Of a stretch of DNA of 64,000 nucleotides, positions 1 through 64,000 are shown in pieces. Under the pieces are notes generated by a model that was not told the DNA's origin, did not search any database, and saw only the letters and a program-made list of their open reading frames with translations. The first letter of the stretch is position 1. Every line of letters starts with the position of its first letter. Source of the DNA: Ardenticatena maritima (GTDB taxonomy: Bacteria; Chloroflexota; Anaerolineae; Ardenticatenales; Ardenticatenaceae). The translations under genes were made by a program, and so were the position numbers. Location of the stretch: positions 372,001 to 436,000 of the forward strand of contig NZ_LGKN01000004.1 of NCBI RefSeq assembly GCF_001306175.1, written 5' to 3'.

Positions 1-303
1 ATACGCCTCATCCAGCGCCGCCAGGCGCGCCTGTACTCGTGCTTGTTGTCGGCGTGTCAACCAGGCGAGAAATGCGCCGCCCAGCAACGCCCACGCGGTC
101 ACAATGCCCGCCACATCACCGCCAACACGTCCCATCTGGAACGCGATGAACATCACCAGTACCCACGCAAACGCCAGCACGTAGGCAATAAATTCGAGCC
201 ACTGCATGCGCTGCAACTGGCGCAAAAACGCCCGCTTCTGCATCTCGTAGGATTGCCGACGCGCCCACGCCTCAAACGCTTTTTCCGGGGGTGTTGAAGT
301 CAT
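1..303 (-). CDS. Small membrane protein, C-terminus cut by window edge
   Basis: The reading frame is open from an ATG at 303 to the window edge, giving 101 residues. An amphipathic, basic N-terminus (about residues 8-35) is followed by two hydrophobic segments near residues 37-55 and 62-80, then a basic, Ala-rich stretch. The ATG overlaps the TGA of the upstream HAD phosphatase (ATGA), so the two are probably translationally coupled in an operon coaD - HAD - this gene. I do not recognise the family; it looks like a two-helix membrane protein with a cytosolic coiled tail. The C-terminus lies outside the window. Confidence 0.7.
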   Translation of the reverse strand, partial: MTSTPPEKAFEAWARRQSYEMQKRAFLRQLQRMQWLEFIAYVLAFAWVLVMFIAFQMGRVGGDVAGIVTAWALLGGAFLAWLTRRQQARVQARLAALDEAY

Positions 304-1118
304 GCGCCTGCTCCTGCTTCGTTCAGCACAAAACGCTCTAACGCCGCCGCCACCCCTTGGGCGTGCACAGGCGGCGCCACCCAATCGGCAATCGCCTGCA
401 CTTCGGGGGCGGCGTTGCCCATCGCCACGCCCACCGCGGCGGCGCGCAACATGCTTTCATCGTTGCGGTTGTCGCCAATCGCCAGTGTCCGCGTGGGAGC
501 AATGCCCAAGTGCTCAGCCAGCAACAAGAGCGCCCGCCCCTTGCTCACCTCGCGGTGCGTCAATTCAACAAAGCGCGCATGGCTCTGCACTACCTGCGCC
601 ACCCGCCCCCACCGCTGGGCGGCTTCGGCAAGCAGGGCGGGCGTCTGCGCTTCATCACACACGAACACCACCTTGGTCGGTTCGCGCTGCACAAACGCCA
701 GCAAATCGCCCACCACCTCAACCGGCGCCATCGGCGAAAGCGAGTGGTAGAACTCGGCTTCGGGCGTCATTTCGGCGACATAGAGCACATCGTCGAGATA
801 GACGTTGAGGTGCACATCGTGCGCACGGGCGAACGCAATCGCTTCGCGGGTGATCGCGAGCGGGAGCGTCAGGTGCAACAGCGTGTTGGTCTCGTCGCGC
901 ACAAGCGCCCCCTGGTAGCAAATCAGCGGCGCCGTCAAGCCCAATTGTTCCGCAAAGGGGCGCGTGGCGCAATACATACGCCCCGTTGCCAACGTCACCA
1001 CATGCCCGGCTGCCAGCGTGCGACGAATCGCCTCGGCAACACGCGGATGAATGCGCAAATCATGGTCGAACAGAGTACCGTCCAGGTCAAGCGCGATAAG
1101 CCAACGTTCATTGGTCAC
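300..1118 (-). CDS. Cof-type HAD-superfamily phosphatase
   Basis: A 272-aa protein of the HAD IIB (Cof) family, soluble phosphatases of sugar phosphates, nucleotides or flavin precursors. Motif I is DLDGTLFD near the N-terminus, motif III is a Lys in the SKGRALLLL segment, and motif IV is GDNRNDESML, which would hold Mg2+. The cap domain lies between. The frame is open further upstream, but I prefer the GTG at 1118 because it begins MTNERW directly before the beta-strand of motif I and overlaps coaD by only 11 bp. The longer version adds 23 residues that are frame-shifted coaD. It is coupled to coaD upstream and to the membrane protein downstream. The substrate cannot be told from sequence. 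Confidence 0.85.
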   Translation of the reverse strand: MTNERWLIALDLDGTLFDHDLRIHPRVAEAIRRTLAAGHVVTLATGRMYCATRPFAEQLGLTAPLICYQGALVRDETNTLLHLTLPLAITREAIAFARAHDVHLNVYLDDVLYVAEMTPEAEFYHSLSPMAPVEVVGDLLAFVQREPTKVVFVCDEAQTPALLAEAAQRWGRVAQVVQSHARFVELTHREVSKGRALLLLAEHLGIAPTRTLAIGDNRNDESMLRAAAVGVAMGNAAPEVQAIADWVAPPVHAQGVAAALERFVLNEAGAGA

Positions 1119-1590
1119 GGTGCTGCTCCACAAAAGCCGCCACTTCTTCGGGCACGAACAAGCCCAGTTTGTGGCTGTTGCGCACAATCATATCGCGCAC
1201 CAGCGTACTGCTGACAAACAATTCCCCGTTATCGGCGGGCAAAAAGACCGTATCAAGCCCACCCGACAAGCGAAAATTCATGTTGAACTGCTGAAACTCA
1301 TTCTGAAAGTCAGCCGAATTGCGCAACCCTTTGACAATCACGTCGGCATTTTTACGCCGCGCGTACTCCACCAGCAACATGCCAGTAAAACTGTCCACCT
1401 CCACATTGGGCAAATCCGCGGTCGCCAACCGCAACATCAACACGCGCTGTTCGGGCGTGAACATCGTCTTCTTGCGCGGGTTGTACCCCACCGCCACAAT
1501 CACCTGCTCGAACAGGCGCGCCGCACGGCGAATAATGTTCAAATGCCCATCCGTCGGTGGGTCAAAACTGCCAGGATAGACGGCAATCAT
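1108..1590 (-). CDS. coaD: Phosphopantetheine adenylyltransferase
   Basis: A 160-aa enzyme of the cytidylyltransferase-like nucleotidyltransferase fold. It transfers AMP from ATP to 4'-phosphopantetheine, the penultimate step of coenzyme A synthesis. The N-terminal AVYPGSFDPPTDGHLNII matches the family signature (GSFDP and the GH of the HxGH motif), and the C-terminal part has the SSTLVRDM motif that contacts ATP. Length is normal for CoaD. The start at 1590 is chosen because GGGAGGAG precedes it and the signature begins at residue 2; the 23 extra upstream residues are not family-like. First gene of a small leftward operon. Confidence 0.95.
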   Translation of the reverse strand: MIAVYPGSFDPPTDGHLNIIRRAARLFEQVIVAVGYNPRKKTMFTPEQRVLMLRLATADLPNVEVDSFTGMLLVEYARRKNADVIVKGLRNSADFQNEFQQFNMNFRLSGGLDTVFLPADNGELFVSSTLVRDMIVRNSHKLGLFVPEEVAAFVEQHRDQ

Positions 1591-1646
1591 GCGCTCCTCC
1601 CTCGTGGAATCTGCACCGATTATACACAAAGCCCATTTTGGGGCGA

Positions 1647-1675
1647 TTGCAAAGCCCAAAGGATGGGGCTATACT
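1647..1675 (+). promoter_or_regulatory. Sigma-70-type promoter for the 54-aa membrane protein
   Basis: TTGCAA and TATACT are separated by exactly 17 bp. The predicted start near 1682 leaves a leader of about 29 nt with GTGAGGAG before the ATG at 1711. The site lies between the divergent coaD operon and the rightward genes. Confidence 0.65.
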
Positions 1676-1710
1676 TTTGAGGCAAACAGTGATTGTGAGG
1701 AGAAAGACCT

Positions 1711-1875
1711 ATGGACCTTTCAGGTGTGCAAGGCAATTCCATCATCCTGGTCATTGCCGGCATCTTTCTGCTCTTTTGGGCATGGGGGTTTATCAAGAAA
1801 CTTGGCGGGCTGTTTCTGCACCTGTTATTGGGTGCGGCGATTATAGCGTTCCTCTACTACACAGGCATTCTGTAA
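1711..1875 (+). CDS. 54-aa small membrane protein
   Basis: A complete short gene with ATG at 1711, TAA at 1873-1875 and a strong ribosome-binding site (GTGAGGAGAAAG). The product has an extracytoplasmic-looking N-terminus of about 9 residues, a first hydrophobic helix (about residues 10-27, ending FIKK) and a second around residues 32-52, so probably a two-helix hairpin. No family recognised. A near-consensus promoter precedes it; it is followed after 38 bp by another gene with its own strong ribosome-binding site, so the two are probably co-transcribed. Confidence 0.75.
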   Translation: MDLSGVQGNSIILVIAGIFLLFWAWGFIKKLGGLFLHLLLGAAIIAFLYYTGIL

Positions 1876-1913
1876 ACCGCCCGCAACGCACAAACAACCT
1901 TGAAGGAGGGCTT

Positions 1914-2501
1914 ATGCACCCGTCTGGGGAAAGTCAAATAGCCTTACTTGAAAGCATGGTGAAGCATCTTGAAGATTACCTTGACGAGGACAAAGTCTTC
2001 AAAACCATCACCTATTACCCACCCGAAGGCGAACATCTCGCCAAACTGACTATCGGCGCATTGCTGGAACTGCTTGACGATCTCTCGCGCCGCGACGACC
2101 TGACGCCCGAACAGCGCCAAAAAGTCGCCGACCTGGCAAAGCAGGTTGAAACGATCCGCAGTTATCGCCGCGCCGACTGGTTGCGCAAAATCGCCCGTGA
2201 ACTGAAAGCCTACACCGACTCCTGGCGCTGGTATCTGCAAAGCGTGGAAGACGGCAGCCGCCAGGCGGTGCGCGAGTATCCGAGCGAAGTCCGCACACGC
2301 CTGCGCATTCAGCGCTTGCTGGATGAAGCGGGCGACGCCGAGGAAATCAAAGATTTGAAGGGGCGCGTCGTCGCACTCGACCGCCTCTTGCGCTCGTACT
2401 GGCAACGCGGCGATTTTGTTCTGCCCAACGAAGACCCCGAACGCTACCAACCGCCCGAACGCTACTGGTGGCTTTACGGGCATCCGCGCGTTGTCGAATA
2501 A
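1914..2501 (+). CDS. Conserved-looking acidic/helical protein of unknown function
   Basis: 195 aa, ATG at 1914 preceded by GAAGGAGGG. The frame is open upstream, but the ribosome-binding site and the loss of sensible sequence upstream decide the start. The protein is soluble and mostly helical, rich in Glu, Arg and Leu (a LLELLDDLSRRDD segment, then EQRQKVADLAKQVE), suggesting coiled-coil packing. The C-terminal third is aromatic (PPERYWWLYGHPR). No catalytic motif is apparent and I do not recognise the family. It is followed after 26 bp by a membrane-anchored Ser/Thr kinase, so it may belong to the same signalling unit; that is inference from position only. Confidence 0.7.
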   Translation: MHPSGESQIALLESMVKHLEDYLDEDKVFKTITYYPPEGEHLAKLTIGALLELLDDLSRRDDLTPEQRQKVADLAKQVETIRSYRRADWLRKIARELKAYTDSWRWYLQSVEDGSRQAVREYPSEVRTRLRIQRLLDEAGDAEEIKDLKGRVVALDRLLRSYWQRGDFVLPNEDPERYQPPERYWWLYGHPRVVE

Positions 2502-2527
2502 ACCAACACTGCTGACGAGCATCACCC

Positions 2528-4306
2528 ATGCGCATTGAGCCGGGCGTCCAATTCGCCAATCGCTATCTCATCGAACGCCAGTTGAGCCGTGGCGGAACCG
2601 CTACGGTGTGGCTGGCAACGGACGAGGCGTTGTCGCGCCGCGTTGCCATCAAGGTCTTTCATTCGCCCGACGCCTCGTTGTGGCGCGAAGCCAAAGCCGC
2701 CGAAGTGCTGGACCATCCCAACATTGTGACCATCTACGACGTGGGCGAAGTGGATGGACAGCCCTACATGGTCATGGAATACGTGCCTGGGCATGATTTG
2801 CGCCGCCTGCTGGACAAAGAAGCGCCGCTCTCGGTGGAACGGGCGGCGCGTCTCTTCCTGAAAATTGCGGAAGCGGTCGCCGCCATTCACGAACGCCACC
2901 TCATCCACCGCGACTTGAAGCCCAACAACATCATCGTCATGCCCACGGAGCGCGTGAAAATCACCGACTTTGGCATTGCACGCCTGCCCGGCGAACGCCC
3001 CAACGGTGAAGTGTGGGGCACGCCCGCCTATGTTGCGCCGGAAGTGTTGCGCGGCGAGCCGCCCACACCCGCCGCCGACGTGTACAGCCTCGGCATCATC
3101 TTCTACGAAATGCTTGCCGGTCGCCACCCCTTCGACGCCCTCAGTGCGCGCGCCATGGCGGAAGCCCACCTGAGCCAAACACCGCCGCCGCTCACAGCGT
3201 TCAACCCACACGTGCCGCCCGGGCTGGCGCGGTTTGTCGCCCGCATGCTCGAAAAAGACCCACACGCTCGCCCTGAGGACGCCCGCGCCGTGGCAGACTG
3301 GTTGCAACACTACCTCGACGCCAGCACCGACACCACCCGCCCCCTCACGGGGCTGGTGACACTGCCCACGGAAGCGGAAAGCCCCCCACCCGCCACCGCC
3401 ACCGCCGACGTCACGGCTGAACCGCCGCCGCGCGCGCCCATCTCCACCTGGATGGCGAGCGCACTCGCCCTGTTGGCGCTGGGGGTTGTCGCGTTTGGCG
3501 TGCTCACCGCGCAAATGCTGGGCGGACGCGCGCAACAAAACGCCGCCGCCGTTGCGCTCCCCACCACGACGGCAACCGCGCCCGTCGCCACCTTCACTCC
3601 AACCAGAGCGCCGTCGCCTACGCCGACCCCGCCACCCTCGCCGACACCACCGCCCTCGCCGACCAGCGCCCCCACGCCCAACCTGGCGCTCAATCTGGCG
3701 GGGATTCCTTACACCGCCGGCGGCGCCACTGTGGATGGGCGGCTTGGCGAGTGGACGCATACGGGGTTCGACGTCCTCTATCCCATCGAGGGGAGCAATG
3801 CCTGGCAAGGGCTTGCCGACGCCAGCGGCATTGTCTGGCTGGCGTGGGACAACACTATGCTCTATCTGGGCGCCTACATCCGCGACGATACGCTGGTGCA
3901 ACGCTGGAAAGACGACAAAATCGCGCGCGGCGACTCGCTGACCCTGCGGTTGTCGCTCACGAGTGCGCTTCCCGACGTCTGGGAAGTTGTTCTCTCTCCC
4001 GGCGATTTCAACAAAAACAAGCCCGCCGCTTTCATCACAACCGCCGACAAAAAAGCATCCAAAGAGATTCGCGTGCAAGCCGCGCCGAGCAGCGAGGGCT
4101 ACACACTCGAAGCCGCCATCCCTTGGCAACAAACACCTGTGGGCGTTCCCGAGCAGAGCCTACTGCTGCGCTATGCGCTCATCCTGCAAGACAACGACAA
4201 TGAAAAATCCGACGCACCGGAAAGCCGCATCGCCAACACATCAACCCTTGACGTGAACGACCTGCGCACGTACCCAACCTTGCAACTGCTTCTGGCAACC
4301 CAATAA
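2528..4306 (+). CDS. Transmembrane Ser/Thr protein kinase with extracellular CBM9/DOMON-like domain
   Basis: 592 aa. The N-terminal Hanks-type kinase domain (about 12-262) has a Gly-rich loop RGGTATVWLA, Lys42 in VAIKVF, the catalytic HRDLKPNN loop (HRD at 127-129) and DFG at 147-149, so it should be active. One transmembrane helix lies at about 306-331. A Thr/Pro/Ser stalk follows (about 345-385), then a C-terminal beta-sandwich-like domain with the motif VDGRLGEW and LYLGAYIRDD, typical of CBM9-like or DOMON-like modules. It would sense an extracytoplasmic ligand and phosphorylate cytosolic targets. Its TAA overlaps the ATG of an MFS transporter, which suggests joint regulation of transport. 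The ribosome-binding site is weak (GACGAG). Confidence 0.9.
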   Translation: MRIEPGVQFANRYLIERQLSRGGTATVWLATDEALSRRVAIKVFHSPDASLWREAKAAEVLDHPNIVTIYDVGEVDGQPYMVMEYVPGHDLRRLLDKEAPLSVERAARLFLKIAEAVAAIHERHLIHRDLKPNNIIVMPTERVKITDFGIARLPGERPNGEVWGTPAYVAPEVLRGEPPTPAADVYSLGIIFYEMLAGRHPFDALSARAMAEAHLSQTPPPLTAFNPHVPPGLARFVARMLEKDPHARPEDARAVADWLQHYLDASTDTTRPLTGLVTLPTEAESPPPATATADVTAEPPPRAPISTWMASALALLALGVVAFGVLTAQMLGGRAQQNAAAVALPTTTATAPVATFTPTRAPSPTPTPPPSPTPPPSPTSAPTPNLALNLAGIPYTAGGATVDGRLGEWTHTGFDVLYPIEGSNAWQGLADASGIVWLAWDNTMLYLGAYIRDDTLVQRWKDDKIARGDSLTLRLSLTSALPDVWEVVLSPGDFNKNKPAAFITTADKKASKEIRVQAAPSSEGYTLEAAIPWQQTPVGVPEQSLLLRYALILQDNDNEKSDAPESRIANTSTLDVNDLRTYPTLQLLLATQ

Positions 4307-5616
4307 TGCAGACTGAACACATCCAGCCGAACACGCGCCCCCTCAGCCAAAACGCACAACGCCGTGCGCTGCAATCTATCGTGCTGGGCAGCCTTTGCCT
4401 GCGCATGGCCAGCATGGCCACAGGCGTGACGTTGTCGCTCTTTCTCGCCTACCTGAACCGCGAGCATTTCCCTGTCCGCGCCACGCTGGTCGGTTTCATC
4501 AGCGCCAGTTTCTACATCAGCGAACTTCTCGGCTCACCTTTTGCAGGGGCGCTGAGCGACCGTTCCAGCCGCCGCGCATTCATGGCATGGGGCGGCTTGC
4601 TGGGGATGATTGCCGTCCTGCTCACGCTGGGCGTGCTCACCATCCCGTCGGCGTTGCTGGCTATCGCCATTCTGATTTTCACGCGCCTGCTGGAAGGACT
4701 TTCCACGGCGGTCAGTGTGCCTGCCACGCTCAGCTACCTTTCCAGCATGACCAGCGGCGACACGGCGACCCGTGGGCGCGCCATGGCGGCGTATGAAGTG
4801 GGCACGCTGGGCGGTTTCGCGCTGGGAAGCCTGGCGGGCGGCATGCTGTGGGACGCGCTGGGACTGGGCGCGTTTCTGGTGATTGCCGCACTCTACCTGC
4901 TCAGCAGCGCCATCTTCTGGTTCGGCATCCCCCCACTGCCGCAAGACAAGGATTTCAGCACCCCCCTGACGCACAAACTGCGCCTCATGGCGCAACCCGC
5001 CGTCCTGCGGCTCGCGCCGGCATGGCTCGCCGTCAACGCCATCATCGGGTTATGGTTCAGCCACGCCACCTACCAACTGGGGGGCGATATTCGTTTCGAG
5101 GGGCAATCGCTGGTGGGGGGCTTTTCAGGCACCACCATCGGCGTCATTTTCTTTGGCTATCTGCTCACGTTTGCGGTGGGGATTTCCCTGTGGGGGCGCT
5201 TGCTGGCGCGTGTTGGGGTGCGCCGCACGCTCTTCATCGGCACGGCGGGCATGTTGCAAGTGGCGCTGGTCATCTTCGCCATCAACCATACACCACTCCA
5301 CGAACGCGCGCTCGTCTGGGGGTGGTTGTTCCTGCTGGGGATTGGCTTGTTGCTCGAATCGGGGTTGACGCCTGCGGGGCTTGCCTACCTGGCCGACATC
5401 TCCGAAGGCTACGCCCAAGACCGCGGCGCGATTATGGGCGTTTACAGCGTTCTGCTGGGGCTGGGGCAACTGCTTGGCGGATGGCTTGGGGGACCTTTTG
5501 CCGAATGGCGCGGTATTGACGGCATGGTCGTCCTCACCCTTTTGCTGGTTGGCATTACCGCCATCACCATCTGGCGCTTGCCGGAAGCCCCTCACGCACC
5601 CACATCCACCACCTGA
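4306..5616 (+). CDS. MFS transporter
   Basis: 436 aa with about 12 hydrophobic segments in two halves, as in the major facilitator superfamily. The loop between helices 2 and 3 has the diagnostic pattern [13 protein letters not shown]. The ATG overlaps the stop of the kinase gene (TAATG), so translation is coupled. Substrate unknown; the pattern resembles drug or metabolite exporters. The kinase pairing suggests the transporter may be a target or partner, which is inference from gene order. Confidence 0.88.
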
Positions 5617-5683
5617 GCGCCACTTTTCCCACGCCTGAAAACACCCGGAAAGAAAAGCCCTTCTCTGCCCCTCAGAAGAAGCG

Positions 5684-5692
5684 TGCTATACT
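5684..5692 (+). promoter_or_regulatory. Extended -10 promoter (TGC-TATACT)
   Basis: TG at 5684-5685, one base, then TATACT. No good -35 is seen at the expected distance, which is acceptable for extended -10 promoters. It lies 65 bp upstream of the YyaL-type gene, and the same TGCTATACT core recurs at 13759. Confidence 0.45.
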
Positions 5693-5756
5693 TTCCATCA
5701 CACCCGCAAATAGGTTTCAACCGAAACAAACCGCCTGGAAGAACAAAGGAGTCGGT

Positions 5757-7823
<2,067 letters not shown>

Positions 7824-7840
7824 CCTGCGAGGCGAGCCCC

Positions 7841-8677
7841 ATGCCTGAACTGCCCGAAGTCGAAACCATCGCCCGCGATTTGAAAGCCGCCAACCTGGTG
7901 GGACGCCGCATCGAAGCGGCGCATGTCCGTTGGGCGCGTACCATCGCCACGCCCGACCCCGCGGCGTTTGTCGCCCGCGTGCGCGGCGCTCGCATCAACG
8001 ACGTGGGACGGCGCGCCAAATACCTGGTGCTCCCGCTCGATACCGGCGACACCCTGCTCATTCACCTGCGCATGACGGGTCGGCTGGCGCTGCCCCCCTC
8101 GCACACGCCACCCGACCCACACGAGCATGTGCTTCTCACACTGGACGATGGGCGCGATTTGCGCTTCCACGACACGCGCAAGTTTGGGCGCTGGTATCTG
8201 GTGGATGACCCGTCGCAGGTGTTGGGCAACCTGGGACCCGAACCGCTCGGCGAAGCGTTCACGCCCGAATGGCTCTACACTGCCCTGCAAGCCCATCGCC
8301 GCCAACTGAAACCCCTTCTGCTCGACCAGCGCTTCATCGCGGGGCTTGGCAACATCTACGTGGATGAAGCGCTGTGGCACGCGCAGTTGCACCCCCAGCG
8401 CCCCAGCCACACGCTCAGCCGCGCCGAAAGCGACGCCCTGCACGCCGCCATCCGTACTGTGCTCATGCGCGGCATCGCCAACATGGGCACAACGCTCGGC
8501 ACAGGCGAAGCCAATTTTTACAGCGTGGGGCGTCGGCGGGGGCGCAACCAGGACGCCTTAGCCGTCTTTCGCCGCACGGGAGAACCATGCCCACGGTGCG
8601 GCACGCCGATTGTACGCCTCGTTGTCGCCCAGCGAGGCACGCACATTTGCCCCTCGTGTCAGCGTTTGCCGGCATAA
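7841..8677 (+). CDS. mutM: Formamidopyrimidine-DNA glycosylase (Fpg)
   Basis: 278 aa bifunctional base-excision enzyme that removes oxidised purines such as 8-oxoguanine and nicks the abasic site. After Met removal it begins PELPEVE, giving the catalytic N-terminal proline and Glu. The helix-two-turn-helix region contains the LLDQRFIAGLGNIYVDEALW signature. The C-terminal zinc finger has the pattern CPRCG-x13-HICPSC, slightly altered: the four Cys are present. Length is normal. It lies 17 bp downstream of the YyaL-type gene and ends at a bidirectional terminator. Confidence 0.96.
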   Translation: MPELPEVETIARDLKAANLVGRRIEAAHVRWARTIATPDPAAFVARVRGARINDVGRRAKYLVLPLDTGDTLLIHLRMTGRLALPPSHTPPDPHEHVLLTLDDGRDLRFHDTRKFGRWYLVDDPSQVLGNLGPEPLGEAFTPEWLYTALQAHRRQLKPLLLDQRFIAGLGNIYVDEALWHAQLHPQRPSHTLSRAESDALHAAIRTVLMRGIANMGTTLGTGEANFYSVGRRRGRNQDALAVFRRTGEPCPRCGTPIVRLVVAQRGTHICPSCQRLPA

Positions 8678-8678
8678 C

Positions 8679-8711
8679 AAAACAGGATGGGCGCGCGCCC
8701 ATCCTGTTTTT
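8679..8711. terminator. Bidirectional intrinsic terminator
   Basis: A perfect inverted repeat (AAAACAGGATGGGC / GCCCATCCTGTTTT around GCGC) with A-tract on one side and T-tract on the other. It separates the convergent mutM (plus) and subtilisin (minus) genes and can serve both. Confidence 0.85.
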
Positions 8712-8735
8712 GCCGAACCTATTGGCGTGTGCAGG

Positions 8736-10025
8736 CTATTTCTTCCCCAAGCCAAACAACCGCACCACCGACGTCAAACAGCCATCGCCGGGCGGCGGTG
8801 TTGGCGGGGGTGGGGGTGGCGGTGGAGGTGGTGGAGGTGGTGGGGGCGGTGGCGCACCGTCCATCGCCAGTTGATACGCCGCCCACACATCCACGCGCCC
8901 CGCCCCCTGCGTGTTGGGGTCAAGCCCCAAATCAATCGCCGCCTGGCGGAAAATTTCCTTCACTTGCGCAGGCGTCAATGCCGGATTGGCGGCTAGCAAG
9001 AGCGCCGCCGCGCCGGCGGCATGCGGGGTTGCCATGCTGGTGCCGCTGGCTTGCGTGTACGAGGCATCCACAGGTGTGCCCATGCTCGTGCCGCTGGCGC
9101 GCGCTGCAACAATGTTCACCCCTGGGAAGAGCACATCGGGCTTGGTGCGTCCGTCCGCAGTAGGACCACGGCTGCTAAAATTGGCGACGGCATCGTTGTC
9201 GTCCGACGCGCCCACCGTGATGACATCCGCCGCACAGCCGGGCGACCCCACTGTGCGCGCTGAGGGACCCGCATTGCCGGCGGCGACACAGACCACCACG
9301 CCCGCCGCCACAGCATTGTTGCAGAGCACGCTGAGCGCATCCGTTCCATCACATGAGAAACTGCTCCCCAAACTCAGATTGATGACGTGCGCCCCTTCAT
9401 CAACAGCCCACTCAACCCCCGCCATCACATCGCTGGTGCGCCCCGAACCGTCGCCGCGCAGCACCTTCGCCGCCAACAACAACGCCTCAGGCGCCACCCC
9501 GACAAACTTCCCGCCGCTCGCCGCCCCGCTCCCTGCGGCGATACTGGCGACATGCGTCCCGTGTCCGTGATTGTCAGCCGCACCTTCCCCCGTGAAATCC
9601 GTCATCGCGACAATGCGCCCGGCAAAATCGGGGTGATTGGGGTCAATGCCCGTATCCACCACCGCAATTTTGACGCCGGCGCCGCGCACGCCCACATCCC
9701 ACACCTGCGGCGCTTTGATTTTGGGGACGCTCACATCCAGGCAGGTGTGCACCTCTTCATCGTACCAGATGACTTCCACATCGGGGTCGTCGCTCAGCGC
9801 CGCGACATCCGCCGGCGTCATCTCCAGCGCCACCGCGGGCACCAGCCGGTACGCCCGTTTGGCGGAGAGCGTTTGCAGCCGCCGCGTCGCCGCGTCGGTT
9901 TCGCGGTATTTGCAAATCACAGGCAGACGGCGGTCGGTGCGCGTGGCGGCTTCGCGCACATCACTCACGCCTGTTTCGGCTTGGAGAACCGCCTGCAATC
10001 GGGGATGGATTTTTTCGGGATTCAT
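8736..10025 (-). CDS. Subtilisin-like serine protease (S8), apparently intracellular, with Pro-rich tail
   Basis: 429 aa. Order: short N-terminus without a signal peptide, an I9-like prodomain (about 30-100), the S8 catalytic domain (about 115-385), a run of about 17 prolines, and a short C-terminus containing CLTSVVRLFGLGKK. The triad is visible as Asp in AVVDTGID, His in NHGHGTHVAS and Ser in GTSMATPHAAG. Start at ATG 10025, behind GGAGCAAGCGC; the 23 extra residues upstream are not protein-like. With no export signal it is probably cytosolic or uses a non-classical route. A separate I9-like gene ends 19 bp upstream. The proline codons make the plus strand strongly G-rich at about 8790-8860. 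Confidence 0.92.
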   Translation of the reverse strand: MNPEKIHPRLQAVLQAETGVSDVREAATRTDRRLPVICKYRETDAATRRLQTLSAKRAYRLVPAVALEMTPADVAALSDDPDVEVIWYDEEVHTCLDVSVPKIKAPQVWDVGVRGAGVKIAVVDTGIDPNHPDFAGRIVAMTDFTGEGAADNHGHGTHVASIAAGSGAASGGKFVGVAPEALLLAAKVLRGDGSGRTSDVMAGVEWAVDEGAHVINLSLGSSFSCDGTDALSVLCNNAVAAGVVVCVAAGNAGPSARTVGSPGCAADVITVGASDDNDAVANFSSRGPTADGRTKPDVLFPGVNIVAARASGTSMGTPVDASYTQASGTSMATPHAAGAAALLLAANPALTPAQVKEIFRQAAIDLGLDPNTQGAGRVDVWAAYQLAMDGAPPPPPPPPPPPPPPPPPTPPPGDGCLTSVVRLFGLGKK

Positions 10026-10044
10026 GCGCTTGCTCCTTTCATGC

Positions 10045-10296
10045 TCACAAGTGGACCTCAGGGTCGGGTTCAATCCGCTCAACCCACGGCTCATCCGCCA
10101 GGGCTAAAAGCGCCGCAGCGGGACCTTCAACCGCAACGGCGTTCATCAACCGATAGCGTCGGCGCACGTGCAAACCGCGCGCCTTCCATAGTCCTTCATC
10201 TTCGGGGGCGTCGGCATGCAAGCGCACAATCGCGGCAACACGGCGTTGTGGGGCGGCTCGCAAAGTCTCAGCCCATTCCGGCGGGAAAATCGTCAT
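10045..10296 (-). CDS. Stand-alone I9-like subtilisin prodomain/inhibitor
   Basis: 83 aa from ATG 10296 (the longer frame to 10332 begins with an unconvincing 12 residues). Its C-terminal half, RRRYRLMNAVAVEG then a stretch ending WVERIEPDPEVHL, lines up with the prodomain of the next gene (AYRLVPAVALEM ... VEVIWYDEEVHTC): same YRL-AVA-E pattern and same end. I9 prodomains fold subtilisins and inhibit them, and free I9 proteins act as inhibitors in some fungi. Here the gene sits immediately upstream of the protease and is probably co-transcribed, so I infer a cognate inhibitor or intermolecular chaperone. No signal peptide. Confidence 0.7.
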   Translation of the reverse strand: MTIFPPEWAETLRAAPQRRVAAIVRLHADAPEDEGLWKARGLHVRRRYRLMNAVAVEGPAAALLALADEPWVERIEPDPEVHL

Positions 10297-10445
10297 GCAC
10301 ACACTCCATGCAAACAATCGTGGTCGCTCCACTAAACGAAAACGCGCGTTGAATTCGGTTCACGCCAACACCGTCGCATTGCCTTTTGCACCGTTGCCCA
10401 TAGACTTAGCCTTACTCACTTTACAATTTGCTGCATGGTTTGGCA

Positions 10446-11675
10446 ATGATGGAGCAACAAAACCACCCCACAACACACTTTTGGCGTGAAATCAGCGTGA
10501 TTTTCATCGCCCGTTTGTGGTTGTCCGCCGGTTCGCGCATTGTCTATCCCTTCCTGGGACCGCTCTCGAACGGGCTGGGGCTTTCCGTGGAGCAGACCGG
10601 CGCACTTGTCACCTTGCGCACACTGGCGGGATTTGCCGCGCCCGTGCTCGCACCACTCTCCGACACGTATGGGCGGCGGCGCATCATGGCAATTACGCTC
10701 ACCATCGGCGCGGTAACCTTTGCCATGCTGGCGCTTCTGCCCCACCCCTGGGTTGCGGCGATTGCCTTTCTGGGCTTGGGCTTGGCGCTCACCGCGTTTG
10801 GTCCCGCCATGTACGCCTACATCGGCGACCGCGTGCCCTACGCCAAACGGGGCACCATCACAGGGCTGAACGAACTCTCATGGGCGCTCGCCTGGCTCAT
10901 CGGCGTGCCCATGAGCACGTGGCTCATCACGCGCTATTCGTGGCGCGCCCCCTGGCTGGTGCTGGCGGCGTTGACAGTGGGGGGAGCCGTTCTCGTGCAA
11001 CGCCTGCCCCCCCCCGCCAAACACGCATCCGACGCCCACGCACCGCAAGCGTTCAACGGGCGGGCGCTGTTGGCATTGTGGCGCTCATTGTGGCGGTTGC
11101 CCACCGTGCGCTGGCTTTTTCTGGGCGCGTTTTTCCTCAGCGCCGCCATCGAAACCCCGTTCATTGTGTACGGCGTCTGGCTGCAAAACCTGCACACCAT
11201 CTCACTCGCCACATTGGGGTTTGCTTCGACCTTTTTCGGCATTGCCGAAGGCGCAGCCGAAATTGCCTCGGCGCTTTTCACCGACCGCGTCGGGAAAATT
11301 CGCAGCGTGATTCTGGGGCTTCTTCTGCTCGTGGGGGCGTTCCTGGCGCTTCCCACAGTCGCGGGGCGCTCGCTCACCGCCGCCGTCTTCATCCTCTCGC
11401 TGGCGCTCTTCGGCTTTGAATTTGGGATTGTCTCGCTTCTGCCTGTTGCCAGCGAAGTTGTGCCTACGCAACGCGCCGCGGTTGTGGGGCTCATCGGCAT
11501 GGGGCTTCAAATGGGGCGTACCATGGGGGGATTTTTGGGCAGTTGGTTGTGGCAATGGGAACAATTCACTATTCACATGAGCGCCGCAACAGTGTTTGCT
11601 ATAAGCAGCCTGTTTTGCATCTGGCGCATCAGGCACGCCGTCCACCATTGGGAACACGATGAAGCACAATCCTGA
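10446..11675 (+). CDS. MFS transporter
   Basis: 409 aa from ATG 10446 (a TTG at 10428 would add six residues). About 12 hydrophobic segments, with the MFS loop motif APLSDTYGRRRIM between helices 2 and 3 and a related FTDRVGKIRS in the second half. A TACAAT -10-like hexamer lies at 10422-10427, so the leader is very short, and no clear ribosome-binding site is seen. Followed after about 15-23 bp by a diguanylate cyclase gene. Substrate unknown. Confidence 0.85.
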   Translation: MMEQQNHPTTHFWREISVIFIARLWLSAGSRIVYPFLGPLSNGLGLSVEQTGALVTLRTLAGFAAPVLAPLSDTYGRRRIMAITLTIGAVTFAMLALLPHPWVAAIAFLGLGLALTAFGPAMYAYIGDRVPYAKRGTITGLNELSWALAWLIGVPMSTWLITRYSWRAPWLVLAALTVGGAVLVQRLPPPAKHASDAHAPQAFNGRALLALWRSLWRLPTVRWLFLGAFFLSAAIETPFIVYGVWLQNLHTISLATLGFASTFFGIAEGAAEIASALFTDRVGKIRSVILGLLLLVGAFLALPTVAGRSLTAAVFILSLALFGFEFGIVSLLPVASEVVPTQRAAVVGLIGMGLQMGRTMGGFLGSWLWQWEQFTIHMSAATVFAISSLFCIWRIRHAVHHWEHDEAQS

Positions 11676-11689
11676 CAAAGACATGCGCA

Positions 11690-13726
11690 ATGGGGACCAT
11701 GAACCAGGAAAACACAACCGCCGCATCACGCATCCCGCTTGCACGCCCATGGGGGGCTTTTGCCTTGCTGGCGCTTGCCGCCGTCGGGTTGAGCCTCTGG
11801 CAAGAGAACATGCACCCTCTCGCCTGGCTGGCGCTCGCCTGGCTTCCCCTCTTGACATTGCCCACATCTGACGTGAAGCGCGCCCTCGGCATCACGAGTG
11901 CGGGGGCGCTCATGTTCACCGCGCTGGCGTGGTACGCCAACGTTGCGCGCTGGGCGTTGCCCTTCATCCTGCTGACGCCGCCGCTGGCACGCTGGTATCT
12001 TCACCGCGCGACGCTTGGCTGGCGACAATCGCAACAGCGCGTCCAAGCCCGCGATGATTTTGTGCACATTGTGCTGAGTGCGCTGGGGCATGGTTTGCTC
12101 GTGCTGGACCTGGACGGGCGCGTCATCAGCGCCAACGAACGCTGGAACGACCTGGCAATCGCGGCAACGCCGCCGCTTCCGCAGGCGCTCGTTGGGCAAC
12201 CGTACCTGCGCCTGCTCACCGAGTACGCGCAATGCCATCAACATAGCGCCCTGCAACGCCTGCTCGAACGCCTGGGGGGCGTCATCACCGGTACGTTCGA
12301 CACAGTGCAGGAAGAATTGCCGTTTGACGCCTCTACCCTGCACCTTACGGTGCGCCCTCTCTCGTTCCACAACCAGCATGTACTGGTCTTGACCCTCACC
12401 GACATCAGCGAACGGCACGCGCTCTTGCAATCGCTCCACAACGCCACCGAACAAGCACGCGCCCTTATCGAAGGCAGCGGTGACGTCTATTTTCGCCAAT
12501 CGCGCCAAACGCTTGCTTTTGAGTATCTCAGCCCGACTATCGAAAACATGCTCGGTTATTCGCCGGAAACACTGAACGAAAAAGGGTTCGAGTTCATCAT
12601 CCGCGAATCGCAACCCCACAACGCCTACACGCTCCACCGCATCGAGCAATACGAACGCTGGAAACAAGGCGACACGCGCCCCTTTGTCGCCACATACCGC
12701 ATCCATACCGGCGACGGGCGCACCATCTGGGTGCAAGAGCGTTCGCTCCCGTGGTACGACGACCAGGGGCAAATCCGTGGCTGGCAAGGCGTCTGGCGCG
12801 ACATCACTCTCCAAAAAATGGCTGAACAAGCGCTCCATCGGAAAGCCCGCAAAGCCGACGCGCTCATCGAAGCGGTTGCGCAGGGCGTCCTCACCCTTGA
12901 CGCGCGCGGCTTCATCCGCGACGCCAACCCCACCGCGATTGAAATGCTCGGGCTGAACCCAAACGACGTGGAAGCACGGCGCCTCTTCATCGGCGATATT
13001 CAATTCCTGGATGAGCACGGTATCCCCTTGACGAAAACCAACACGCCGCCGCTCAAAACGTTGCGCACAGGTGAAGTGCTTGAAGACGCCATTGTGCAAT
13101 ACATCCACCCCGAAGGCGACATTCTCTGGTTTGCGCTGACCACACGCCTGCTCAGCGCCGGGAATGGGCATGCGCCTACCGGCGTCGTCGTCACGCTGAC
13201 CGACATCACCGCCATGCGCCGCGAACAAGAAAAATTGCGCTACCAGAGCACACACGACGCCATGACCGGCTTGCACAACCGCGCCTACTTCGAGGAAGTC
13301 TGCGCCACGCTGCAAGCCAGCGCCGTCCCTGTGGGCGTGGTTGTGGTGGACCTGGACGGCTTGAAAGCCGCCAACGATACCTACGGACACGAAGCGGGCG
13401 ATGAACTCATCAAACGGGCGGCGCACGTTCTGCAAACATCGTTCCGCAAAAACGATATTGTGGCGCGGTTGGGGGGCGATGAATTCATCGTGCTTCTGCC
13501 CAACACCACACCCGACATCGTCCAAAAAGCCATGTATCGCCTGCGTCAGCACATTCGCCAACACAACGAAGAAACAAAACACCCCATCCCGCTCAGCATG
13601 TCCATCGGCGGCGCGTTTGCCCGCACGGGCGCTTTGCTGGAAGCCGCCATCAAACGCGCCGACGAACTCATGTACGAAGACAAACGGCGGCGCAAAGCCG
13701 GGCGCGATTCGTTTGGCACACCATGA
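11690..13726 (+). CDS. Membrane PAS-GGDEF diguanylate cyclase
   Basis: 678 aa (675 if ATG 11699 is used, which has GGGGACC just before it). The N-terminus has three to four hydrophobic segments (about 18-100). Three PAS-like domains follow, at about 120-250, 255-380 and 385-520; the second and third end with the usual GVWRDIT and VVTLTDIT strands. The C-terminal GGDEF domain (about 525-675) has an intact ARLGGDEFIVLLPN active site near residue 594 and an inhibitory RxxD (RKND) five residues upstream. It should make cyclic di-GMP with product inhibition. Possibly co-transcribed with the MFS gene. Confidence 0.92.
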   Translation: MGTMNQENTTAASRIPLARPWGAFALLALAAVGLSLWQENMHPLAWLALAWLPLLTLPTSDVKRALGITSAGALMFTALAWYANVARWALPFILLTPPLARWYLHRATLGWRQSQQRVQARDDFVHIVLSALGHGLLVLDLDGRVISANERWNDLAIAATPPLPQALVGQPYLRLLTEYAQCHQHSALQRLLERLGGVITGTFDTVQEELPFDASTLHLTVRPLSFHNQHVLVLTLTDISERHALLQSLHNATEQARALIEGSGDVYFRQSRQTLAFEYLSPTIENMLGYSPETLNEKGFEFIIRESQPHNAYTLHRIEQYERWKQGDTRPFVATYRIHTGDGRTIWVQERSLPWYDDQGQIRGWQGVWRDITLQKMAEQALHRKARKADALIEAVAQGVLTLDARGFIRDANPTAIEMLGLNPNDVEARRLFIGDIQFLDEHGIPLTKTNTPPLKTLRTGEVLEDAIVQYIHPEGDILWFALTTRLLSAGNGHAPTGVVVTLTDITAMRREQEKLRYQSTHDAMTGLHNRAYFEEVCATLQASAVPVGVVVVDLDGLKAANDTYGHEAGDELIKRAAHVLQTSFRKNDIVARLGGDEFIVLLPNTTPDIVQKAMYRLRQHIRQHNEETKHPIPLSMSIGGAFARTGALLEAAIKRADELMYEDKRRRKAGRDSFGTP

Positions 13727-13758
13727 GCGCCCACCAGTCTGCTTCGCCGCTCATTTTC

Positions 13759-13767
13759 TGCTATACT
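13759..13767 (+). promoter_or_regulatory. Extended -10 promoter (TGC-TATACT)
   Basis: TG-C-TATACT with no recognisable -35, 35 bp upstream of the next start codon; same core as the site at 5684. Confidence 0.45.
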
Positions 13768-13801
13768 TTTCCTCAACCACGAGCCCATCGGTTGAGGAAG
13801 C

Positions 13802-16393
13802 ATGTTTGATTGGCGCTTCACCGAAGAAGATGAACCATTGCCGTCTCTGCCGTCCACGCCCGCCCGGCGCTGGACACGCCGCACCCTGCTTCGGCTGACG
13901 CTTGTGGCACTGCTTCTGCTCCTCATCGGCGGGCTTGCCGCGCGCCTCTGGTGGGCGCGCCAACTGGACCGCATGGAAGCCGATTTGCGCACCTTCATTC
14001 TTGCCGAAGAACGCGACCGCCTCTTCGGGCGCACCGAACGCATTCCCTACCTCGTCGCCGAAGGGGTTTCGTACACCTGGTGGACCGCCTACGAGCGCAC
14101 CTTCACCCCACCGGACGCCGCCCGCCCCGTGCAGGTTGACATTCAGCGCATTGCCATCGAGGGCGATACGGCGCTGGTGGACCTCACCCTCAACGGCGTG
14201 CCCTATGTGCGGGCGTATCGCATCTGGCGCGGCAGTTGGCGACGCACCGAAGTGCCCCCCGAAGCATGGGGAGAAGAGCGACGCGCCAAACAGTTGCCCA
14301 ACGGCGTGTACGTCATCTACCGCCCCCGCGACCGCACCTTTGCCGACACCCTCGCCCGCGACCTTCCCGCGCTCTTCGCCCTGCTGGACGCCGGCACGCA
14401 GACAAACGCGCTCAAACAAATCGAAATTGAGCCGCACGACCTGCAACCGCCGCTCATCTTCGCCGGTGAACAGCGCATCGTGCTCAACTCGCCGCTGTTG
14501 CTGCCACCCGACGGCGACGGCGCGGAACGTGTGCGCCTGGCGCTAGCGCACACGCTGGTTGCCCGTGCCCTGCCCGCCGCCGAGACCGACGCTCCGCATG
14601 ATGTGCTGGTACGCGCCGCCGCCGACGTTCTTGCCGCCCGCTGGGCGCTGGATGACGACGCCTACCGCGACTATATCGCCACGTGGCAACACCCCTTCCG
14701 CAAGGAAACCTCTTGGCGGCTCGCGCTGAGCGCCCCCTTCACTCCACCATTGCGCAGTGGGGTGCTCGTCTCCCCCCAAATGCTGGACGCCGCCGCGCAT
14801 GTCGCCGCCGCCTACCTTGCCGAACAAGACGCCCCCGCCACGCTGGTGCGTATGCTCAACGCCTCATGCACCACCTGGGATACCTGCTTGTACACCTTCT
14901 ACGGGCGCACGCTCCGCGAACTCGAAGCCGAATTGCTGGCGTTCATCGAGGGACGACCAGCCACATCACGCACCATGCCCGCCGAGACGCTGCCGCGCTA
15001 CGCCCACGTTGCCCTGTACGACAGCAGTTTGCCCGCCTTCGTGTTGCAAAACGAAGAAAACGGACCGCCGCTCATCGCCGAACTGACACCCCAAACCCGT
15101 ATCACCAGCGGCGTCGGTGTGGACATCCCCCCCACATGCATCCCCACCAACGCCCTGGTTGAAATAGAGGGCGAATGGTTCACCGAAGGGCGACACCTGC
15201 GCGCCGCGCGCATCACCGTGCGGGAACCACTGGGCGGCGTCTGGCCGCCGTTTGGCACAGCCCCCGCCAACACGGTCGCTTTCCTCGCGCGGCAAGAGGG
15301 CAACACAACCACCCTGCTCGCCTTGCTTGAAGATGGGAGCGAAACCCCACTGGTGCAGGTCGAACGAGCGAGCGTGCGCTTTCGCCAAATTCCGCAACGC
15401 GGCGACGAAGCCGCCCGCTTCCTCTTCTTCACCTGGCTTGAATCGTGCCAGCGATACTGGTTCTTGCTGTTCAACGCGCAAACCGCCGAATTCCACGGCT
15501 GGCTCAGCCCACGCCAGCAAACCCCGGACATCGGTGTCAACTACACACACTGGCGACCCGATGAAGCCGACCCGCTTCTGGTGCAGGGGTATCCGCTCGC
15601 GCGGGGGTTCGGCACACGCTACGCCGTTTTCACCCCCACCGAAACCCCCACCATCAGCGAATTTGCGCCCGTCGCCGCGACGCTGGCGCCCGGCGAATGG
15701 CCTATCGGCTGGAGCGCCGCCACCCGCCGCCTGGTGGTATACAACACCCGCACCAACACCGACATCGCGCTGATAGACCTCGCCACCGGCGAGCGCCGCC
15801 CCTTTTCCCTGGCACAGCGCATACAAATCCACGCGCTCAGCCCCGACGGGCGCTACCTGGCGTACGGCACGCGCCAACAGCCGCGGCAAGATGGTCCCCC
15901 CACCTTGCTGCTCGTGCTCGACCTGACGAACGGGCAAACCTCGTTCGCGCTTCCCCTTCCCGAAGGGCAATGGCTCGCCTCGCTCGCGTGGTCGCTGCGT
16001 TTGGAAGACCCACACCTGGCGTTTGTGGTGCAAGAACCGCGCGAAACCTTTACGCTGCGCGTCGCCAACGTCGCCCGTCCAAACGCCACGAACTTCATCC
16101 TCACAACCGACAACATCCCCCTCTGGAACGCCGTCATATGCCCGGACGGGCGACTGCTTGCCAAACTGGGTGTGGAAGAAAACGCCCCCTTGCTCTTGCA
16201 CGCCCAAAGCATCAACGCGCAACCGCTGCCCATCGCCCGCCTGACGCCCAACACCGACATCATCGGGTGTCCGGCAGTGCCGCCCACGTACCACCTTGCC
16301 CCCCGCCCACTCGACGACGCCTTGCTTCTGGAAGGTGCGGAGAGCCTGTGGCGGTTGCGGTTGGCACCCGGAACAACACGCGTGCGCCGATAG
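13802..16393 (+). CDS. Large membrane-anchored extracytoplasmic protein of unknown function
   Basis: 863 aa. A cytosolic basic N-terminus (about 1-32) is followed by one transmembrane helix (about 33-50); the rest should lie outside. The segment at about 55-400 has the outline of a peptidase-MA-like region (a strand-rich part, then an LALAHTLVARAL helix), but an HExxH motif is absent, so catalysis by that route is unlikely. The C-terminal 250 residues have TolB/WD40-like blades, for example HALSPDGRYLAYG and VICPDGRLLAKLG. GAGGAAG precedes ATG 13802. It may bind or monitor something at the cell surface; no specific function can be assigned. Confidence 0.7.
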   Translation: MFDWRFTEEDEPLPSLPSTPARRWTRRTLLRLTLVALLLLLIGGLAARLWWARQLDRMEADLRTFILAEERDRLFGRTERIPYLVAEGVSYTWWTAYERTFTPPDAARPVQVDIQRIAIEGDTALVDLTLNGVPYVRAYRIWRGSWRRTEVPPEAWGEERRAKQLPNGVYVIYRPRDRTFADTLARDLPALFALLDAGTQTNALKQIEIEPHDLQPPLIFAGEQRIVLNSPLLLPPDGDGAERVRLALAHTLVARALPAAETDAPHDVLVRAAADVLAARWALDDDAYRDYIATWQHPFRKETSWRLALSAPFTPPLRSGVLVSPQMLDAAAHVAAAYLAEQDAPATLVRMLNASCTTWDTCLYTFYGRTLRELEAELLAFIEGRPATSRTMPAETLPRYAHVALYDSSLPAFVLQNEENGPPLIAELTPQTRITSGVGVDIPPTCIPTNALVEIEGEWFTEGRHLRAARITVREPLGGVWPPFGTAPANTVAFLARQEGNTTTLLALLEDGSETPLVQVERASVRFRQIPQRGDEAARFLFFTWLESCQRYWFLLFNAQTAEFHGWLSPRQQTPDIGVNYTHWRPDEADPLLVQGYPLARGFGTRYAVFTPTETPTISEFAPVAATLAPGEWPIGWSAATRRLVVYNTRTNTDIALIDLATGERRPFSLAQRIQIHALSPDGRYLAYGTRQQPRQDGPPTLLLVLDLTNGQTSFALPLPEGQWLASLAWSLRLEDPHLAFVVQEPRETFTLRVANVARPNATNFILTTDNIPLWNAVICPDGRLLAKLGVEENAPLLLHAQSINAQPLPIARLTPNTDIIGCPAVPPTYHLAPRPLDDALLLEGAESLWRLRLAPGTTRVRR

Positions 16394-16433
16394 CGCACCC
16401 CAAGCGTATCAACCCACCAACAGGAGGAGCCAC

Positions 16434-17996
16434 ATGCCACCGATTCTTTTCACTAACGCCCACATCTACGCGCCCGACAGCGCCCACACCTGGCACACCG
16501 CCATGCTGGTCGAACAGGAGCGCATCCGCTGGGTGGGGCATCCCGACGACCTCGGTCCGCAAGTGCAGGCAACACCCCACTCGCTCGAAGGTGGCTATGT
16601 CCTGCCCGGCTTGACCGACGCGCACACACACTTCCTCGCGCTGGCGCTGCTCACACAGCGCGTCAACCTGCGCGGCACGCGAAGCCTCGCCGAAGCCCTG
16701 CAACGCATCGCCGAGTATGCCCGCACCACCAGCGCCATGTGGATTGAGGGGCATGGCTGGAACGAGCACGAATGGGTGGAACACCGCCTGCCCACCCGCC
16801 ACGACCTGGACGCCATTCTGCCTGCTCGACCGGTCGCCCTCAGCCGCATTGACGGGCATCTGCTCTGGTGCAACTCGCTTGCCTTGCAAATGGCGGGCAT
16901 CACCGCCGACACCCCCGACCCCGAAGGCGGACAGATTGACCGCGATGAGCATGGTGAACCCACGGGCATCTTGCGCGAAACCGCCCGCCTGCTGGTCAGC
17001 CGCATCATTCCCGAACCGCCGCTGGCCACCAAAGTCGCCGCGCTGGAAGCCGCCCAACGCGACGCCCTCGCCCTGGGGCTGACCGGCGTCCACACCATTG
17101 AAAGCGCCCTTGCACTGGAAGCCTACCAGACACTCGAACAAGAAAACCGCTTGCGCATGCGCATTCTCTTCATGCCCATGTACGACGCGCTCAACGCCCT
17201 GCGCACCACCGGCAAACATCCCGGCAGTGGCAGCGCCCGGCTCCGATTGGGGCAACTCAAACTGTTTAGCGATGGCACGCTCGGCTCGCGCACCGCCTGG
17301 CTGCTCGCGCCCTACAGCGACGCCCCGGACGAACTCGGCTTGCCCACCTACACCCCCGACGAACTGCACGCCCTGGTTGCCGAAGCCCACCGCGCCGGCT
17401 GGCCGGTTGCCATTCACGCCATCGGCGACGCCGCCAACCGCGCCGCGCTGGACGCCATCGAAGCCGCACCGCCGCACAACAGCACCCTACCCGACCGCAT
17501 CGAACATGTGCAACTCATCCACCCCGACGACGTGCCCCGCTTCGCGCAGTTGGGCGTGATTGCGTCCATGCAGCCCATCCACATGGCGAGCGACTGGCGG
17601 CTGGCGGAACAACGCTGGGGCGAACGGGCGCGCTTTGGCTACGCCTGGCGCACCTTGCGCGCCGCCGGCGCGGTTCTCGCATTCGGCTCCGACGCCCCCA
17701 TCGAACCCATCAACCCATGGCCGAACCTGCAAGTCGCCGTCACCCGCCGCGATTTGGACGGCAACCCGCCCGAAGGGTGGTATCCTCTCGAACGGCTGGC
17801 GCTCGCCGACGCGCTCGACGGCTTCACACACGGCGCGGCTGTTGCCGCCGGTTTGCCCCATGAGGGGCGGCTGAGCGTGGGCGCATTCGCTGATTTCATC
17901 GTTTTGGAGCACAATCCCTTCACCACACCCCCCGAAAACCTGGCAACCGTGCGCCCGTTGCGCACCTTTGTGGGGGGAGAGGAAGTCAACACGTGA
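16434..17996 (+). CDS. YtcJ-type metal-dependent amidohydrolase
   Basis: 520 aa protein of the amidohydrolase_3 (YtcJ-like) family. The metal-binding HxH is in the motif LTDAHTHFLAL; later histidines occur in AIHAIGDAANRAALDAIE and EHVQLIHPDD; the last metal ligand is the Asp in FGSDAPIEPINPW. Fold: TIM barrel flanked by a small beta-sandwich from both termini. Start at 16434 behind AGGAGGAG; the upstream open frame is the antisense-like end of the preceding gene. Substrates of the family are mostly unknown (N-acyl or formyl groups, hydantoin-like rings). The stop overlaps the ribosome-binding region of the PIG-L gene, so the two are coupled. Confidence 0.9.
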   Translation: MPPILFTNAHIYAPDSAHTWHTAMLVEQERIRWVGHPDDLGPQVQATPHSLEGGYVLPGLTDAHTHFLALALLTQRVNLRGTRSLAEALQRIAEYARTTSAMWIEGHGWNEHEWVEHRLPTRHDLDAILPARPVALSRIDGHLLWCNSLALQMAGITADTPDPEGGQIDRDEHGEPTGILRETARLLVSRIIPEPPLATKVAALEAAQRDALALGLTGVHTIESALALEAYQTLEQENRLRMRILFMPMYDALNALRTTGKHPGSGSARLRLGQLKLFSDGTLGSRTAWLLAPYSDAPDELGLPTYTPDELHALVAEAHRAGWPVAIHAIGDAANRAALDAIEAAPPHNSTLPDRIEHVQLIHPDDVPRFAQLGVIASMQPIHMASDWRLAEQRWGERARFGYAWRTLRAAGAVLAFGSDAPIEPINPWPNLQVAVTRRDLDGNPPEGWYPLERLALADALDGFTHGAAVAAGLPHEGRLSVGAFADFIVLEHNPFTTPPENLATVRPLRTFVGGEEVNT

Positions 17997-18007
17997 AGGA
18001 GGAACAG

Positions 18008-18760
18008 ATGAACAACATCGCATTACCACGCCACATCCAGCGCGCCATGGTCATCATGGCACATCCCGACGACCCCGAATTTTTCTGCGGCGCGACAGTC
18101 GCCTACATGGCGGAACAAGGCATTGAAGTGACGTACCTCATTCTTACCGATGGCAGCAAAGGGAGCGACGACCGCACGCTTGCCACCCGCGACCTCATCC
18201 GCATTCGCCGCGAAGAACAACGCGCCGCTGCGAACGTGTTGGGCGTCAAACATGTGGTCTTCTTCGACGAACCCGATGGCGAACTCCAAAATACGCTTGA
18301 CGTGCGCCGCAATGTGGTGCGCGAAATTCGCCGCTACCGCCCCGACGTGGTCATCGCGCCCGACCCGCAACGCTACTACTTCGACAGCGGCTACATCAAC
18401 CACACCGACCACCGCGCCGCCGGCGTCATCGCGCTGGACGCGGTCTTCCCCGCGTCGCAAAACTTCCGCTTCTTCCCCGTCCTGCTGGAAGAAGGCTTTG
18501 AACCGCACCATGTGCGCGAAGTCTGGCTGGCGGGCGCGTGTGAACCCAACTTTGAACTCCCGCTCGACCACATGTTCGACAAGCGCGTGGAAGCGATTTT
18601 GCAACACCGCAGCCAATTCAGCGACCCTGAGGGGTTGGTGAAGCGCCTGCACACCTGGCGCGAGGAATCGGGCGGGCATGTGGAACGCTACCGCCGCTTG
18701 CGGCTGGTGTGGGATGAAGAGGAAGAAGAAACCCAAAACGAACGCGCCCCGGCGACCTAA
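18008..18760 (+). CDS. PIG-L/LmbE-family deacetylase
   Basis: 250 aa. The zinc site is the AHPDDPEFFCG motif near residue 18 with a distal His in NHTDHRAAG. Members remove acetyl groups from N-acetylglucosamine derivatives, as in bacillithiol, mycothiol and GPI pathways. A GTG at 17993 is also in frame, but AAGGAGG lies between it and ATG 18008, which is clearly the start. Coupled to the preceding amidohydrolase, suggesting two steps on one N-acylated substrate; that is inference. A strong terminator follows. Confidence 0.9.
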   Translation: MNNIALPRHIQRAMVIMAHPDDPEFFCGATVAYMAEQGIEVTYLILTDGSKGSDDRTLATRDLIRIRREEQRAAANVLGVKHVVFFDEPDGELQNTLDVRRNVVREIRRYRPDVVIAPDPQRYYFDSGYINHTDHRAAGVIALDAVFPASQNFRFFPVLLEEGFEPHHVREVWLAGACEPNFELPLDHMFDKRVEAILQHRSQFSDPEGLVKRLHTWREESGGHVERYRRLRLVWDEEEEETQNERAPAT

Positions 18761-18766
18761 CGCCTG

Positions 18767-18800
18767 CAAGCCCACGCGCGCTCGCGCGTGGGCTTGTTTT
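18767..18800 (+). terminator. Intrinsic terminator after the PIG-L gene
   Basis: A 14-bp perfect stem (CAAGCCCACGCGCG / CGCGCGTGGGCTTG) with a 2-base loop, followed by TTTT. Confidence 0.8.
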
Positions 18801-18834
18801 CAACCGACCGATGAATGCCGACACGAGCACAACC

Positions 18835-20127
18835 ATGCGTTTCACACTCACGTTCCTGATAGCGCTTTGCCTGCTGCTTCTGCTGAACGCATGCGGTACC
18901 CCCCGCCTTGCCCAACAGCCCCCCACAGCGACGCGCCCGCCGCTGATTACCACAACCCCCGTGCCCACCTTCACCCCCACCGTCTGGCCGACGTACACGC
19001 CCTGGCCGACCTACACCCCCTACCCAACCCCGACGGCGACGCCCCTCATCCCCACGTCGCCGCCCGCCCTGTTCGACGAATACAGCCCGCTCCTGCGCCG
19101 CATCGCCCGCGTGGTCAATGGCGACGCCGACGCCTTCCAGTCCGTGCTGGCGCAATGGGGGGCGCTCGGTGAAGATGGGCGTGTGATTGCCGCCGACGTG
19201 ACCCATGATACGAAACCCGAACTCATTGCAAATTATGTCAATCCATCCAACCCCGAAGAGCGCACCTTGCTTGTCCTGAGCCGCCGCAATGACGCCTACC
19301 ACATTTTGCTGGACACCTTCGCCCAAGGCGAACCAACAGCGCACCTGCTGGACGCACGGGACATCAACAACGACCACCTCGCCGAACTTGCCTACACCAC
19401 GCGGCAATGCACGCGCCTCGTCTGCATCACGTCCGTTCACATCGAACGCTGGAACGGGCGCACCTTTGCCTCGCTCCTCACCCGCCCGATTGACATCGCC
19501 TACGCGCATCGCGTTGCACTGGTGGCGTGGGATACCGACCCGGCGCTGGAACTCCTGCTCGAAAGCGAAGACGCCCCCGACCGGCTGGAACACCCCCGCC
19601 GCGAGATTTGGGATTGGAACGGAAGCACGTACGTTTTACGCACAACCATGCCGGTGGAAAGCAACTGGCTGGCGTTGGCGGCTTTTGATGGGTACGCCGC
19701 CCTGCAACAGGGTGAATGGGAACGTGCCGAACGGCTCTTGTTGCGCGTGCTGAACGACAACACCCTGCGGCTCTGGCATGGTGCATTCGACACCACCTAC
19801 GACGCGACCACCGAGCGCCAACTTCTGCGCGCTTTCGCCGGCTTTCACCTCGTCGTGCTCTACACCGCCCAACAACGCCCCTTCTCTGTGCAACACATGC
19901 TCGAACGCCTGCAACGCGAAGCGCCGTCCCACCCGCTCACACGCGCCGCTTCCATCTTCCGCGAAACATGGGCGCAAACCGGCAGCACAGCGAGCGCCTG
20001 CATAGCCGTCGAAACCATGCTGGCGCGTGAGGGGGCGATTGTGCTTCAACAGTTGAATGATTTTGGCTACAATGTGCCCACATTTACGGTGGAGAACATA
20101 TGCCTTCCTTTGACCAGCAATCCCTAA
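18835..20127 (+). CDS. Lipoprotein with Thr/Pro stalk and repeat-like beta domain
   Basis: 430 aa from ATG 18835 (ATG 18811 adds eight residues). The signal peptide is a typical lipoprotein one: MRFTLTFLIALCLLLLLNAC with the lipobox cysteine at residue 20. A Thr/Pro-rich stalk (about 28-75, with repeated TYTPWP units) follows. The next 250 residues have FG-GAP/VCBS-like units, for example VIAADVTHDTKPELIAN and DARDINNDHLAELAY, whose spaced Asp residues resemble calcium loops. The C-terminus is helical, TPR-like. Overlaps the MscS start by 28 bp. Function unknown. Confidence 0.75.
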   Translation: MRFTLTFLIALCLLLLLNACGTPRLAQQPPTATRPPLITTTPVPTFTPTVWPTYTPWPTYTPYPTPTATPLIPTSPPALFDEYSPLLRRIARVVNGDADAFQSVLAQWGALGEDGRVIAADVTHDTKPELIANYVNPSNPEERTLLVLSRRNDAYHILLDTFAQGEPTAHLLDARDINNDHLAELAYTTRQCTRLVCITSVHIERWNGRTFASLLTRPIDIAYAHRVALVAWDTDPALELLLESEDAPDRLEHPRREIWDWNGSTYVLRTTMPVESNWLALAAFDGYAALQQGEWERAERLLLRVLNDNTLRLWHGAFDTTYDATTERQLLRAFAGFHLVVLYTAQQRPFSVQHMLERLQREAPSHPLTRAASIFRETWAQTGSTASACIAVETMLAREGAIVLQQLNDFGYNVPTFTVENICLPLTSNP

Positions 20128-21047
20128 TCGCCTTCCTTGAATCGCTCATCGGCTCGCCAGAAAGCGCCCTCTGGCGCTTGCAAATGAGCATCGTGGTGCT
20201 TGTTGCCCTCTGGCTGGCGAACCGTGTATGGGTGAAACTCCTGGAACGCCGCGACCTTTCCCCTGAACAACAATTCAGCCTGCAAAAAACGTTCAGTTAC
20301 ATCACCAGCGTGCTCGCCTTGATTCTCCTGGCGCGCTTCTGGTTCAACGATTTTCGCTCCGTCGCGACGTTCCTGGGGTTGCTCTCCGCCGGTCTGGCGA
20401 TTGCCCTGCGCGACCCGCTCACCAATTTTGTGGGCTGGCTGTTCATCATCTGGCGGCGTCCCTACGTCGTCGGCGACCGCATTCAAATCGGCGATTTGCG
20501 CGGCGACGTGATTGACCTGCGCATCTTCCAAACCCTGCTGCTGGAAATCGGCAATTGGGTACAAAACGAGCAAAGTACGGGGCGCATTCTGCACGTTCCC
20601 AATCAACGGGTATTCACCGATACCATCGCCAACTACACCAAAGGCTTTGGGTATATCTGGAATGAAATTCCCGTCGTCATTACCTTTGAAAGCAACTGGG
20701 AGAAAGCCGAAACCATCTTGCGCAACATTCTGGAACGCTATTGGGCGCAAGAAGCCGACGCCGCGCACGCCGAACTTAAACGCGCCACGCGGCGCTACTA
20801 CATTCTCTTCCCCACCATCTCCCCCACAGTGTACCTCGACGTGGTGGATAACGGTGTACGCCTGACCATGCGCTATATGACCCGCGCCCGCCAACGCCGT
20901 AGCACCGCTGAATATCTGTGGAAAGAAGTGCTTCGCGCCTTTGCGCAAGAGCGCGACATAGACCTTGCCTATCCCACCCAACGGCTCTACTTTGAACCGC
21001 AAGAAGGCAAACGCGCCCGCCCCCAACGCCACGATGAGCAGGCATAA
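20100..21047 (+). CDS. MscS-family mechanosensitive channel
   Basis: 315 aa. Two or three transmembrane segments (about 25-42, 65-80, 85-115). The third contains the pore-helix region FLGLLSAGLAIALRDPLTNF, with the Gly/Ala pattern and the conserved (A/L)RDPL found in MscS. The beta domain follows with RPYVVGDRIQIG and the FHVPNQ-like motif HVPNQRVFTDTIANYTKG. The rest is the cytosolic alpha/beta cage. It opens under membrane tension to release osmolytes. ATG 20100 lies within the end of the lipoprotein gene, behind GGTGGAG, so the two are coupled. Confidence 0.9.
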   Translation: MPSFDQQSLIAFLESLIGSPESALWRLQMSIVVLVALWLANRVWVKLLERRDLSPEQQFSLQKTFSYITSVLALILLARFWFNDFRSVATFLGLLSAGLAIALRDPLTNFVGWLFIIWRRPYVVGDRIQIGDLRGDVIDLRIFQTLLLEIGNWVQNEQSTGRILHVPNQRVFTDTIANYTKGFGYIWNEIPVVITFESNWEKAETILRNILERYWAQEADAAHAELKRATRRYYILFPTISPTVYLDVVDNGVRLTMRYMTRARQRRSTAEYLWKEVLRAFAQERDIDLAYPTQRLYFEPQEGKRARPQRHDEQA

Positions 21048-21080
21048 AAAAACCGCCCTGGGAAACCAGAGCGGTTTTTT
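21045..21080. terminator. Bidirectional terminator between mscS and nuoN
   Basis: A-tract, stem ACCGC(C)CTGG / CCAGAGCGGT and T-tract of six. It separates convergent transcription of the MscS gene and the nuo operon. Confidence 0.8.
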
Positions 21081-21101
21081 ACGGTATCGCACGTAGCGAC
21101 A

Positions 21102-22595
21102 TTAGAGCAACGGCAAGGCCGAGATGAAGTCGCGGCTCATGTTCGCCAGGTTCAGGAAGGGTTCGGGATAGAACCCAATCAGCAACGTGCCCACGAACGA
21201 AATCGCCAGCGCCAGCCCCATGCTCGCCGGGAAGCGCACCCGTTCCGCTCCTTCCGGCGCGGGCATGAAGAACATCTGGCGAATGACGTTGAAGTAGTAG
21301 TAGACACTCACCACGCTGTTCAGCACACCGATAATCGCTAGGAAGTAAAGCCCCTTGGCGACCGTAGCGTAAAAGACCGCCAACTTCCCAACGAAGCCGG
21401 CTGTCGGCGGCAAGCCCGCCAGGCTGAGGAAGAAGACCACGAACGTGAAGGCCAGCCACGGCGAGCGGCGAACCAAGCCGGCGTAATCCGAGATGGCAAC
21501 GGAGCCGGTGGCTTGCTCAAAAATCACCGCGCCGATGAAAACGCCCACGTTCGTGAAGAGGTACGCCACGAGGTAAACCAACACGCCCGACAACCCATCC
21601 GCCGGGAAGGGCGCACCAGCCGTATACGCCGCCAGCCCCATCAGAATGTAGCCGGCTTGGGCAATCGAAGAGTACGCCAGCAGGCGCTTCATGTTGGTCT
21701 GGCGCAGCGCCACCAGGTTCCCCAGCGTCATCGTGAGAATGCTCAGCACCACCAGGAGCGACGTCCAGTGTTCCTGGAACGCCGGCATCGCTTCCAGCAG
21801 GACGCGGGACAAGACGGCGAAGCCTGCGCCTTTGGAGCCCACCGAGAGGAACGCCGCCACCGGCGTTGGTGCGCCTTCGTACGCGTCGGGCGCCCATTGG
21901 TGGAAGGGCACCAGCGAAATCTTGAAGCCAATCCCCGCCAGCAAGAAGACCAGCGCAGGGATGACCATCGAGTAGAGTCCGGTAATTTGCGTTTCGGGCT
22001 GCAAGAAGAAGGCGGCAATCTCGGTCAGGCGCGTCGTTCCCGTCGCCCCATACAGCAGCGACATGCCGTACAGCATGATAGCCGACGAAATCGCCCCAAA
22101 GAGCAAGTACTTCATCGCGCCTTCATTGCTGCGGGTATCGTCGCGCAACCAGCCCACGAGCACATAACTGGTGATACTGAGGAATTCAAACGCCAGGTAG
22201 AGCAAAATCAGGTCGTGAGCGCCCGCGACCAGCACCACGGCTAACGTGACCCACAGCAGCAGGCTGTAAAATTCGCCCGTGTGCTTGCTACGGGCTTGCA
22301 CGTAGTTCACGCTCACCAACAAAACGAGCAAGGCCGCGCCAATACCCAGCAAGCGGAAGAAGTGCGTCAACGGGTCGGCGGCAAACATGAACAACGCCAC
22401 ATCGTTGACGCCCAACACCGCATGTGCAGCAGCCGCCGCCAATGCGCTCACCAGCACCAAGAACGTAAAGCCGGGCAAAATGGGGCTGGTGTCGTCTTCA
22501 ATAAACAAGTCGAACACCAGCACGATGAGCGCACCAACGGTCAGCAAAATTTCCGGTGCGAGCAAGAATGTTGTATCAACCCAGTTGATTTGCAC
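21102..22595 (-). CDS. nuoN: NADH-quinone oxidoreductase subunit N
   Basis: 497 aa, about 14 transmembrane helices; antiporter-like proton-pumping subunit of complex I. Key features: the Lys-containing segment MKYLLFGAISSAIMLYG and KISLVPFHQWAPDAYEGAPTPV, the family's best-conserved stretch with Lys, His and Trp/Pro. I choose the GTG at 22595, eight bases after TGTGGAGG; the ATG-like extension lacks a ribosome-binding site. Last gene of the operon, ending at a bidirectional terminator. Confidence 0.93.
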   Translation of the reverse strand: MQINWVDTTFLLAPEILLTVGALIVLVFDLFIEDDTSPILPGFTFLVLVSALAAAAAHAVLGVNDVALFMFAADPLTHFFRLLGIGAALLVLLVSVNYVQARSKHTGEFYSLLLWVTLAVVLVAGAHDLILLYLAFEFLSITSYVLVGWLRDDTRSNEGAMKYLLFGAISSAIMLYGMSLLYGATGTTRLTEIAAFFLQPETQITGLYSMVIPALVFLLAGIGFKISLVPFHQWAPDAYEGAPTPVAAFLSVGSKGAGFAVLSRVLLEAMPAFQEHWTSLLVVLSILTMTLGNLVALRQTNMKRLLAYSSIAQAGYILMGLAAYTAGAPFPADGLSGVLVYLVAYLFTNVGVFIGAVIFEQATGSVAISDYAGLVRRSPWLAFTFVVFFLSLAGLPPTAGFVGKLAVFYATVAKGLYFLAIIGVLNSVVSVYYYFNVIRQMFFMPAPEGAERVRFPASMGLALAISFVGTLLIGFYPEPFLNLANMSRDFISALPLL

Positions 22596-22626
22596 GTCCG
22601 TGCCTCCACAATACAAAGTTTGCCGG

Positions 22627-22649
22627 GGGGCGGCTTGCAGCGCCGCCCC
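22627..22649 (-). other. Intercistronic hairpin between nuoM and nuoN
   Basis: Perfect 8-bp stem GGGGCGGC / GCCGCCCC with a 7-base loop, in the longest gap of the nuo operon, and not followed by a U-tract. It might protect or delimit mRNA; it is not an efficient terminator by sequence. Confidence 0.45.
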
Positions 22650-22665
22650 ATTCCACGTTGGTCGC

Positions 22666-24183
22666 TTACCCCATCAGATTCAACAACGCCACCACACCGG
22701 CATTGACATAGTCCAGAATGGGCTTGGGATAGACGCCGAACACCGTGAAGAGAATGACCAGCGGCGTCAGCGTGGCAATTTCCCACCAGTGCATGTCAGG
22801 CAAATCTTTCCACTTTTCATTGAGCGGGCCAAGGAAGACCATCTGGATAATCTTCCAGAGGTACATCGCCGCCGTCACCACGATACCGATGACACCGATG
22901 GCGGCAATGTAGGGAATAATGGCGAACGCGCCACGGAAGACCATGAACTCACTCACGAACCCAGCCAGCCCCGGCAAACCAAGGCTTGCAAAGGTGGCGG
23001 CCGCCATAAAGGCGTAGTACTTCGGCACAACCGCGCCCAGCCCGCCAAAGGCTTTCAGGTCGCGCGTGTGGGCGCGTTCGTAAATCACCCCCACAAGGAA
23101 GAACAAGGCGCCGGTAATCAAACCGTGGGCGATGAACTGGAAGATGGCGCCGTTGACCGCGATGGCGCGGCTATCCAGCACCGCCGGGTCGCTGCTGTTC
23201 AGCGTCGCCGCCGCCGCCGCGATACCCAGCATGGCATAGCCCATGTGGTTGACCGACGAGTAGGCAATCAGCTTCTTCAAGTCCCACTGCGCCATCGCCA
23301 CCAACGCGCCGTACACGATACTAATCACCGCCAGCACAGCCACCACCGGCCAGTAGGCGTTGAACACATCGGGGAAGATGGGCATGAGAATGCGCAGGAA
23401 GCCATACCCACCCAGCTTCAACAAGATACCAGCCAGGATGACCGAACCAGCGGTTGGCGCTTCCACGTGCGCGTCAGGCAACCAGGTGTGGAAGGGCCAC
23501 ATGGGCACCTTGATGGCGAACGCCAGGAAAATGCCCCAGAACGCGAGGCTCTTCAACACGAAGTTGCCACCGAAGAGTTCCTGTCCCGGCAAGGCCGTCA
23601 GGTCGAATGTCCCCGTGCTGAAGTAGAGCCCCAGCATCGCCAACAACATCAGAACCGAGCCGGCCAGCGTGTAGATGAAGAACTTGATGGCGGCATATTC
23701 ACGGCGCGGACCACCCCAGATACCGATGAGGAAGTACATCGGCACCAGACCAATTTCCCAGAAGACGTAGAAGAGGAAGTAGTCCAGCGACGTGAAGACG
23801 CCAAACATCCCCACTTCCAGGAAAAGGAAGAGGAAGAAGTACTCTTTCACACGATGATTGATGACATACGTGCTGTAGAAGATGGACAGGAACGTGAGCA
23901 AACCGGTCAGCGTAATGAGCGGCACGCTCAGCCCGTCCACCCCCATGCGGTAGAAGACGTTGATTGCCGGAATCCACTGATACTCTTCAAGGAATGCGAA
24001 TTCACCCGGCCCCAACGCCTTGGGGTCAACCGCAAACCAAAGCCAGAGCGTCAACAAGAAGATGACGAAACTGGACAAAACCGACCAGGTTTTGATGGCA
24101 CGCTCGTTGTTCAGGAAGAGAACCACGAGCGCGGCAACCAACGGTGCGAACGTGATGATTGAAAGAATCGGAAGACCATTCAT
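22666..24183 (-). CDS. nuoM: NADH-quinone oxidoreductase subunit M
   Basis: 505 aa with about 14 transmembrane helices; antiporter-like pumping subunit. Visible landmarks: the Glu in SYLFFLFLEVGMFGVF-type helix 5 (here FLFLFLEVGMFGVFTSLD), the Lys-rich FAIKVPMWPFHTWLPDAHVEAPTAGSV-type segment with its Trp-Pro-Phe-His core, and the AYSSVNHMGYAMLG helix. ATG 24183 follows GAGGAGG at a distance. Lies 30 bp after nuoL and 70 bp before nuoN. Confidence 0.94.
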   Translation of the reverse strand: MNGLPILSIITFAPLVAALVVLFLNNERAIKTWSVLSSFVIFLLTLWLWFAVDPKALGPGEFAFLEEYQWIPAINVFYRMGVDGLSVPLITLTGLLTFLSIFYSTYVINHRVKEYFFLFLFLEVGMFGVFTSLDYFLFYVFWEIGLVPMYFLIGIWGGPRREYAAIKFFIYTLAGSVLMLLAMLGLYFSTGTFDLTALPGQELFGGNFVLKSLAFWGIFLAFAIKVPMWPFHTWLPDAHVEAPTAGSVILAGILLKLGGYGFLRILMPIFPDVFNAYWPVVAVLAVISIVYGALVAMAQWDLKKLIAYSSVNHMGYAMLGIAAAAATLNSSDPAVLDSRAIAVNGAIFQFIAHGLITGALFFLVGVIYERAHTRDLKAFGGLGAVVPKYYAFMAAATFASLGLPGLAGFVSEFMVFRGAFAIIPYIAAIGVIGIVVTAAMYLWKIIQMVFLGPLNEKWKDLPDMHWWEIATLTPLVILFTVFGVYPKPILDYVNAGVVALLNLMG

Positions 24184-24213
24184 CTCGGCCAGTGCCTCCT
24201 CGCTTCTACGATA

Positions 24214-26472
24214 TTAGGACAGGAACAAACCGGCCAGCGCCAGCACACCGGCCAGCAAAATGACCAGATAGTTTTGTACACGACCGGTCTGCAACCGACG
24301 GAGACCGGCGGACAATTCATCAGCCATGAACCCTACCAGGTTGACCGTACCATCTACAACGTAGACATCAATGATACGCCCAACGTCGGCGAGGAAGCGC
24401 CCAAAGCGCCCCACACCGTTGACAATCGGGTCAATAATCCAGGCATCGTCAAACTTGAACAGGAAGTCGGCGAACGCCACCACTGGGCGCACCACCAGCG
24501 TGCTGTAAATTTCGTCCACGTAGTACTTGTTCTCCAACATGCGCCACAGCGGCTTCCCAATCAGCGGGATTTTGGCGAACAGGCGCGCCACCGGGTCCCG
24601 CTCGAAGGCGGAAACCGTAGCGTCTCCCGTCACATCCTTGTAGAGCCAAATTCCGCCGACAAGCCCAGCAATCGCCAGCAAGCTGGAAAGCGTCGCCACC
24701 GGCACCACAAAGGGCACGCCATGGTATTCATGCCCAAGCGCCGCCATATGCGTTTCCGCCAGGAAGTGGTGCAGCCAGCCGGCAATGCCCAGGCTTTCGG
24801 CAATCGCCCCCAACACAGGCGTGTTGTCGGGGATGTTGATCCAGCCAAAGCCAATCGAGAAGATAGCCAGCACCATCAGCGGCACCGTCATCGAGCGGGG
24901 CGACTCGTGGGCATGCTTCGCCGCTTCGGTGCGTTCCTTGCCCCAGAACACCAGCCCCAGCTGGCGCCCCATGTAGAACGCGGTGAGCACCGCGCCAATC
25001 GTCAGCAGCAGCCAGACGATGAAGGGGATAGCGCCATGCGTCAAGCCTTCATGCGTCCAGATTTCGTAGGCTTCAGCCAGGATTTCGTCCTTCGACCAGA
25101 AGCCCGCTGTGATGATGGGGATACCAGCCAGCGCCATCGTCCCGACAAGGTACGTCCAGAACGTTTCGGGCATGTGCTTGCGCAGGTTGCCCATGTTCCA
25201 CATGTCCTGCGGGTCGGGGTGGTCATGATGATCGCCATGGCCATGGTTGTGGTGCGCCACATGGTGCACACCATGTTCCATACCGTGAATCACCGACCCC
25301 GAACCCAGGAAGAGCAGCGCCTTGAAGAAGGCGTGCGTGAGCATGTGGAACACACCGGCGATAAAGCCGCCAATGCCCAACGCCGCAAACATGTACCCCA
25401 ACTGCGAGATAGTGGAGTACGCCAGCACACGCTTGATATCGTTTTGCGCCACAGCAATCGTTGCGGCAAAAACAGCGGTGAACGCACCAATCAGCGCCAC
25501 GACGTTGAGCCACCAGGAGCCTTCCAGCGGCTCAAAGAGCGGCAACATGCGCGCGACCAGGAACACACCAGCCGCCACCATGGTCGCCGCGTGAATCATC
25601 GCCGAAACCGGCGTCGGGCCTTCCATCGCATCCGGCAACCAGACGTGCAGCGGGAACTGCGCACTCTTGCCCACCGCACCGCCGAAAATCAACAGCGCAA
25701 TTGTGGGCAACGCCGGAATGTTCATAAAGCCCAGCGTAACCGTGGCTTCTTTCAACAATTCAATCTTTTCAGCCGTGAGAATTTCATAGAGGTTGAGCGA
25801 GCCCGTTTTGCTGTAGAGCAATGCCAACCCCATGAAGAGCAACACGTCACCAACGCGCGTGGTCAAAAACGCCTTCTTGGCGGCGTTGGCAGCCGAATCT
25901 TTGTAGAACCAGAAACCGATGAGCAAGTAGGAGCACAAGCCCATGATTTCCCACGCGATGAAGAGCAGCAACAAGTTACCGCTCACCACCAACGTGAGCA
26001 TCCCCGCCAAGAAGAGCGAGACATAGGCAAAGAAGCGCGAATACTTCGGCTCCACGTAGGGCGCTTCCGGCATCTCCTTGCCGCCACTCAGGGTCAGGCG
26101 CAACCACTCCTCTTCGGAGATTTCGCGCTTGCCCAAATTGTGGTAGCCCGTGCTGTAAATGAAGATGAGCGTCGCCACGAACGGCACCATCACCAGCATG
26201 ATCGCCGTCAGCGGGTCAACCATCACGCTCATCTTGAAAATGCTGGTCCCAGTGGGGAGCCAGTCGAGCACCTGCACGTGCGGATGCTCAGCCAGGTGTG
26301 CCCCCAGGCTGGCGAAGAAAACCGCCCACGAGAGCAACCAGGCGAGCGCCGCACCGACGATCGCAATCGTCGAGCTGAGGCGCTTGTTATCGCGCGTCAG
26401 CAGGATGATGCTCAGAAACGCCACGATCGGAAAGACCGGAATAAGCGGCGTGTAATTCAGGATAGATTCCAT
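24214..26472 (-). CDS. nuoL: NADH-quinone oxidoreductase subunit L with His-rich insertion
   Basis: 752 aa, the largest antiporter-like subunit, with about 16 transmembrane helices and the C-terminal amphipathic lateral helix that clamps the membrane arm. Conserved stretches include FLTTRVGDVLLFMGL, KSAQFPLHVWLPDAMEGPTP and AYSTISQLGYMFAALG. An unusual loop at about residues 394-425 holds more than a dozen His with Asp (an HHVAHHNHGHGDHHDH core) just before the normal DMWNMGNLRKHMP segment. The length is above the E. coli protein partly because of the loop and an acidic insert after helix 3 (SEEEWLRLTLSGGKEMPE). Gap of 41 bp from nuoK. Confidence 0.94.
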   Translation of the reverse strand: MESILNYTPLIPVFPIVAFLSIILLTRDNKRLSSTIAIVGAALAWLLSWAVFFASLGAHLAEHPHVQVLDWLPTGTSIFKMSVMVDPLTAIMLVMVPFVATLIFIYSTGYHNLGKREISEEEWLRLTLSGGKEMPEAPYVEPKYSRFFAYVSLFLAGMLTLVVSGNLLLLFIAWEIMGLCSYLLIGFWFYKDSAANAAKKAFLTTRVGDVLLFMGLALLYSKTGSLNLYEILTAEKIELLKEATVTLGFMNIPALPTIALLIFGGAVGKSAQFPLHVWLPDAMEGPTPVSAMIHAATMVAAGVFLVARMLPLFEPLEGSWWLNVVALIGAFTAVFAATIAVAQNDIKRVLAYSTISQLGYMFAALGIGGFIAGVFHMLTHAFFKALLFLGSGSVIHGMEHGVHHVAHHNHGHGDHHDHPDPQDMWNMGNLRKHMPETFWTYLVGTMALAGIPIITAGFWSKDEILAEAYEIWTHEGLTHGAIPFIVWLLLTIGAVLTAFYMGRQLGLVFWGKERTEAAKHAHESPRSMTVPLMVLAIFSIGFGWINIPDNTPVLGAIAESLGIAGWLHHFLAETHMAALGHEYHGVPFVVPVATLSSLLAIAGLVGGIWLYKDVTGDATVSAFERDPVARLFAKIPLIGKPLWRMLENKYYVDEIYSTLVVRPVVAFADFLFKFDDAWIIDPIVNGVGRFGRFLADVGRIIDVYVVDGTVNLVGFMADELSAGLRRLQTGRVQNYLVILLAGVLALAGLFLS

Positions 26473-26513
26473 ATCGTCGCCTCACCAACTCAATGGTCTG
26501 CACGCCTCGATGA

Positions 26514-26828
26514 TTACCACTTCAGCAAATCAATTTCTTCAACATTGACGGTATCGCGCGAGCGATAGAGCGCACGCACCAGAGCCAGCGCCACAGCCGC
26601 TTCGGCGGCGGCGACCGTAATCACCACAATAGCGAACATCTGCCCGGCCAGCCCGTCCACCTCCACATAGCGCCAGAATGCCACCAGGTTGATATTGACC
26701 GCGTTGAGCATGAGCTCGATACCCATCAAAATCCCAATGGCATTGCGGCGCGAAAGGGCGCCAAACAAGCCAATACAGAAGAGCAGGGCGGCCACAATGA
26801 GATACCAATTCAACGGAATGCTCGACAT
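26514..26828 (-). CDS. nuoK: NADH-quinone oxidoreductase subunit K
   Basis: 104 aa, three transmembrane helices. The two functionally important glutamates of the family are in place: GIELMLNAVNINLVAFW and VVITVAAAEAAVALALV. Normal length. Sits between nuoJ (18-bp gap) and nuoL. Confidence 0.95.
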   Translation of the reverse strand: MSSIPLNWYLIVAALLFCIGLFGALSRRNAIGILMGIELMLNAVNINLVAFWRYVEVDGLAGQMFAIVVITVAAAEAAVALALVRALYRSRDTVNVEEIDLLKW

Positions 26829-26846
26829 AGGTCTCCTCGCCTCTGC

Positions 26847-27350
26847 TTATTCGTCCCTGACAATCACCAACGCGCCAATCAACGCCACCAGCAACACCCC
26901 CGAAGCCACCTCAAACGGCAAGAGGTAGTGCGTCATGAAGGCTTCACCCAATTGGACGGCAAAGTTGGCTACATCAGGTGCGTGGTCGGCAATGCGCCAG
27001 TCGCTCCCAGCGCGCACCAGCAAGAGCACTATGACCGCCGCCAGGGTGCTAGCCATCACAGCCGCCAGCGGCCACTGCCCTGTGTAACGCGGGCCTGGCT
27101 TCAGCCCCATGACGTCGGGGGTGAGCATAATCGCGAACAAAATGAGCACCGCAATCGCACCAATGTAGATGAGGATTTGCACAATCCCCAGAAAGCCGGC
27201 GTTCAACAGGATGAAGAGCACCGCCACGCCGGCAAACGTGCCAATCATCCAGAGTGCGGCTACGAACATGCTGCGAGCCGTCACCATTGCAAGCGCCGAC
27301 CCCAGCATGAGCAGACTGGCGAGAATGAAAATGCCTTGTTCCAGTGTCAT
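26847..27350 (-). CDS. nuoJ: NADH-quinone oxidoreductase subunit J
   Basis: 167 aa, five transmembrane helices, including the NAGFLGIVQILIYIGAIAVL helix with its conserved Tyr/Gly pi-bulge. The annotated start is ATG 27350, which overlaps the TGA of nuoH (ATGA) and begins MTLEQGIF like other NuoJ proteins. The open frame further upstream is out-of-frame nuoH sequence. Confidence 0.94.
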   Translation of the reverse strand: MTLEQGIFILASLLMLGSALAMVTARSMFVAALWMIGTFAGVAVLFILLNAGFLGIVQILIYIGAIAVLILFAIMLTPDVMGLKPGPRYTGQWPLAAVMASTLAAVIVLLLVRAGSDWRIADHAPDVANFAVQLGEAFMTHYLLPFEVASGVLLVALIGALVIVRDE

Positions 27351-28573
27351 GCCGCCTGCACCTCCTGCTGTCGTGCCGTCGCGGCAGGCGTTGCCACACG
27401 CAACTGGCGCACCGTGCGGCGCACATACGGGCGATAAAGCACCATCAGCACGAAGAGCAACACCACGTTTGCCACGAAGTACACGACTGTCGTTGTCAAC
27501 CACTCAGCACCTTGCACGACCAATTGCCCATCCTTCACCAGCGGGAAGAACGTCACCAGCACAGCCGTCATAATCGCATGCAGCAACGAAGCCGGTACAA
27601 GGAACTTCCACGCCAGGGATTGCAACTGGTCAATGCGCAAGCGCGGGAACGTCCCACGGAACCAGAACCAGACGTTGATGAGGATGAACGTCTTGATGAC
27701 AAACCAGAGCCACGAGGGCAGCGGGATAATCCACGAGCGCCACCCACCGAGGAAAAGCGTCACCATGATGCAGGCCATCCCCAACGCCGCCACGAATTCC
27801 GCCATCTGGAAGAGGGCAAAGCGCATTCCCCCGTACTCGGTGTGATAGCCCGCAATCAATTCGGATTCGGCTTCGGGAATATCGAACGGGGAACGCGCCA
27901 CTTCAGCGGCGGCGGAAATCAGGAAGACCACGAAAGCGAAGGGTTGCAAAAGCGCCAGCGGCACCGTCTGCACATCCACAAAGTCGCTCAACCGCAGCGA
28001 CCCAACCATCAGCACCAGGCTGAGCACCACCAGCACCATGGGGATTTCATACGAGAGCATTTGCGCGGCGGCACGCATGCCACCCAACAGCGAATACTTG
28101 TTGCGGCTTGCCCAGCCCCCCATCACAATCGCAATTTCGGTCACCGAGCTGACCGCGATGAGGTAGAGCAACCCCACATCCAAATCCGATGCCACCATAT
28201 CACGCCCAAACGGAATGACGGCGAACGCCATCATCGCGGGCGTCACCGCCAGCACAGGCGCCAGGTTGTAGACCACCTTGTGCGCCTGCGTGGGCACAAT
28301 CATTTCCTTGGTGAACATCTTGATCCCGTCGGCAATGGGCTGCAACACCCCAAACGGACCGACGCGGTTGGGACCGATACGGTCCTGAATGCGCGCCACG
28401 ACCTTACGTTCCAGATAGGTCATGTAAAGCATGGTCACGGCGGCAATCGTCATGATGATGAGCGCGCTCAACAACATACCGATAGCGCTCACCACTGGTT
28501 CGGGCAGCCACTGCGCCAGCAGTGAATGGAACCAATCCCCTATCGTAATGAACAAGCGATCGAGTTGCTGCAT
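27347..28573 (-). CDS. nuoH: NADH-quinone oxidoreductase subunit H
   Basis: 408 aa, eight to nine transmembrane helices; forms the quinone chamber with NuoB/NuoD. The conserved loop YLERKVVARIQDRIGPNRVG-type and GPFGVLQPIADGIKMFTKE are present, as is the SPFDIPEAESELIAGYHTEY acidic loop. Start ATG 28573 follows GAGGGAGG; an ATG at 28591 in the same frame actually contains that ribosome-binding site. NuoI, which normally follows NuoH, is absent; nuoJ overlaps directly. Confidence 0.94.
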   Translation of the reverse strand: MQQLDRLFITIGDWFHSLLAQWLPEPVVSAIGMLLSALIIMTIAAVTMLYMTYLERKVVARIQDRIGPNRVGPFGVLQPIADGIKMFTKEMIVPTQAHKVVYNLAPVLAVTPAMMAFAVIPFGRDMVASDLDVGLLYLIAVSSVTEIAIVMGGWASRNKYSLLGGMRAAAQMLSYEIPMVLVVLSLVLMVGSLRLSDFVDVQTVPLALLQPFAFVVFLISAAAEVARSPFDIPEAESELIAGYHTEYGGMRFALFQMAEFVAALGMACIMVTLFLGGWRSWIIPLPSWLWFVIKTFILINVWFWFRGTFPRLRIDQLQSLAWKFLVPASLLHAIMTAVLVTFFPLVKDGQLVVQGAEWLTTTVVYFVANVVLLFVLMVLYRPYVRRTVRQLRVATPAATARQQEVQAA

Positions 28574-28611
28574 GGATCCTCCCTCGGACATTCAAAAAGC
28601 GCGTTTGGTGT

Positions 28612-28965
28612 TTAGAACCACGCCAGCGCGCCTTTTCGCCACGCGTAGAACAACCCTGCAACGAGGATGCCGGCGAAAATCAGCGCCTCCACCAACGCGA
28701 AGAGCCCGAGACGGTTGTACGCGACCGCCCACGGGTAGAGATAGACCACTTCGATATCGAAAATCACGAAAATCAGGGCGTACACGTAGTACTGCACTTT
28801 GAACTGAATCCAGGTCTCGCCGACCGTTTCAAGACCACATTCATACGTGGAGTTTTTGACGGGGTTGGCACGCTTGGGCCCCAACAACCACCCGCCAATC
28901 ACCACTGCGGCCGGCAAGATAATGCCGACAAGCAAAAAAGCCCCCAAAACTGCGTATTCGCGCAT
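28612..28965 (-). CDS. nuoA: NADH-quinone oxidoreductase subunit A
   Basis: 117 aa, three transmembrane helices. The family loop with the redox-sensitive Cys is present (KNSTYECGLETVG), and the acidic pair in VIFDIEVVYLYPWA on helix 2-3 is conserved. First gene of the operon, GGAGG before ATG 28965. In most bacteria nuoB-C-D follow; here nuoH follows after 38 bp. Confidence 0.95.
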   Translation of the reverse strand: MREYAVLGAFLLVGIILPAAVVIGGWLLGPKRANPVKNSTYECGLETVGETWIQFKVQYYVYALIFVIFDIEVVYLYPWAVAYNRLGLFALVEALIFAGILVAGLFYAWRKGALAWF

Positions 28966-29050
28966 GTTAGAGGTCCTCCATCATTGGATCCAACGAGTTG
29001 AACTTGGGAAAAGCAGGGGGAAAGACTGGCCCCCTCTCGCGCGGTTGCGC

Positions 29051-29078
29051 ATTGTATCACAATCTCATTTCACCGCAA
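29051..29078 (-). promoter_or_regulatory. Promoter of the nuo operon
   Basis: On the minus strand TTGCGG, a 16-bp spacer ending TGA, and TACAAT, so an extended -10 as well. Start near 29044. The leader to nuoA (about 78 nt) holds AGGGGG-N9-CCCCCT followed by GCTTTT (29012-29035), a hairpin that could pause or terminate RNA polymerase. Confidence 0.6.
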
Positions 29079-29110
29079 GCGCCTTTATTCACAAAGTCGG
29101 CGCGGACGTC

Positions 29111-29755
29111 TCACGAAGATAAGCGCGTCAAGTCGAGCCGTTCACGCAACTTCAAACCACGGTGGAATTTGGAACGCCGTTCAATGTCCAACCCAAATTC
29201 TTGCTGAAGCAGGGTAGCAATCTCGTGCAAGTGCTCTTCGTCGGCGTCCAGGCGGCGCTCCACTTCCAGCTCATACCAGGTTTCGGTCAAGTGCCCCGCG
29301 CGCAACTCGACCCGATCGTGGAACAATTCCGCCAAGAAACGCCCCCCTTGCATCACGGCTTTTCGCTCACGATACTGTTCGATGACAAACAGCTCTTCCA
29401 GTGGCAGCGTGTCAATCAACTGCAGCAGGGTATCACGCGCCCGCGAAGGGGGCCACGCATGGACGTGCAATGTGGGTGAGGGGAGCAATGCTTCAATTTC
29501 ATTGCGGCGTTGCACACCCTCGGGTGTGACCGTCGCCAACGTCTTCAACGTCGCCACGGTGCGCCCCTTGCTGGTGCGAAAGCGCAAGCCGTAGCCCGCA
29601 TGCAACAATTCACGCGCCGCGGTGTCGTAATAGACATCATGCACCTGGATCGGCGGCAGTGGTTTGAGCCGAAAGCGCCCTAACTCTTGTAGCGACCGAA
29701 AAGAATGCCAACCACCCGATGGGAGGCGAAACTTTACTTCAAATTCAACGCCCAT
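29111..29755 (-). CDS. CYTH-domain protein (triphosphate tunnel enzyme)
   Basis: 214 aa of the CYTH family (class IV adenylate cyclases, thiamine triphosphatases, inorganic triphosphatases). The N-terminal ExExK signature appears as VEFEVKFRL, residues 3-11, followed by the usual strand pattern with charged residues lining a tunnel (YGLRFRTSKGRTVATLK, and YELEVERRLDADEEHL near the end). It would bind a triphosphate and divalent metal; the actual substrate cannot be told. ATG 29755 follows AAAGGAG. Divergent from the YfhO gene. Confidence 0.85.
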   Translation of the reverse strand: MGVEFEVKFRLPSGGWHSFRSLQELGRFRLKPLPPIQVHDVYYDTAARELLHAGYGLRFRTSKGRTVATLKTLATVTPEGVQRRNEIEALLPSPTLHVHAWPPSRARDTLLQLIDTLPLEELFVIEQYRERKAVMQGGRFLAELFHDRVELRAGHLTETWYELEVERRLDADEEHLHEIATLLQQEFGLDIERRSKFHRGLKLRERLDLTRLSS

Positions 29756-29957
29756 GGTCGAACTCCTTTCGATTTGTCAGCTTTCGGCTCACAAACAAAA
29801 CACAAAATCTCTTCATGATGAAACGGATTTTGCATTGTGCAGGCTATCATCGCCCGTTTATAGACTTTGTCAAACGCGAGTTTTTTCCAGGGCAGGGGGC
29901 AATTGCCAGTCTGAACGAGTTTTATAGAATGGAGCGCTTGCAACCGAGGAGCAACCA

Positions 29958-32162
29958 ATGAACGCGAAACAGGTCAAGCGATTTCAGCAGATTGTCAACA
30001 AAGACGGGGGGATTGTCATCGGGTTGGCGCTCCTTGTGGCGCTTTTCTTTTGGCGCGTCTGGGCGCCCAACGCCGCCGACCGCCGTATCTTTCCCATCGG
30101 CGACTTCACCCATCAATACTGGCCGCTCCGCGCCTTCGCCGCGCGTGAACTGGCCGCCGGCCGCCTGCCTTTCTGGAATCCCCACATTTGGGGTGGACAA
30201 CCCGGTCTGGCAGACCCCCAAATGGCGGCGCTCTATCCCCCCGCCGTCTTGAACGCTCTTTTGCACGGTGGTTCACTGCCCCTCATAGCGCTGGAATGGG
30301 AAGTGATTGCGCATGTCGCATGGGCAACCATCGGCATGTACATCCTCGCGCGCGCCGTCCTGCAAACAAAAACGCGCCTGCCGGCAATTGGTGCGGCGCT
30401 TGCGTTCGGCTTGGGCGGGTATCTCACCGGTTTCCCCGTGCAACAAGTCGCTATTATGGAAACGATCGCGTGGACGCCCTGGTGGCTGTGGACATTGCGC
30501 CGCGCCGCCCTCAGCCAACAGCGCCGGGAACGCATACGCTTCGCTTTGCTTGCCGCCGCCGTCTTCGCGCTGGCACTGCTTGCCGGACACCCCCAAAGTG
30601 CGCTCTACATGGCGTATCTGGGCTTTGCCTACACGCTCTTTTGCTTGTGGCATGCCCCCGTGCGCACATGGTCGCATCGTCTGCTCACGCTGGTGTTGCC
30701 CTTCGCGCTAGGGATTGCCCTCGCGGCTGTTCAACTGCTCCCCACACTCGACTTCATTGCTCGCTCGGAACGCCAGCAACTCGATTTTCAATTTGTCAGC
30801 CCTGGGCTGAACTGGCACGACGTGATTTTTCTGTTCGTCCCCAATGCGGACATCGGTACGCCGCTCTATCTGGGTCCCATCGTCCTCGTTCTGCTCGTCG
30901 CCGCCCTCAAAAGCCGGCATGCATCGCTTGAAAAATGGTTCTGGCTCAGCGTGGGACTGCTTTCGCTCCTGCTCGCATTTGGCGGCACAGGCGCCTTCTA
31001 CGCCATCGCCTACCTGCTGCTCCCCGGCTGGAACGCCGTGCGCAACCAGGAACGCGCTCTGCTCATGTTCAGCGTAGCGCAAGCCTTGTTGGTCGGCTGG
31101 GGGCTGTTGGCGCTGATGACCCCGACAAACACGGTTCGCGCAACCGCCGCCCGTCTGAGCGCAGGAGTAGCCGCCGTTGGGTGGGTGCTGGTTTTCGCCC
31201 TCATGGCACTCGAAAGCCCGTTGACCAACGGCATCCTCATGCTGGCACTGTTCGGTTCGCTCGCATGGCTCATTGTCGCCTTTGCCGAAGAAGCGCCGCA
31301 CCCCCTTGTGCCGGCGAGCCTGCTCACCGTGGTGCTGGCATTCAACTTGATGAGCGTCAATCAACGCTATCACCAGGGTCCCCCACCAGAAACCATCTGG
31401 CCTGAACGCACCCTCTACAACGTGATTGCCGAGACCGCCGGCCACCACCGCGTGAACGACGCCAGCCTGCTTCCGCCCGAAGGCAACGCCGGCATGCTGT
31501 ACGGCTACGAAGCGCTAGGCGGCAACAACCCTTTGCGCCTGGAACGCACACGCCGCTTCTTGAACGCCATTGATTCGTGGTACGAGTGGAAACTGCTCGC
31601 GGTGCAGTACGTCGTCAGCCAGGACCCCAACCTGGACCCCAACGCCTTCTCGCGTCTCTACGAAGAAGAGGGGTTCTTCCTCTGGGAAGTGCGCGAACCG
31701 CGCCCCCGCGCCTGGTCGGTGGCGACGCTGGTGCAGATGACCGACGATGACGCTATCGCCGACCGTGTGGATGACCGCGACTTTGACGCGTACACCACCG
31801 CCATAGTGGAAGTCTCCCCGCCGCCTGTGGAAGGCACCGCCACCGTGAACGTGCTCGACCAGCGCACCGGCTTCTTGCAGGTTGGGGTGCAGGCGTCAGC
31901 GCCCACGTTTGTGGTACTGGCGGAAATCGCCGACCCTGGCTGGCACGCCACGCTCGACGGTCAACCCGTTGAGTGGTTGCGCACCGACGGCTTCATCATT
32001 GGCGTGCCCGTCCCCCCCGGTGAACACACGCTGACGCTCACCTACCGCCCACCGCGCTGGCTGTTGGGGCTGGGCGTCAGCAGCGTGGCGTGGTTGCTCT
32101 GGTGTGGGGGGCTCTTCTGGGCGTGGCGCAGCCACAGACGCGAGGAAGCCCATGCGGCCTAA
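29958..32162 (+). CDS. YfhO-family integral membrane protein
   Basis: 734 aa. About 11-12 hydrophobic helices in the first 460 residues, then a C-terminal extracytoplasmic beta domain (about 540-700) and a last helix (about 700-722). The segment FPIGDFTHQYWPLRAFAAREL followed by LPFWNPHIWGGQPGLADPQ is diagnostic for the YfhO family, related in fold to GT-C glycosyltransferases; Bacillus YfhO helps glycosylate lipoteichoic acid. Likely modifies a cell-envelope polymer. ATG follows GAGGAG. The stop overlaps the next gene, a GT9 glycosyltransferase, by 11 bp. Confidence 0.85.
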   Translation: MNAKQVKRFQQIVNKDGGIVIGLALLVALFFWRVWAPNAADRRIFPIGDFTHQYWPLRAFAARELAAGRLPFWNPHIWGGQPGLADPQMAALYPPAVLNALLHGGSLPLIALEWEVIAHVAWATIGMYILARAVLQTKTRLPAIGAALAFGLGGYLTGFPVQQVAIMETIAWTPWWLWTLRRAALSQQRRERIRFALLAAAVFALALLAGHPQSALYMAYLGFAYTLFCLWHAPVRTWSHRLLTLVLPFALGIALAAVQLLPTLDFIARSERQQLDFQFVSPGLNWHDVIFLFVPNADIGTPLYLGPIVLVLLVAALKSRHASLEKWFWLSVGLLSLLLAFGGTGAFYAIAYLLLPGWNAVRNQERALLMFSVAQALLVGWGLLALMTPTNTVRATAARLSAGVAAVGWVLVFALMALESPLTNGILMLALFGSLAWLIVAFAEEAPHPLVPASLLTVVLAFNLMSVNQRYHQGPPPETIWPERTLYNVIAETAGHHRVNDASLLPPEGNAGMLYGYEALGGNNPLRLERTRRFLNAIDSWYEWKLLAVQYVVSQDPNLDPNAFSRLYEEEGFFLWEVREPRPRAWSVATLVQMTDDDAIADRVDDRDFDAYTTAIVEVSPPPVEGTATVNVLDQRTGFLQVGVQASAPTFVVLAEIADPGWHATLDGQPVEWLRTDGFIIGVPVPPGEHTLTLTYRPPRWLLGLGVSSVAWLLWCGGLFWAWRSHRREEAHAA

Positions 32163-33258
32163 CGGGCTGGAACGCGCGTTGTGGTTGGCGTCAGCGGTAC
32201 GCCGCCCCTGGCAGAACCGCACATTCCGCCCACCGCGCCGCGTGCTCATCATCAAACCGTGCTGTGTGGGCGATGTCCTGCTCGCGACGCCCACCCTTGC
32301 CGCCTTCCACCGCGCTTTTCCCCACGCCCAATTTGAGTGGCTGGTGGGCGCACACGCTCGCCCCATGCTGGTGAACAACCCCCGCCTGCATGCGCTCATC
32401 GCAAGCGGCAACGTTTTGGGTGGGGGCGCCTACACCTGGCGCGAATTCCTGACGCTCGCACGCCACCTACGCCGGCGGCGCTACGATACCGCCATCGTGC
32501 TTGAACGCTCCCCCCTGCTGGGACTTCTGGCGGCGCTTGCCGGTATCCCGCAACGCCTGGGGCTTGATTCCGGCGGGCGAGGGCTTTTTCACACGCACAC
32601 TGCACCGGTGCCCGCCGAACTTCGCCACGAAGCCGAACTCTACCTTGACGTGGCGCGTGTTGTCGGCGTCCCCACCGACGGCGTACGCAGTGAATTCTAC
32701 CCCACTGAAACGGCGCGCGCACGCATACACGCCCTGCTGGGCGAAACGCGCCCCATCGTCATTCACCCGGCGGGGGGCGAAAATCCCGGCATGGTCTTGC
32801 TCAGCAAGCGCTGGCCTGCCTCGCGCTTTGCGGCGGTGGCGCGCCACTTTGCCGCCCAGGGACGCCGCGTGGTGGTTATCGGTGGACCCAACGACCAGGC
32901 GCTGGCGAGCGACGTTGCCGGCACATGGGCGGAATCGCTTGCCGGTACGCTTTCATGGGATGAAACAGGCGCTCTGCTGGAACGCGCGGCGCTCTTCATC
33001 GGCAACGATACCGGCGCAATGCACCTTGCCGCGGCGTGCGGCGCGCCCGTCATCGCCATCTTCGGCCCCAGCGACCCCGCCCGCTACGCGCCCTACACCC
33101 CGCGCAGCCTCACGCTCTGGCACCGCGTAGGGTGCAACCCCTGTTTTGAGCATGGACGCGCCCGCCCCGATTGTTGCCCCAACCGCGCCATTGAAGCGGT
33201 CTCGGTGGATGAAGTGATTGCCGCCGCCGAGCACCTCCTCGGCGCGGCGTCGGCATAA
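32152..33258 (+). CDS. Glycosyltransferase family 9 (heptosyltransferase-like)
   Basis: 368 aa with the GT-B fold of ADP-heptose transferases. The N-terminal domain opens VLIIKPCCVGDVLLATPTL, the usual acceptor-domain motif, and the C-terminal domain has the nucleotide-sugar stretch FIGNDTGAMHLAAACGAPVIAIFGPSDP. Start at ATG 32152 (GAGGAAG upstream), overlapping yfhO by 11 bp. In a lineage not expected to make lipopolysaccharide it probably builds another surface glycan; that is inference. A terminator follows. Confidence 0.88.
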   Translation: MRPNGLERALWLASAVRRPWQNRTFRPPRRVLIIKPCCVGDVLLATPTLAAFHRAFPHAQFEWLVGAHARPMLVNNPRLHALIASGNVLGGGAYTWREFLTLARHLRRRRYDTAIVLERSPLLGLLAALAGIPQRLGLDSGGRGLFHTHTAPVPAELRHEAELYLDVARVVGVPTDGVRSEFYPTETARARIHALLGETRPIVIHPAGGENPGMVLLSKRWPASRFAAVARHFAAQGRRVVVIGGPNDQALASDVAGTWAESLAGTLSWDETGALLERAALFIGNDTGAMHLAAACGAPVIAIFGPSDPARYAPYTPRSLTLWHRVGCNPCFEHGRARPDCCPNRAIEAVSVDEVIAAAEHLLGAASA

Positions 33259-33288
33259 AAAAAGCCACCCGTGCAGGGTGGCCGTTTT
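33256..33288. terminator. Terminator between GT9 and response-regulator genes
   Basis: Stem GCCACCC / GGGTGGC with a 5-base loop, A-tract of seven on the left and TTTT on the right; serves convergent genes, best in the leftward direction. Confidence 0.7.
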
Positions 33289-33303
33289 GCCAAGGGCAAC
33301 CTT

Positions 33304-34053
33304 TTACTCTTTCGGCTTGTCTTGTGCGCTCGATTCCTGCTGTTCTTTCTGCAAACGCTTGTAATCCACAAACCGATAGCCCGTGCCGTACTCGGTCAAA
33401 ATGTAGCGTGGGTTGCTGGGGTCGGGTTCGATTTTTTTGCGCAGATAGGTGATGTACAGCCGCACATACTCCGGCGTGCCCTGGTACTCGTGCCCCCACA
33501 CTTTCGCCAGCAACATGTCATGCGTCATCACCCAGCCCGCATTCTTCACCAGGTGGTAGAGCAACTTCCACTCAGTGGGGCGCAGTTTGACCCGCTTCCC
33601 CCCCACAATCACCTCCTGATTGCGGAAATCAATCGTGAGATAATCATCAATTTTGAGCAAGCCTTCTTCGGTTTCCACCTGGCGCGTGCGCCGCAACACC
33701 GCCCGAATGCGGCTGACCAACTCGCGCGGGCTGAACGGCTTGCCCAGATAGTCGTCGGCGCCCAAATCCAAACCGCGCACGCGGTCTTCTTCATCGTTGC
33801 GTACCGTCAGCATGATGACGGGGACGTCGCTCACTTCGCGAATGTACTGCAACGTCTCAAAGCCATCCAATTTGGGCATGCGCACATCCAGCAAGACCAA
33901 ATCGGGCAGCCAATCGCGCACTTTTTCGAGCGCTTCCATCCCGTCGGCGGCTTCTTCAACCAGAAAGCCCTCTGATTCAAGGTTCATGCGAATGAAGCGC
34001 CGCATGCGGTCTTCGTCATCCACAATGAGAATTTTCGCTTTGCTCTCACTCAT
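33304..34053 (-). CDS. OmpR/PhoB-family response regulator (orphan)
   Basis: 249 aa. Receiver domain (about 8-120): acidic pocket IVDDED, phospho-acceptor Asp in LVLLDVRMP, Thr in MLTVRND and Lys in LGKPF. Winged-helix output domain (about 135-235) with [14 protein letters not shown] and the recognition helix region [14 protein letters not shown]. The Gln/Glu/Lys tail is about 20 residues. No histidine kinase gene is adjacent, so the partner is elsewhere. Followed by the terminator shared with GT9. Confidence 0.92.
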
Positions 34054-34130
34054 AGCGTGGCTCCATGCGTCGTTTGCGCGAATTCATGGGGAGAGCATAC
34101 CAGAAAGCCGACCAACCGAAAAATCGCCGC

Positions 34131-35474
34131 TCAGGTGCTCGCTACCGTGGGCGTTTCGTCTTCGACCGGTTCGACGAGCAAGGTCATGCCTTCCAGCCCC
34201 ACCACACGCACCCGCCGCCCCACGTCAAGCGTGCCGTTCAGGCTCCGCGCGCGCCAGACTTCGCCATGCACATGCACAATGCCTTCCGGCGTCAGGGGTT
34301 CGCGCACCACCCCCACCAGTCCAATCATGCCCTCCTGTCCCGTGACGGGCGGCTTTTTGCGCAAGCGCACCACTGTGGTCAGCACGAAAATCGAGAACAA
34401 CACCAGCAGCACCGCCATTGTCAGCAGGAAGGGGAGCGACACGGTGGCGTACTCACGCCCGTTGAAGAGCAAAAGCCCCGCAAGCACAAACGCAATACCG
34501 CCCCCCAGCGCAAACACCCCCACCGAGGGGGAAAGAACTTCCAGGAAGAAGAGGAAGAACGCCAACAGCAGCAAGCCCAAGCCGGCAAAATTGGCGTCCA
34601 GCACGCCCAGCGCATAAAAGCCGAGCACCAGGGCAATCACGCCAAAAATGCCCGCGACATAGCCGCCTGGGCTTTGCAATTCGATGAGAATGGCGACCCC
34701 CGCCAGCGAGAGCAACAACAGCGCAATGTTGGGGTCGGCAATGGTGTGCAGGAATTGTTCCAGCGGCGTCATGGGCAGTTCGACGATGACGGCATCGCGC
34801 AGGTGCAATGTGTGCGGTTCCCCCTGCACTTCCACGCTCACCCCGTCCACCTGTTCAAGCAAGTCGGGCACATCGCGCGCAATGGCATCAATCAACCCCA
34901 ATTCCAGCGCCTCATCCGCCGTAGCGACAACGGCTTCGCGCACAGCCAGTTCTGCCCATTCCGCGGCGTCGGGTCCTCGCCGTTCGGCATGCGCGCGAAT
35001 ACTGGCGACAAGGTCGTTGGTGATTTTCCTCGCCAGCGTTTCGTCCATCTCGGCACCGCTAGCGTCCACCGGCGACGCCGCGCCCATGGTGGTTTTGGGC
35101 GCCATCGCCGCCACATGCGCCGCCAGCACCACGAACGTCCCCGCCGAAGCCGCCCGTGCCCCGCTCGGCCAGACAAAGACCGCCACCGGCACTTGGGCGT
35201 TGTCCAGGTGGCGCACCACATCGCCCATCACCTCCACAGAGCCGCCGGGCGTGTCAAGCCGCAAGACAATCAACTCGGCGTCCCGTTGCAGGGCTTCTTT
35301 CTCCGCACGTTCCAAGTACGAGACCAGAACGGGTGTGACAGGCCCCTCAAACGTGAGTACCAGCACCTGCGGGCGTTCGCTTTGCGCCAGCGCCGCCAGC
35401 GGGTGAACGATATTCGCCCAAACCAGCAACAACAACACCGTCAACGACCAGAGCGTGCGCCCTTTTGTGTTCAT
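34131..35474 (-). CDS. NfeD-family membrane serine protease (ClpP-like)
   Basis: 447 aa full-length NfeD. Signal peptide (about 1-30, ending PLAALAQS), ClpP/crotonase-like protease domain with the catalytic Ser in GARAASAGTFV and the substrate-binding LRLDTPGGSVEVM strand, then four to five transmembrane helices (about 235-370) and a C-terminal OB-fold (about 385-445) starting VGVVREPLTPEG. Partners are usually SPFH/stomatin proteins, none of which is seen here. Start at ATG 35474; ATG 35483 is also in frame. Confidence 0.9.
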   Translation of the reverse strand: MNTKGRTLWSLTVLLLLVWANIVHPLAALAQSERPQVLVLTFEGPVTPVLVSYLERAEKEALQRDAELIVLRLDTPGGSVEVMGDVVRHLDNAQVPVAVFVWPSGARAASAGTFVVLAAHVAAMAPKTTMGAASPVDASGAEMDETLARKITNDLVASIRAHAERRGPDAAEWAELAVREAVVATADEALELGLIDAIARDVPDLLEQVDGVSVEVQGEPHTLHLRDAVIVELPMTPLEQFLHTIADPNIALLLLSLAGVAILIELQSPGGYVAGIFGVIALVLGFYALGVLDANFAGLGLLLLAFFLFFLEVLSPSVGVFALGGGIAFVLAGLLLFNGREYATVSLPFLLTMAVLLVLFSIFVLTTVVRLRKKPPVTGQEGMIGLVGVVREPLTPEGIVHVHGEVWRARSLNGTLDVGRRVRVVGLEGMTLLVEPVEDETPTVAST

Positions 35475-35515
35475 CGGTATCACCTTCCCCTTTCGTTAGC
35501 CATTGTGTTGATCCT

Positions 35516-35543
35516 ATTGTACCAACACTACGCCCAGCAACAA
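35516..35543 (-). promoter_or_regulatory. Probable promoter of the NfeD gene
   Basis: TTGTTG, 16-bp spacer, TACAAT on the minus strand; leader of about 35 nt to ATG 35474. Confidence 0.45.
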
Positions 35544-35604
35544 CAGCCCTCTTTGTTGTACGTCTCCCCGGCATCATGCGTTGCCGCACCATGCGGCAAA
35601 AGCC

Positions 35605-35634
35605 AAAAGCCGCCCCACGTGTGCGGAGCGGCTT
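35605..35634 (-). terminator. Terminator of the antiporter gene
   Basis: On the minus strand AAGCCGCTCC / GGGGCGGCTT, 10 bp with one G-U, then TTTTGGCTTTT. It lies 24 bp past the antiporter stop. Confidence 0.7.
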
Positions 35635-35657
35635 GGGAAACGACGCCACGATCGCTT

Positions 35658-36896
35658 TTAGAGTTCGTGCAGCGGTAGCGGTTCGCCGCTTTCTTCCAAC
35701 ACCTCTTCCGGCGAAAGGCGCAGTGCCCAGCGCAACAAGGGCGGTGTAAGAAGCGTTGTCGCCAGCACCATGAGCACCGTCACGGCGAAAATGTCGGCGC
35801 CGATAACGCCCTGGCTGAGCCCAATGGTGGCGACAATCAAGCCCACCTCGCCGCGCGAAATCATGCCAACACCCAGTTGAAACGCCGCCCGCGGTTCAAA
35901 GCCGCCCAGCCGTGCGCCGACACCGCACCCCACCACTTTGCCAAGCACCGCCACCAGCACCAGCAACCCCCCGAAGAGCCATTGTTGCTGGTTCAACACG
36001 CGCAAATTGGCGTTCAACCCAATGTTGACCAGGAAAACGGGCACCAGAAAGCCAAACGCAATGGGGAAAAGCCGGTCGGCGATTTTGTGTTGCAGGCGGC
36101 TTTGCGTGAGAATGAGCCCCGCAAGGAAAGTGCCCGTGATAGGCGCGACGGCGCCCAGCGTTTCCGCCGCCCAGCCGTAGATGAACATGATGGCCAGCAC
36201 CGCCGCCACCATGGACTCCGCGAGCGGAATTTCATCCATCCACTCGACAAAGCGCGGCAACACCGCACGCCCAACCACGTAGCCGCCGACGAGGAAGAGC
36301 ACCATGCGCACCACCAGCCACACCAAGCCCGCGCCGGTGGAACCAGCCCCCGCCAGTGCGACGAAGAGGCTGAGAATGAGAATGCCCAACACGTCGTCCA
36401 CCACTGCCGCGCCAAGCAGCGCAATCCCCACTTTGGAACGCAAGTAGCCCAACTCCATGAGCGTTTGCGCGGAGATACTCACGCTTGTGGCGGTGAGAAT
36501 AATGCCGATGAAGACCGCTTCCAGGCCCGGATAGCCGAACAGGAGCGCCAGCAACGCCCCCAACACGAGCGGGACAACCACACCAGAAACCCCCGCCCAG
36601 ACGGCAACCGCGCCACTGCGAAAAAATTCCTCCGGCTCGATTTCCAGCCCCGCCAGGAACATGAGCACCAGCACGCCCAGTTCCGCCAAGAGGTGGAACG
36701 TTTCTTGCATGGTTTCATGGTGTTCGGCGAAGATCGGCCAGCCAAGCAAGCCGAGGACGGTCGGTCCTAAAATCAAGCCGGCTAGCAATTCCCCCAGCAC
36801 CGCCGGCTGGTCGAAACGGGTGCTGAGCCACCCCAGCCCCTTCGCTGTCAACAAGACAATTGACAATGTAAGAAACAAGACCAATGTTGCTGACAT
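35658..36896 (-). CDS. CPA2-family cation/proton antiporter
   Basis: 412 aa with 12-13 transmembrane helices, Kef/NapA type without a C-terminal TrkA-N domain. The helix-5/6 region holds the Asp of LGAAVVDDVLGILILSLF, expected to carry the cation and proton, and the GxxL...P unwound helices (ELLAGLILGPTVLG). Start ATG 36896 follows GGGAGGGAG; the long upstream frame crosses the promoter and a terminator-like hairpin, so it is not coding. The missing regulatory domain distinguishes it from KefB/KefC. Confidence 0.9.
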   Translation of the reverse strand: MSATLVLFLTLSIVLLTAKGLGWLSTRFDQPAVLGELLAGLILGPTVLGLLGWPIFAEHHETMQETFHLLAELGVLVLMFLAGLEIEPEEFFRSGAVAVWAGVSGVVVPLVLGALLALLFGYPGLEAVFIGIILTATSVSISAQTLMELGYLRSKVGIALLGAAVVDDVLGILILSLFVALAGAGSTGAGLVWLVVRMVLFLVGGYVVGRAVLPRFVEWMDEIPLAESMVAAVLAIMFIYGWAAETLGAVAPITGTFLAGLILTQSRLQHKIADRLFPIAFGFLVPVFLVNIGLNANLRVLNQQQWLFGGLLVLVAVLGKVVGCGVGARLGGFEPRAAFQLGVGMISRGEVGLIVATIGLSQGVIGADIFAVTVLMVLATTLLTPPLLRWALRLSPEEVLEESGEPLPLHEL

Positions 36897-36909
36897 ATCT
36901 CCCTCCCAT

Positions 36910-36939
36910 AAAAAAACCGGCACGGCCTGGCGCGCCGGT
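36910..36939 (-). terminator. Terminator-like hairpin inside the antiporter leader
   Basis: On the minus strand ACCGGCGCG / CGTGCCGGT (9 bp, one G-U) with a 6-base loop and seven Us, ending 2-3 nt before the ribosome-binding site. It can end transcription from the glycosyltransferase genes upstream, but it also lies downstream of the antiporter's own promoter, so it may act as an attenuator. Confidence 0.7.
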
Positions 36940-36957
36940 GTCAAGCGTGATAGTCCA

Positions 36958-36985
36958 ATTATAGCCCCATCTGAAATAGACTCAA
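36958..36985 (-). promoter_or_regulatory. Promoter of the antiporter gene
   Basis: TTGAGT, 16-bp spacer, consensus TATAAT on the minus strand. Start near 36951, about 12 nt before the leader hairpin. Confidence 0.6.
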
Positions 36986-37020
36986 CCTCCGTTTGTGTAG
37001 TCCCTTCCCGCCCAAATGGG

Positions 37021-39822
37021 CTACGGGGCTTGCACCTGAACAACGCCCAAGCGCCACTCGTCGCCCCCCTCAGCCAGCGGCAACCGCGCGCCGCTCACGC
37101 TATCGTACAGCCCCACGTACAGCCCATATTCGCCCGGCGGCGTCTCCGCCGGCACATTGACCAGGTGCTCATCCACGATGATTTCGCCCGCCTGCCACCC
37201 GTTGGTGGGCGCTTCACCGCCCGCCGGTTCGGCGTCATGCTGTGCCACCACGCGGTTTTGGGCGTCGCGCAGGTGGACGAACACTTTGAAGCGCGCTTCG
37301 GTGGCACCGCCCGCCTGCCAGATGAGCACCACCGGCGCCGTTTCACCCGCTCGCACGGTCGCCGGCCATTCAGCGCGCGCCAACTGAACGCCTTGCGCCC
37401 ACGCCGCCCCCACAGGCGTCCCTCGCTCCGGCATCTCGAACCGACGCGGGCGGTCTTCCACACGCAACCGCCCCACTGCAAGCCACTCAGTGCGGCGCAG
37501 CCCCCACCAGCGCGCCCACGGTAGCGGTTCGCCCCGCGCATCGCGCAGGCGCACACGCACCACGGCATCGCCCGCCGGACCCGACGGCGAAACCGCAAGC
37601 GTGCGCCGCACCTGCACAAGTGTGGGCGCGGTGAGACGCGACGGCTCGGCGAATGCAGGGAGCACTGTGCCTTCGGCGCGCGCCAGGCGCGTGCCATCCT
37701 CGGCGACCAATTCAACGTCGAAGAAGGCATCCGCCAAGGCGGGGGGCACTTCCACGTAGAAGGCAAGCGCCACAGATTGCCCCACGCGCACCGTTTCGGG
37801 CCAGGGGTCAGCCCCCACCAAACGCGCCTCGCCCGCCTGCCCACGCAGGCGCACCGGCGCGCGCCATTCCGCCTGATGGGGGTTGGGTTGCACATGCACC
37901 TGCCCCAGCGAAACGTCGGGCGAACCGTTGGCGTGAACCAGCGGCTCGCCGGTCTCGGCGTCATAGAGCAAGAAACGCACTTCATACACGCCGGGCGGCG
38001 TGCCCATGGGAAGACGCACGCTGTGCGGCGAACGCCGATAACTCCCAGGCGACCAAGTTGTTGTTGGCGACAATCCCGCAAATGGGAACTGGTCTTCCTG
38101 CACCCACAGCGTGCCGTCGGGGGCGAACAGGCGCACACTCACTTTGAGGTTGCGTTGCAAAGGGCGCTCGTTGTACCAAACCAGGTCGAAGAAAAAGCGT
38201 TCGCCCGCCGCCACTTCACGCGAAGGAACCCGCGCGCCTTCAAGGCGCAGCCCTTCCGCGGGATAGGCTATGTTGAGCGGTACATTCGTCGGTTGCGGTC
38301 TGTCGGCAACCGCGCCGTGCGGGTCGTAGTATGTCACGCCCAGCGCCACCGTTTGCCCGTGGAAGAAGCGCGCGTCCAGCACGTCGGCGGCTTGCATGAA
38401 CCAGGCATCTATCAGGTTATCGGGGTCGGCGAGCGAGTTGCCGGGGCTATGCACATACCAAATGCGTTCGGCGCTTTGCAGTGTGTCCGAAAAATGTTGA
38501 CGCGCCACAGGCATCTCAGCATGCGTGCCGTAGCGCGGCAACGCCGTCCACGGCAAGGTAGGTTGCTCGTATTCCAGCACATGCGAGAGCACCGGATCGT
38601 GCAACACCACCAGGTCGCCGGGGCGAAAATGGTCGGCAATGTAAGCAAACATGCCGCGTGTATCATCCTTCTGATACGCCGGATCAACGAAGTACGCCGC
38701 CGTGCTCACGCCCAGCGCCAGCAACCAGCACGCGAGCAACGCGCCACTCGCCGCCGCGCCCACACGATGACGCGCCGCTAACGCCGCCAAGCCTACGCCC
38801 GCCAGCAGGTAAAACGCCGGGCTGATGACCATGAGGTGCCGCACGCCCTGGTACATCGGCTTGACGTACCCCGCCAGATACATCGCCAGCACAGGCAGAA
38901 CCACCAACCCCAGCCACGCCGTCGCCGCCAGCCACCGGCTGCGCCCTGGGAACCAGTGGCGCGTGCGTCCGCCCACGCTCCACGCGCCCCACACCAGCGC
39001 CAGCACCGCAATGGCTTCAATGGGTGTGGAATACGTCACAGGAAGCGAAATGCCCACCGTAAACCCGTGAAGCAGGTCGCGCGCCATGACATGGAGCGGC
39101 ACGAAGAAGAAATCACGCTCAACAACGCCCAGGCGCTTGATGATGAAGGGCACGAACGGCGCGACTACCGCCGCCGCAACAGCCGCCGCCAGCAAGTAGA
39201 GGCGTATATGCCGCCGCCCCAGGGTGAAGAACAAGAAGACAAATTGCGCGCCCAGGAAGAAAAGCGCCGCGTAGTGCGTCCACGCAAGCGCCGCGGCAGT
39301 CAACAGGTACAAAGCGACTGTGCGGCGGGTGGGGGTTTCCACCAGACGCACCAGCGCATAGAGCGACAACGCCGCCAGCGCCACCAGCATGGCATACATG
39401 CGCACTTCCTGCGCATACCAGAGGTAGAGCGGACTCAGGGCAACCAAAGCCGCCGCAATGCCGCCGGCGCGCCGCCCAGCAAGGCGGGCGGTGGCGATGA
39501 AGAGGAGCGGAATGGTGAGCAGACTCCACCAGACGGAGAAGAGGCGCACGGCGAAAGGGCTCATGCCAATGGCGTGCCGCACCGCCCACAACAGCAGGAA
39601 GTAGAGCGGGGGGTGGGTGTTCTGGGTCGGCACGCCCTGCACTTCAATCACCCCCGACCAGACGACCGCCAGGGGTTGGCGAATTTGCCAGAGGGTCAAT
39701 CCTTCATCCTGCCAGAAGGTGCGCTCGGAAAGCCCTTGCGTGCGAATGAACCACGCCGTCAAGATGAGCACACTCACCCAGGCAAGGGAACGCCAGCGTG
39801 TTGTATGCGTTCTGGTCATCAT
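37021..39822 (-). CDS. GT-C glycosyltransferase (GT39/ArnT-like) with C-terminal beta domains
   Basis: 933 aa. The first 420 residues have about 11 transmembrane helices and the first extracytoplasmic loop holds the catalytic-type motif FWQDEGLTLWQ (Asp-Glu), as in polyprenyl-phosphate-sugar transferases of the GT39/GT83 group. The remaining 500 residues are soluble and beta-rich, probably two or three sandwich domains outside the cell (for example PPGVYEVRFLLYDAETGEPL and PPGEYGLYVGLYDSVSG, similar to each other). Start ATG 39822 overlaps the stop of the preceding gene as ATGA (a second ATG follows directly). AGGA lies upstream. Confidence 0.82.
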   Translation of the reverse strand: MMTRTHTTRWRSLAWVSVLILTAWFIRTQGLSERTFWQDEGLTLWQIRQPLAVVWSGVIEVQGVPTQNTHPPLYFLLLWAVRHAIGMSPFAVRLFSVWWSLLTIPLLFIATARLAGRRAGGIAAALVALSPLYLWYAQEVRMYAMLVALAALSLYALVRLVETPTRRTVALYLLTAAALAWTHYAALFFLGAQFVFLFFTLGRRHIRLYLLAAAVAAAVVAPFVPFIIKRLGVVERDFFFVPLHVMARDLLHGFTVGISLPVTYSTPIEAIAVLALVWGAWSVGGRTRHWFPGRSRWLAATAWLGLVVLPVLAMYLAGYVKPMYQGVRHLMVISPAFYLLAGVGLAALAARHRVGAAASGALLACWLLALGVSTAAYFVDPAYQKDDTRGMFAYIADHFRPGDLVVLHDPVLSHVLEYEQPTLPWTALPRYGTHAEMPVARQHFSDTLQSAERIWYVHSPGNSLADPDNLIDAWFMQAADVLDARFFHGQTVALGVTYYDPHGAVADRPQPTNVPLNIAYPAEGLRLEGARVPSREVAAGERFFFDLVWYNERPLQRNLKVSVRLFAPDGTLWVQEDQFPFAGLSPTTTWSPGSYRRSPHSVRLPMGTPPGVYEVRFLLYDAETGEPLVHANGSPDVSLGQVHVQPNPHQAEWRAPVRLRGQAGEARLVGADPWPETVRVGQSVALAFYVEVPPALADAFFDVELVAEDGTRLARAEGTVLPAFAEPSRLTAPTLVQVRRTLAVSPSGPAGDAVVRVRLRDARGEPLPWARWWGLRRTEWLAVGRLRVEDRPRRFEMPERGTPVGAAWAQGVQLARAEWPATVRAGETAPVVLIWQAGGATEARFKVFVHLRDAQNRVVAQHDAEPAGGEAPTNGWQAGEIIVDEHLVNVPAETPPGEYGLYVGLYDSVSGARLPLAEGGDEWRLGVVQVQAP

Positions 39823-42125
39823 CGTTCCTGTGCGTCGTCGTCCAAACGCCATGTTGTGCCGTCAAACATCAGGCGGGCGACAGGTATAGCGTCGCCAAAG
39901 ACGGCATCGCGCGGCGTCACTGCAAGCCGCCGCCCGGTTTCGGGATGATAGAGCCCCACGATAATGGCATACACACCGGGGGGCACATCATTCGGCAAGG
40001 GCAACATGTGCTCGTCCGGCACCAGGTCGCCCGCCTGCCACGCCCATGTGGGCATGAACCCGTCGCGCGGCGGCGCATCCGCCTGTGTGATCGGCGACGT
40101 GAGTGTATCCGCCGGCACCAGGTGCACAAATACGGTGTACCCCGCCGAGGGGGGCTGTTGCGCCAACCATGTGAGACGCACAGCCGCCTGCGCCCCGTCA
40201 AGCGCCACCTCATGCGCGAGAAGGGCAATGCCGTCATCGAAGGTCGCCAGTGGCGCGGTGTGTTCTCCAAACGCAGGGCGTTTGATAACAACCCGCCCGA
40301 CAGCGGGCAACGACGGCTGGCGACCTTCGGGCGTCAGCCAGGGAAGTGGCTCGCGCGTCTCATAGCGATACACATTCACCCACAACGCGGCGAGTACCGG
40401 CGTATCCGCCGTCTCGGAGACGGGTATCCAGTGTGGGTCGGTGACGATTTCGCCCACTTGCCAGAACGTGGTGGGGTATGTTCCCCCACCGGGGTAGGAA
40501 TCATGTTGCCCCAAAAATTCGTCGCGGTAGCCGTACAATTTGGTGCTCACGCTGTACGCTTCGTGAAGCGGGGTATCGGCTTGCCAGTAGAGCACAACGC
40601 GCGCCATCGCTCCCGGTTCAAGCACGCGCGGCGATATGGTGTACCCCAGAAGCGTCATCGCGCCGGTGCGCCAGTTGAGACGGACCATTTCGTCTGGCAA
40701 CGCTATCTGCTCGCCATGCGGCGGTGGTGTGTACGCGGGGCGAATCACACCCAGCGGGAGCCAGAGCGCCGAGAGCGCCCAGGCTGAGCAGGCGAGCCAT
40801 GCCAGCCGCACACGCCATCGTGCGGGCGTGATGGTGCGCAGCCCGACGCCCAAAAGCAGCATGAGCGGAGCGAGCGCGGGGAAAAGCAAACGCCCCTGCG
40901 CCCCCGGCGTGATACGCGCCCAGTTGAACACCCCCGCAAGGATGAGAAGCGGCCACACCAGCACCACGCCCCACATCAGGGCGGTGCGCCATGCGATACT
41001 GTGGCGGCGCAGCCAAACCCGCCACGCCTGCACGCCAAGCCCCACAAGCGCCGCCAGCGTCAACACATCGAGCAGGGTGTACCACCAGCGGGGCGCAAGA
41101 ATGTTGAACCAGCCGAAAACGCCCCAAAATGAAAAGCGCAAGCCGCTGAACGCCCACAGCATGAAGGAAAAGGAGCGAGGCTTGCTATACCGCCCCACAA
41201 TCTCCAACATCGCCGAAACGCCTGTGGGGTCGCCGTAGAGCGTCCAGTTGCGCCAGTACCACCAGCCCGCGATGATGAGCACGCCAACGCCAATGGCGAC
41301 CAGCACGACCAGCGGGCGCACGCGATGGGGTGCAGGCTTGCCGCGCCATTCCAGCAGAAGCAACACCGGAGCGGCAACCACCAGAAAGAAGAGCCCGTTC
41401 AGTTTGGCCAGCGCCAGCGCCCCCGCCAGCACGCCCAAGAGCAGCGTTTCGCCCCACGCAAGCCCCTGAAAGCGGATGGCTCGCAAAAGCATCCAGAGAC
41501 AGAGTGTCGCCAGAGCGGTGACCGTGGCATCATTGCTGACGGCGCTGCTGATGAAGAGAAATTGGGGCAACGCCGCCAGCCAAGCGGCGATGAAGAGCGC
41601 CGTTTCTGGCATGGTGGGGAGCAACAGGCGCGCCATGCGCCAGGTGGCCCAGACCGTGAGCACCCCCATGACCACCGAAAGCCACCGCGCCAGATGAACG
41701 CCCCACACGAAGGCGGCGGGGAGTTCTGTGGTGGGGGGATGGAGAAAGGCGTTCTTGTTGTCAGGTGCAAGCGGTTGCCCAATCGCAGCGTGCGGGTTTT
41801 CCGCCAGGGCGTCGTAGGGAATCTCGTCCCGCAACGGCCAGAGCACCAATGAGGCAAGCCAATGGTAAAGTGGGGGCTGGCTTGCTTCTTGCTTCCAAGG
41901 TGTTGATTTTGAGGCGGCGCTTTGCACAGGCAGGCGCTGTTCGCGTGCCAAATGAAGCGCAAAATAAAAGTGTTCCGATTCGTCGGGCTTCTCAAAAAAG
42001 GGCGTCGCCCAATCGTACACCCCCGCGGCAAAGAGGAAAAAGAGCACTACCGCCAGAAACCAACGCCTGCTTCCGGCGATGCGGTGTGTCGCACGTTGTT
42101 CTTCCGCCAAATGGACGCGCATCAT
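39819..42125 (-). CDS. GT-C-type membrane glycosyltransferase
   Basis: 768 aa, paralogous in plan to the next gene. About 11 transmembrane helices occupy the first 480 residues; the first outer loop reads FFEKPDESEHFYFALHL, where the Asp-Glu is the probable catalytic pair. The C-terminal part (about 500-768) is soluble and beta-rich with the same type of unit (PPGVYAIIVGLYHPETGRR) as the next gene. Start ATG 42125 is next to a second ATG, behind TGTGGAGAG. Coupled by ATGA to the following gene. Acceptor and sugar unknown. Confidence 0.78.
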   Translation of the reverse strand: MMRVHLAEEQRATHRIAGSRRWFLAVVLFFLFAAGVYDWATPFFEKPDESEHFYFALHLAREQRLPVQSAASKSTPWKQEASQPPLYHWLASLVLWPLRDEIPYDALAENPHAAIGQPLAPDNKNAFLHPPTTELPAAFVWGVHLARWLSVVMGVLTVWATWRMARLLLPTMPETALFIAAWLAALPQFLFISSAVSNDATVTALATLCLWMLLRAIRFQGLAWGETLLLGVLAGALALAKLNGLFFLVVAAPVLLLLEWRGKPAPHRVRPLVVLVAIGVGVLIIAGWWYWRNWTLYGDPTGVSAMLEIVGRYSKPRSFSFMLWAFSGLRFSFWGVFGWFNILAPRWWYTLLDVLTLAALVGLGVQAWRVWLRRHSIAWRTALMWGVVLVWPLLILAGVFNWARITPGAQGRLLFPALAPLMLLLGVGLRTITPARWRVRLAWLACSAWALSALWLPLGVIRPAYTPPPHGEQIALPDEMVRLNWRTGAMTLLGYTISPRVLEPGAMARVVLYWQADTPLHEAYSVSTKLYGYRDEFLGQHDSYPGGGTYPTTFWQVGEIVTDPHWIPVSETADTPVLAALWVNVYRYETREPLPWLTPEGRQPSLPAVGRVVIKRPAFGEHTAPLATFDDGIALLAHEVALDGAQAAVRLTWLAQQPPSAGYTVFVHLVPADTLTSPITQADAPPRDGFMPTWAWQAGDLVPDEHMLPLPNDVPPGVYAIIVGLYHPETGRRLAVTPRDAVFGDAIPVARLMFDGTTWRLDDDAQER

Positions 42126-42139
42126 CTCTCCACATGCAA

Positions 42140-42162
42140 AGACGCGGCACAAAGCCGCGTCT
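42140..42162 (-). other. Leader hairpin upstream of the GT-C gene pair
   Basis: Perfect 9-bp stem AGACGCGGC / GCCGCGTCT with a 5-base loop, 15 nt upstream of ATG 42125, without a real U-tract. It lies between the promoter and the ribosome-binding site. Confidence 0.5.
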
Positions 42163-42179
42163 CGTAGCGTACTGTCGGG

Positions 42180-42207
42180 ATTATAGCAAGCGTTGAGGAA
42201 GCACCAA
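42180..42207 (-). promoter_or_regulatory. Promoter of the GT-C gene pair
   Basis: TTGGTG, 16-bp spacer ending TGC, TATAAT on the minus strand: an extended consensus -10. Start near 42173, about 48 nt before ATG 42125. Confidence 0.6.
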
Positions 42208-42249
42208 ATCGGGGCTATGTTGGCTGGTTGCTTCCTTTACAACTTGATC

Positions 42250-42445
42250 AAGAAGCGCAAGAGCGCAAAACAGATACCCCTAAACAGCATGAAAAGCGCG
42301 ATAATATCCGTGAGCGGCGCCTCAAAACAATGACCAGCGTCAGATCGCCACCGAGGTACAACGAGACAAGAAAACTCCCCCAGATACCGACCACCAAAAA
42401 TCCGTAAAGTACGGTGATTGGGGTTCTGCCGACAAGCAAGCCTCT
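42250..42445 (-). pseudogene. Decayed, truncated fourth copy of the 134-aa membrane protein
   Basis: Aligns with the central and N-terminal part of the neighbouring array genes: ITVLYGFLVVGIWGSFLVSLYL matches ATILYGFLMAGMWGSFLVSLYL. About 10 bp are missing near 42330, which shifts the frame after GGDLTLV, and the natural start and the C-terminal third are lost. It is the most distal unit of the leftward array, and its decay fits loss of selection. Confidence 0.75.
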
Positions 42446-42446
42446 T

Positions 42447-42851
42447 TCACGCAGCCAACACGCTGGTTTTATCAGTAAGTGCCTTGGCCACAAGAACCGT
42501 TGGAAGCACAAAAAGAAAGAAATGAAAAGCAATACCCCATACTATGAACGACATTGGATTTCCATCGCTCATATGGCCCCAAGCGATGAAAACCATATTA
42601 ACTATCGCTAGTACCAGGCAAAGTACGCCTATCTCTTGCTTTCGCCAAATACCCAAGAGTACAAAACAGATGCCCCAAAACATCATGAGCAGCGCGATAA
42701 TATCCGAGAGCATCGCCTCAAAACGATGCGGTCCCTCCACCAGCGTCAGATCGCCGTTGAGATACAATGAGACAAGAAAACTCCCCCACATACCGGCCAT
42801 CAAAAATCCGTAAAGTATTGTCGCCATTCTGAGCAGTTTGGTGTTTTCCAT
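42447..42851 (-). CDS. 134-aa four-helix membrane protein, array copy 1
   Basis: Four hydrophobic segments (about 10-28, 48-66, 72-92, 100-122), acidic loop LTLVEGPHRFEA after the first helix and a short polar C-terminus ending SVLAA. Family not recognised. AAAGGAGG at a good distance precedes ATG 42851. It is the leftmost intact unit of a tandem array with a period of exactly 469 bp. From about 42590 to its start it is identical to copy 2 at the DNA level, but its C-terminal coding end differs (WGIAFHFFLF instead of WGIIFDLFLL), so the array is mosaic. Base composition is more AT-rich than the neighbours. Confidence 0.8.
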   Translation of the reverse strand: MENTKLLRMATILYGFLMAGMWGSFLVSLYLNGDLTLVEGPHRFEAMLSDIIALLMMFWGICFVLLGIWRKQEIGVLCLVLAIVNMVFIAWGHMSDGNPMSFIVWGIAFHFFLFVLPTVLVAKALTDKTSVLAA

Positions 42852-42880
42852 TGCTTGTAGCCTCCTTTACGGTCATCATG

Positions 42881-42900
42881 GGGCTGCCAGTAGGCAGCCC
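42881..42900 (-). repeat. Spacer hairpin, array copies 1/2
   Basis: GGGCTGCC-TACT-GGCAGCCC, perfect 8-bp stem in the spacer between array genes, with no U-tract. Present identically 469 bp away. Confidence 0.7.
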
Positions 42901-42915
42901 TTTCATGCAGAACGC

Positions 42916-43320
42916 TCACGCAGCCAACACGCTGGTTTTATCAGTAAGTGCCTTGGTCACAAGAACCGTGGGAAGCACCAAAAGGAAGAGATCGAAAATA
43001 ATGCCCCATACTATGAATGACATTGGATTTCCATCGCTCATGTGAACCCATGCAATAAAAACCATATTAACTATCGCTAGTACCAGGCAAAGTACGCCTA
43101 TCTCTTGCTTTCGCCAAATACCCAAGAGTACAAAACAGATGCCCCAAAACATCATGAGCAGCGCGATAATATCCGAGAGCATCGCCTCAAAACGATGCGG
43201 TCCCTCCACCAGCGTCAGATCGCCGTTGAGATACAATGAGACAAGAAAACTCCCCCACATACCGGCCATCAAAAATCCGTAAAGTATTGTCGCCATTCTG
43301 AGCAGTTTGGTGTTTTCCAT
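42916..43320 (-). CDS. 134-aa four-helix membrane protein, array copy 2
   Basis: Same length and layout as its neighbours. The N-terminal two thirds equal copy 1 except for a Val for Gly in AWVHMSDG, while the C-terminal end (WGIIFDLFLLVLPTVLVTKAL) resembles copy 3. This pattern is expected from unequal crossing-over or gene conversion. ATG 43320 with AAAGGAGG. Presumably transcribed from the promoter at 43842-43870 together with copies 3 and 1. Confidence 0.8.
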   Translation of the reverse strand: MENTKLLRMATILYGFLMAGMWGSFLVSLYLNGDLTLVEGPHRFEAMLSDIIALLMMFWGICFVLLGIWRKQEIGVLCLVLAIVNMVFIAWVHMSDGNPMSFIVWGIIFDLFLLVLPTVLVTKALTDKTSVLAA

Positions 43321-43349
43321 TGCTTGTAGCCTCCTTTACGGTCATCATG

Positions 43350-43369
43350 GGGCTGCCAGTAGGCAGCCC
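43350..43369 (-). repeat. Spacer hairpin, array copies 2/3
   Basis: Identical to the hairpin at 42881-42900, exactly one period (469 bp) away. Confidence 0.7.
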
Positions 43370-43384
43370 TTTCATGCAGAACGC

Positions 43385-43789
43385 TCACGCAGCCAACACG
43401 CTGGTTTTATCAGTAAGTGCCTTGGTCACAAGAACCGTGGGAAGCACAAAAAGGAAGAGATCGAAAATAATGCCCCATACTATGAACGACATTGGATTTC
43501 CATCGCTCATGTGGCCCCATACGATGAAAACCATATCAACTATCACTAGTACCAGGCAAAGTACGCCTATCTCTTGCTTTCGCCAAACGCCCAAGAGCAC
43601 AAAACAGATGCCCCAAAACATCATAAGAAGCGTCTGGATATCCGAGAGCATCGCCTCAAACCGATACGGCCCCTCCACTAACGTCAGATCGCCGTTGAGA
43701 TACAATGAGACAAGAAGAATCCCGAATATACCGTCTACCAAAAATCCATAAAGTATTGTCGCCATTCTGAGCAGTTTAGTGTTTTCCAC
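43385..43789 (-). CDS. 134-aa four-helix membrane protein, array copy 3 (promoter-proximal)
   Basis: The start is GTG 43789, aligned with the ATG of the other copies and preceded by AGGAGGCTACAAGC; a GTG at 43807 would swallow the ribosome-binding site. The sequence differs most in the first helix (FLVDGIFGILLVSLYL) and second (LSDIQTLLMMFWGI). It is the first gene after the dyad-controlled promoter, with a leader of about 46 nt. Function unknown; tandem variable small membrane proteins are seen, for example, among immunity proteins, but nothing here proves that. Confidence 0.8.
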   Translation of the reverse strand: MENTKLLRMATILYGFLVDGIFGILLVSLYLNGDLTLVEGPYRFEAMLSDIQTLLMMFWGICFVLLGVWRKQEIGVLCLVLVIVDMVFIVWGHMSDGNPMSFIVWGIIFDLFLFVLPTVLVTKALTDKTSVLAA

Positions 43790-43841
43790 TGCTTGTAGCC
43801 TCCTCACAGTTTGGTTTGGTGCAAAGAACTTTTGCGCAGTG

Positions 43842-43870
43842 AGTATAGCAATCCAAAATACGCTTGTATA
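43842..43870 (-). promoter_or_regulatory. Promoter of the 134-aa array
   Basis: TATACA as a non-consensus -35, exactly 17 bp, then TATACT. Start near 43835. Same geometry as at 49977-50005 and 51015-51043. Confidence 0.6.
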
Positions 43871-43871
43871 G

Positions 43872-43906
43872 GTACACGCGTACTCAATTCATGAGTACAT
43901 TTGTAC
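43872..43906. promoter_or_regulatory. 35-bp dyad operator, site A
   Basis: GTAC-N4-GTAC-N11-GTAC-N4-GTAC, with GTACTCA / TGAGTAC arms around the centre. It abuts the -35 hexamer with a 1-bp gap. Identical spacing at sites B (50007) and C (51045). One base differs in the left spacer (ACGC for ACGT). Confidence 0.75.
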
Positions 43907-43934
43907 CCACTCATATTTACAAATTCAAACTTTA

Positions 43935-44963
43935 TCATATCTCTCGTTGCAGGAGCGCCCGTCCGCGCCGACGCTCCGCGCCCAGCAATTCCAGAAACCG
44001 CCGATGCAAACGCGCCCGTTCCGCCACAGGGTCGCGCCCCTCCAACGGAATGCGTCCCGCCGCCATCACGCTATGCCCGCCCGCTGAACCACGAGCCCCC
44101 ACTGCTCGACGCACCAGTTGCCCCGCCCGCAATTCCGGCGACGACGTGCGGACCGAAATCGCAAGCGTTTCATCAAACTGACCAATCACGATTGACCAAT
44201 TGATGCCTTCGAGCCGCAAGAACATGTCCGCCAATTCCGAGATGATATCGGGGCGGTGCACAATGTGTACATCCACGATGATGATATCGCCATAGATGGT
44301 TGCACTGTGCAGTGCATCCGCCAGCACCTGAAAGTAGCGCCGCGGCAGCGGTGCGCGTTCAATCTGCGCCACAATGCGCTGCTCAACATACTGATGCAAA
44401 TGCAAGTACATTTCGGCGTCCGCCTGCGTCGCCCCGCGCGCCAAACCCAGGGTGTCTGTCTTGATGCCGTAGAAAAGCGCCGTCGCCACGCGATGCTCCC
44501 ACGCCACGCCCGCCTGTTGCAGATACTCCGCCACAATCGTGGACGTTGCCCCATACGAAGGGCGCACGTCATGCAGGGGAACAGCGCTGGTCAAACGCAC
44601 CCGCGGATGGTGGTCAATCACCACATCGGGAAGCAACGCCTCGTCGGTGAGGTTGTTGCCCACGCCCGGCTGGCAATCCACCAGCACAATGCCATCATAC
44701 GCGGCAACATCGTCCCGTTCGACGCGTTTCATGCGCAAGCGCAACGCCCGCACCATCGCCTGGTTCTCTGCACGCCCCAACACCCCCCCATACCCAATCG
44801 TCACCCGTTGCCCTTTCTGCCGAAAATGGCGCAACAACACCGCCATGCCAAACGCCGCACCAATGGCGTCCGGGTCGGGGTCGTTATGAGTAAGCACGAG
44901 CCAATTGCGCTTCTCGTGAAAAAGGGCGACAAGATGCTCAATCTGTTTTGACATGGTCGGCAT
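43935..44963 (-). CDS. nrnA: DHH-family phosphoesterase (NrnA-like nanoRNase / pAp phosphatase)
   Basis: 342 aa. DHH domain: motif I THNDPDPDAIGAA, motif II VDCQPGVG, motif III VIDHHPRVR, motif IV with Asp in GIKTDTLGLARGA; together these bind two Mn2+. The C-terminal DHHA1 domain has GARGSAGGHSVMAAGRIPL, the GGH motif that holds the substrate. NrnA-type enzymes degrade 2-5-nt RNA and 3'-phosphoadenosine 5'-phosphate. I use ATG 44963 (GTGGAGTG upstream); GTG 44969 and ATG 44954 are also possible. Nothing in the position suggests a special partner. Confidence 0.85.
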   Translation of the reverse strand: MPTMSKQIEHLVALFHEKRNWLVLTHNDPDPDAIGAAFGMAVLLRHFRQKGQRVTIGYGGVLGRAENQAMVRALRLRMKRVERDDVAAYDGIVLVDCQPGVGNNLTDEALLPDVVIDHHPRVRLTSAVPLHDVRPSYGATSTIVAEYLQQAGVAWEHRVATALFYGIKTDTLGLARGATQADAEMYLHLHQYVEQRIVAQIERAPLPRRYFQVLADALHSATIYGDIIIVDVHIVHRPDIISELADMFLRLEGINWSIVIGQFDETLAISVRTSSPELRAGQLVRRAVGARGSAGGHSVMAAGRIPLEGRDPVAERARLHRRFLELLGAERRRGRALLQREI

Positions 44964-45110
44964 AGGCACACTCCACGTTTTCTGCTGGTCTCATGCCGCC
45001 ATTCTATCACGCCCGAAAGGGACTACAAGAGCCAGTCCAGGCGCAAACTTGTCAATGTCAAAAGTGCTCCTACTATCCTCGCCAACCAGACGAGACAGAC
45101 CTTGGCATTT

Positions 45111-48020
45111 ATGTCATCCAAGCGACTCACACGCCAACTGATTGGAATCGCCTTCTACGCCTGCGTGCTGGCGTTGCTTGTCATTGGCACGCGCGCCACT
45201 TGGGACGCCACCCAGGAACGCTGGCGCGGCGTTGTGCGTGGTGAACCCCCGCCACTCCGTCCCGACACCAGCGCCGCCACGCCGTGGGGCACAACAACCG
45301 CTCTGCACACCGTCCCGCTCGATGCCATTCCCGCCATGCTCGACGACCTGCACCAGATGGGCATCGGCTGGATTCGTCAGCCCATGCCCTGGGCGCAGGT
45401 GGAACCCCAACCGGGGCGGTTTGCATGGCAACGCTGGGACGCCATTGTCGAAGCAGCGCAAGCCCGCGGCATCGCTGTGCTCTTTGTGCTCAATGAAGCG
45501 CCACGCTGGGCGCGTCCCTCCGCCCCCGATTGGCCGACCGCCCCACCTGACGACTTCGCCGATTTCGCCACGTTCGCCCAGACCGTGGCGGCACGCTACG
45601 CCGACGCGCCCGTGGCGTTCCAAATCTGGGACCAACCCAACGTGCGCCCACACTGGGGCGACGCCTTCATTGACCCCGCCGCTTACACGGAAATGCTGAC
45701 GCGCACCGCCGCCGCCATTCGCGACGCAAACCCGACAGCCACCATCGTGCTGGCGGCGCTTGCCCCCAACGGCGAAGCCGGCGGCTACAACATGAGCGAA
45801 GTCCGCTTTCTCGAAGGCGTCTATGCCGCCGGCGGTGCGGATGCGTTCGACGTGGTGGCGCTCAAAGCCTACGGCTTCTGGACCGGTCCCGAAGACCGCC
45901 GCGTGGATGAGCATGTGCTCAACTGGTCGCGCATGGTGCTGGTGCGCGAAACGATGGAAGCGCACGGCGACACCGCCACCCCCGCCTGGTTCGTCGAAGG
46001 GGGGTGGGCTGCTCTGCCCGAAAACTGGCAAGGCGCACCGCCCCCGTGGGGCAGCGACACCCCCGCCATCCAAAGCGACCGCCTGCAACGCGCCATCGCC
46101 CGCACGCGCCTGGAATGGCCGTGGGTGCAACGCCTGGGGCTTTTCTTCTACCAACCCGACGCCCCACCCACCGACCCCGTCTGGGGGCTTGCCCTGCGCG
46201 ACGCCAACGGTGCGCCCACACCGCTGGGCGACGCCTGGGCAGACGTGATTGCCGCCAACGCCCACCTCACACCGGGGCGCTGGCTTCCCGGTCGTTGGCC
46301 GCTTTCCGAACCCAACGCCAATTCGCTCGAATTTGCAGCGCGCGGCTCGCACCTGTTGGGCGTCTGGGGGACGCCCCCCACCCAAACCGTCACCATCGAA
46401 ACCCCAACCGACCGCATCACCCTGACGCCCAAAGCCGGTACAAACCACCTCGCCACTCTCTCGCCAGAGACGCCCCACCCTGTGCGGCTGGTTGGCACGC
46501 CACCCGCCACCCTGCTGGTGACCTACACGCCGCCCATCTGGCGCTGGTGGCTCGCCGCCACCCTGCCCGCACTCTTGGCGCTCGTCGTCAGCGTGCGGCT
46601 CACTCACTTGCTCTGGCGGCTGCCCTGGGCGGAATGGCACACCCGCTACCGCGCCCTGCCCGAATCGGCACAGCGCGGCATCTTCGCGGTGGTGCTGGCG
46701 GGCTTCTGGCTTCTGCCCGCCCATCCCGTGCTCAGCGCCATTGGCTACGCCGTCGTCTGGCTCTTCGTCTGGGCGCGCCCCGACCTGGCGCTCGCGGCAA
46801 CGTTGCTCACCCTGCCCTTTTTCCTTTGGGGGAAAGCCTTCGGCCTGCTGCGCTTTTCGATCCCCGAACTGCTGACCGTGGCGCTTGTCTCTGTCTGGGT
46901 GTTGCAAACGGTGCGCCGCCTGGCGGCAAAAGGCGAACCGTGGGAAACCTGGCTCGCCGCGCTCTTCCGCCCCCGCGACGCACTCGACTGGGCGGTGCTG
47001 GTGTTCGCCCTCTTCGGCACGCTCTCGGTGGCATGGGCGCAAAACAAGGGCGCCGCCACCAACGAGTGGCGCGTGGTGGTCATCGAACCCGCCGCCTTCT
47101 ACTGGCTGGTGCGCCGCATGGGGCTTTCGCGTGAAGAAATGGCGCGGCTGGCGGACGCCTTCGTGCTGGGGGGCGTGTTCGTGGCGCTGTACGCCCTGTG
47201 GCAAGCCGCACAAGGCGACGTCGTCGCAGCGGAAGGTGTTTGGCGGGTGCGCGGTCCTTACGGTTCTCCCAACAACCTCTCGCTCTACCTGGGACGCGTG
47301 GTGGCGTTCGTGCTGGGAATGCTGGTCGTGGACTACCACCGCCGCACGGATGAAGCCGGATTGCTGCGCGCGCGTCGGTGGTGGTACGCCCTGGCACTGG
47401 TGCCGCTGGGCACAGCCCTCTTTCTCACCTTCTCGCGCGGGGCGTGGCTGCTGGGGGTACCTGCCGCGCTGCTTTTCCTGGCGCTCGCTTCGGGCAAACG
47501 GGCGCGCCTGATGGCGCTGGCAGGCATTGGTGTGGCGGTGCTCGCCCTTCTGCCCTTTGCCGACACACCCCGCATCCGCAGCGCGTTCGACCTCTCACAG
47601 GGCACGTGGTACATGCGCCGCCTGCTCTGGCAAGCCAGCCTCGACATGTTGCGCGACTATCGGCTCAGCGGCATCGGGCTCGACAATTTCCTCTACGTCT
47701 ATCCGGCGTATCGCTACAAAGCCGCCTGGCGTGAACCCAACCTCAGCCACCCGCACAACATTCTGTTGCACTGGTGGCTTGCGCTGGGGATGATGGGCGT
47801 GGTATTGCTGGTGTGGCAACAAGTGGCGTTTTGGCGGCGCGTCTGGCGCACACGCCGCACGCCCAAACCGTTCGAGCAGGCGCTGGTCTGGGGGTGCGCG
47901 GCGCTCATGGTGGATACGCTGGCGCACGGGCTGATTGACAACTCCTACTTTCTGGTGGACCTGGCTTTCATCTGGATGTGGGCGCTGGCGGTTGTCGGCT
48001 GGGTGGACGAGCGGCGGTGA
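45111..48020 (+). CDS. Fusion of a glycosidase-like domain with an O-antigen ligase/polymerase domain
   Basis: 969 aa. After one N-terminal transmembrane helix (about 10-27), residues about 60-390 form a GH39/GH5-like TIM barrel: MGIGWIRQPMPWAQVEPQPG and FQIWDQPNVRPHW. The family's acid/base NEPN motif reads DQPN here, so the Glu is Gln; a candidate nucleophile Glu remains in WFVEGGWAAL. A small beta domain (about 410-470) and a helix lead into a Wzy/WaaL-type polytopic domain (about 475-960) with LFLTFSRGAWLLGVPAAL and the outer loop segment SHPHNILLHWWLALGMMG, typical of O-antigen ligases. ATG 45111 has no clear ribosome-binding site; TTG 45102 is an alternative. Confidence 0.82.
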   Translation: MSSKRLTRQLIGIAFYACVLALLVIGTRATWDATQERWRGVVRGEPPPLRPDTSAATPWGTTTALHTVPLDAIPAMLDDLHQMGIGWIRQPMPWAQVEPQPGRFAWQRWDAIVEAAQARGIAVLFVLNEAPRWARPSAPDWPTAPPDDFADFATFAQTVAARYADAPVAFQIWDQPNVRPHWGDAFIDPAAYTEMLTRTAAAIRDANPTATIVLAALAPNGEAGGYNMSEVRFLEGVYAAGGADAFDVVALKAYGFWTGPEDRRVDEHVLNWSRMVLVRETMEAHGDTATPAWFVEGGWAALPENWQGAPPPWGSDTPAIQSDRLQRAIARTRLEWPWVQRLGLFFYQPDAPPTDPVWGLALRDANGAPTPLGDAWADVIAANAHLTPGRWLPGRWPLSEPNANSLEFAARGSHLLGVWGTPPTQTVTIETPTDRITLTPKAGTNHLATLSPETPHPVRLVGTPPATLLVTYTPPIWRWWLAATLPALLALVVSVRLTHLLWRLPWAEWHTRYRALPESAQRGIFAVVLAGFWLLPAHPVLSAIGYAVVWLFVWARPDLALAATLLTLPFFLWGKAFGLLRFSIPELLTVALVSVWVLQTVRRLAAKGEPWETWLAALFRPRDALDWAVLVFALFGTLSVAWAQNKGAATNEWRVVVIEPAAFYWLVRRMGLSREEMARLADAFVLGGVFVALYALWQAAQGDVVAAEGVWRVRGPYGSPNNLSLYLGRVVAFVLGMLVVDYHRRTDEAGLLRARRWWYALALVPLGTALFLTFSRGAWLLGVPAALLFLALASGKRARLMALAGIGVAVLALLPFADTPRIRSAFDLSQGTWYMRRLLWQASLDMLRDYRLSGIGLDNFLYVYPAYRYKAAWREPNLSHPHNILLHWWLALGMMGVVLLVWQQVAFWRRVWRTRRTPKPFEQALVWGCAALMVDTLAHGLIDNSYFLVDLAFIWMWALAVVGWVDERR

Positions 48021-48108
48021 AGGGCATTCTGGCTACTTGCCACCATCACCCCCCTTTTTTACAATGCGCCCACCAACCACCAACGCCCAAGGCTCAAGGA
48101 GGAGACCC

Positions 48109-49614
48109 ATGCGCTTCCCCGAATACGACCAACTGGACGCCCTCGCTCTCGCCGACCTGGTTCACCGTGGTGAAATCACCCCGCTGGAATTGGTGGACGC
48201 GGCCATTGAGCGCATCGAAGCCCGCAACCCCGCCATCAACGCCGTGGTGCACACCATGTTCGAGCGCGCCCGCGAAACCGCCCAAAAGCCGCTCCCCGAA
48301 GGACCGTTCAAGGGTGTGCCCTTCCTGCTGAAAGACCTCATGTCGCTTTACGCGGGCGAACCCCTCACGTACGGCTCGCGCTTTCTGAAAGATTGGCGTC
48401 CCACGATTGATAGCGAACTCGTCAAACGCTATCGCGCCGCGGGCGTGATTGTGCTGGGCAAAACCAACACGCCCGAACTGGGGCTCGTCCCCTACACCGA
48501 GCCCGAACTGTTTGGACCAACTCGCAACCCGTGGGATACCTCGCGCACGCCGGGGGGCAGTAGCGGGGGGTCTGGTGCGGCGGTTGCCGCGCGCATGGTG
48601 CCCATGGCGGGCGGCGGCGACGGCGGCGGCTCGATTCGCATTCCCGCTTCTTGTTGTGGGCTGTTTGGGCTGAAGCCCACACGGGGGCGCACGCCACTCG
48701 GACCGCTGATTGGCGAATCGTGGGAAGGCTTCAACATTGAACACGTGCTCACCCGCTCCGTGCGCGACAGCGCCGCCATGCTCGACGCCATCGCCGGGCC
48801 AGACGTAGGCGCGCCCTACTTCGCGCCGCCGCCCGAACGCCCCTTCCTTGAAGAAGTCGGGCGCGACCCTGGACGCTTGCGCATTGCCATCACCACTACC
48901 CCCTTCATGGGGCACGACGTCCATGAAGATTGCAAACGCGCCGTCGCCGAAACCGCCCGTTTGCTGGAAGATTTGGGGCATATTGTGGAAGAAGCCGCGC
49001 CCCAGGTGGACGGTGAAGCGCTCTCGGTTGCGTTCCTGACCATGCTTACGGGGCAAGTTGCCGCCGACATCCAAGACCTTGCCGAACTTTCCGGGCGCAC
49101 ACCGCGCCGTGAAGATTTTGAAATTGCAACCTGGACGTTGGGCTTATTGGGGCGGGCGGTAAACGCCGAAGAGTATGTGCGGGCTGTGCGCTACATGCAG
49201 AGTACAGCCCGGCGGGTGGGCGCATTCTTTGAACAGTATGACATTCTCGTGACGCCCACACTCGCGCAGCCGCCTGTCCCCATCGGCTCACTCCAACCCA
49301 CTGCGCTGGAAAAACAACTCATGAACATTGCCAGCCGTCTGCGCCTCGTCGGATTGCTGAAAAAAGTCGGCATGGTGGAACAGGTTGCCGCCAAAACGTT
49401 CGACTTCATTCCGTACACACCACTCTTCAACATCACAGGGCAACCCGCCATGTCGGTACCGCTCTATTGGAACGCCGAGAACTTGCCCATTGGCGTCCAA
49501 TTTGTTGGGCGCTTTGCCGATGAAGCCACGCTCTTCCGCCTGGCCAGCCAATTGGAGCAAGCCCGCCCCTGGCAACACAAAATGCCGCCGCTGGTAGCCT
49601 CCCAAACAGAATAA
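48109..49614 (+). CDS. Amidase-signature hydrolase
   Basis: 501 aa amidase-signature enzyme. The Ser-cisSer-Lys triad is present: Lys in [12 protein letters not shown], the first Ser in [19 protein letters not shown], and the nucleophile Ser in the [19 protein letters not shown] segment. Such enzymes hydrolyse amides, from fatty amides to 6-aminohexanoate oligomers; it differs from GatA in context since no gatB or gatC is near. ATG 48109 follows AAGGAGGAG; the upstream open frame is the end of the preceding gene read in another frame. Confidence 0.9.
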
Positions 49615-49628
49615 ACACTGGTGCAACA

Positions 49629-49665
49629 CGAAACCGCCTCCCAACATGGGGAGGCGGTTTGCGTT
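49629..49665. terminator. Terminator after the amidase gene
   Basis: AAACCGCCTCCC / GGGAGGCGGTTT, 12-bp stem, short T-tract. It serves the amidase gene and the leftward 63-aa gene; the stem core resembles those in the 171-bp repeats. Confidence 0.7.
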
Positions 49666-49730
49666 CAAAGTCGTGTGCGCCCAGATATGATTCGGCTTGG
49701 ATGACTTTTGCCGTTTATGCCGCCTGGCTT

Positions 49731-49922
49731 TTATGCATCGGCATACCACACCTTGCGAATCAACACCACTGTTGCGATGAGTGGAGCCAAGCCCAGCGGA
49801 ACGGTCGCAATGATGTATTTGGCGGCTTTGGGCATCGTGTGGCGCACTGTGTAAACCACAACAAGCGGATAGACAACGAAAATAAGCAAAAACAAGATTG
49901 AAAGTTCGGGCATGCCAATCAT
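49731..49922 (-). CDS. 63-aa two-helix membrane protein
   Basis: Two hydrophobic segments (about residues 6-26 and 36-56) joined by a short basic turn, with a KVWYADA tail. AAGGAGG lies 8 nt before ATG 49922. It is the first gene after operator site B, with a leader of about 48 nt, nearly the same as for the 134-aa array. No family recognised. AT-richer than its neighbours. Confidence 0.7.
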   Translation of the reverse strand: MIGMPELSILFLLIFVVYPLVVVYTVRHTMPKAAKYIIATVPLGLAPLIATVVLIRKVWYADA

Positions 49923-49976
49923 GCAAAAGTCCTCCTTAGAGATGTTTAGAGCTGTGGCATATCCTCGTGCAAAATT

Positions 49977-50005
49977 ATTCTAACAAACCTTTCCTCTTCT
50001 GTATA
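49977..50005 (-). promoter_or_regulatory. Promoter of the 63-aa gene
   Basis: TATACA, 17 bp, TAGAAT on the minus strand, start near 49970. Confidence 0.55.
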
Positions 50006-50006
50006 G

Positions 50007-50041
50007 GTACACGTGTACTCAATTCATGAGTACATTTGTAC
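50007..50041. promoter_or_regulatory. 35-bp dyad operator, site B
   Basis: GTAC-N4-GTAC-N11-GTAC-N4-GTAC; the first half is a perfect 12-bp palindrome, GTACACGTGTAC. One base separates it from the -35 hexamer at 50000-50005. Confidence 0.75.
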
Positions 50042-50294
50042 TCATTGCTTTTTTGAAAATTCTAACTATTCACATGCACCATCTTCTTCTCACTTTCCCC
50101 ACCACAATAAAAAACCGCCTCCCAACAGAGGAAGGCGGTGGTTTTCTTTCCCCACTATGAAACAATAAAACACGTCTAAAGTCCCCAGCGGACCGGATCG
50201 AACACATCGTCTTGGAATATCACCTCCCTTGTCCGCCTGCTTCCATAGAGGCGATATCCCTCAACTGGGCATCGCTTCAGTCGAACGGCCTCAT

Positions 50295-50756
50295 CTAACG
50301 ATGTCGAGTAAAAACAAACTTTGAAACTTCTGTAAAGAATAACCAACTTATACCCAAGAGTAAAAATGAAGGGGTTTTCATTTGAACCACAATACGATAC
50401 GCACCATACATTTGCGAGCCTGCCAGCCAGTGGAATACTTCTTCAAATATTCGTAGGCTTTGTATTTTGAAAGAGAAGTAAACAAAAAAATGAAAAAGCG
50501 CAACACTTCCCAAAATAATTGGTGCTCTCACGGTATGAGCATAAAATAGCCGTATGTACCAATATCCAATCAGCCCCATCCACAATACTACCCAGTAAAT
50601 CCATGATTTCCACCAGAATATTGTTGGGAAAAATGGCCAAGGGCCTCCCTGTTCGTGAGAAATCCAAGGCCATCGTAATTCCGTCCATAAACTTAGGAGC
50701 CATACGCCAATAGCCGCTACTGTTACAAAAAGAGTAGGAGATTTACTCCACCGCAT
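50295..50756 (-). CDS. 153-aa membrane protein in the repeat-flanked cassette
   Basis: Four hydrophobic segments (about 8-24, 45-68, 76-96 and 126-146), very rich in Trp and Phe, with a basic C-terminal FTRHR. No family recognised. GAGGAGG at 6 nt precedes ATG 50756. The gene is clearly AT-richer than the flanking amidase and cimA genes, which suggests transfer. It lies between two 171-bp repeats, downstream of operator C (leader about 250 nt with relic frames). A small Trp-rich membrane protein may be a defence, immunity or stress factor; that is speculation. Confidence 0.65.
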   Translation of the reverse strand: MRWSKSPTLFVTVAAIGVWLLSLWTELRWPWISHEQGGPWPFFPTIFWWKSWIYWVVLWMGLIGYWYIRLFYAHTVRAPIILGSVALFHFFVYFSFKIQSLRIFEEVFHWLAGSQMYGAYRIVVQMKTPSFLLLGISWLFFTEVSKFVFTRHR

Positions 50757-50998
50757 TCATAGCCTCCTCTGCCTTATGTGATGATGGGAACCACGACATC
50801 GCTGCACAAGAGCCCTGGTAAATACAAAGGAAGAGATCCCATTGAGATCCACCACGCTGTAATGTGACTAAAGAATTACCTGCCTGGAATCCAGTAAATT
50901 CCGTTGTCGTATTTACATACATATCCCATGGTACAAAAAATGAATAAACTACATAGTTTCAGGCGAAAGATCGCGGTAATCACTTCTTGCTCATTCAT
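50743..50998 (-). pseudogene. Possible frame-shifted small gene after operator C
   Basis: A 40-codon frame from ATG 50998 (stop at 50876), only about 10 nt after the predicted transcription start, overlaps a 59-codon frame (50922 to 50743) in another phase. Joined by one frameshift they would encode about 85 residues ending in the start region of the 153-aa gene. There is no ribosome-binding site. This could be a decayed gene or chance. An open frame without a start also continues past the 153-aa gene, ending at 50176 with FDPVRWGL. Confidence 0.3.
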
Positions 50999-51014
50999 TT
51001 ATATGCAAAAAATT

Positions 51015-51043
51015 ATTCTAACAAACCTTTCCTCTTCTGCATA
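51015..51043 (-). promoter_or_regulatory. Promoter downstream of operator C
   Basis: TATGCA, 17 bp, TAGAAT on the minus strand; start near 51008, reading toward the 153-aa gene. Confidence 0.5.
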
Positions 51044-51044
51044 G

Positions 51045-51079
51045 GTACACGTGTACTCAATTCATGAGTACATTTGTAC
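51045..51079. promoter_or_regulatory. 35-bp dyad operator, site C
   Basis: Same 35 bp as site B, with GTAC tetramers at 51045, 51053, 51068 and 51076, and a 1-bp gap to the -35 hexamer. Confidence 0.75.
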
Positions 51080-51144
51080 TCATTGCTTTTTGAAAATTCT
51101 AACTATTCACATGCACCATTTTCTTCTCACTTTCCCCACCACAA

Positions 51145-51177
51145 TAAAAAACCGCCTCCCAACAGAGGAAGGCGGTT
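51145..51177 (-). terminator. Terminator of the branched-chain amino acid operon
   Basis: On the minus strand AACCGCC ... GGCGGTT with TTTTTT after it, 22 bp past the cimA stop. It is also the right end of repeat copy 2. Confidence 0.75.
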
Positions 51178-51198
51178 TGCGTTTAAAACGCTGTGCAC

Positions 51199-52776
51199 TC
51201 AGGCTTCCTGCACGACCGGCTCCATCACCCACAAGCCATACTCGACGCTATCGGCAAGCGCCTGCCACGACGCTTCAATAATATTGCCGGAGCATCCCAC
51301 CGTCGTCCAGAGGCGACTGCCACACCGCGTATCAATCAACACACGGGTGGTGGCGGCCGTGCCATTGTTGCCGTCCAAAATGCGCACTTTGTAGTCGCTC
51401 AACTCGAACGAATCCACTTGCGGGTAGAATGGGCGCAATGCCTTGCGCAGCGCCGCGTCCAATGCGTTGACGGGACCGTTGCCCTCGGCGGCGGTGTGCA
51501 CCACTTCATCGCCCACACGCACTTTGACGCTCGCCTCGGCCAGTAAGCCGCGCCCTTCACGGTTCTCTACAACGGTGAAGAAGTCCACCAATTCAAACGG
51601 TGGGCGGTAATCGGGCATGGAACGGCGTACCAACAACGCCACCGACGCTTCGGCGGATTCAAACGAGAAGCCCTGCGCTTCCAACTCCTTGATACGGCGC
51701 ACAATGCGGCGGGCGTGCTCTTTGTCCAGCGTTTCGGGCAAGCCCAATTCGCCTGCTTTGTAAAGGATGTTGCCCTTGCCCGCCAGTTCCGAAACCAGCA
51801 CGCGCGTGCGGTTCCCCACCAATTCCGGCTCGATATGCTGATAACTCTCGCGGCATTTGACTGTCGCGTCGGCGTGCAACCCCGCTTTGTGCGCAAAGGC
51901 GCTTTGCCCCACGTAGGGCTGGTGGGTGTCGTGCGCCAGGTTGCAAATTTCGGCAACCGTGCGAGAGACATCGGTCAAGCGGCGCAACTGGTCATCCGTC
52001 ACGCAATCAATGCCCATTTTGAGTTTCAGGTTGGCAATGGTGGAAATCAAATTGCAATTCCCCACACGCTCACCATAGCCGTTGATCGTGCCCTGCACAT
52101 GTGTAGCGCCCGCACGCACCGCCGCCAACGCATTCGCCACCCCCACATCGGCGTCGTTGTGCGTGTGAATGCCAATGCGCACCGGCACGGCTTCCACGAC
52201 CGCCCGCGTCATGGCTTCGATATCCCAGGGCATGGTGCCGCCGTTCGTATCGCAGAGCACCACCGTCTCCGCGCCATTCTCGGCGGCCGCCTGCAACGTC
52301 GCCAGCGCATAGGCGGGGTCAGCGCGGTAGCCGTCGAAAAAGTGTTCGGCGTCGTAAATCACGCGCCGCCCGTGCGCTACCAGGTAGCGCACAGTCTCGC
52401 CAATCATGCGCAAATTCTCTTCCAGCGAGACGCGCAGCACTTCATGCACATGCAACGTCCACGTCTTGCCGACGATCGTGACAACCTCGGTTTCGGCGTC
52501 AAGCAAGGCTTGCAAATTGGGGTCGTCTTCGGGGGCAAGACCGGCGCGCCCCGTATAACTGAACGCGCACACTTTCGCCGTGCGCAACGGCAACTCGCGG
52601 ACACGTCGAAAATACTCGGCATCCTTGGGGTTTGAACCAGGCCACCCACCTTCGATGTAGTGCACGCCCAAATCATCCAGCAAGCGCGTAATTCGCAGTT
52701 TATCATCCACCGAAAGAGAAATACCTTCGCGCTGTGTGCCGTCTCGAAGGGTGGTGTCGTACAATTCTACAAACAT
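51199..52776 (-). CDS. cimA: (R)-citramalate synthase
   Basis: 525 aa. Condenses pyruvate and acetyl-CoA to citramalate, the threonine-independent entry to isoleucine. HMGL-like TIM barrel (about 1-270): LYDTTLRDGTQREGISLSVDDK with catalytic Arg/Asp, CDTNGGTMPWDIEAM and GIHTHNDADVGVANALAAV with metal-binding His pair. The linker and C-terminal LeuA allosteric dimer domain (about 390-520) follow. It is closer in pattern to citramalate synthases (TQREGISLS, GGWPGSNPKD) than to the leuA in this operon. GCAGGAG precedes ATG 52776. Last gene of the operon. Confidence 0.92.
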   Translation of the reverse strand: MFVELYDTTLRDGTQREGISLSVDDKLRITRLLDDLGVHYIEGGWPGSNPKDAEYFRRVRELPLRTAKVCAFSYTGRAGLAPEDDPNLQALLDAETEVVTIVGKTWTLHVHEVLRVSLEENLRMIGETVRYLVAHGRRVIYDAEHFFDGYRADPAYALATLQAAAENGAETVVLCDTNGGTMPWDIEAMTRAVVEAVPVRIGIHTHNDADVGVANALAAVRAGATHVQGTINGYGERVGNCNLISTIANLKLKMGIDCVTDDQLRRLTDVSRTVAEICNLAHDTHQPYVGQSAFAHKAGLHADATVKCRESYQHIEPELVGNRTRVLVSELAGKGNILYKAGELGLPETLDKEHARRIVRRIKELEAQGFSFESAEASVALLVRRSMPDYRPPFELVDFFTVVENREGRGLLAEASVKVRVGDEVVHTAAEGNGPVNALDAALRKALRPFYPQVDSFELSDYKVRILDGNNGTAATTRVLIDTRCGSRLWTTVGCSGNIIEASWQALADSVEYGLWVMEPVVQEA

Positions 52777-52841
52777 GGTAGCACTCCTGCACCAGTTGAA
52801 GATTGGGCTTCTCCCAATCTCGGATTGTCAAACGAGCCGTT

Positions 52842-53927
52842 TCATGCAGAAGGCGCCTTTGCCCGTTCTTTGAGCCGTGCCACCACCGCCGCGCCCATCT
52901 CGCTTGTTGAAACGACTTCCTCGCCCTGGCGGGCAATGTCCGCGGTGCGATAGCCGTCCGCCAACACCTGCGCCACGGCGGCTTCCACAGCATCGGCTTC
53001 TTGCGCAAGGTGGAGCGAGTAGCGCAACAGCATGGCGGCGCTGAGAATGGTCGCCAGCGGATTGGCGATGTTGCGCCCGGCAATATCGGGTGCTGAACCG
53101 TGGATTGGTTCATATACGCCGCACGTGCCTTCACCCAGCGAGGCGCTTGGCAACAAGCCCAACGAGCCGCTGAGCATCGAAGCCTCGTCCGTGATGATGT
53201 CGCCAAACATGTTGCCGGTGACAATCACGTCGAAATCGCGTGGGCGGCGGAGCAGGTGCATGGTCGCGGCGTCAATCAGCATGTGTTCCAGCGTCACGTC
53301 GGGGAATTCTTCACGCATGACGCGCGTGGTCACCTGCCGCCAGAGCCGCGAAGAAGCCAGCACATTGGCTTTGTCCAGGCTGGTGAGCCGCCCACGGCGT
53401 TGGCGTGCCAGTTGCGCCGCCAAACGCACAATGCGCTCAATTTCAGGCGCCGTGTAGAGCATGGTGTCGTACGCCACGCCGTTGGTCGGTTCCAGACGCG
53501 GACCAAAATAGATACCGCCTGTGAGTTCACGAATCACCAGAATATCAGCCCCTTCCACAATCTCCGGGCGAAGGGGCGAGGCGTCCAGCAATTGGGGAAA
53601 AATGGTCACAGGGCGCAAGTTGGCAAACAAGCCCAGTTCTTTGCGCAGGCGCAACAAGCCTTGTTCAGGGCGTACAGGGGCTTCGGGCGGCCATTGGGGA
53701 CCGCCAACAGCGCCCAACAACACCGCATCGGCGCGGCGGCACGCTTCCAGGGTTTCATCAGGCAGGGGCGAACCGGTGGCATCAATCGCCGCACCGCCTG
53801 CAAGATGTTCTTCAAAAGTGAACGTATGCCCAAACGTTTCGGCTACGGCTTGCAAAACGCGCACAGCCTCGCGCGTCACTTCGGGACCAATGCCATCTCC
53901 GGGGAGAACAACGATTGTTGCATTCAT
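52842..53927 (-). CDS. leuB: 3-isopropylmalate dehydrogenase
   Basis: 361 aa. Oxidatively decarboxylates 3-isopropylmalate, and very probably 3-methylmalate from the CimA route. N-terminal [16 protein letters not shown], active-site [22 protein letters not shown] with catalytic Lys, and [24 protein letters not shown] followed by [18 protein letters not shown], the NAD-binding region. ATG 53927 is used; upstream codons are not family-like. The ribosome-binding site is poor (GAGACGG). Confidence 0.94.
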
Positions 53928-54094
53928 GGCAAAAGCCGTCTCGCTTTCGTTGGTTGTTTGATTCAAGGTCTGCCGTTCACAGCGGGAGACAGGAAGCGGG
54001 GCAACCACTTGCTCACCCGGTTCCAGCCTCCCACTGCGCATTGACACCGCGGGGGCGATGAAGGATACAGGTCATCAGCCTCCCTTTCCACGCG

Positions 54095-54167
54095 TTTTCC
54101 ACACCGTTGGCGTTGTTGTCAACACCTATCCACAACGTTATTCACAATGAAAACGGCGTTATCCACA
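54095..54167 (+). other. Cluster of four DnaA-box-like nonamers
   Basis: In one orientation: TTTTCCACA (54095), CTATCCACA (54126), TTATTCACA (54138) and the perfect TTATCCACA (54159). They sit in the 430-bp gap between leuD and leuB, the largest gap in the operon. No dnaA gene or clear AT-rich unwinding region is adjacent. Confidence 0.55.
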
Positions 54168-54168
54168 T

Positions 54169-54270
54169 TCAGCCGTAGTAGGCTTGCAGCATGTCGCTGG
54201 CGTATGTTTCGTCGGTCGGCTTCTTCGGTTCGCTCTTCGGTTTCTTCACGTCGGTCTTTTGTGCCGCCAT
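54169..54270 (-). CDS. 33-aa lysine-rich microprotein between leuD and leuB
   Basis: ATG 54270 behind AAAGGAGTGG, TGA at 54169. Composition: seven Lys, several Pro and Asp/Glu, then a hydrophobic-aromatic end (MLQAYYG). The basic, disordered first 20 residues and the short amphipathic tail suggest a binding peptide or a translated leader for leuB. No known family. Its stop codon lies next to the last DnaA-box-like site. Confidence 0.5.
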   Translation of the reverse strand: MAAQKTDVKKPKSEPKKPTDETYASDMLQAYYG

Positions 54271-54356
54271 CGTTCCACTCCTTTCGGCATACACGTCAAC
54301 AGGTCAACACAACAGGTACAGCAAACGAGGGTACGCCCCCGCGGTGTCCCTACGGC

Positions 54357-54866
54357 TCAGGAAACGGCGCTTTCGCGCGCTTTCAGGTATTCGAGATAGC
54401 CCCCCGCTTCGCGCACTTTGAGCGCAAAGTCGGGCAAGGGGGCGAATGTGAGCGTTTGCCCGGTGCGGGTGTTGGTCAGCGTGCCGGCGCGCAAATCCAC
54501 CACCGCCTCATCGCCCGTCTCGAAGGCGTCAGCGGCGCCGGGCACTTCCAGCGCCAAAAAGCCGTTGTTGATGGCGTTGCGGTAGAAAATGTTGGCGTAA
54601 TTGTCGGCAATCACCAGCGCCACACCCGCCGCCTGCAACGCCCACACGGCATGCTCGCGGCTACTGCCGGTGCCGAAGTTCTTGCCCGCAATCAGGATGT
54701 CGCCCGGTTGCACTTTCTTGGGAAACTCAGGGTCCAGGTCTTCCATGGCGTGCAAGCCCAGGTATTCGGGATCATCGCTGGTGAGATAGCGCGCCGGGAT
54801 GATTTCGTCGGTGTTGATGTGGTCGCGGCGATAGACATGCACGCGACCGCGAATTGTTGCGCTCAT
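54357..54866 (-). CDS. leuD: 3-isopropylmalate dehydratase small subunit
   Basis: 169 aa, swivelling domain of isopropylmalate isomerase. Key motifs: YRRDHINTDEIIPARYL, where the loop decides substrate specificity, and LIAGKNFGTGSSREHA for binding. The archaeal-type short form pairs with the short LeuC. Start ATG 54866 follows GAGGAGG; an ATG at 54884 includes that ribosome-binding site. It may also process citramalate. Confidence 0.93.
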   Translation of the reverse strand: MSATIRGRVHVYRRDHINTDEIIPARYLTSDDPEYLGLHAMEDLDPEFPKKVQPGDILIAGKNFGTGSSREHAVWALQAAGVALVIADNYANIFYRNAINNGFLALEVPGAADAFETGDEAVVDLRAGTLTNTRTGQTLTFAPLPDFALKVREAGGYLEYLKARESAVS

Positions 54867-54880
54867 TGGTGGTTGCCTCC

Positions 54881-56182
54881 TCATGCGCTCAGTTGGGTTG
54901 CGGTTTCAGTCAGGAATTCGCGCGGGTCGGTGATTTCGCCGGCCACAGCGCTGGCGGCCACAACCGCCGGGCTTGCCAGGTAAATCTGCGCCGACGGGTG
55001 CCCCATGCGGCCGGTGAAGTTGCGGTTGGTGGACGAGATACACACATCATCCGGACCGAGGACGCCGGTGTGCATGCCCAGGCACGCCCCGCACGAGGGG
55101 TACGAAACGGTTGCGCCGGCTTCCACAAAGACTTCAATCAAGCCCTCGCGCAACGCCTGCTTGTAGATGGCTTGTGTGGCCGGAACAACAATCATGCGCA
55201 CATGGTCGGCAATGCGCCGCCCACGCAAGATGTTCGCCGCAATGCGCAGGTCGCTGATGCGCCCATTCGTGCAACTGCCCAGGTAGGCCTGGTCAATGCG
55301 AATGCCCCGCGCGTCGCTGATGGGGTGCCCATTGCCGGGGCGGTTGGGGAACGCCACCACCGGTTCCAACTCGCTCAGGTTGACCTCGATGCGTTCGGCG
55401 TAGTGAGCGTCGGGGTCGGGTTCAAAGATGCGCCAGCGCTCTTCAGGCGTCCCTTTTTCACGCAAGTAGGCTTGCGTCACGTCGTCGGCGGCGACGATGC
55501 CCGTCATGCCGCCGGCTTCCACCGCCATGTTGGTCAGGGTGAAGCGCTCTTCCATGGAGAGCGTCGCCATACCGGGACCGCCCCACTCCATCGCCATGGA
55601 GCGCGCGCCGTCGTCGCCAATGCGGCGGATGACTTCGAGGATGATGTCTTTGGCATAGACGCCCGGCTGCAACTCGCCCACCAGGTCAATACGCAAGGTT
55701 TCAGGCACTTTCAGCCAGAAGGTGCCGGCGTAAATCGCGCCCGCCAGGTCGGTTGAACCGACGCCTGTGGCAAACATGCCCAGCGCGCCGGCGTTGGGCG
55801 TATGCGAATCGCCCGAGACCACCACTTCACCCGGCGCAGGCAAGCCGCTCGCTTCAAACACGGTATGCGCGATGCCGCCGCGCCCCACATCGTACCAGTG
55901 CTTGATGCCATGCTTCTGCACCCACGCTTTCAGGCGCTGATACAGCCGCGCCGAGGCAATATCCTTGGCGGGCACCGTGTGGTCGGGCACGGCTACCACC
56001 CGCTCAGGGTTCCACACGCGGTCCATGTCGCGCTCTTCAAGCATGCGAATGGCGACCGGCGTGGTGATTTCATGCGCCAGCACCCAATCCACGGGCACTT
56101 CCAGCAATTCACCGGGGCGCACCACATCACGCCCAACTTTGGCTGCCAAAATCTTTTCGGCCAGAGTCATCGGTTGCGTCAT
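54881..56182 (-). CDS. leuC: 3-isopropylmalate dehydratase large subunit
   Basis: 433 aa, aconitase superfamily, of the short homoaconitase/archaeal LeuC type. [4Fe-4S] ligands are Cys in [15 protein letters not shown] and two in [31 protein letters not shown] is the other family block. GAGGGA upstream of ATG 56182. 14 bp separate it from leuD. Confidence 0.94.
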
Positions 56183-56217
56183 TGGTTCATTCCCTCACTC
56201 GTTGACATTCGGTTGAT

Positions 56218-57870
56218 TCAAGCGGTTGTTTCTTCAGCCTTGATGACGACTTCGGCTTGGGCGTCGCTTTGCGCCGCCAGCAGTTTGTTCAACGCCTGCA
56301 CGTAGGCTTTGGCGCTCGCGACGATGATGTCCGTATCCACGCCACGCCCGATGTAGACGCTACTGCGTGAACCGGTTTGCGGGTTGACGCGCTCGCTCCC
56401 CTCACCGCCGCGAATGCGCACGGTCACATCGCCCACAGCGTCAATCCCTTCGGTCACGCTTTGCACGCTGTATTCGAGCAGGTTGTTGGGCACGCGCACA
56501 ATTTCGCGAATAGCGCGGTAGCACGCATCCACGGGACCTGTGCCGATAGCGGTGGCGGTCTGTTCCCGCCCCTCTTCATCGCGCAGGGTGACGGTAGCGG
56601 TGGGAATGTTGGAATTTCCCGCCAGCACCTGCACGCGCACCAACTGCCACGTTTCTTTGGGCTGGTAGAGTTGGTCGCCCACCAGCGCCATGATGTCGGC
56701 GTCGGTGACGTACTTCTTCTTGTCGGCCAGTTCCTTGAAACGGCGGAACGCTTCGTTCAACTGCTCCTTGTTCAAGTGGAAGCCCAACTGTTCCAGGCGC
56801 ACACGGAAAGCGTGGCGTCCGCTGTGTTTGCCCAGCACCAGGCGGCTTTCGGGCACGCCCACCGTCGCGGCGTCCATGATTTCGTAGGTGCGCTTGTGCT
56901 TCAACATGCCGTCCTGGTGGATACCCGCTTCGTGGGCAAACGCGTTCGCGCCCACAATGGCCTTGTTCGGCTGAACGACAATGCCGGTGTAGCGGCTTAC
57001 CATGTCGCTCGTGCGGTAAATTTCCTGCGTGACGATATTGGTGCGCAGGTTGAAGTAATCGCGGCGCACGTAGAGCGCCATGACAACTTCTTCCAGTGAA
57101 CAGTTGCCCGCGCGTTCACCAATCCCGTTGATGGTACATTCCACCTGGCGCGCCCCCGCTTTGACACCAGCCAGCGCATTGGCGACCGCCAGCCCCAAGT
57201 CGTTGTGCGTGTGCACCGAGATGATGACTTCCCCCCGCTCGACTTTGGGTTTCAGGCCGGGGGTGTTTTCGATAATGCCGGCAATCAACGCGCCAAATTC
57301 TTCCGGCACGGTGTAGCCGACCGTGTCGGGGATGTTGAGCGTGGTTGCGCCCGCTTCAACCGCCGCCGCCAGCACTTCATACAAGAAGCGCGGGTCGCTC
57401 CGTCCGGCGTCTTCGGGTGAAAATTCCACGTCGTCGCAAAATTGCTTGGCAAAGGCCACCATTTCGCGCGTGGTGGCGACGACTTCTTCGCGCGTCATGC
57501 GCAGTTTGTACTGCAAGTGAATGTCGCTGGTGGCGATGAAGGTGTGAATGCGCGGTTTTGCGGCGTGGCGCACCGCTTCCCACGCTTTGCTGATATCGTC
57601 ACGGTTGGCGCGCGCCAAGCCGGCGATGATGGGACCGTCGGGCGTGCCCACGGTGCGGGCAATCGCGGCAACGGCTTCCAGGTCGCCGGGGGAAGCGGCG
57701 GGGAAGCCGGCTTCGATGACGTCCACATTCAAACGCGCCAACTGTTTCGCGATTTCGATTTTTTCGTGTGTGTGCAGCGTTGCACCCGGTGATTGCTCGC
57801 CATCGCGCAAGGTCGTATCGAAAATGCGGACAACGTCAGATTCGATTGAAATAGTCGGTTGCTGGCTCAT
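56218..57870 (-). CDS. leuA: 2-isopropylmalate synthase
   Basis: 550 aa. Condenses 2-oxoisovalerate with acetyl-CoA, the first step of leucine synthesis. Catalytic barrel: [19 protein letters not shown], metal-binding [16 protein letters not shown], and [16 protein letters not shown]. The C-terminal regulatory dimer domain (about 395-530) is complete, so leucine feedback is likely. GAAAGGAG precedes ATG 57870. The 161-bp gap to pyk contains no clear terminator; a strong ribosome-binding site there (AAAGGGGGTGG) precedes a poor short frame. Confidence 0.94.
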
Positions 57871-58031
57871 GGGGTTGTGCTCCTTTCCTGTTCAACTTGG
57901 TTTTGGGTGAACTTGCATGCCGACGGTGACCCAAAAGGCCAGAAAGGTCATCTTCGCGCATGGCACCACCCCCTTTCGCCAGAATCTCTTGGCATCTGAG
58001 AACTCCTTGCTCTTTCTTCACACCGGGTCGG

Positions 58032-59156
58032 TCAAAGTCCTTGCGTCACCCTCACGGGCACGCTGTACGGCATGGGATCGCGGGTTTCTTTGAGCAAGTG
58101 GCGCAAGACGCCCGGCGAGGTGGTAATCGGCGTATCCAACTCGCGCTCGACGCGCTCGATGATGGTGCGCATCATCGCCACGGCTTCCACCGGGTAGCAT
58201 CCGGTCGCTGTCTCGCCGGAGAGCATGACGGCGGTTGTGCCATCCATCACGGCGTTGGCGACATCGCTCACCTCGGCGCGGGTTGGGCGCGGGTGGTGTT
58301 CCATGCTCGCCAGCATTTGCGTCGCCGTGACGACGGGCTTGCCCGCACGGTTGCACCGCCGAATGATACGCTTTTGCACCAGGGGCACCTCTTCGGGGGG
58401 CAGTTCCAGCCCCAGGTCGCCGCGCGCCACCATCACCCCATCCGCCGCGGCGATGATGTCATCGAGATGTTCAACGGCTTCGCGCGTTTCGATTTTCGCC
58501 ATGAGACGCGGCGTCGCGCGCCCTTGGCAGACCGTCGTCAACGCCGCGCGCGCCTGCTCAATATCGCTCGCCGAACGGACGAACGAAACCGCAACCCACT
58601 CAACCCCCAGCGAGACGGCAAACGCCATGTCGCGCAGGTCTTTGGCGCTCAGGGCGCTTGCGTGTTGGTGCTGTCGCCCTGGGGGCAAGGTCAAGCCCTT
58701 GTGCGAGGTCAGGTGGCCGCCGGTGCGCACCCGGCAGACCACCCGCTCATCGTCGCACGCTTCCACCGTCAACGCGATGAGGCCGTCGTCCAACAGAAGC
58801 GTATCGCCCGGCGCAACATCCAGGCTGACACCGGGGACGGGGATATCGCAAGGCACGTGGTCGGCGTGCGCCGAAAGCACCACTGCTTGCCCCGGCTGCA
58901 AATCAAGCCCACGCCCCACATCGCCAATCCGCACTTTCGCGCCCTGCAAATCTGCCAACAACAGGACGCGCCGCCCCTCCGCCTCTGCGGCGGCGCGCAC
59001 ACGGGCGGCCATTTCCGCATGAGTCTCATGCGTGCCATGCGAGAAGTTGAGCCGCGCCACATCCATGCCGGCCGCAACCATGCGACGCAAGGTCTCGTGT
59101 GTCCAGCATGCGGGACCGATGGTGGCAATAATTTGCGTTTTGCGTGAAGACCTCAT
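58032..59156 (-). CDS. pyk: Short pyruvate kinase lacking the C-terminal domain
   Basis: 374 aa; typical enzymes have about 470. A and B domains are complete: [20 protein letters not shown] with the substrate Arg, metal site in [13 protein letters not shown] and [15 protein letters not shown], and the signature [20 protein letters not shown] then LSGETATG. The protein ends about 50 residues later without the C domain that binds allosteric sugars. The gene is intact, not frame-shifted: only 160 bp separate it from leuA. Start ATG 59156 follows GGAAGGGGAAAC, 25 bp after ilvC. Presumably makes pyruvate for IlvB and CimA, without normal allosteric control. Confidence 0.88.
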
Positions 59157-59181
59157 CGCGTTTCCCCTTCCAAGGTTGGTT

Positions 59182-60216
59182 TTATTGCTGTTCGGTTTCG
59201 GGCACGGGTTCCGGTTCGATTTCCACCGGCTTGACAAAGGGCATCATGCGGCGCAAGCGGCGCCCCACTTCTTCGATGGGGTGGCGCTGTTCTTCGGCGC
59301 GGCGCTTGTAGAAGGTCGGGCGCCCCTGGGCGTTTTCTTCAATCCACTGCTCGGCAAACGCGCCGCTCTGAATGTCGGCGAGCAGTTGCTTCATCGCTGC
59401 GCGGCTCTGCTCGTTGATGACACGCTTGCCGGCGTGGTAGTCGCCGTATTCGGCCGTATCACTCACCGAGTAGCGCATGTACGACAGCCCACCCTGGTAG
59501 AACAAATCCACGATGAGTTTGAGTTCGTGCAAGCACTCGAAGTAGGCCACTTCGGGCTGGTAGCCGGCTTCCACCAGCGTCTCGAACCCGGCTTTGATCA
59601 ACTCCGCCACGCCGCCGCACAACACGGCTTGCTCGCCGAAAAGGTCGGTTTCGGTTTCCTCGGCGAATGTGGTTTCGATGACGCCGGCGCGGGTGCACCC
59701 GATGGCTTTGGCATAGGCGAGGGCGTCTTCCTTGGCGTGCCCCGTCGCATCCTGATAGACCGCCATCAACGCCGGCGTGCCTACGCCTTCGACGTAGAGT
59801 TCGCGCACACGGTGGCCGGGCGCTTTGGGGGCGACCATGCTCACGTCCACGCCCTCAGGCGGCACAATCTGCCCGTAGCGAATGTTGAAACCGTGCGCGA
59901 ACATGAGCGTGTTGCCCGGCTGCAAGTTGGGCTTGATGTCGCGCTGGTAGACTTCGGCTTGCTTCGTGTCGGGAATCAGCACCATGACGATGTCCGCTTC
60001 GGCGACGGCTTGCGCCACAGGCACCACACGCACTCCGTCGGCTTCGGCTTTCTGCCAACTGCGGCTGCCTTCATACAGCCCCACACGCACGTCAACGCCG
60101 CTATCGCGCAGATTGAGGGCGTGCGCATGCCCCTGGCTTCCGTAGCCCAACACGGCGACTTTGCGCCCTTCCAAACGTTTGATGTCGGCGTCCTGGTCGT
60201 AGTAAATCGTTGCCAT
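59182..60216 (-). CDS. ilvC: Ketol-acid reductoisomerase (class I)
   Basis: 344 aa. NAD(P)-binding [20 protein letters not shown] with a basic/phosphate-binding loop after ([14 protein letters not shown]), and the metal-binding knotted domain with [19 protein letters not shown] and the acidic [19 protein letters not shown]. Rearranges and reduces acetolactate or acetohydroxybutyrate. The tail is acidic ([13 protein letters not shown]). AGGAGG precedes ATG 60216. Confidence 0.95.
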
Positions 60217-60261
60217 TCCTGCAATCCTCCTGTTTGATCGAAAAGTTTTGTTGGTTGTTGC

Positions 60262-60768
60262 TTACAAAATAGTGAATTGGTGAGCAGGCTCGCTTGAACC
60301 GCGCGCCATCGCCACCAATCCGGTACGCATCATTTCCAAAATGCCGTAGGGGCGCAGCCCCTCGATGAACGACTGCACTTCATCCTCTTCGCCCGTCAGT
60401 TCCAGAATCATGCTGTCGGCGGAAATATCGGCGACTTTGGCTTGAAACGCTTCCGCCAGGCGCAGCAGGTCGGCGTGGGTTTCACTGTCGGAGCGCACCT
60501 TGACCAGCACCAGGTCGCGCTGGACGGCGGGGCGGTGTGTCAGGTCTTCCACGTCAATCACGTTGATGAGTTTGAGCAGATTGCGCTGGACCATCGACGC
60601 GTCGGTTTTGGACGCATCCACCACGATTGTCATGCGCGAGACGGCGGGGTCTTCGGTTTCGCCCACCGTCAGGCTGATGATGTTGAAGTTGCGGCGGCGG
60701 AAGAGGCTCGCCACGCGGTTCAGCACGCCGGGCTTGTTTTCGACACGAGCAACGAGAACGTGTTTCAT
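60262..60768 (-). CDS. ilvN: Acetolactate synthase small (regulatory) subunit
   Basis: 168 aa with two ACT-like halves: [25 protein letters not shown] is the N-terminal valine-binding ACT domain, and the C-terminal half ends [15 protein letters not shown]. It confers valine sensitivity and stabilises IlvB. The ATG overlaps the ilvB stop (ATGA), so the subunits are made in a fixed ratio. Confidence 0.95.
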
Positions 60769-62480
60769 GAGTGCACCTCCGTGCGTTCGTTCGCCAGCGG
60801 GCGGCGAATCATGTTGTGCAAATCGGCGCCGGACGGCACCATGGGATAGACCATCTCCTCGCGCTCAACCACAAAGTCAATCAGCGCGGGACCATCTACC
60901 GCGCGCGCGGCTTCGATGGTGGGCAAAACGTCTTCGCGCCGTTCCACGCGGAAGGCGGGGATACCGTAGGCTTCAGCCAGTTTGACGAAATCGGGGTTGA
61001 CCAGTGGGGTGGCGTTGTAGCGCCGCCCGTAGAAGATTTCCTGCCACTGGCGCACCATGCCCAGATAGCCGTTGTTGATGATGGCGATACGCACACGGCG
61101 CTTTTCCTGCACGGCGGTCGCCAATTCGCACAGCGTCATCTGGAAGCCGCCGTCGCCAACAACCGCCCAAATCTCCTCATCGGGGCGCGCGAACGAAGCG
61201 CCGATGGCCGCCGGCAACGCAAAGCCCATCGTCCCCAAACCGCCGCTGGTGATGAGTGAGAAGGGGCGTTCGTGGTGGTAGTACTGCGCTTCCCACATTT
61301 GGTGTTGCCCGACGTCCGTCACCACGGTGGCTTGCCCATGCGTGGCTTTCCAGAGGTCGTGGATGACGTGCACCGCCCAGAGTTTGTCGCCGCTCTCCAC
61401 GTTCAAGATGTCGCGGCGGCGGGTGTCTTCGCGCCATTCATCAATGCGCGCCAACCAGGCCGAGCGGTCGCGTGGTTCGACATGGGGGAGCAGATGTTGC
61501 AGCACTTCGCGCAAGTCGCCGATGATACCCACGTCCACTTTGACGTTCTTGTTGAGTTCGGTGGGGTCAATTTCGATGTGGATTTTGCGGGCTTTGGGGG
61601 CATACGTTTTGACATTGCCGGTCACGCGGTCGTCAAAGCGCATGCCGAACGCCAACAGCAGGTCGGCTTCTTGAATCGCCTGGTTGACGTAGGCTTCACC
61701 ATGCATCCCCATCATGCCCAGGCAGAGCGGGTGCGAGGCGGGGAAGTTCCCCAACCCCAGCAAAGTTTGCGCCACGGGGATTTGGGCTTTTTCAGCGAAT
61801 TCGCGCAGTTCGCGCATGGCGTTGCTCATCAACACACCATGCCCGGCCAGAATCACGGGGCGTTCCGCCGAGTTGATGAGTTTGATGGCTTGCTCAAACT
61901 GCTCCGGTGGAATCACTGTTTCGGGGCGATACCCCGGCAAGCGAATTTCGCTTTCGTCGGGGAAGACAAATTCAGTCGTGGCGTTCTGCACATCTTTGGG
62001 AATGTCAATCAGCACCGGCCCGGGGCGACCAGAACGGGCAATGTGGAAGGCTTCGCGGATGATGTAGGCGAGGTCGCGCACGTCGGTCACAAGGTAATTG
62101 TGCTTGGTGACGGGGAGCGTGACGCCGGTCACGTCGGTTTCCTGGAAGGCGTCGGAGCCAATCGCTGAGGTGGGCACCTGTCCGGTGATGCACACGATGG
62201 GCACAGAGTCCATCATGGCGGTCGCCAAACCGGTGACCATGTTGGTCGCGCCGGGGCCGCTGGTTGCCATGGCCACCCCCACCTTGCCGCTGGCGCGGGC
62301 GTATCCATCAGCGGCGTGGGTTGCGCCCTGTTCATGTCGCACCAGCACGTGGTGGATTTGGGGGTATTTGCTCAGGGCATCGTAGGTAGGCAAAATGGCG
62401 CCGCCCGGATAACCAAAGACCACTTCCACGCCTTCGCGGATGAGACATTCCCAAATGATTTCTGCGCCTGTGAGTTGCAT
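60765..62480 (-). CDS. ilvB: Acetolactate synthase large (catalytic) subunit
   Basis: 571 aa thiamine-diphosphate enzyme. Catalytic Glu in [18 protein letters not shown], the FAD-binding central domain, and the diphosphate/Mg2+ motif [15 protein letters not shown] ... [12 protein letters not shown]. Makes acetolactate from two pyruvates or acetohydroxybutyrate with 2-oxobutyrate. ATG 62480, with AAAGGAG upstream and an attenuator-like leader before it. First gene of the operon. Confidence 0.96.
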
Positions 62481-62510
62481 ACCATCTACTCCTTTTCAGG
62501 TTGGTGAACC

Positions 62511-62561
62511 AAACAAAAACGCCCGCCAACATGCTCCCCCCGTTGGGATGCTGTGGCGGGC
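62511..62561 (-). terminator. ilv leader terminator (attenuator)
   Basis: On the minus strand GCCCGCCA ... TCCC ... GGGA ... TGGCGGGC with an internal loop, then GTTTTTGTTT. It ends 31 nt before ilvB. It also contains CCCAACG, complementary to CGTTGGG in leader region 1. Confidence 0.75.
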
Positions 62562-62596
62562 ATCAACGCCCTTTCCGAAACGACTTCACAAACAAT

Positions 62597-62624
62597 CAGG
62601 GCCTCCCGCGTTGGGGAGGCCCTG
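62597..62624 (-). promoter_or_regulatory. ilv leader hairpin 2:3
   Basis: Perfect 11-bp stem CAGGGCCTCCC / GGGAGGCCCTG, loop of 6. Its 5' arm and loop can instead pair, 16 of 17 bases, with 62667-62683 inside the leader peptide codons 28-33. Confidence 0.7.
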
Positions 62625-62648
62625 TCGTGACCTTGTGCGTGTGTGCCG

Positions 62649-62765
62649 CTACCATCCGGTGCTCGCGGCCTTCCCAACGCGGGCTGGCTCCTTGCCAATA
62701 ATAATGACAAGGAGCGAAAGAAGGACGACAAGCACCAGGTTGAGAAGGACGAGCGGCACAAACAT
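62649..62765 (-). CDS. ilv leader peptide, 38 aa, rich in Val/Leu/Ile
   Basis: ATG 62765 with AGGAGC at 8 nt, stop TAG at 62649-62651. Residues 3-23 hold 9 Leu, 6 Val and 3 consecutive Ile (IIIG at the end); the rest is basic (GKEPARVGKAASTGW). It starts about 32 nt after the predicted transcript start of the ilvB operon. A ribosome stalled for lack of charged branched-chain tRNAs would sit just before RNA region 1. Alternative reading: a small membrane protein; position and RNA structures favour a leader. Confidence 0.8.
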   Translation of the reverse strand: MFVPLVLLNLVLVVLLSLLVIIIGKEPARVGKAASTGW

Positions 62766-62803
62766 GTGAACTGCTCCTGCTCGGTTTTCGTTTCGTTGCG
62801 AGC

Positions 62804-62833
62804 ACTATAACAAAAAGCACAAACCAGTGTCAA
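62804..62833 (-). promoter_or_regulatory. Promoter of the ilv-leu operon
   Basis: Consensus TTGACA, 18-bp spacer, TATAGT on the minus strand, start near 62797. One of the best matches to consensus in the window. Confidence 0.75.
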
Positions 62834-62981
62834 GGGGGTATGGCACCAAATGGCACGAAGACTACCCGCATGGGTACTACCTCTATCCCTTTTTACCACG
62901 CCCTGCCGGCGGTGCATATTCGCGCCTCTGGCGCGATTCGATAGAATGCTCGCGCCATAGCAGAGAGAGGAGTGCCGTTTG

Positions 62982-64000
62982 ATGCGATACATGCGCCGAA
63001 TCAATCAAACATGGGTTTCGTGGGTGAGCGTGCTGGTTCTTCTGGCGCTGTTGGGGCTGGCAGTGCCCGGCATCGGCTACACGCACGACGGGTATTTTCA
63101 TGCGTACCGCATTTTGGGCTTGCGTGAAGCGCTGACACAGGGCGTATGGTATCCGCGCTTTTTCCCAGAGTTTTCGTTTGGATATGGGTTTCCGGTGCTG
63201 CACTACTACGCGCCGCTGGCGTATTACGTGGGGGTGCTCCCCTTGCTGGTCGGGCGCGGGGCGGCGCTGGCGCTCGATTTCTCGTTTGCCGTTGCGGTGG
63301 TGCTGGCGGCGTGGAGCATGGGGTGGCTGGTGTGGCGGCTCTGGCGGCATCAAACGGCGGCGCTGCTAGCCGCGCTGACGTACACGTATTTGCCGTATCA
63401 CCTGGCGGATATTTACCAACGGGGGGCGCTGGCTGAAACATGGGCGTTTGTGTGGTGGCCGTTATTGCTAGGCGCAGTGTGGGAACACCGCCTGGTGTTG
63501 CTCGCCATAAGCACCGCTGGCCTTCTCTTGACGCATAACCTGTCGGTCCTGCTCATTCTTCCGGTGATTGGGTTGTGGATGCTGGCGCTGGCCATACAAG
63601 AGCGAAAAGTCGTCTGGCGGCGATGGGCGCAATTGATCGGTGCGGCGCTGGTCGGCAGTGGGGTCGCGGCGTTTTATTGGATGCCCGCCCTGTTGGAGAT
63701 GAAGTGGGTACGTGTTGGGCATGAACGCGGTAGTATTGATCCGACAGAATTTCTCGCTCCACTCCACCAACTCTCTCAACTGGAACCCAAGATTTTTTTG
63801 AAGGGGATTTTCTTCCACCCGGTCCAAATGCTTCTGCTGGGGAGCGTGCTTGTGTTGCTGGTGCTCTTCTGGGCGCACCTGCGCCACCGCCTGCTGGTGG
63901 GGGTGATGGCGGGCGTCTTGCTCATCACCTACGTGTTGCAAACGCCTTGGGCTGCGCCGCTTTGGCGCATGGTCGCGCCACTCCAATGGCTTCAATTCCC
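62982..64000 (+). CDS. Large polytopic membrane protein, C-terminus cut by window edge
   Basis: ATG 62982 preceded by GAGAGGAG; 339 residues in the window, frame still open. The first transmembrane helix is at about 13-30, followed by an outer loop with HDGYFHAYRILGLREAL and YPRFFPEFSFGYGFPVLHYY, a pattern of the 6-pyruvoyl-tetrahydropterin-synthase-related membrane domain and YfhO-like proteins. At least seven more hydrophobic helices follow. Probably a GT-C-fold envelope glycosyltransferase. Divergent from the ilv leader. Confidence 0.75.
   Translation, partial: MRYMRRINQTWVSWVSVLVLLALLGLAVPGIGYTHDGYFHAYRILGLREALTQGVWYPRFFPEFSFGYGFPVLHYYAPLAYYVGVLPLLVGRGAALALDFSFAVAVVLAAWSMGWLVWRLWRHQTAALLAALTYTYLPYHLADIYQRGALAETWAFVWWPLLLGAVWEHRLVLLAISTAGLLLTHNLSVLLILPVIGLWMLALAIQERKVVWRRWAQLIGAALVGSGVAAFYWMPALLEMKWVRVGHERGSIDPTEFLAPLHQLSQLEPKIFLKGIFFHPVQMLLLGSVLVLLVLFWAHLRHRLLVGVMAGVLLITYVLQTPWAAPLWRMVAPLQWLQF

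What the first reader, a model, noticed from the sequence alone, without database searches (positions are those of the whole stretch)
42250..43789. Tandem array of 134-aa membrane proteins with an exact 469-bp period and a decayed end copy
Seen: stop positions 42447, 42916 and 43385 are 469 bp apart. Copies 1 and 2 are identical over several hundred bases, but copy 2's 3' end resembles copy 3, and a hairpin recurs in each spacer. The distal fourth copy is truncated and frame-shifted. Inference: ongoing unequal recombination or gene conversion, giving variable copy number and mosaic variants, as in arrays under dosage or diversity selection.
Basis: partly seen in the sequence, partly recalled or inferred. 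Interest (0 to 1): 0.65.

Follow-up and report, generated by a model that had tools for sequence, protein, structure and literature searches.

The report
Tandem array of likely orphan immunity genes
A Chloroflexota bacterium carries three recently recombined copies (and one dead copy) of a small membrane-protein gene that in its relatives sits just behind a gene for a secreted, cysteine-rich protein, which suggests stand-alone immunity genes against a secreted toxin that this genome itself no longer encodes.

Summary
The array is real. On the minus strand lie three intact 134-aa genes (42447-42851, 42916-43320, 43385-43789) at an exact 469-bp period, and a dead fourth copy (42258-42411). Copy B is a clean mosaic: at 40 sites where A and C differ, B follows A at the first 29 and C at the last 11 (0 of 20,000 permutations as extreme). 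Exchange between copies is supported; diversifying selection is not (dN/dS 0.34, A-C).

The protein is a predicted four-helix membrane protein with no Pfam, NCBIfam, PHROG, PADLOC or PDB-sequence match. It is rare (6 of 396 class genomes). In all 7 loci found outside this genome it lies directly downstream of a secreted Cys-rich protein ending ...HCPKWVNPCDNNSPEGSWPDxPL or its remnant. This genome has no such partner, and in 3 other loci the partner is broken while the membrane gene is open. The array's promoter carries a double palindrome found 8 times here and 10 times in the congener, several times before secreted + membrane gene pairs. Best reading: an orphan immunity array for an undescribed secreted toxin, reshaped by unequal recombination. 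Toxicity and immunity are inferred. No second strain was available, so copy-number variation is untested.

The parts
42258..42411 (-). Copy D: decayed fourth copy, without start codon and 3' half, 10-bp internal deletion
42447..42851 (-). Copy A: 134-aa membrane protein gene
42852..42915 (-). Spacer B-A: 8-bp GC hairpin (GGGCTGCC/GGCAGCCC) then AAAGGAGG ribosome-binding site; identical to spacer C-B
42916..43320 (-). Copy B: mosaic; 5' part identical to A, 3' part C-like, switch between CDS 269 and 270
43321..43384 (-). Spacer C-B with the same hairpin (z -2.83)
43385..43789 (-). Copy C: promoter-proximal, most divergent copy, GTG start
43842..43870 (-). Promoter-like TATACA-17-TATACT with TG before the second hexamer
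   Evidence: 1 site found, 2.2 expected in shuffles, so supported by conservation at other sites, not by the scan
43872..43906 (-). Double palindrome GTACAAATGTAC-N11-GTACGCGTGTAC upstream of the promoter
50015..50041 (-). Second copy of the promoter element, before a 63-aa membrane ORF (49731-49922, -)
51053..51079 (-). Third copy of the promoter element, before a 153-aa membrane ORF (50295-50756, -)

Best explanation
The array is a stand-alone (orphan) set of immunity-type membrane proteins. In relatives the same gene is the second gene of a two-gene unit whose first gene makes a Sec-type secreted, Cys-rich protein, most simply a secreted antibacterial toxin. This lineage lacks the first gene and has the membrane gene directly behind the shared promoter, in three open copies. 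Copies are multiplied and shuffled by homologous exchange across the ~390 bp of identity and the identical spacers; a dead copy at the distal end is a by-product. Shown here: the array, the mosaic, the pairing in relatives, the absence of the partner here, the shared promoter element. Inferred: that the partner is a toxin, that the membrane protein protects against it, and that extra copies help (by dose or by slightly different specificity).
For: Pairing: 7 of 7 loci outside this genome (G001, G069, G123, G142, G187, G708, AL-N1) have the membrane gene immediately downstream, same strand, of the partner or its remnant. In the class sample of 396 genomes the membrane family is in 6, the partner (E <= 6.6e-14) in 6, both in 5 (hypergeometric P 4.5e-10, not corrected for kinship). 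G000 has no partner match at E <= 0.01. Partner broken, membrane gene open: G187 keeps only about the last 32 residues; G708 has an internal stop; G001 is out of frame at a 4-nt repeat. Second case: the promoter element just right of the window (C4:437884) precedes a 200-aa anchored protein; its G001 counterpart (55% identical) is the second gene behind a secreted 215-aa gene, whose start (TATTTTATGCAACG) survives here without its body. dN/dS about 0.3 shows that the copies are kept. Low GC (0.468 against 0.609 for the window; G001 cluster 0.495 against flanks 0.608) suits imported genes.
Against: No toxin domain was recognised in the partner and its predicted model is poor (mean pLDDT 42). 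G193 has the partner without this membrane family; another anchored protein follows it. The membrane family has no link to a known immunity family. The same promoter element also precedes genes that are not such pairs: an M23 peptidase, a 260-aa lipoprotein and a multi-copy RNA. The genome may be a short-read draft, so copy number and mosaic need long reads.
Confidence: 0.55

Rival explanations
1. Secreted signal plus membrane receptor or regulator: the partner is a pheromone-like or environmental signal protein and the four-helix protein senses it; extra copies tune sensitivity.
For: LuxR/NarL-type response-regulator ORFs (named from sequence by eye) lie near the pair in three loci, and lux-box-like palindromes (recalled consensus) precede the partner in two.
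Against: The model shows only four helices with short loops, no signalling domain. A receptor without its ligand should decay, yet here it is multiplied and under purifying selection.
Confidence: 0.15
2. Secretion or folding helper: the membrane protein helps to export or fold the Cys-rich partner.
For: Strict gene order, partner first, in 7 of 7 loci.
Against: In this genome, with no partner gene, the helper would have no client, but it is amplified and kept. G193 has the partner without it.
Confidence: 0.12
3. Envelope-stress or general membrane protein with a dosage role, unrelated to antagonism; pairing in relatives reflects co-regulation only.
For: The same promoter element precedes an M23 peptidase and other membrane proteins.
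Against: The promoter element was found only in this family of bacteria, whereas the pairing also holds in distant loci in which that double palindrome was not found.
Confidence: 0.1
4. Assembly artefact: the mosaic copy or the copy number comes from short-read assembly of a repeat.
For: The genome resembles a MiSeq/SPAdes draft in 12 contigs (PMC4653789), and identical tracts of 390 bp are hard for short reads.
Against: A and C differ at 40 sites and B has 6 sites of its own, so at least three distinct sequences exist; collapse would lower, not raise, the count.
Confidence: 0.08

Closest known systems
T7SS immunity gene strings esaG, tipC, tsaI (PMC9484751; abstract and Discussion read)
   Same: Tandem non-identical immunity paralogues that recombine through blocks of identity; [quoted passage not shown] TsaI is also a small polytopic membrane protein.
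   Different: No T7SS toxin gene was seen beside this array; the partner family here looks Sec-secreted. That paper found little recombination among the membrane-type tsaI genes.
T6SS orphan immunity arrays of Vibrio cholerae (PMC5361080; abstract and one section read)
   Same: Immunity genes kept after loss or replacement of the toxin gene.
   Different: There the arrays are of unlike genes gained by displacement, not by duplication; here the copies are about 88-96% identical in-paralogues.
SdpC/SdpI toxin and membrane immunity protein of Bacillus subtilis (recalled; search listing only)
   Same: Secreted ~200-aa protein paired with a multi-pass membrane immunity protein.
   Different: No sequence link was found; no SdpC or SdpI model was returned for these proteins.

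Membership tests
Orphan immunity-gene array | Several paralogues of an immunity-type gene without the cognate secreted gene in the genome | tested here: met
   Three open copies plus one dead copy; no partner match in G000 at E <= 0.01
Orphan immunity-gene array | The same gene elsewhere sits beside its cognate secreted gene | tested here: met
   7 of 7 other loci, partner whole or as remnant
Orphan immunity-gene array | The secreted protein is toxic and the membrane protein neutralises it | not testable with these tools
   needs expression tests; no toxin domain recognised
T7SS immunity strings (EsaG/TsaI/TipC) | Linkage to an LXG or other T7SS toxin and secretion genes | tested here: inconclusive
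   None seen by eye among window ORFs of 38-56 kb; the genome was not searched for T7SS families
T7SS immunity strings (EsaG/TsaI/TipC) | Recombination between tandem paralogues through identity blocks | tested here: met
   Single switch point in B, 390-bp identical run
SdpC/SdpI | Sequence membership | tested here: inconclusive
   No such model returned by Pfam or NCBIfam; whether the libraries hold one was not checked
BlaI/MecI/CopY-type operator control | A repressor of Pfam PF03965 in the genome | tested here: not met
   0 matches in G000; 7 of 14 control genomes matched
Known anti-phage defence protein | Match in PADLOC-DB | tested here: not met
   0 of 5 proteins at E <= 1

The most novel reading that the evidence does not exclude
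Ardenticatena-type Chloroflexota own an undescribed antagonism regulon: one double-palindrome promoter element switches on several unrelated secreted-protein/membrane-immunity pairs and a multi-copy structured RNA, some secreted genes are switched by a 4-nt repeat inside the signal peptide, and this genome has disarmed the pairs and kept and multiplied the immunity genes.
Probability: 0.3. Interest if true: 0.75.

Novelty: new variant of a known kind. Interest (0 to 1): 0.52.

Why it matters
Orphan immunity arrays are known from T6SS, T7SS and contact-dependent systems of well-studied bacteria. Here the candidate toxin and immunity families matched no described family, occur in Chloroflexota, several of them thermophilic, and come with a promoter element that points to further candidate pairs. 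If the partner is a toxin, this is a new antibacterial protein family with a ready-made immunity set to test, and a clear example of a membrane-type immunity gene that recombines between tandem copies.

Tried and rejected
BlaI/CopY control: the boxes read as TACAnnTGTA (recalled consensus), but PF03965 is absent from G000. HtpX, L25/MreB and LysM/C39 genes as members of the regulon: first thought so (note), then dropped, because the promoter element in those places precedes a short RNA-like unit with its own terminator. Structure of the partner: too poor to search. Fold of the membrane protein: no Foldseek match at E <= 0.001; VIA-align best is CD9 tetraspanin, Z 11.3, rmsd 3.8, 120 aligned, within the range the tool gives for common helical bundles. 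Viral contigs and plasmids gave no partner relative; named genome contigs gave none for the single membrane protein. Homologs of the 153-aa window protein: only itself in 298 genomes. An open frame of about 70 codons just upstream of the 153-aa gene could be the remnant of a secreted gene, but chance is not excluded. Rows dropped before counts: G067 (E 0.007, inside a 762-aa frame); six partner rows at E 0.0019-0.0099; a 26-residue fragment G123:C242 at a contig end. My pattern had the wrong spacing and its zero means nothing. The 63-aa protein was queried in a wrong frame; replace those rows.

Full report
Setting. The window is contig 4, 372001-436000, of a 3.56-Mb genome in 12 contigs, 98.6% complete. 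Named carriers of the partner gene are Candidatus Thermoflexus, Thermoflexales and other Chloroflexi. Size and contig number suggest Ardenticatena maritima 110S (PMC4653789 and PMC4591325, whole texts read; lineage); this identity is inferred. The draft in 12 contigs was made with MiSeq and SPAdes, so long-read proof of the array is lacking.

The array. Three minus-strand genes of 134 aa lie at an exact 469-bp period. Reading order is C (43385-43789), B (42916-43320), A (42447-42851), then a dead copy D. Relative to B, the A protein is 96% and the C protein 89% identical. The C-B and B-A spacers are identical, 64 nt, with an 8-bp hairpin just before a strong ribosome-binding site; it has no T-run, so it is unlikely to be a terminator. 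D matches A and B better than C (135 of 154 against 124 of 157), has a 10-bp deletion and no start.

Recombination. At the 40 CDS sites where A and C differ, B equals A at the first 29 (positions 1-269) and C at the last 11 (270-364), without exception; 0 of 20,000 shuffles reach the maximum chi-square. The identity at offset 469 runs through 390 bp, from inside A, through the spacer, into the next 3' end. The simplest origin is an unequal crossover in a two-gene array, which yields a middle gene with the 5' part of A and the 3' part of C. But B has 6 private sites, all in CDS 264-342 and four of them within 264-276, whereas the rest of the duplicated block shows none; so either a patch came from a lost copy, or B is an older copy whose 5' part was overwritten by A. 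At least one exchange is shown and two are likely (inference). dN/dS is 0.34 for A-C and B-C and 0.19 for A-B: purifying, not diversifying.

The protein. Pfam, NCBIfam, PADLOC and PHROGs give nothing above a cut-off; the weak rows were cytochrome b C-terminal, Mac-1, DUF3784 and CD1871A. PDB sequences give none. The AlphaFold model has four helices, mean pLDDT 85.9, a generic bundle; that it lies in the membrane is inferred from its sequence.

Relatives and the partner. Among 199 relatives 7 had a match at E <= 0.01, this genome included (G067 dropped as chance); with the family alignment, 6 of 396 class genomes, this genome included. Directly upstream of each homolog, same strand, is a secreted-looking protein with a conserved end, CYNAxACxxLGHCPKWVNPCDNNSPEGSWPDxPL, or its remnant. 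The partner is in 6 of 396 class genomes at E <= 6.6e-14, plus six weak rows that I dropped, in 1 of 400 phylum genomes (G708) and in 4 named loci, three of which have the contig lengths of G142, G069 and G123. Of 8 partner loci, 7 carry the membrane gene next (G001, G069, G123, G142, G187, G708, AL-N1); G193 has another small anchored protein instead. G000 has no partner. In G187 only about the last 32 residues of the partner remain, in G708 it is interrupted, and in G001 it is out of frame at a run of five ACTC units in the signal-peptide region and lacks the middle part of the family; in all three the membrane gene is open. In G069, G142 and AL-N1 both genes are open; in G123 the partner is open and the membrane gene runs off the contig.

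Promoter element and other pairs. A double palindrome GTACnnnnGTAC-N11-GTACnnnnGTAC precedes a TATACA-17-TATACT promoter at the array. It occurs 3 times in the window against 0.00 expected, 8 times in G000, 10 in G001, once in G004 and not in G002, G003 or G005, with no match to the reversed control. By its position, centred about 42 bases before the likely start (my count), it suits an activator. In G001 it precedes four secreted + membrane pairs: the partner pair, 224+64 aa, 238+209 aa and 215+191 aa. In G000 it precedes membrane or anchored genes without such partners: the array, a 63-aa ORF, a 153-aa ORF and a 200-aa protein that is 55% identical to the second gene of a G001 pair and follows a scar of the first gene's start. 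The remaining sites are, in G000, a 260-aa lipoprotein and three short RNA-like units, and in G001 an M23 peptidase, a 283-aa protein, a PLDc_N-like 72-aa protein behind a short broken frame (PF13396, E 1.4e-8), and three sites with the same RNA leader, one cut by a contig end. In L014 and L015 other palindromes, similar to lux boxes as I recall them, precede the partner.

Locus. GC is 0.468 at the array and 0.427 at 49.7-51.2 kb against 0.609 for the window; 15 of 1247 sliding windows of the array's length are as low. In G001 the pair cluster (GC 0.495) lies between the amidase and O-antigen-ligase-like genes, whereas in G000 these two genes are adjacent and the promoter-driven genes flank them. 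So the same neighbourhood holds such genes at different intergenic sites (inference: repeated gain and loss).

Reading. Orphan immunity genes fit best: strict pairing, absence of the secreted gene with retention of the membrane gene in this genome, decay of the secreted gene in three others, and a second case in this genome. I found no paper on these proteins in four searches, none of which used a family name, as there is none; that is weak evidence of absence.

Noticed in passing
L042:3866-4050 (+); also L019:1325-1509 (+), L041:7678-7862 (-), L045:7269-7453 (-), L046:96-280 (+): A short transcript-like unit of about 170 nt behind the same promoter element: long closing stem GGGAAGAACGG/CCGTTCTTCCC, a CACCTCC motif and, in most copies, a terminator-like hairpin with T-run; fold z -3.26 for L042 (sequences). 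Three copies in this genome, two whole and one cut by a contig end in G001; no Rfam match of note for the L042 copy.
   Followed up: partly
L013:4256, 7086 and 8460 (G001): Three promoter-driven secreted genes start with ACTC repeats inside the signal-peptide region (3, 5 and 5 units); two of the three are out of frame in the assembly, as in phase-variable genes. Assembly error is not excluded.
   Followed up: partly
window 49971-50139 and 51009-51176: A stretch of about 170 bp with the promoter element and the preceding terminator-like GC hairpin is duplicated at 97-99% identity before the 63-aa and 153-aa membrane ORFs.
   Followed up: partly
window 50740-50950 (-): Open frame of about 70 codons with two Cys that ends over the start of the 153-aa gene; possible remnant of a secreted gene.
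   Followed up: no
L013:14950-15113 and L079:60-240 (G001): Similar, not identical, repeats end one contig and begin another where the array site should be, so G001 cannot show whether it has the array there.
   Followed up: partly
L077 (G193) 6091-8358 (-): Behind a partner gene without the four-helix gene lie a 155-aa anchored protein, an apparent response-regulator ORF and a sensor-kinase ORF (named from sequence by eye).
   Followed up: no

Follow-up and report, generated by a model that had tools for sequence, protein, structure and literature searches.

A probable leader-peptide attenuator ahead of the ilv-leu operon of Ardenticatena maritima and its counterparts in Anaerolineae

Actinobacterial ilvB leaders possess a Val/Leu/Ile ORF before ilvB along with a terminator, an antiterminator and an anti-antiterminator (PMC1262725, PMC10272879, PMC11857589). 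The models given for them are that of Seliverstov et al. 2005 (PMC1262725), the Corynebacterium ilvB-II motif (PMC10272879) and a three-hairpin model (PMC11857589). Among these papers, a pausing role was proposed for the hairpin inside the ORF of the C. glutamicum ilvB leader. In a similar ilvB leader of Streptomyces coelicolor, changing the candidate codons had no effect (PMC1262725), and experiment therefore matters for leaders of this kind. Attenuation by leader ORFs has been argued to be common for ilvB, and the ilvB-OMG and ilvB motifs were re-read as leader ORFs (PMC10272879), and ribosome-mediated attenuation has thereby been proposed for ilvB beyond the model phyla too. The ilv leaders of Staphylococcus aureus and Listeria also encode a branched-chain leader peptide outside Proteobacteria and Actinobacteria (PMC5794164, PMC5864092).

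The locus analyzed here is situated upstream of ilvB in Ardenticatena maritima, on the minus strand at 62833-62511 of the window, which is the whole 64-kb stretch of DNA under analysis. A promoter, a ribosome-binding site, a Val/Leu/Ile-rich leader ORF and mutually exclusive RNA pairings are all found ahead of ilvB. The element is very probably a classical, ribosome-mediated transcription attenuator of ilvBNC-pyk-leuACD-leuB-cimA, and the enzymes of branched-chain synthesis are probably made only when Val, Leu and Ile run short. With the Proteobacterial attenuators (ilvGMEDA, ilvBN, leuABCD, trp, his; Leu_leader RF00512) it has in common a leader peptide with codons for the pathway product, ribosome position as the input, a strand shared by terminator and antiterminator, and a hairpin in the ORF. 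No sequence relation to them was seen, however, and here the ORF hairpin adjoins the antiterminator arm without overlapping it. Compared with the Actinobacterial leaders, it belongs to another phylum and shows a longer ORF, other pairings and a much longer overlap of terminator and antiterminator. No Rfam match to families such as ilvB-OMG and ilvB was found in the window or the sampled relatives, while the Staphylococcus and Listeria leaders differ in belonging to Firmicutes and in having CodY as an additional sensor. At gathering score, no family of Rfam 15, Leu_leader included, matched the window or 20 relatives. A search at permissive thresholds gave only chance-level matches in the window and one sub-threshold match in a relative. 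As an earlier note on this DNA had supposed, no description of an ilv leader attenuator in Chloroflexota was found in Rfam or in the open literature. A survey of attenuation by Lopatovskaya, Seliverstov and Lyubetsky from 2010 is reportedly relevant to Chloroflexi.

Organization of the ilvB leader region

The elements of the locus and of the operon behind it are as follows, in window coordinates.

62861-62878, strand not given: palindrome AGTACCCATGCGGGTAGT, candidate operator, about 28 nt upstream of the -35 element
62804-62833, minus: sigma-70-type promoter TTGACA-18-TATAGT, from consensus scan and conservation in five genomes
62774-62778, minus: Shine-Dalgarno sequence AGGAG, 8 nt ahead of ATG
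62649-62765, minus: leader ORF of 38 codons, MFVPLVLLNLVLVVLLSLLVIIIGKEPARVGKAASTGW, with regulatory Val/Leu/Ile codons 3-23, from sequence and survey
62687-62715, minus: hairpin inside the ORF, GCTCCTTGTCA/TGGCAAGGAGC, 11 pairs and 7-nt loop, complementarity kept in relatives; candidate pause hairpin for RNA polymerase
62676, minus: predicted RNA polymerase pause at U with G next, 11 nt past the ORF hairpin, deduced from spacing
62667-62683, minus: region 1, 5' arm of the antiterminator, CCCGCGTTGGGAAGGCC, codons 28-33, from pairing, conservation and resampling
62605-62621, minus: region 2, 3' arm of the antiterminator and also 5' arm and loop of T1, from pairing and conservation
62597-62624, minus: T1, predicted attenuator terminator hairpin with a perfect 11-bp stem, CAGGGCCTCCC-CAACGC-GGGAGGCCCTG
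62587-62596, minus: T-rich tail of T1, ATTGTTTGTG, weaker than its counterparts in the sister genus
62511-62561, minus: T2, hairpin GCCCGCCA...TGGCGGGC with tail GTTTTTGTTT; candidate back-up terminator or 5' stabiliser
51199-62480, minus: controlled unit ilvB-ilvN-ilvC-pyk-leuA-leuC-leuD-leuB-cimA, from NCBIfam matches
51149-51178, minus: operon-end terminator after cimA, 12-bp stem and TTTATTGTGG

The earlier note, made from the letters of the sequence, had described a near-consensus promoter, a 38-codon frame with a ribosome-binding site, a pairing of regions 1 and 2 and an 11-bp hairpin of region 2 with region 3, and all of these were found in place. The promoter matches the consensus at 11 of 12 positions (one site seen against 0.4 in shuffles). 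The frame has Val, Leu or Ile at 18 of the 21 residues from 3 to 23. Dinucleotide shuffles of the leader region reached at most 12/21 in 1000 tries, and no other stretch in any of the six frames of the window has at least 17 of 21 such residues. Regions 1 and 2 are complementary at 16 of 17 bases and form the best inverted repeat of the region, above the 14 of 17 paired bases which 200 shuffles of the leader region reached at most. The 2:3 hairpin is perfect, spans 62624-62597 and includes region 2. Region 2 can thus pair alternatively with region 1 or region 3, and terminator and antiterminator share a strand. These elements and their mutually exclusive pairings are direct observations.

The earlier note had treated the 2:3 hairpin as separate from the terminator and had suspected an unusual layout on this ground and because region 1 can also pair with CCCAACG in that terminator. 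The analysis does not support this layout. T1 is the only strong terminator-like site in 62400-63100, as the other match (62440-62425) falls within ilvB. Its homologues in the sister genus carry the tails TTAACTTTTTC, TTAACGTTTTC and TCAATGTTTTG, which are good U tracts, and the 2:3 hairpin is therefore itself the predicted terminator of the attenuator. Thus an intrinsic terminator precedes ilvB, the first structural gene; its tail is weak in this genome but good in the sister genus. As the U tract of T1 (ATTGTTTGTG) is poor in this genus, it may terminate weakly here, and T2 may matter. The terminator noted 31 nt before ilvB does exist as the T2 hairpin with its U tract (GTTTTTGTTT at 62520-62511, about 30 nt ahead of the gene), while its role as the attenuator terminator passes to T1. 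T2 is retained as a strong hairpin of differing sequence in five genomes, and only in this genus does a good U tract follow it. Region 1 is indeed complementary to CCCAACG of the T2 loop, at 11 of 12 positions in this genome. As a functional part of the switch this pairing was rejected, as it is not conserved and is broken in the congener (G001), which has CCCCACG. A view of T2 as the remnant of a second leader module, like those of tandem relatives, was also unsupported, there being no ORF between T1 and T2.

The hairpin inside the ORF (62715-62687) was absent from the earlier description. It is composed of the last Leu/Val codons plus Gly-Lys-Glu and ends 11 nt before GTT|GGG. Upstream of the promoter, the palindrome at 62861-62878 resembles the operator of a dedicated regulator and is a candidate for such a site outside the RNA switch. 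In relatives its form ACTACCC-N4-GGGTAGT is perfect in four genomes, with a single site per genome, always at the ilvB promoter, and the copy in the window has one arm base altered.

The attenuator plausibly governs the whole nine-gene operon, as the earlier note had proposed, because a scan of both strands of 51000-62500 gave no consensus promoter, and the first strong terminator on the minus strand of these same-strand genes comes after cimA. Some other features of the operon were also observed. The pyruvate kinase encoded at 58032-59237 has 401 aa and matches model positions 1-339 of 476, the C-terminal domain being missing. A 41-aa ORF between leuD and leuB (54169-54294) has no NCBIfam match. 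A 170-nt segment is present in two copies (49971-50139 and 51009-51176) with 97-99% identity, and the second copy contains the operon-end terminator; it is a candidate duplicated terminator or small mobile repeat. A leader was also looked for at ilvD of the same genome (C5:579567), where it is absent.

Conservation of the leader in relatives

Within the family, this genome was compared with four other Ardenticatenaceae which carry the element, among them the congener G001 and the metagenome-assembled genome G004 (JALSKA010000104.1). The relatives compared, here and in the class, are mostly metagenome-assembled genomes. All five family genomes keep CCCCCTTGAC and TATA of the ilvB promoter and the leader ORF with its internal hairpin (GCTCCTTGTC...GGCAAGGAGC). 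The terminator GGCCTCCC-AACGC-GGGAGGCC is likewise conserved, as is GCGTTGGGA, the arm of the antiterminator. Between the congeners, all 24 four-fold degenerate sites of the leader are unchanged, against 167 of 289 (58%) in ilvB. Five leader codons (2, 4, 6, 37 and 38) have changed, all of them non-synonymously and outside the paired segments. Judged on these comparisons, the leader is conserved as RNA rather than as protein, because fixed four-fold sites with exclusively non-synonymous changes are the opposite of what a protein-coding sequence is expected to show. In the leader peptides of relatives, I, L and V interchange freely, and the length and N-terminus vary. The C-terminal part GKE..RVG recurs among relatives, and the 38-aa peptide found no match in Pfam.

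In the class, ilvB was found in 280 of 396 genomes and 113 upstream regions were analyzed. A region counted as positive when it had an ORF in which 12 residues included at least 9 Val/Leu/Ile, with an intrinsic terminator downstream, not more than 75 nt past the stop codon. This arrangement was present in 106 of the 113 regions and in none of the reverse strands, which served as the control; the regions were drawn from the best ilvB matches and are therefore not a random sample of the class. Of the seven regions without it, several lie on truncated contigs. In other Chloroflexota outside the class the leader was found in 18 of 54 upstream regions (control, 1). The terminator complementary to region 1 is, class-wide, the first one past the ORF. 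In those relatives which were opened, the leader is followed by ilvE-ilvB-ilvN-ilvC or ilvD-ilvB-ilvN-ilvC, ilvE and ilvD being named by eye from the sequence. In comparisons of related ilvB upstream regions, leader codons and complementary pairings are conserved. The central claim of the earlier note, a leader-peptide attenuator for the ilv-leu operon, is thereby supported: the Val/Leu/Ile run and the pairings are kept in relatives while the peptide sequence drifts, and no case for a 38-aa protein kept without the RNA structures emerged.

Two controls bear on the pairings. Antiterminator duplexes formed with the leader's own terminator arm have a mean of -21.5 kcal/mol, against -16.2 kcal/mol with swapped arms (z = -20; 129 unique leaders, 5000 permutations). 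The second control resampled synonymous codons in 58 leaders whose ORF contains region 1. The antiterminator energy went from -22.9 kcal/mol observed to -16.3 kcal/mol (z = -19) and the score of the ORF hairpin from 18.8 to 12.0 (z = 13.7). In this genome, 60 resamplings scored for the hairpin and 30 for the duplex all fell short of the observed values. Constraint at synonymous sites is thus seen directly.

The ORF hairpin has changed in sequence with its complementarity kept, as in GCTCCTTG/CAAGGAGC, CCTCGTC/GACGAGG, GGTTCTCG/CGAGAACC and GGTCCTTA/TAAGGACC of relatives. The distance from its 3' end to (T)T|G of region 1 is 9-11 nt in 63 of 96 leaders, with 11 as the mode, and the mean stem score in relatives has its maximum at a spacing of 11-12 nt. 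Taken together, these distances in relatives have their peak at 10-12 nt. For hairpin-stabilised pauses, the distance from hairpin to RNA 3' end is 11-12 nt, or 10-13 nt when stimulated by NusA (review, PMC12288461). From this spacing we infer a pause site at 62676 which may let the ribosome catch up with RNA polymerase. A purely geometric cause of the fixed spacing, with the ORF hairpin packed against the antiterminator helix, is also conceivable.

Pairs of complete leader-peptide attenuator modules, arranged in tandem upstream of a single ilv operon, were observed in L070 (2493-2784), L071 (7821-8158), L086 (7614-7965), L140 (6309-6592), L146 (3758-4042) and L343 (490-880), and also in G231. 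The tandem attenuators of Salmonella mgtCBR (PMC3641672) likewise have two leader ORFs in series; they sense other signals, and the window holds a single module. Outside Chloroflexota, a Val/Leu/Ile leader ORF with a terminator was also seen before ilv operons of Acidobacteriota (L095, L097, L098, L113) and Verrucomicrobiota (L126, L130, L143).

Predicted folding, mechanism and alternative readings

The predicted fold of the leader RNA is decided in silico by the position of the ribosome. When the ribosome sits upstream of region 1, stepwise folds of the five genomes have region 1 paired with region 2 (-31 to -35 kcal/mol) while region 3 is still to be made. Once the ribosome is at the stop codon, T1 is the only one of the two structures left to form (-20 to -22 kcal/mol). 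Partition functions of 136 leaders gave at least 6 expected antiterminator pairs in 99% of the stalled states and 0% of the stop states, of which the stalled state, taken with the swap and synonymous controls, is the informative part because region 1 is left out of the stop state by design. When the whole leader was folded at equilibrium with the ribosome footprint masked, an approach superseded by the stepwise folds, T1 was favoured in almost every state. With the upstream RNA free, the minimum-energy fold at equilibrium in this genome is T1 and not 1:2, and the switch therefore depends on timing. Thus, of the folding with and without a ribosome footprint which the earlier note had proposed, the stepwise form shows the switch between 1:2 and T1 while the equilibrium form mostly shows T1. 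In a model with no ribosome, region 1 is partly hidden by upstream RNA (10.6 expected pairs here), as it is on average in the class. Termination by default is thus weakly predicted for this genome and mixed among relatives; the step is weak because the model gives another outcome for the congener G001.

From these folds and the conserved layout we infer stalling, pausing, termination efficiency and the amino-acid response at the ilvB leader as follows. Transcription would start at about 62797 and a ribosome would then translate the 38-codon leader, the ORF hairpin probably pausing RNA polymerase and giving the ribosome time to catch up. When charged Val, Leu and Ile tRNAs are ample, the ribosome would reach the stop codon (62651) and cover region 1; region 2 would pair with region 3 as T1, and transcription would end before ilvB. 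Should any of the three run low, the ribosome would wait within codons 3-23 and leave region 1 free to capture region 2 before region 3 is made, so that T1 would be blocked and the whole operon read. If no ribosome is present, upstream codons could hold region 1 and T1 would form.

Among other explanations, the one with the largest claim is that attenuation works mainly through T2 (62561-62511), under region 1 or another element, with T1 as an auxiliary or pause hairpin. It draws on the better U tract of T2 in this genus, on its position 31 nt before ilvB, on the pairing of region 1 with its loop here and on the retention of the hairpin in five genomes. We regard it as unlikely: that pairing does not hold up in the congener, in the sister genus it is T1 that carries a good U tract and T2 a poor one, and throughout the class it is the first terminator after the ORF which is complementary to region 1. 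Translational or Rho-dependent control, in which the leader governs access to the ilvB start or to Rho and not an intrinsic terminator, would also fit the weak U tract that T1 has in this genus. Leader ORFs in other systems can act through Rho, which counts in its favour. This is decidedly improbable, as in 106 genomes of the class the leader is succeeded by an intrinsic terminator with a U tract, and neither T1 nor region 1 overlaps the ribosome-binding site of ilvB.

Since the peptide has the hydrophobic character of a membrane segment and a recurring C-terminal GKE..RVG, it might be asked if the ORF encodes a real small membrane protein with ordinary terminators around it. Conservation at the nucleotide level (24/24 four-fold sites, all changes non-synonymous between congeners), the interchange of I, L and V, the variable length and N-terminus, the lack of a Pfam match and the presence, in nearly all genomes of the class, of a complementary terminator and an ilv operon behind the ORF make this very improbable. 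A T-box or another ligand-binding riboswitch in place of a ribosome sensor is hardly credible at all. T-boxes are indeed abundant, being found in all 120 class genomes searched and seven times in this genome, but the ilvB upstream locus has no T-box (RF00230) match, the window has no Rfam T-box or riboswitch match even at sub-threshold level, and a T-box would leave the leader ORF and its codon constraint unexplained.

Meaning for Anaerolineae

The ribosome-mediated attenuator is a mechanism of known kind. Its description in Chloroflexota appears to be the new part, and its near-universal occurrence in the examined part of the class is well supported. A further proposal is tentative, and we incline slightly against it: that in a class-wide design of Anaerolineae type, the regulatory Leu/Val codons form an RNA polymerase pause hairpin whose end lies a fixed 10-12 nt ahead of the first G in the antiterminator arm, parking the polymerase until the ribosome arrives, and that two serial modules in some lineages give a two-step reading of branched-chain amino acids. 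The coupling of polymerase and ribosome has been studied mainly in E. coli and B. subtilis, and the fixed spacing of the ORF hairpin makes it a testable prediction in another phylum. Relatives with tandem modules provide a natural setting in which to ask why a single operon would need two sensors. Leader-peptide attenuation of branched-chain synthesis is hereby extended to nearly every examined genome of a large and mostly uncultured class, in which the attenuator stands beside T-boxes in the same genomes, and this supports the view that ilv control of this kind is widespread and not confined to a few phyla.
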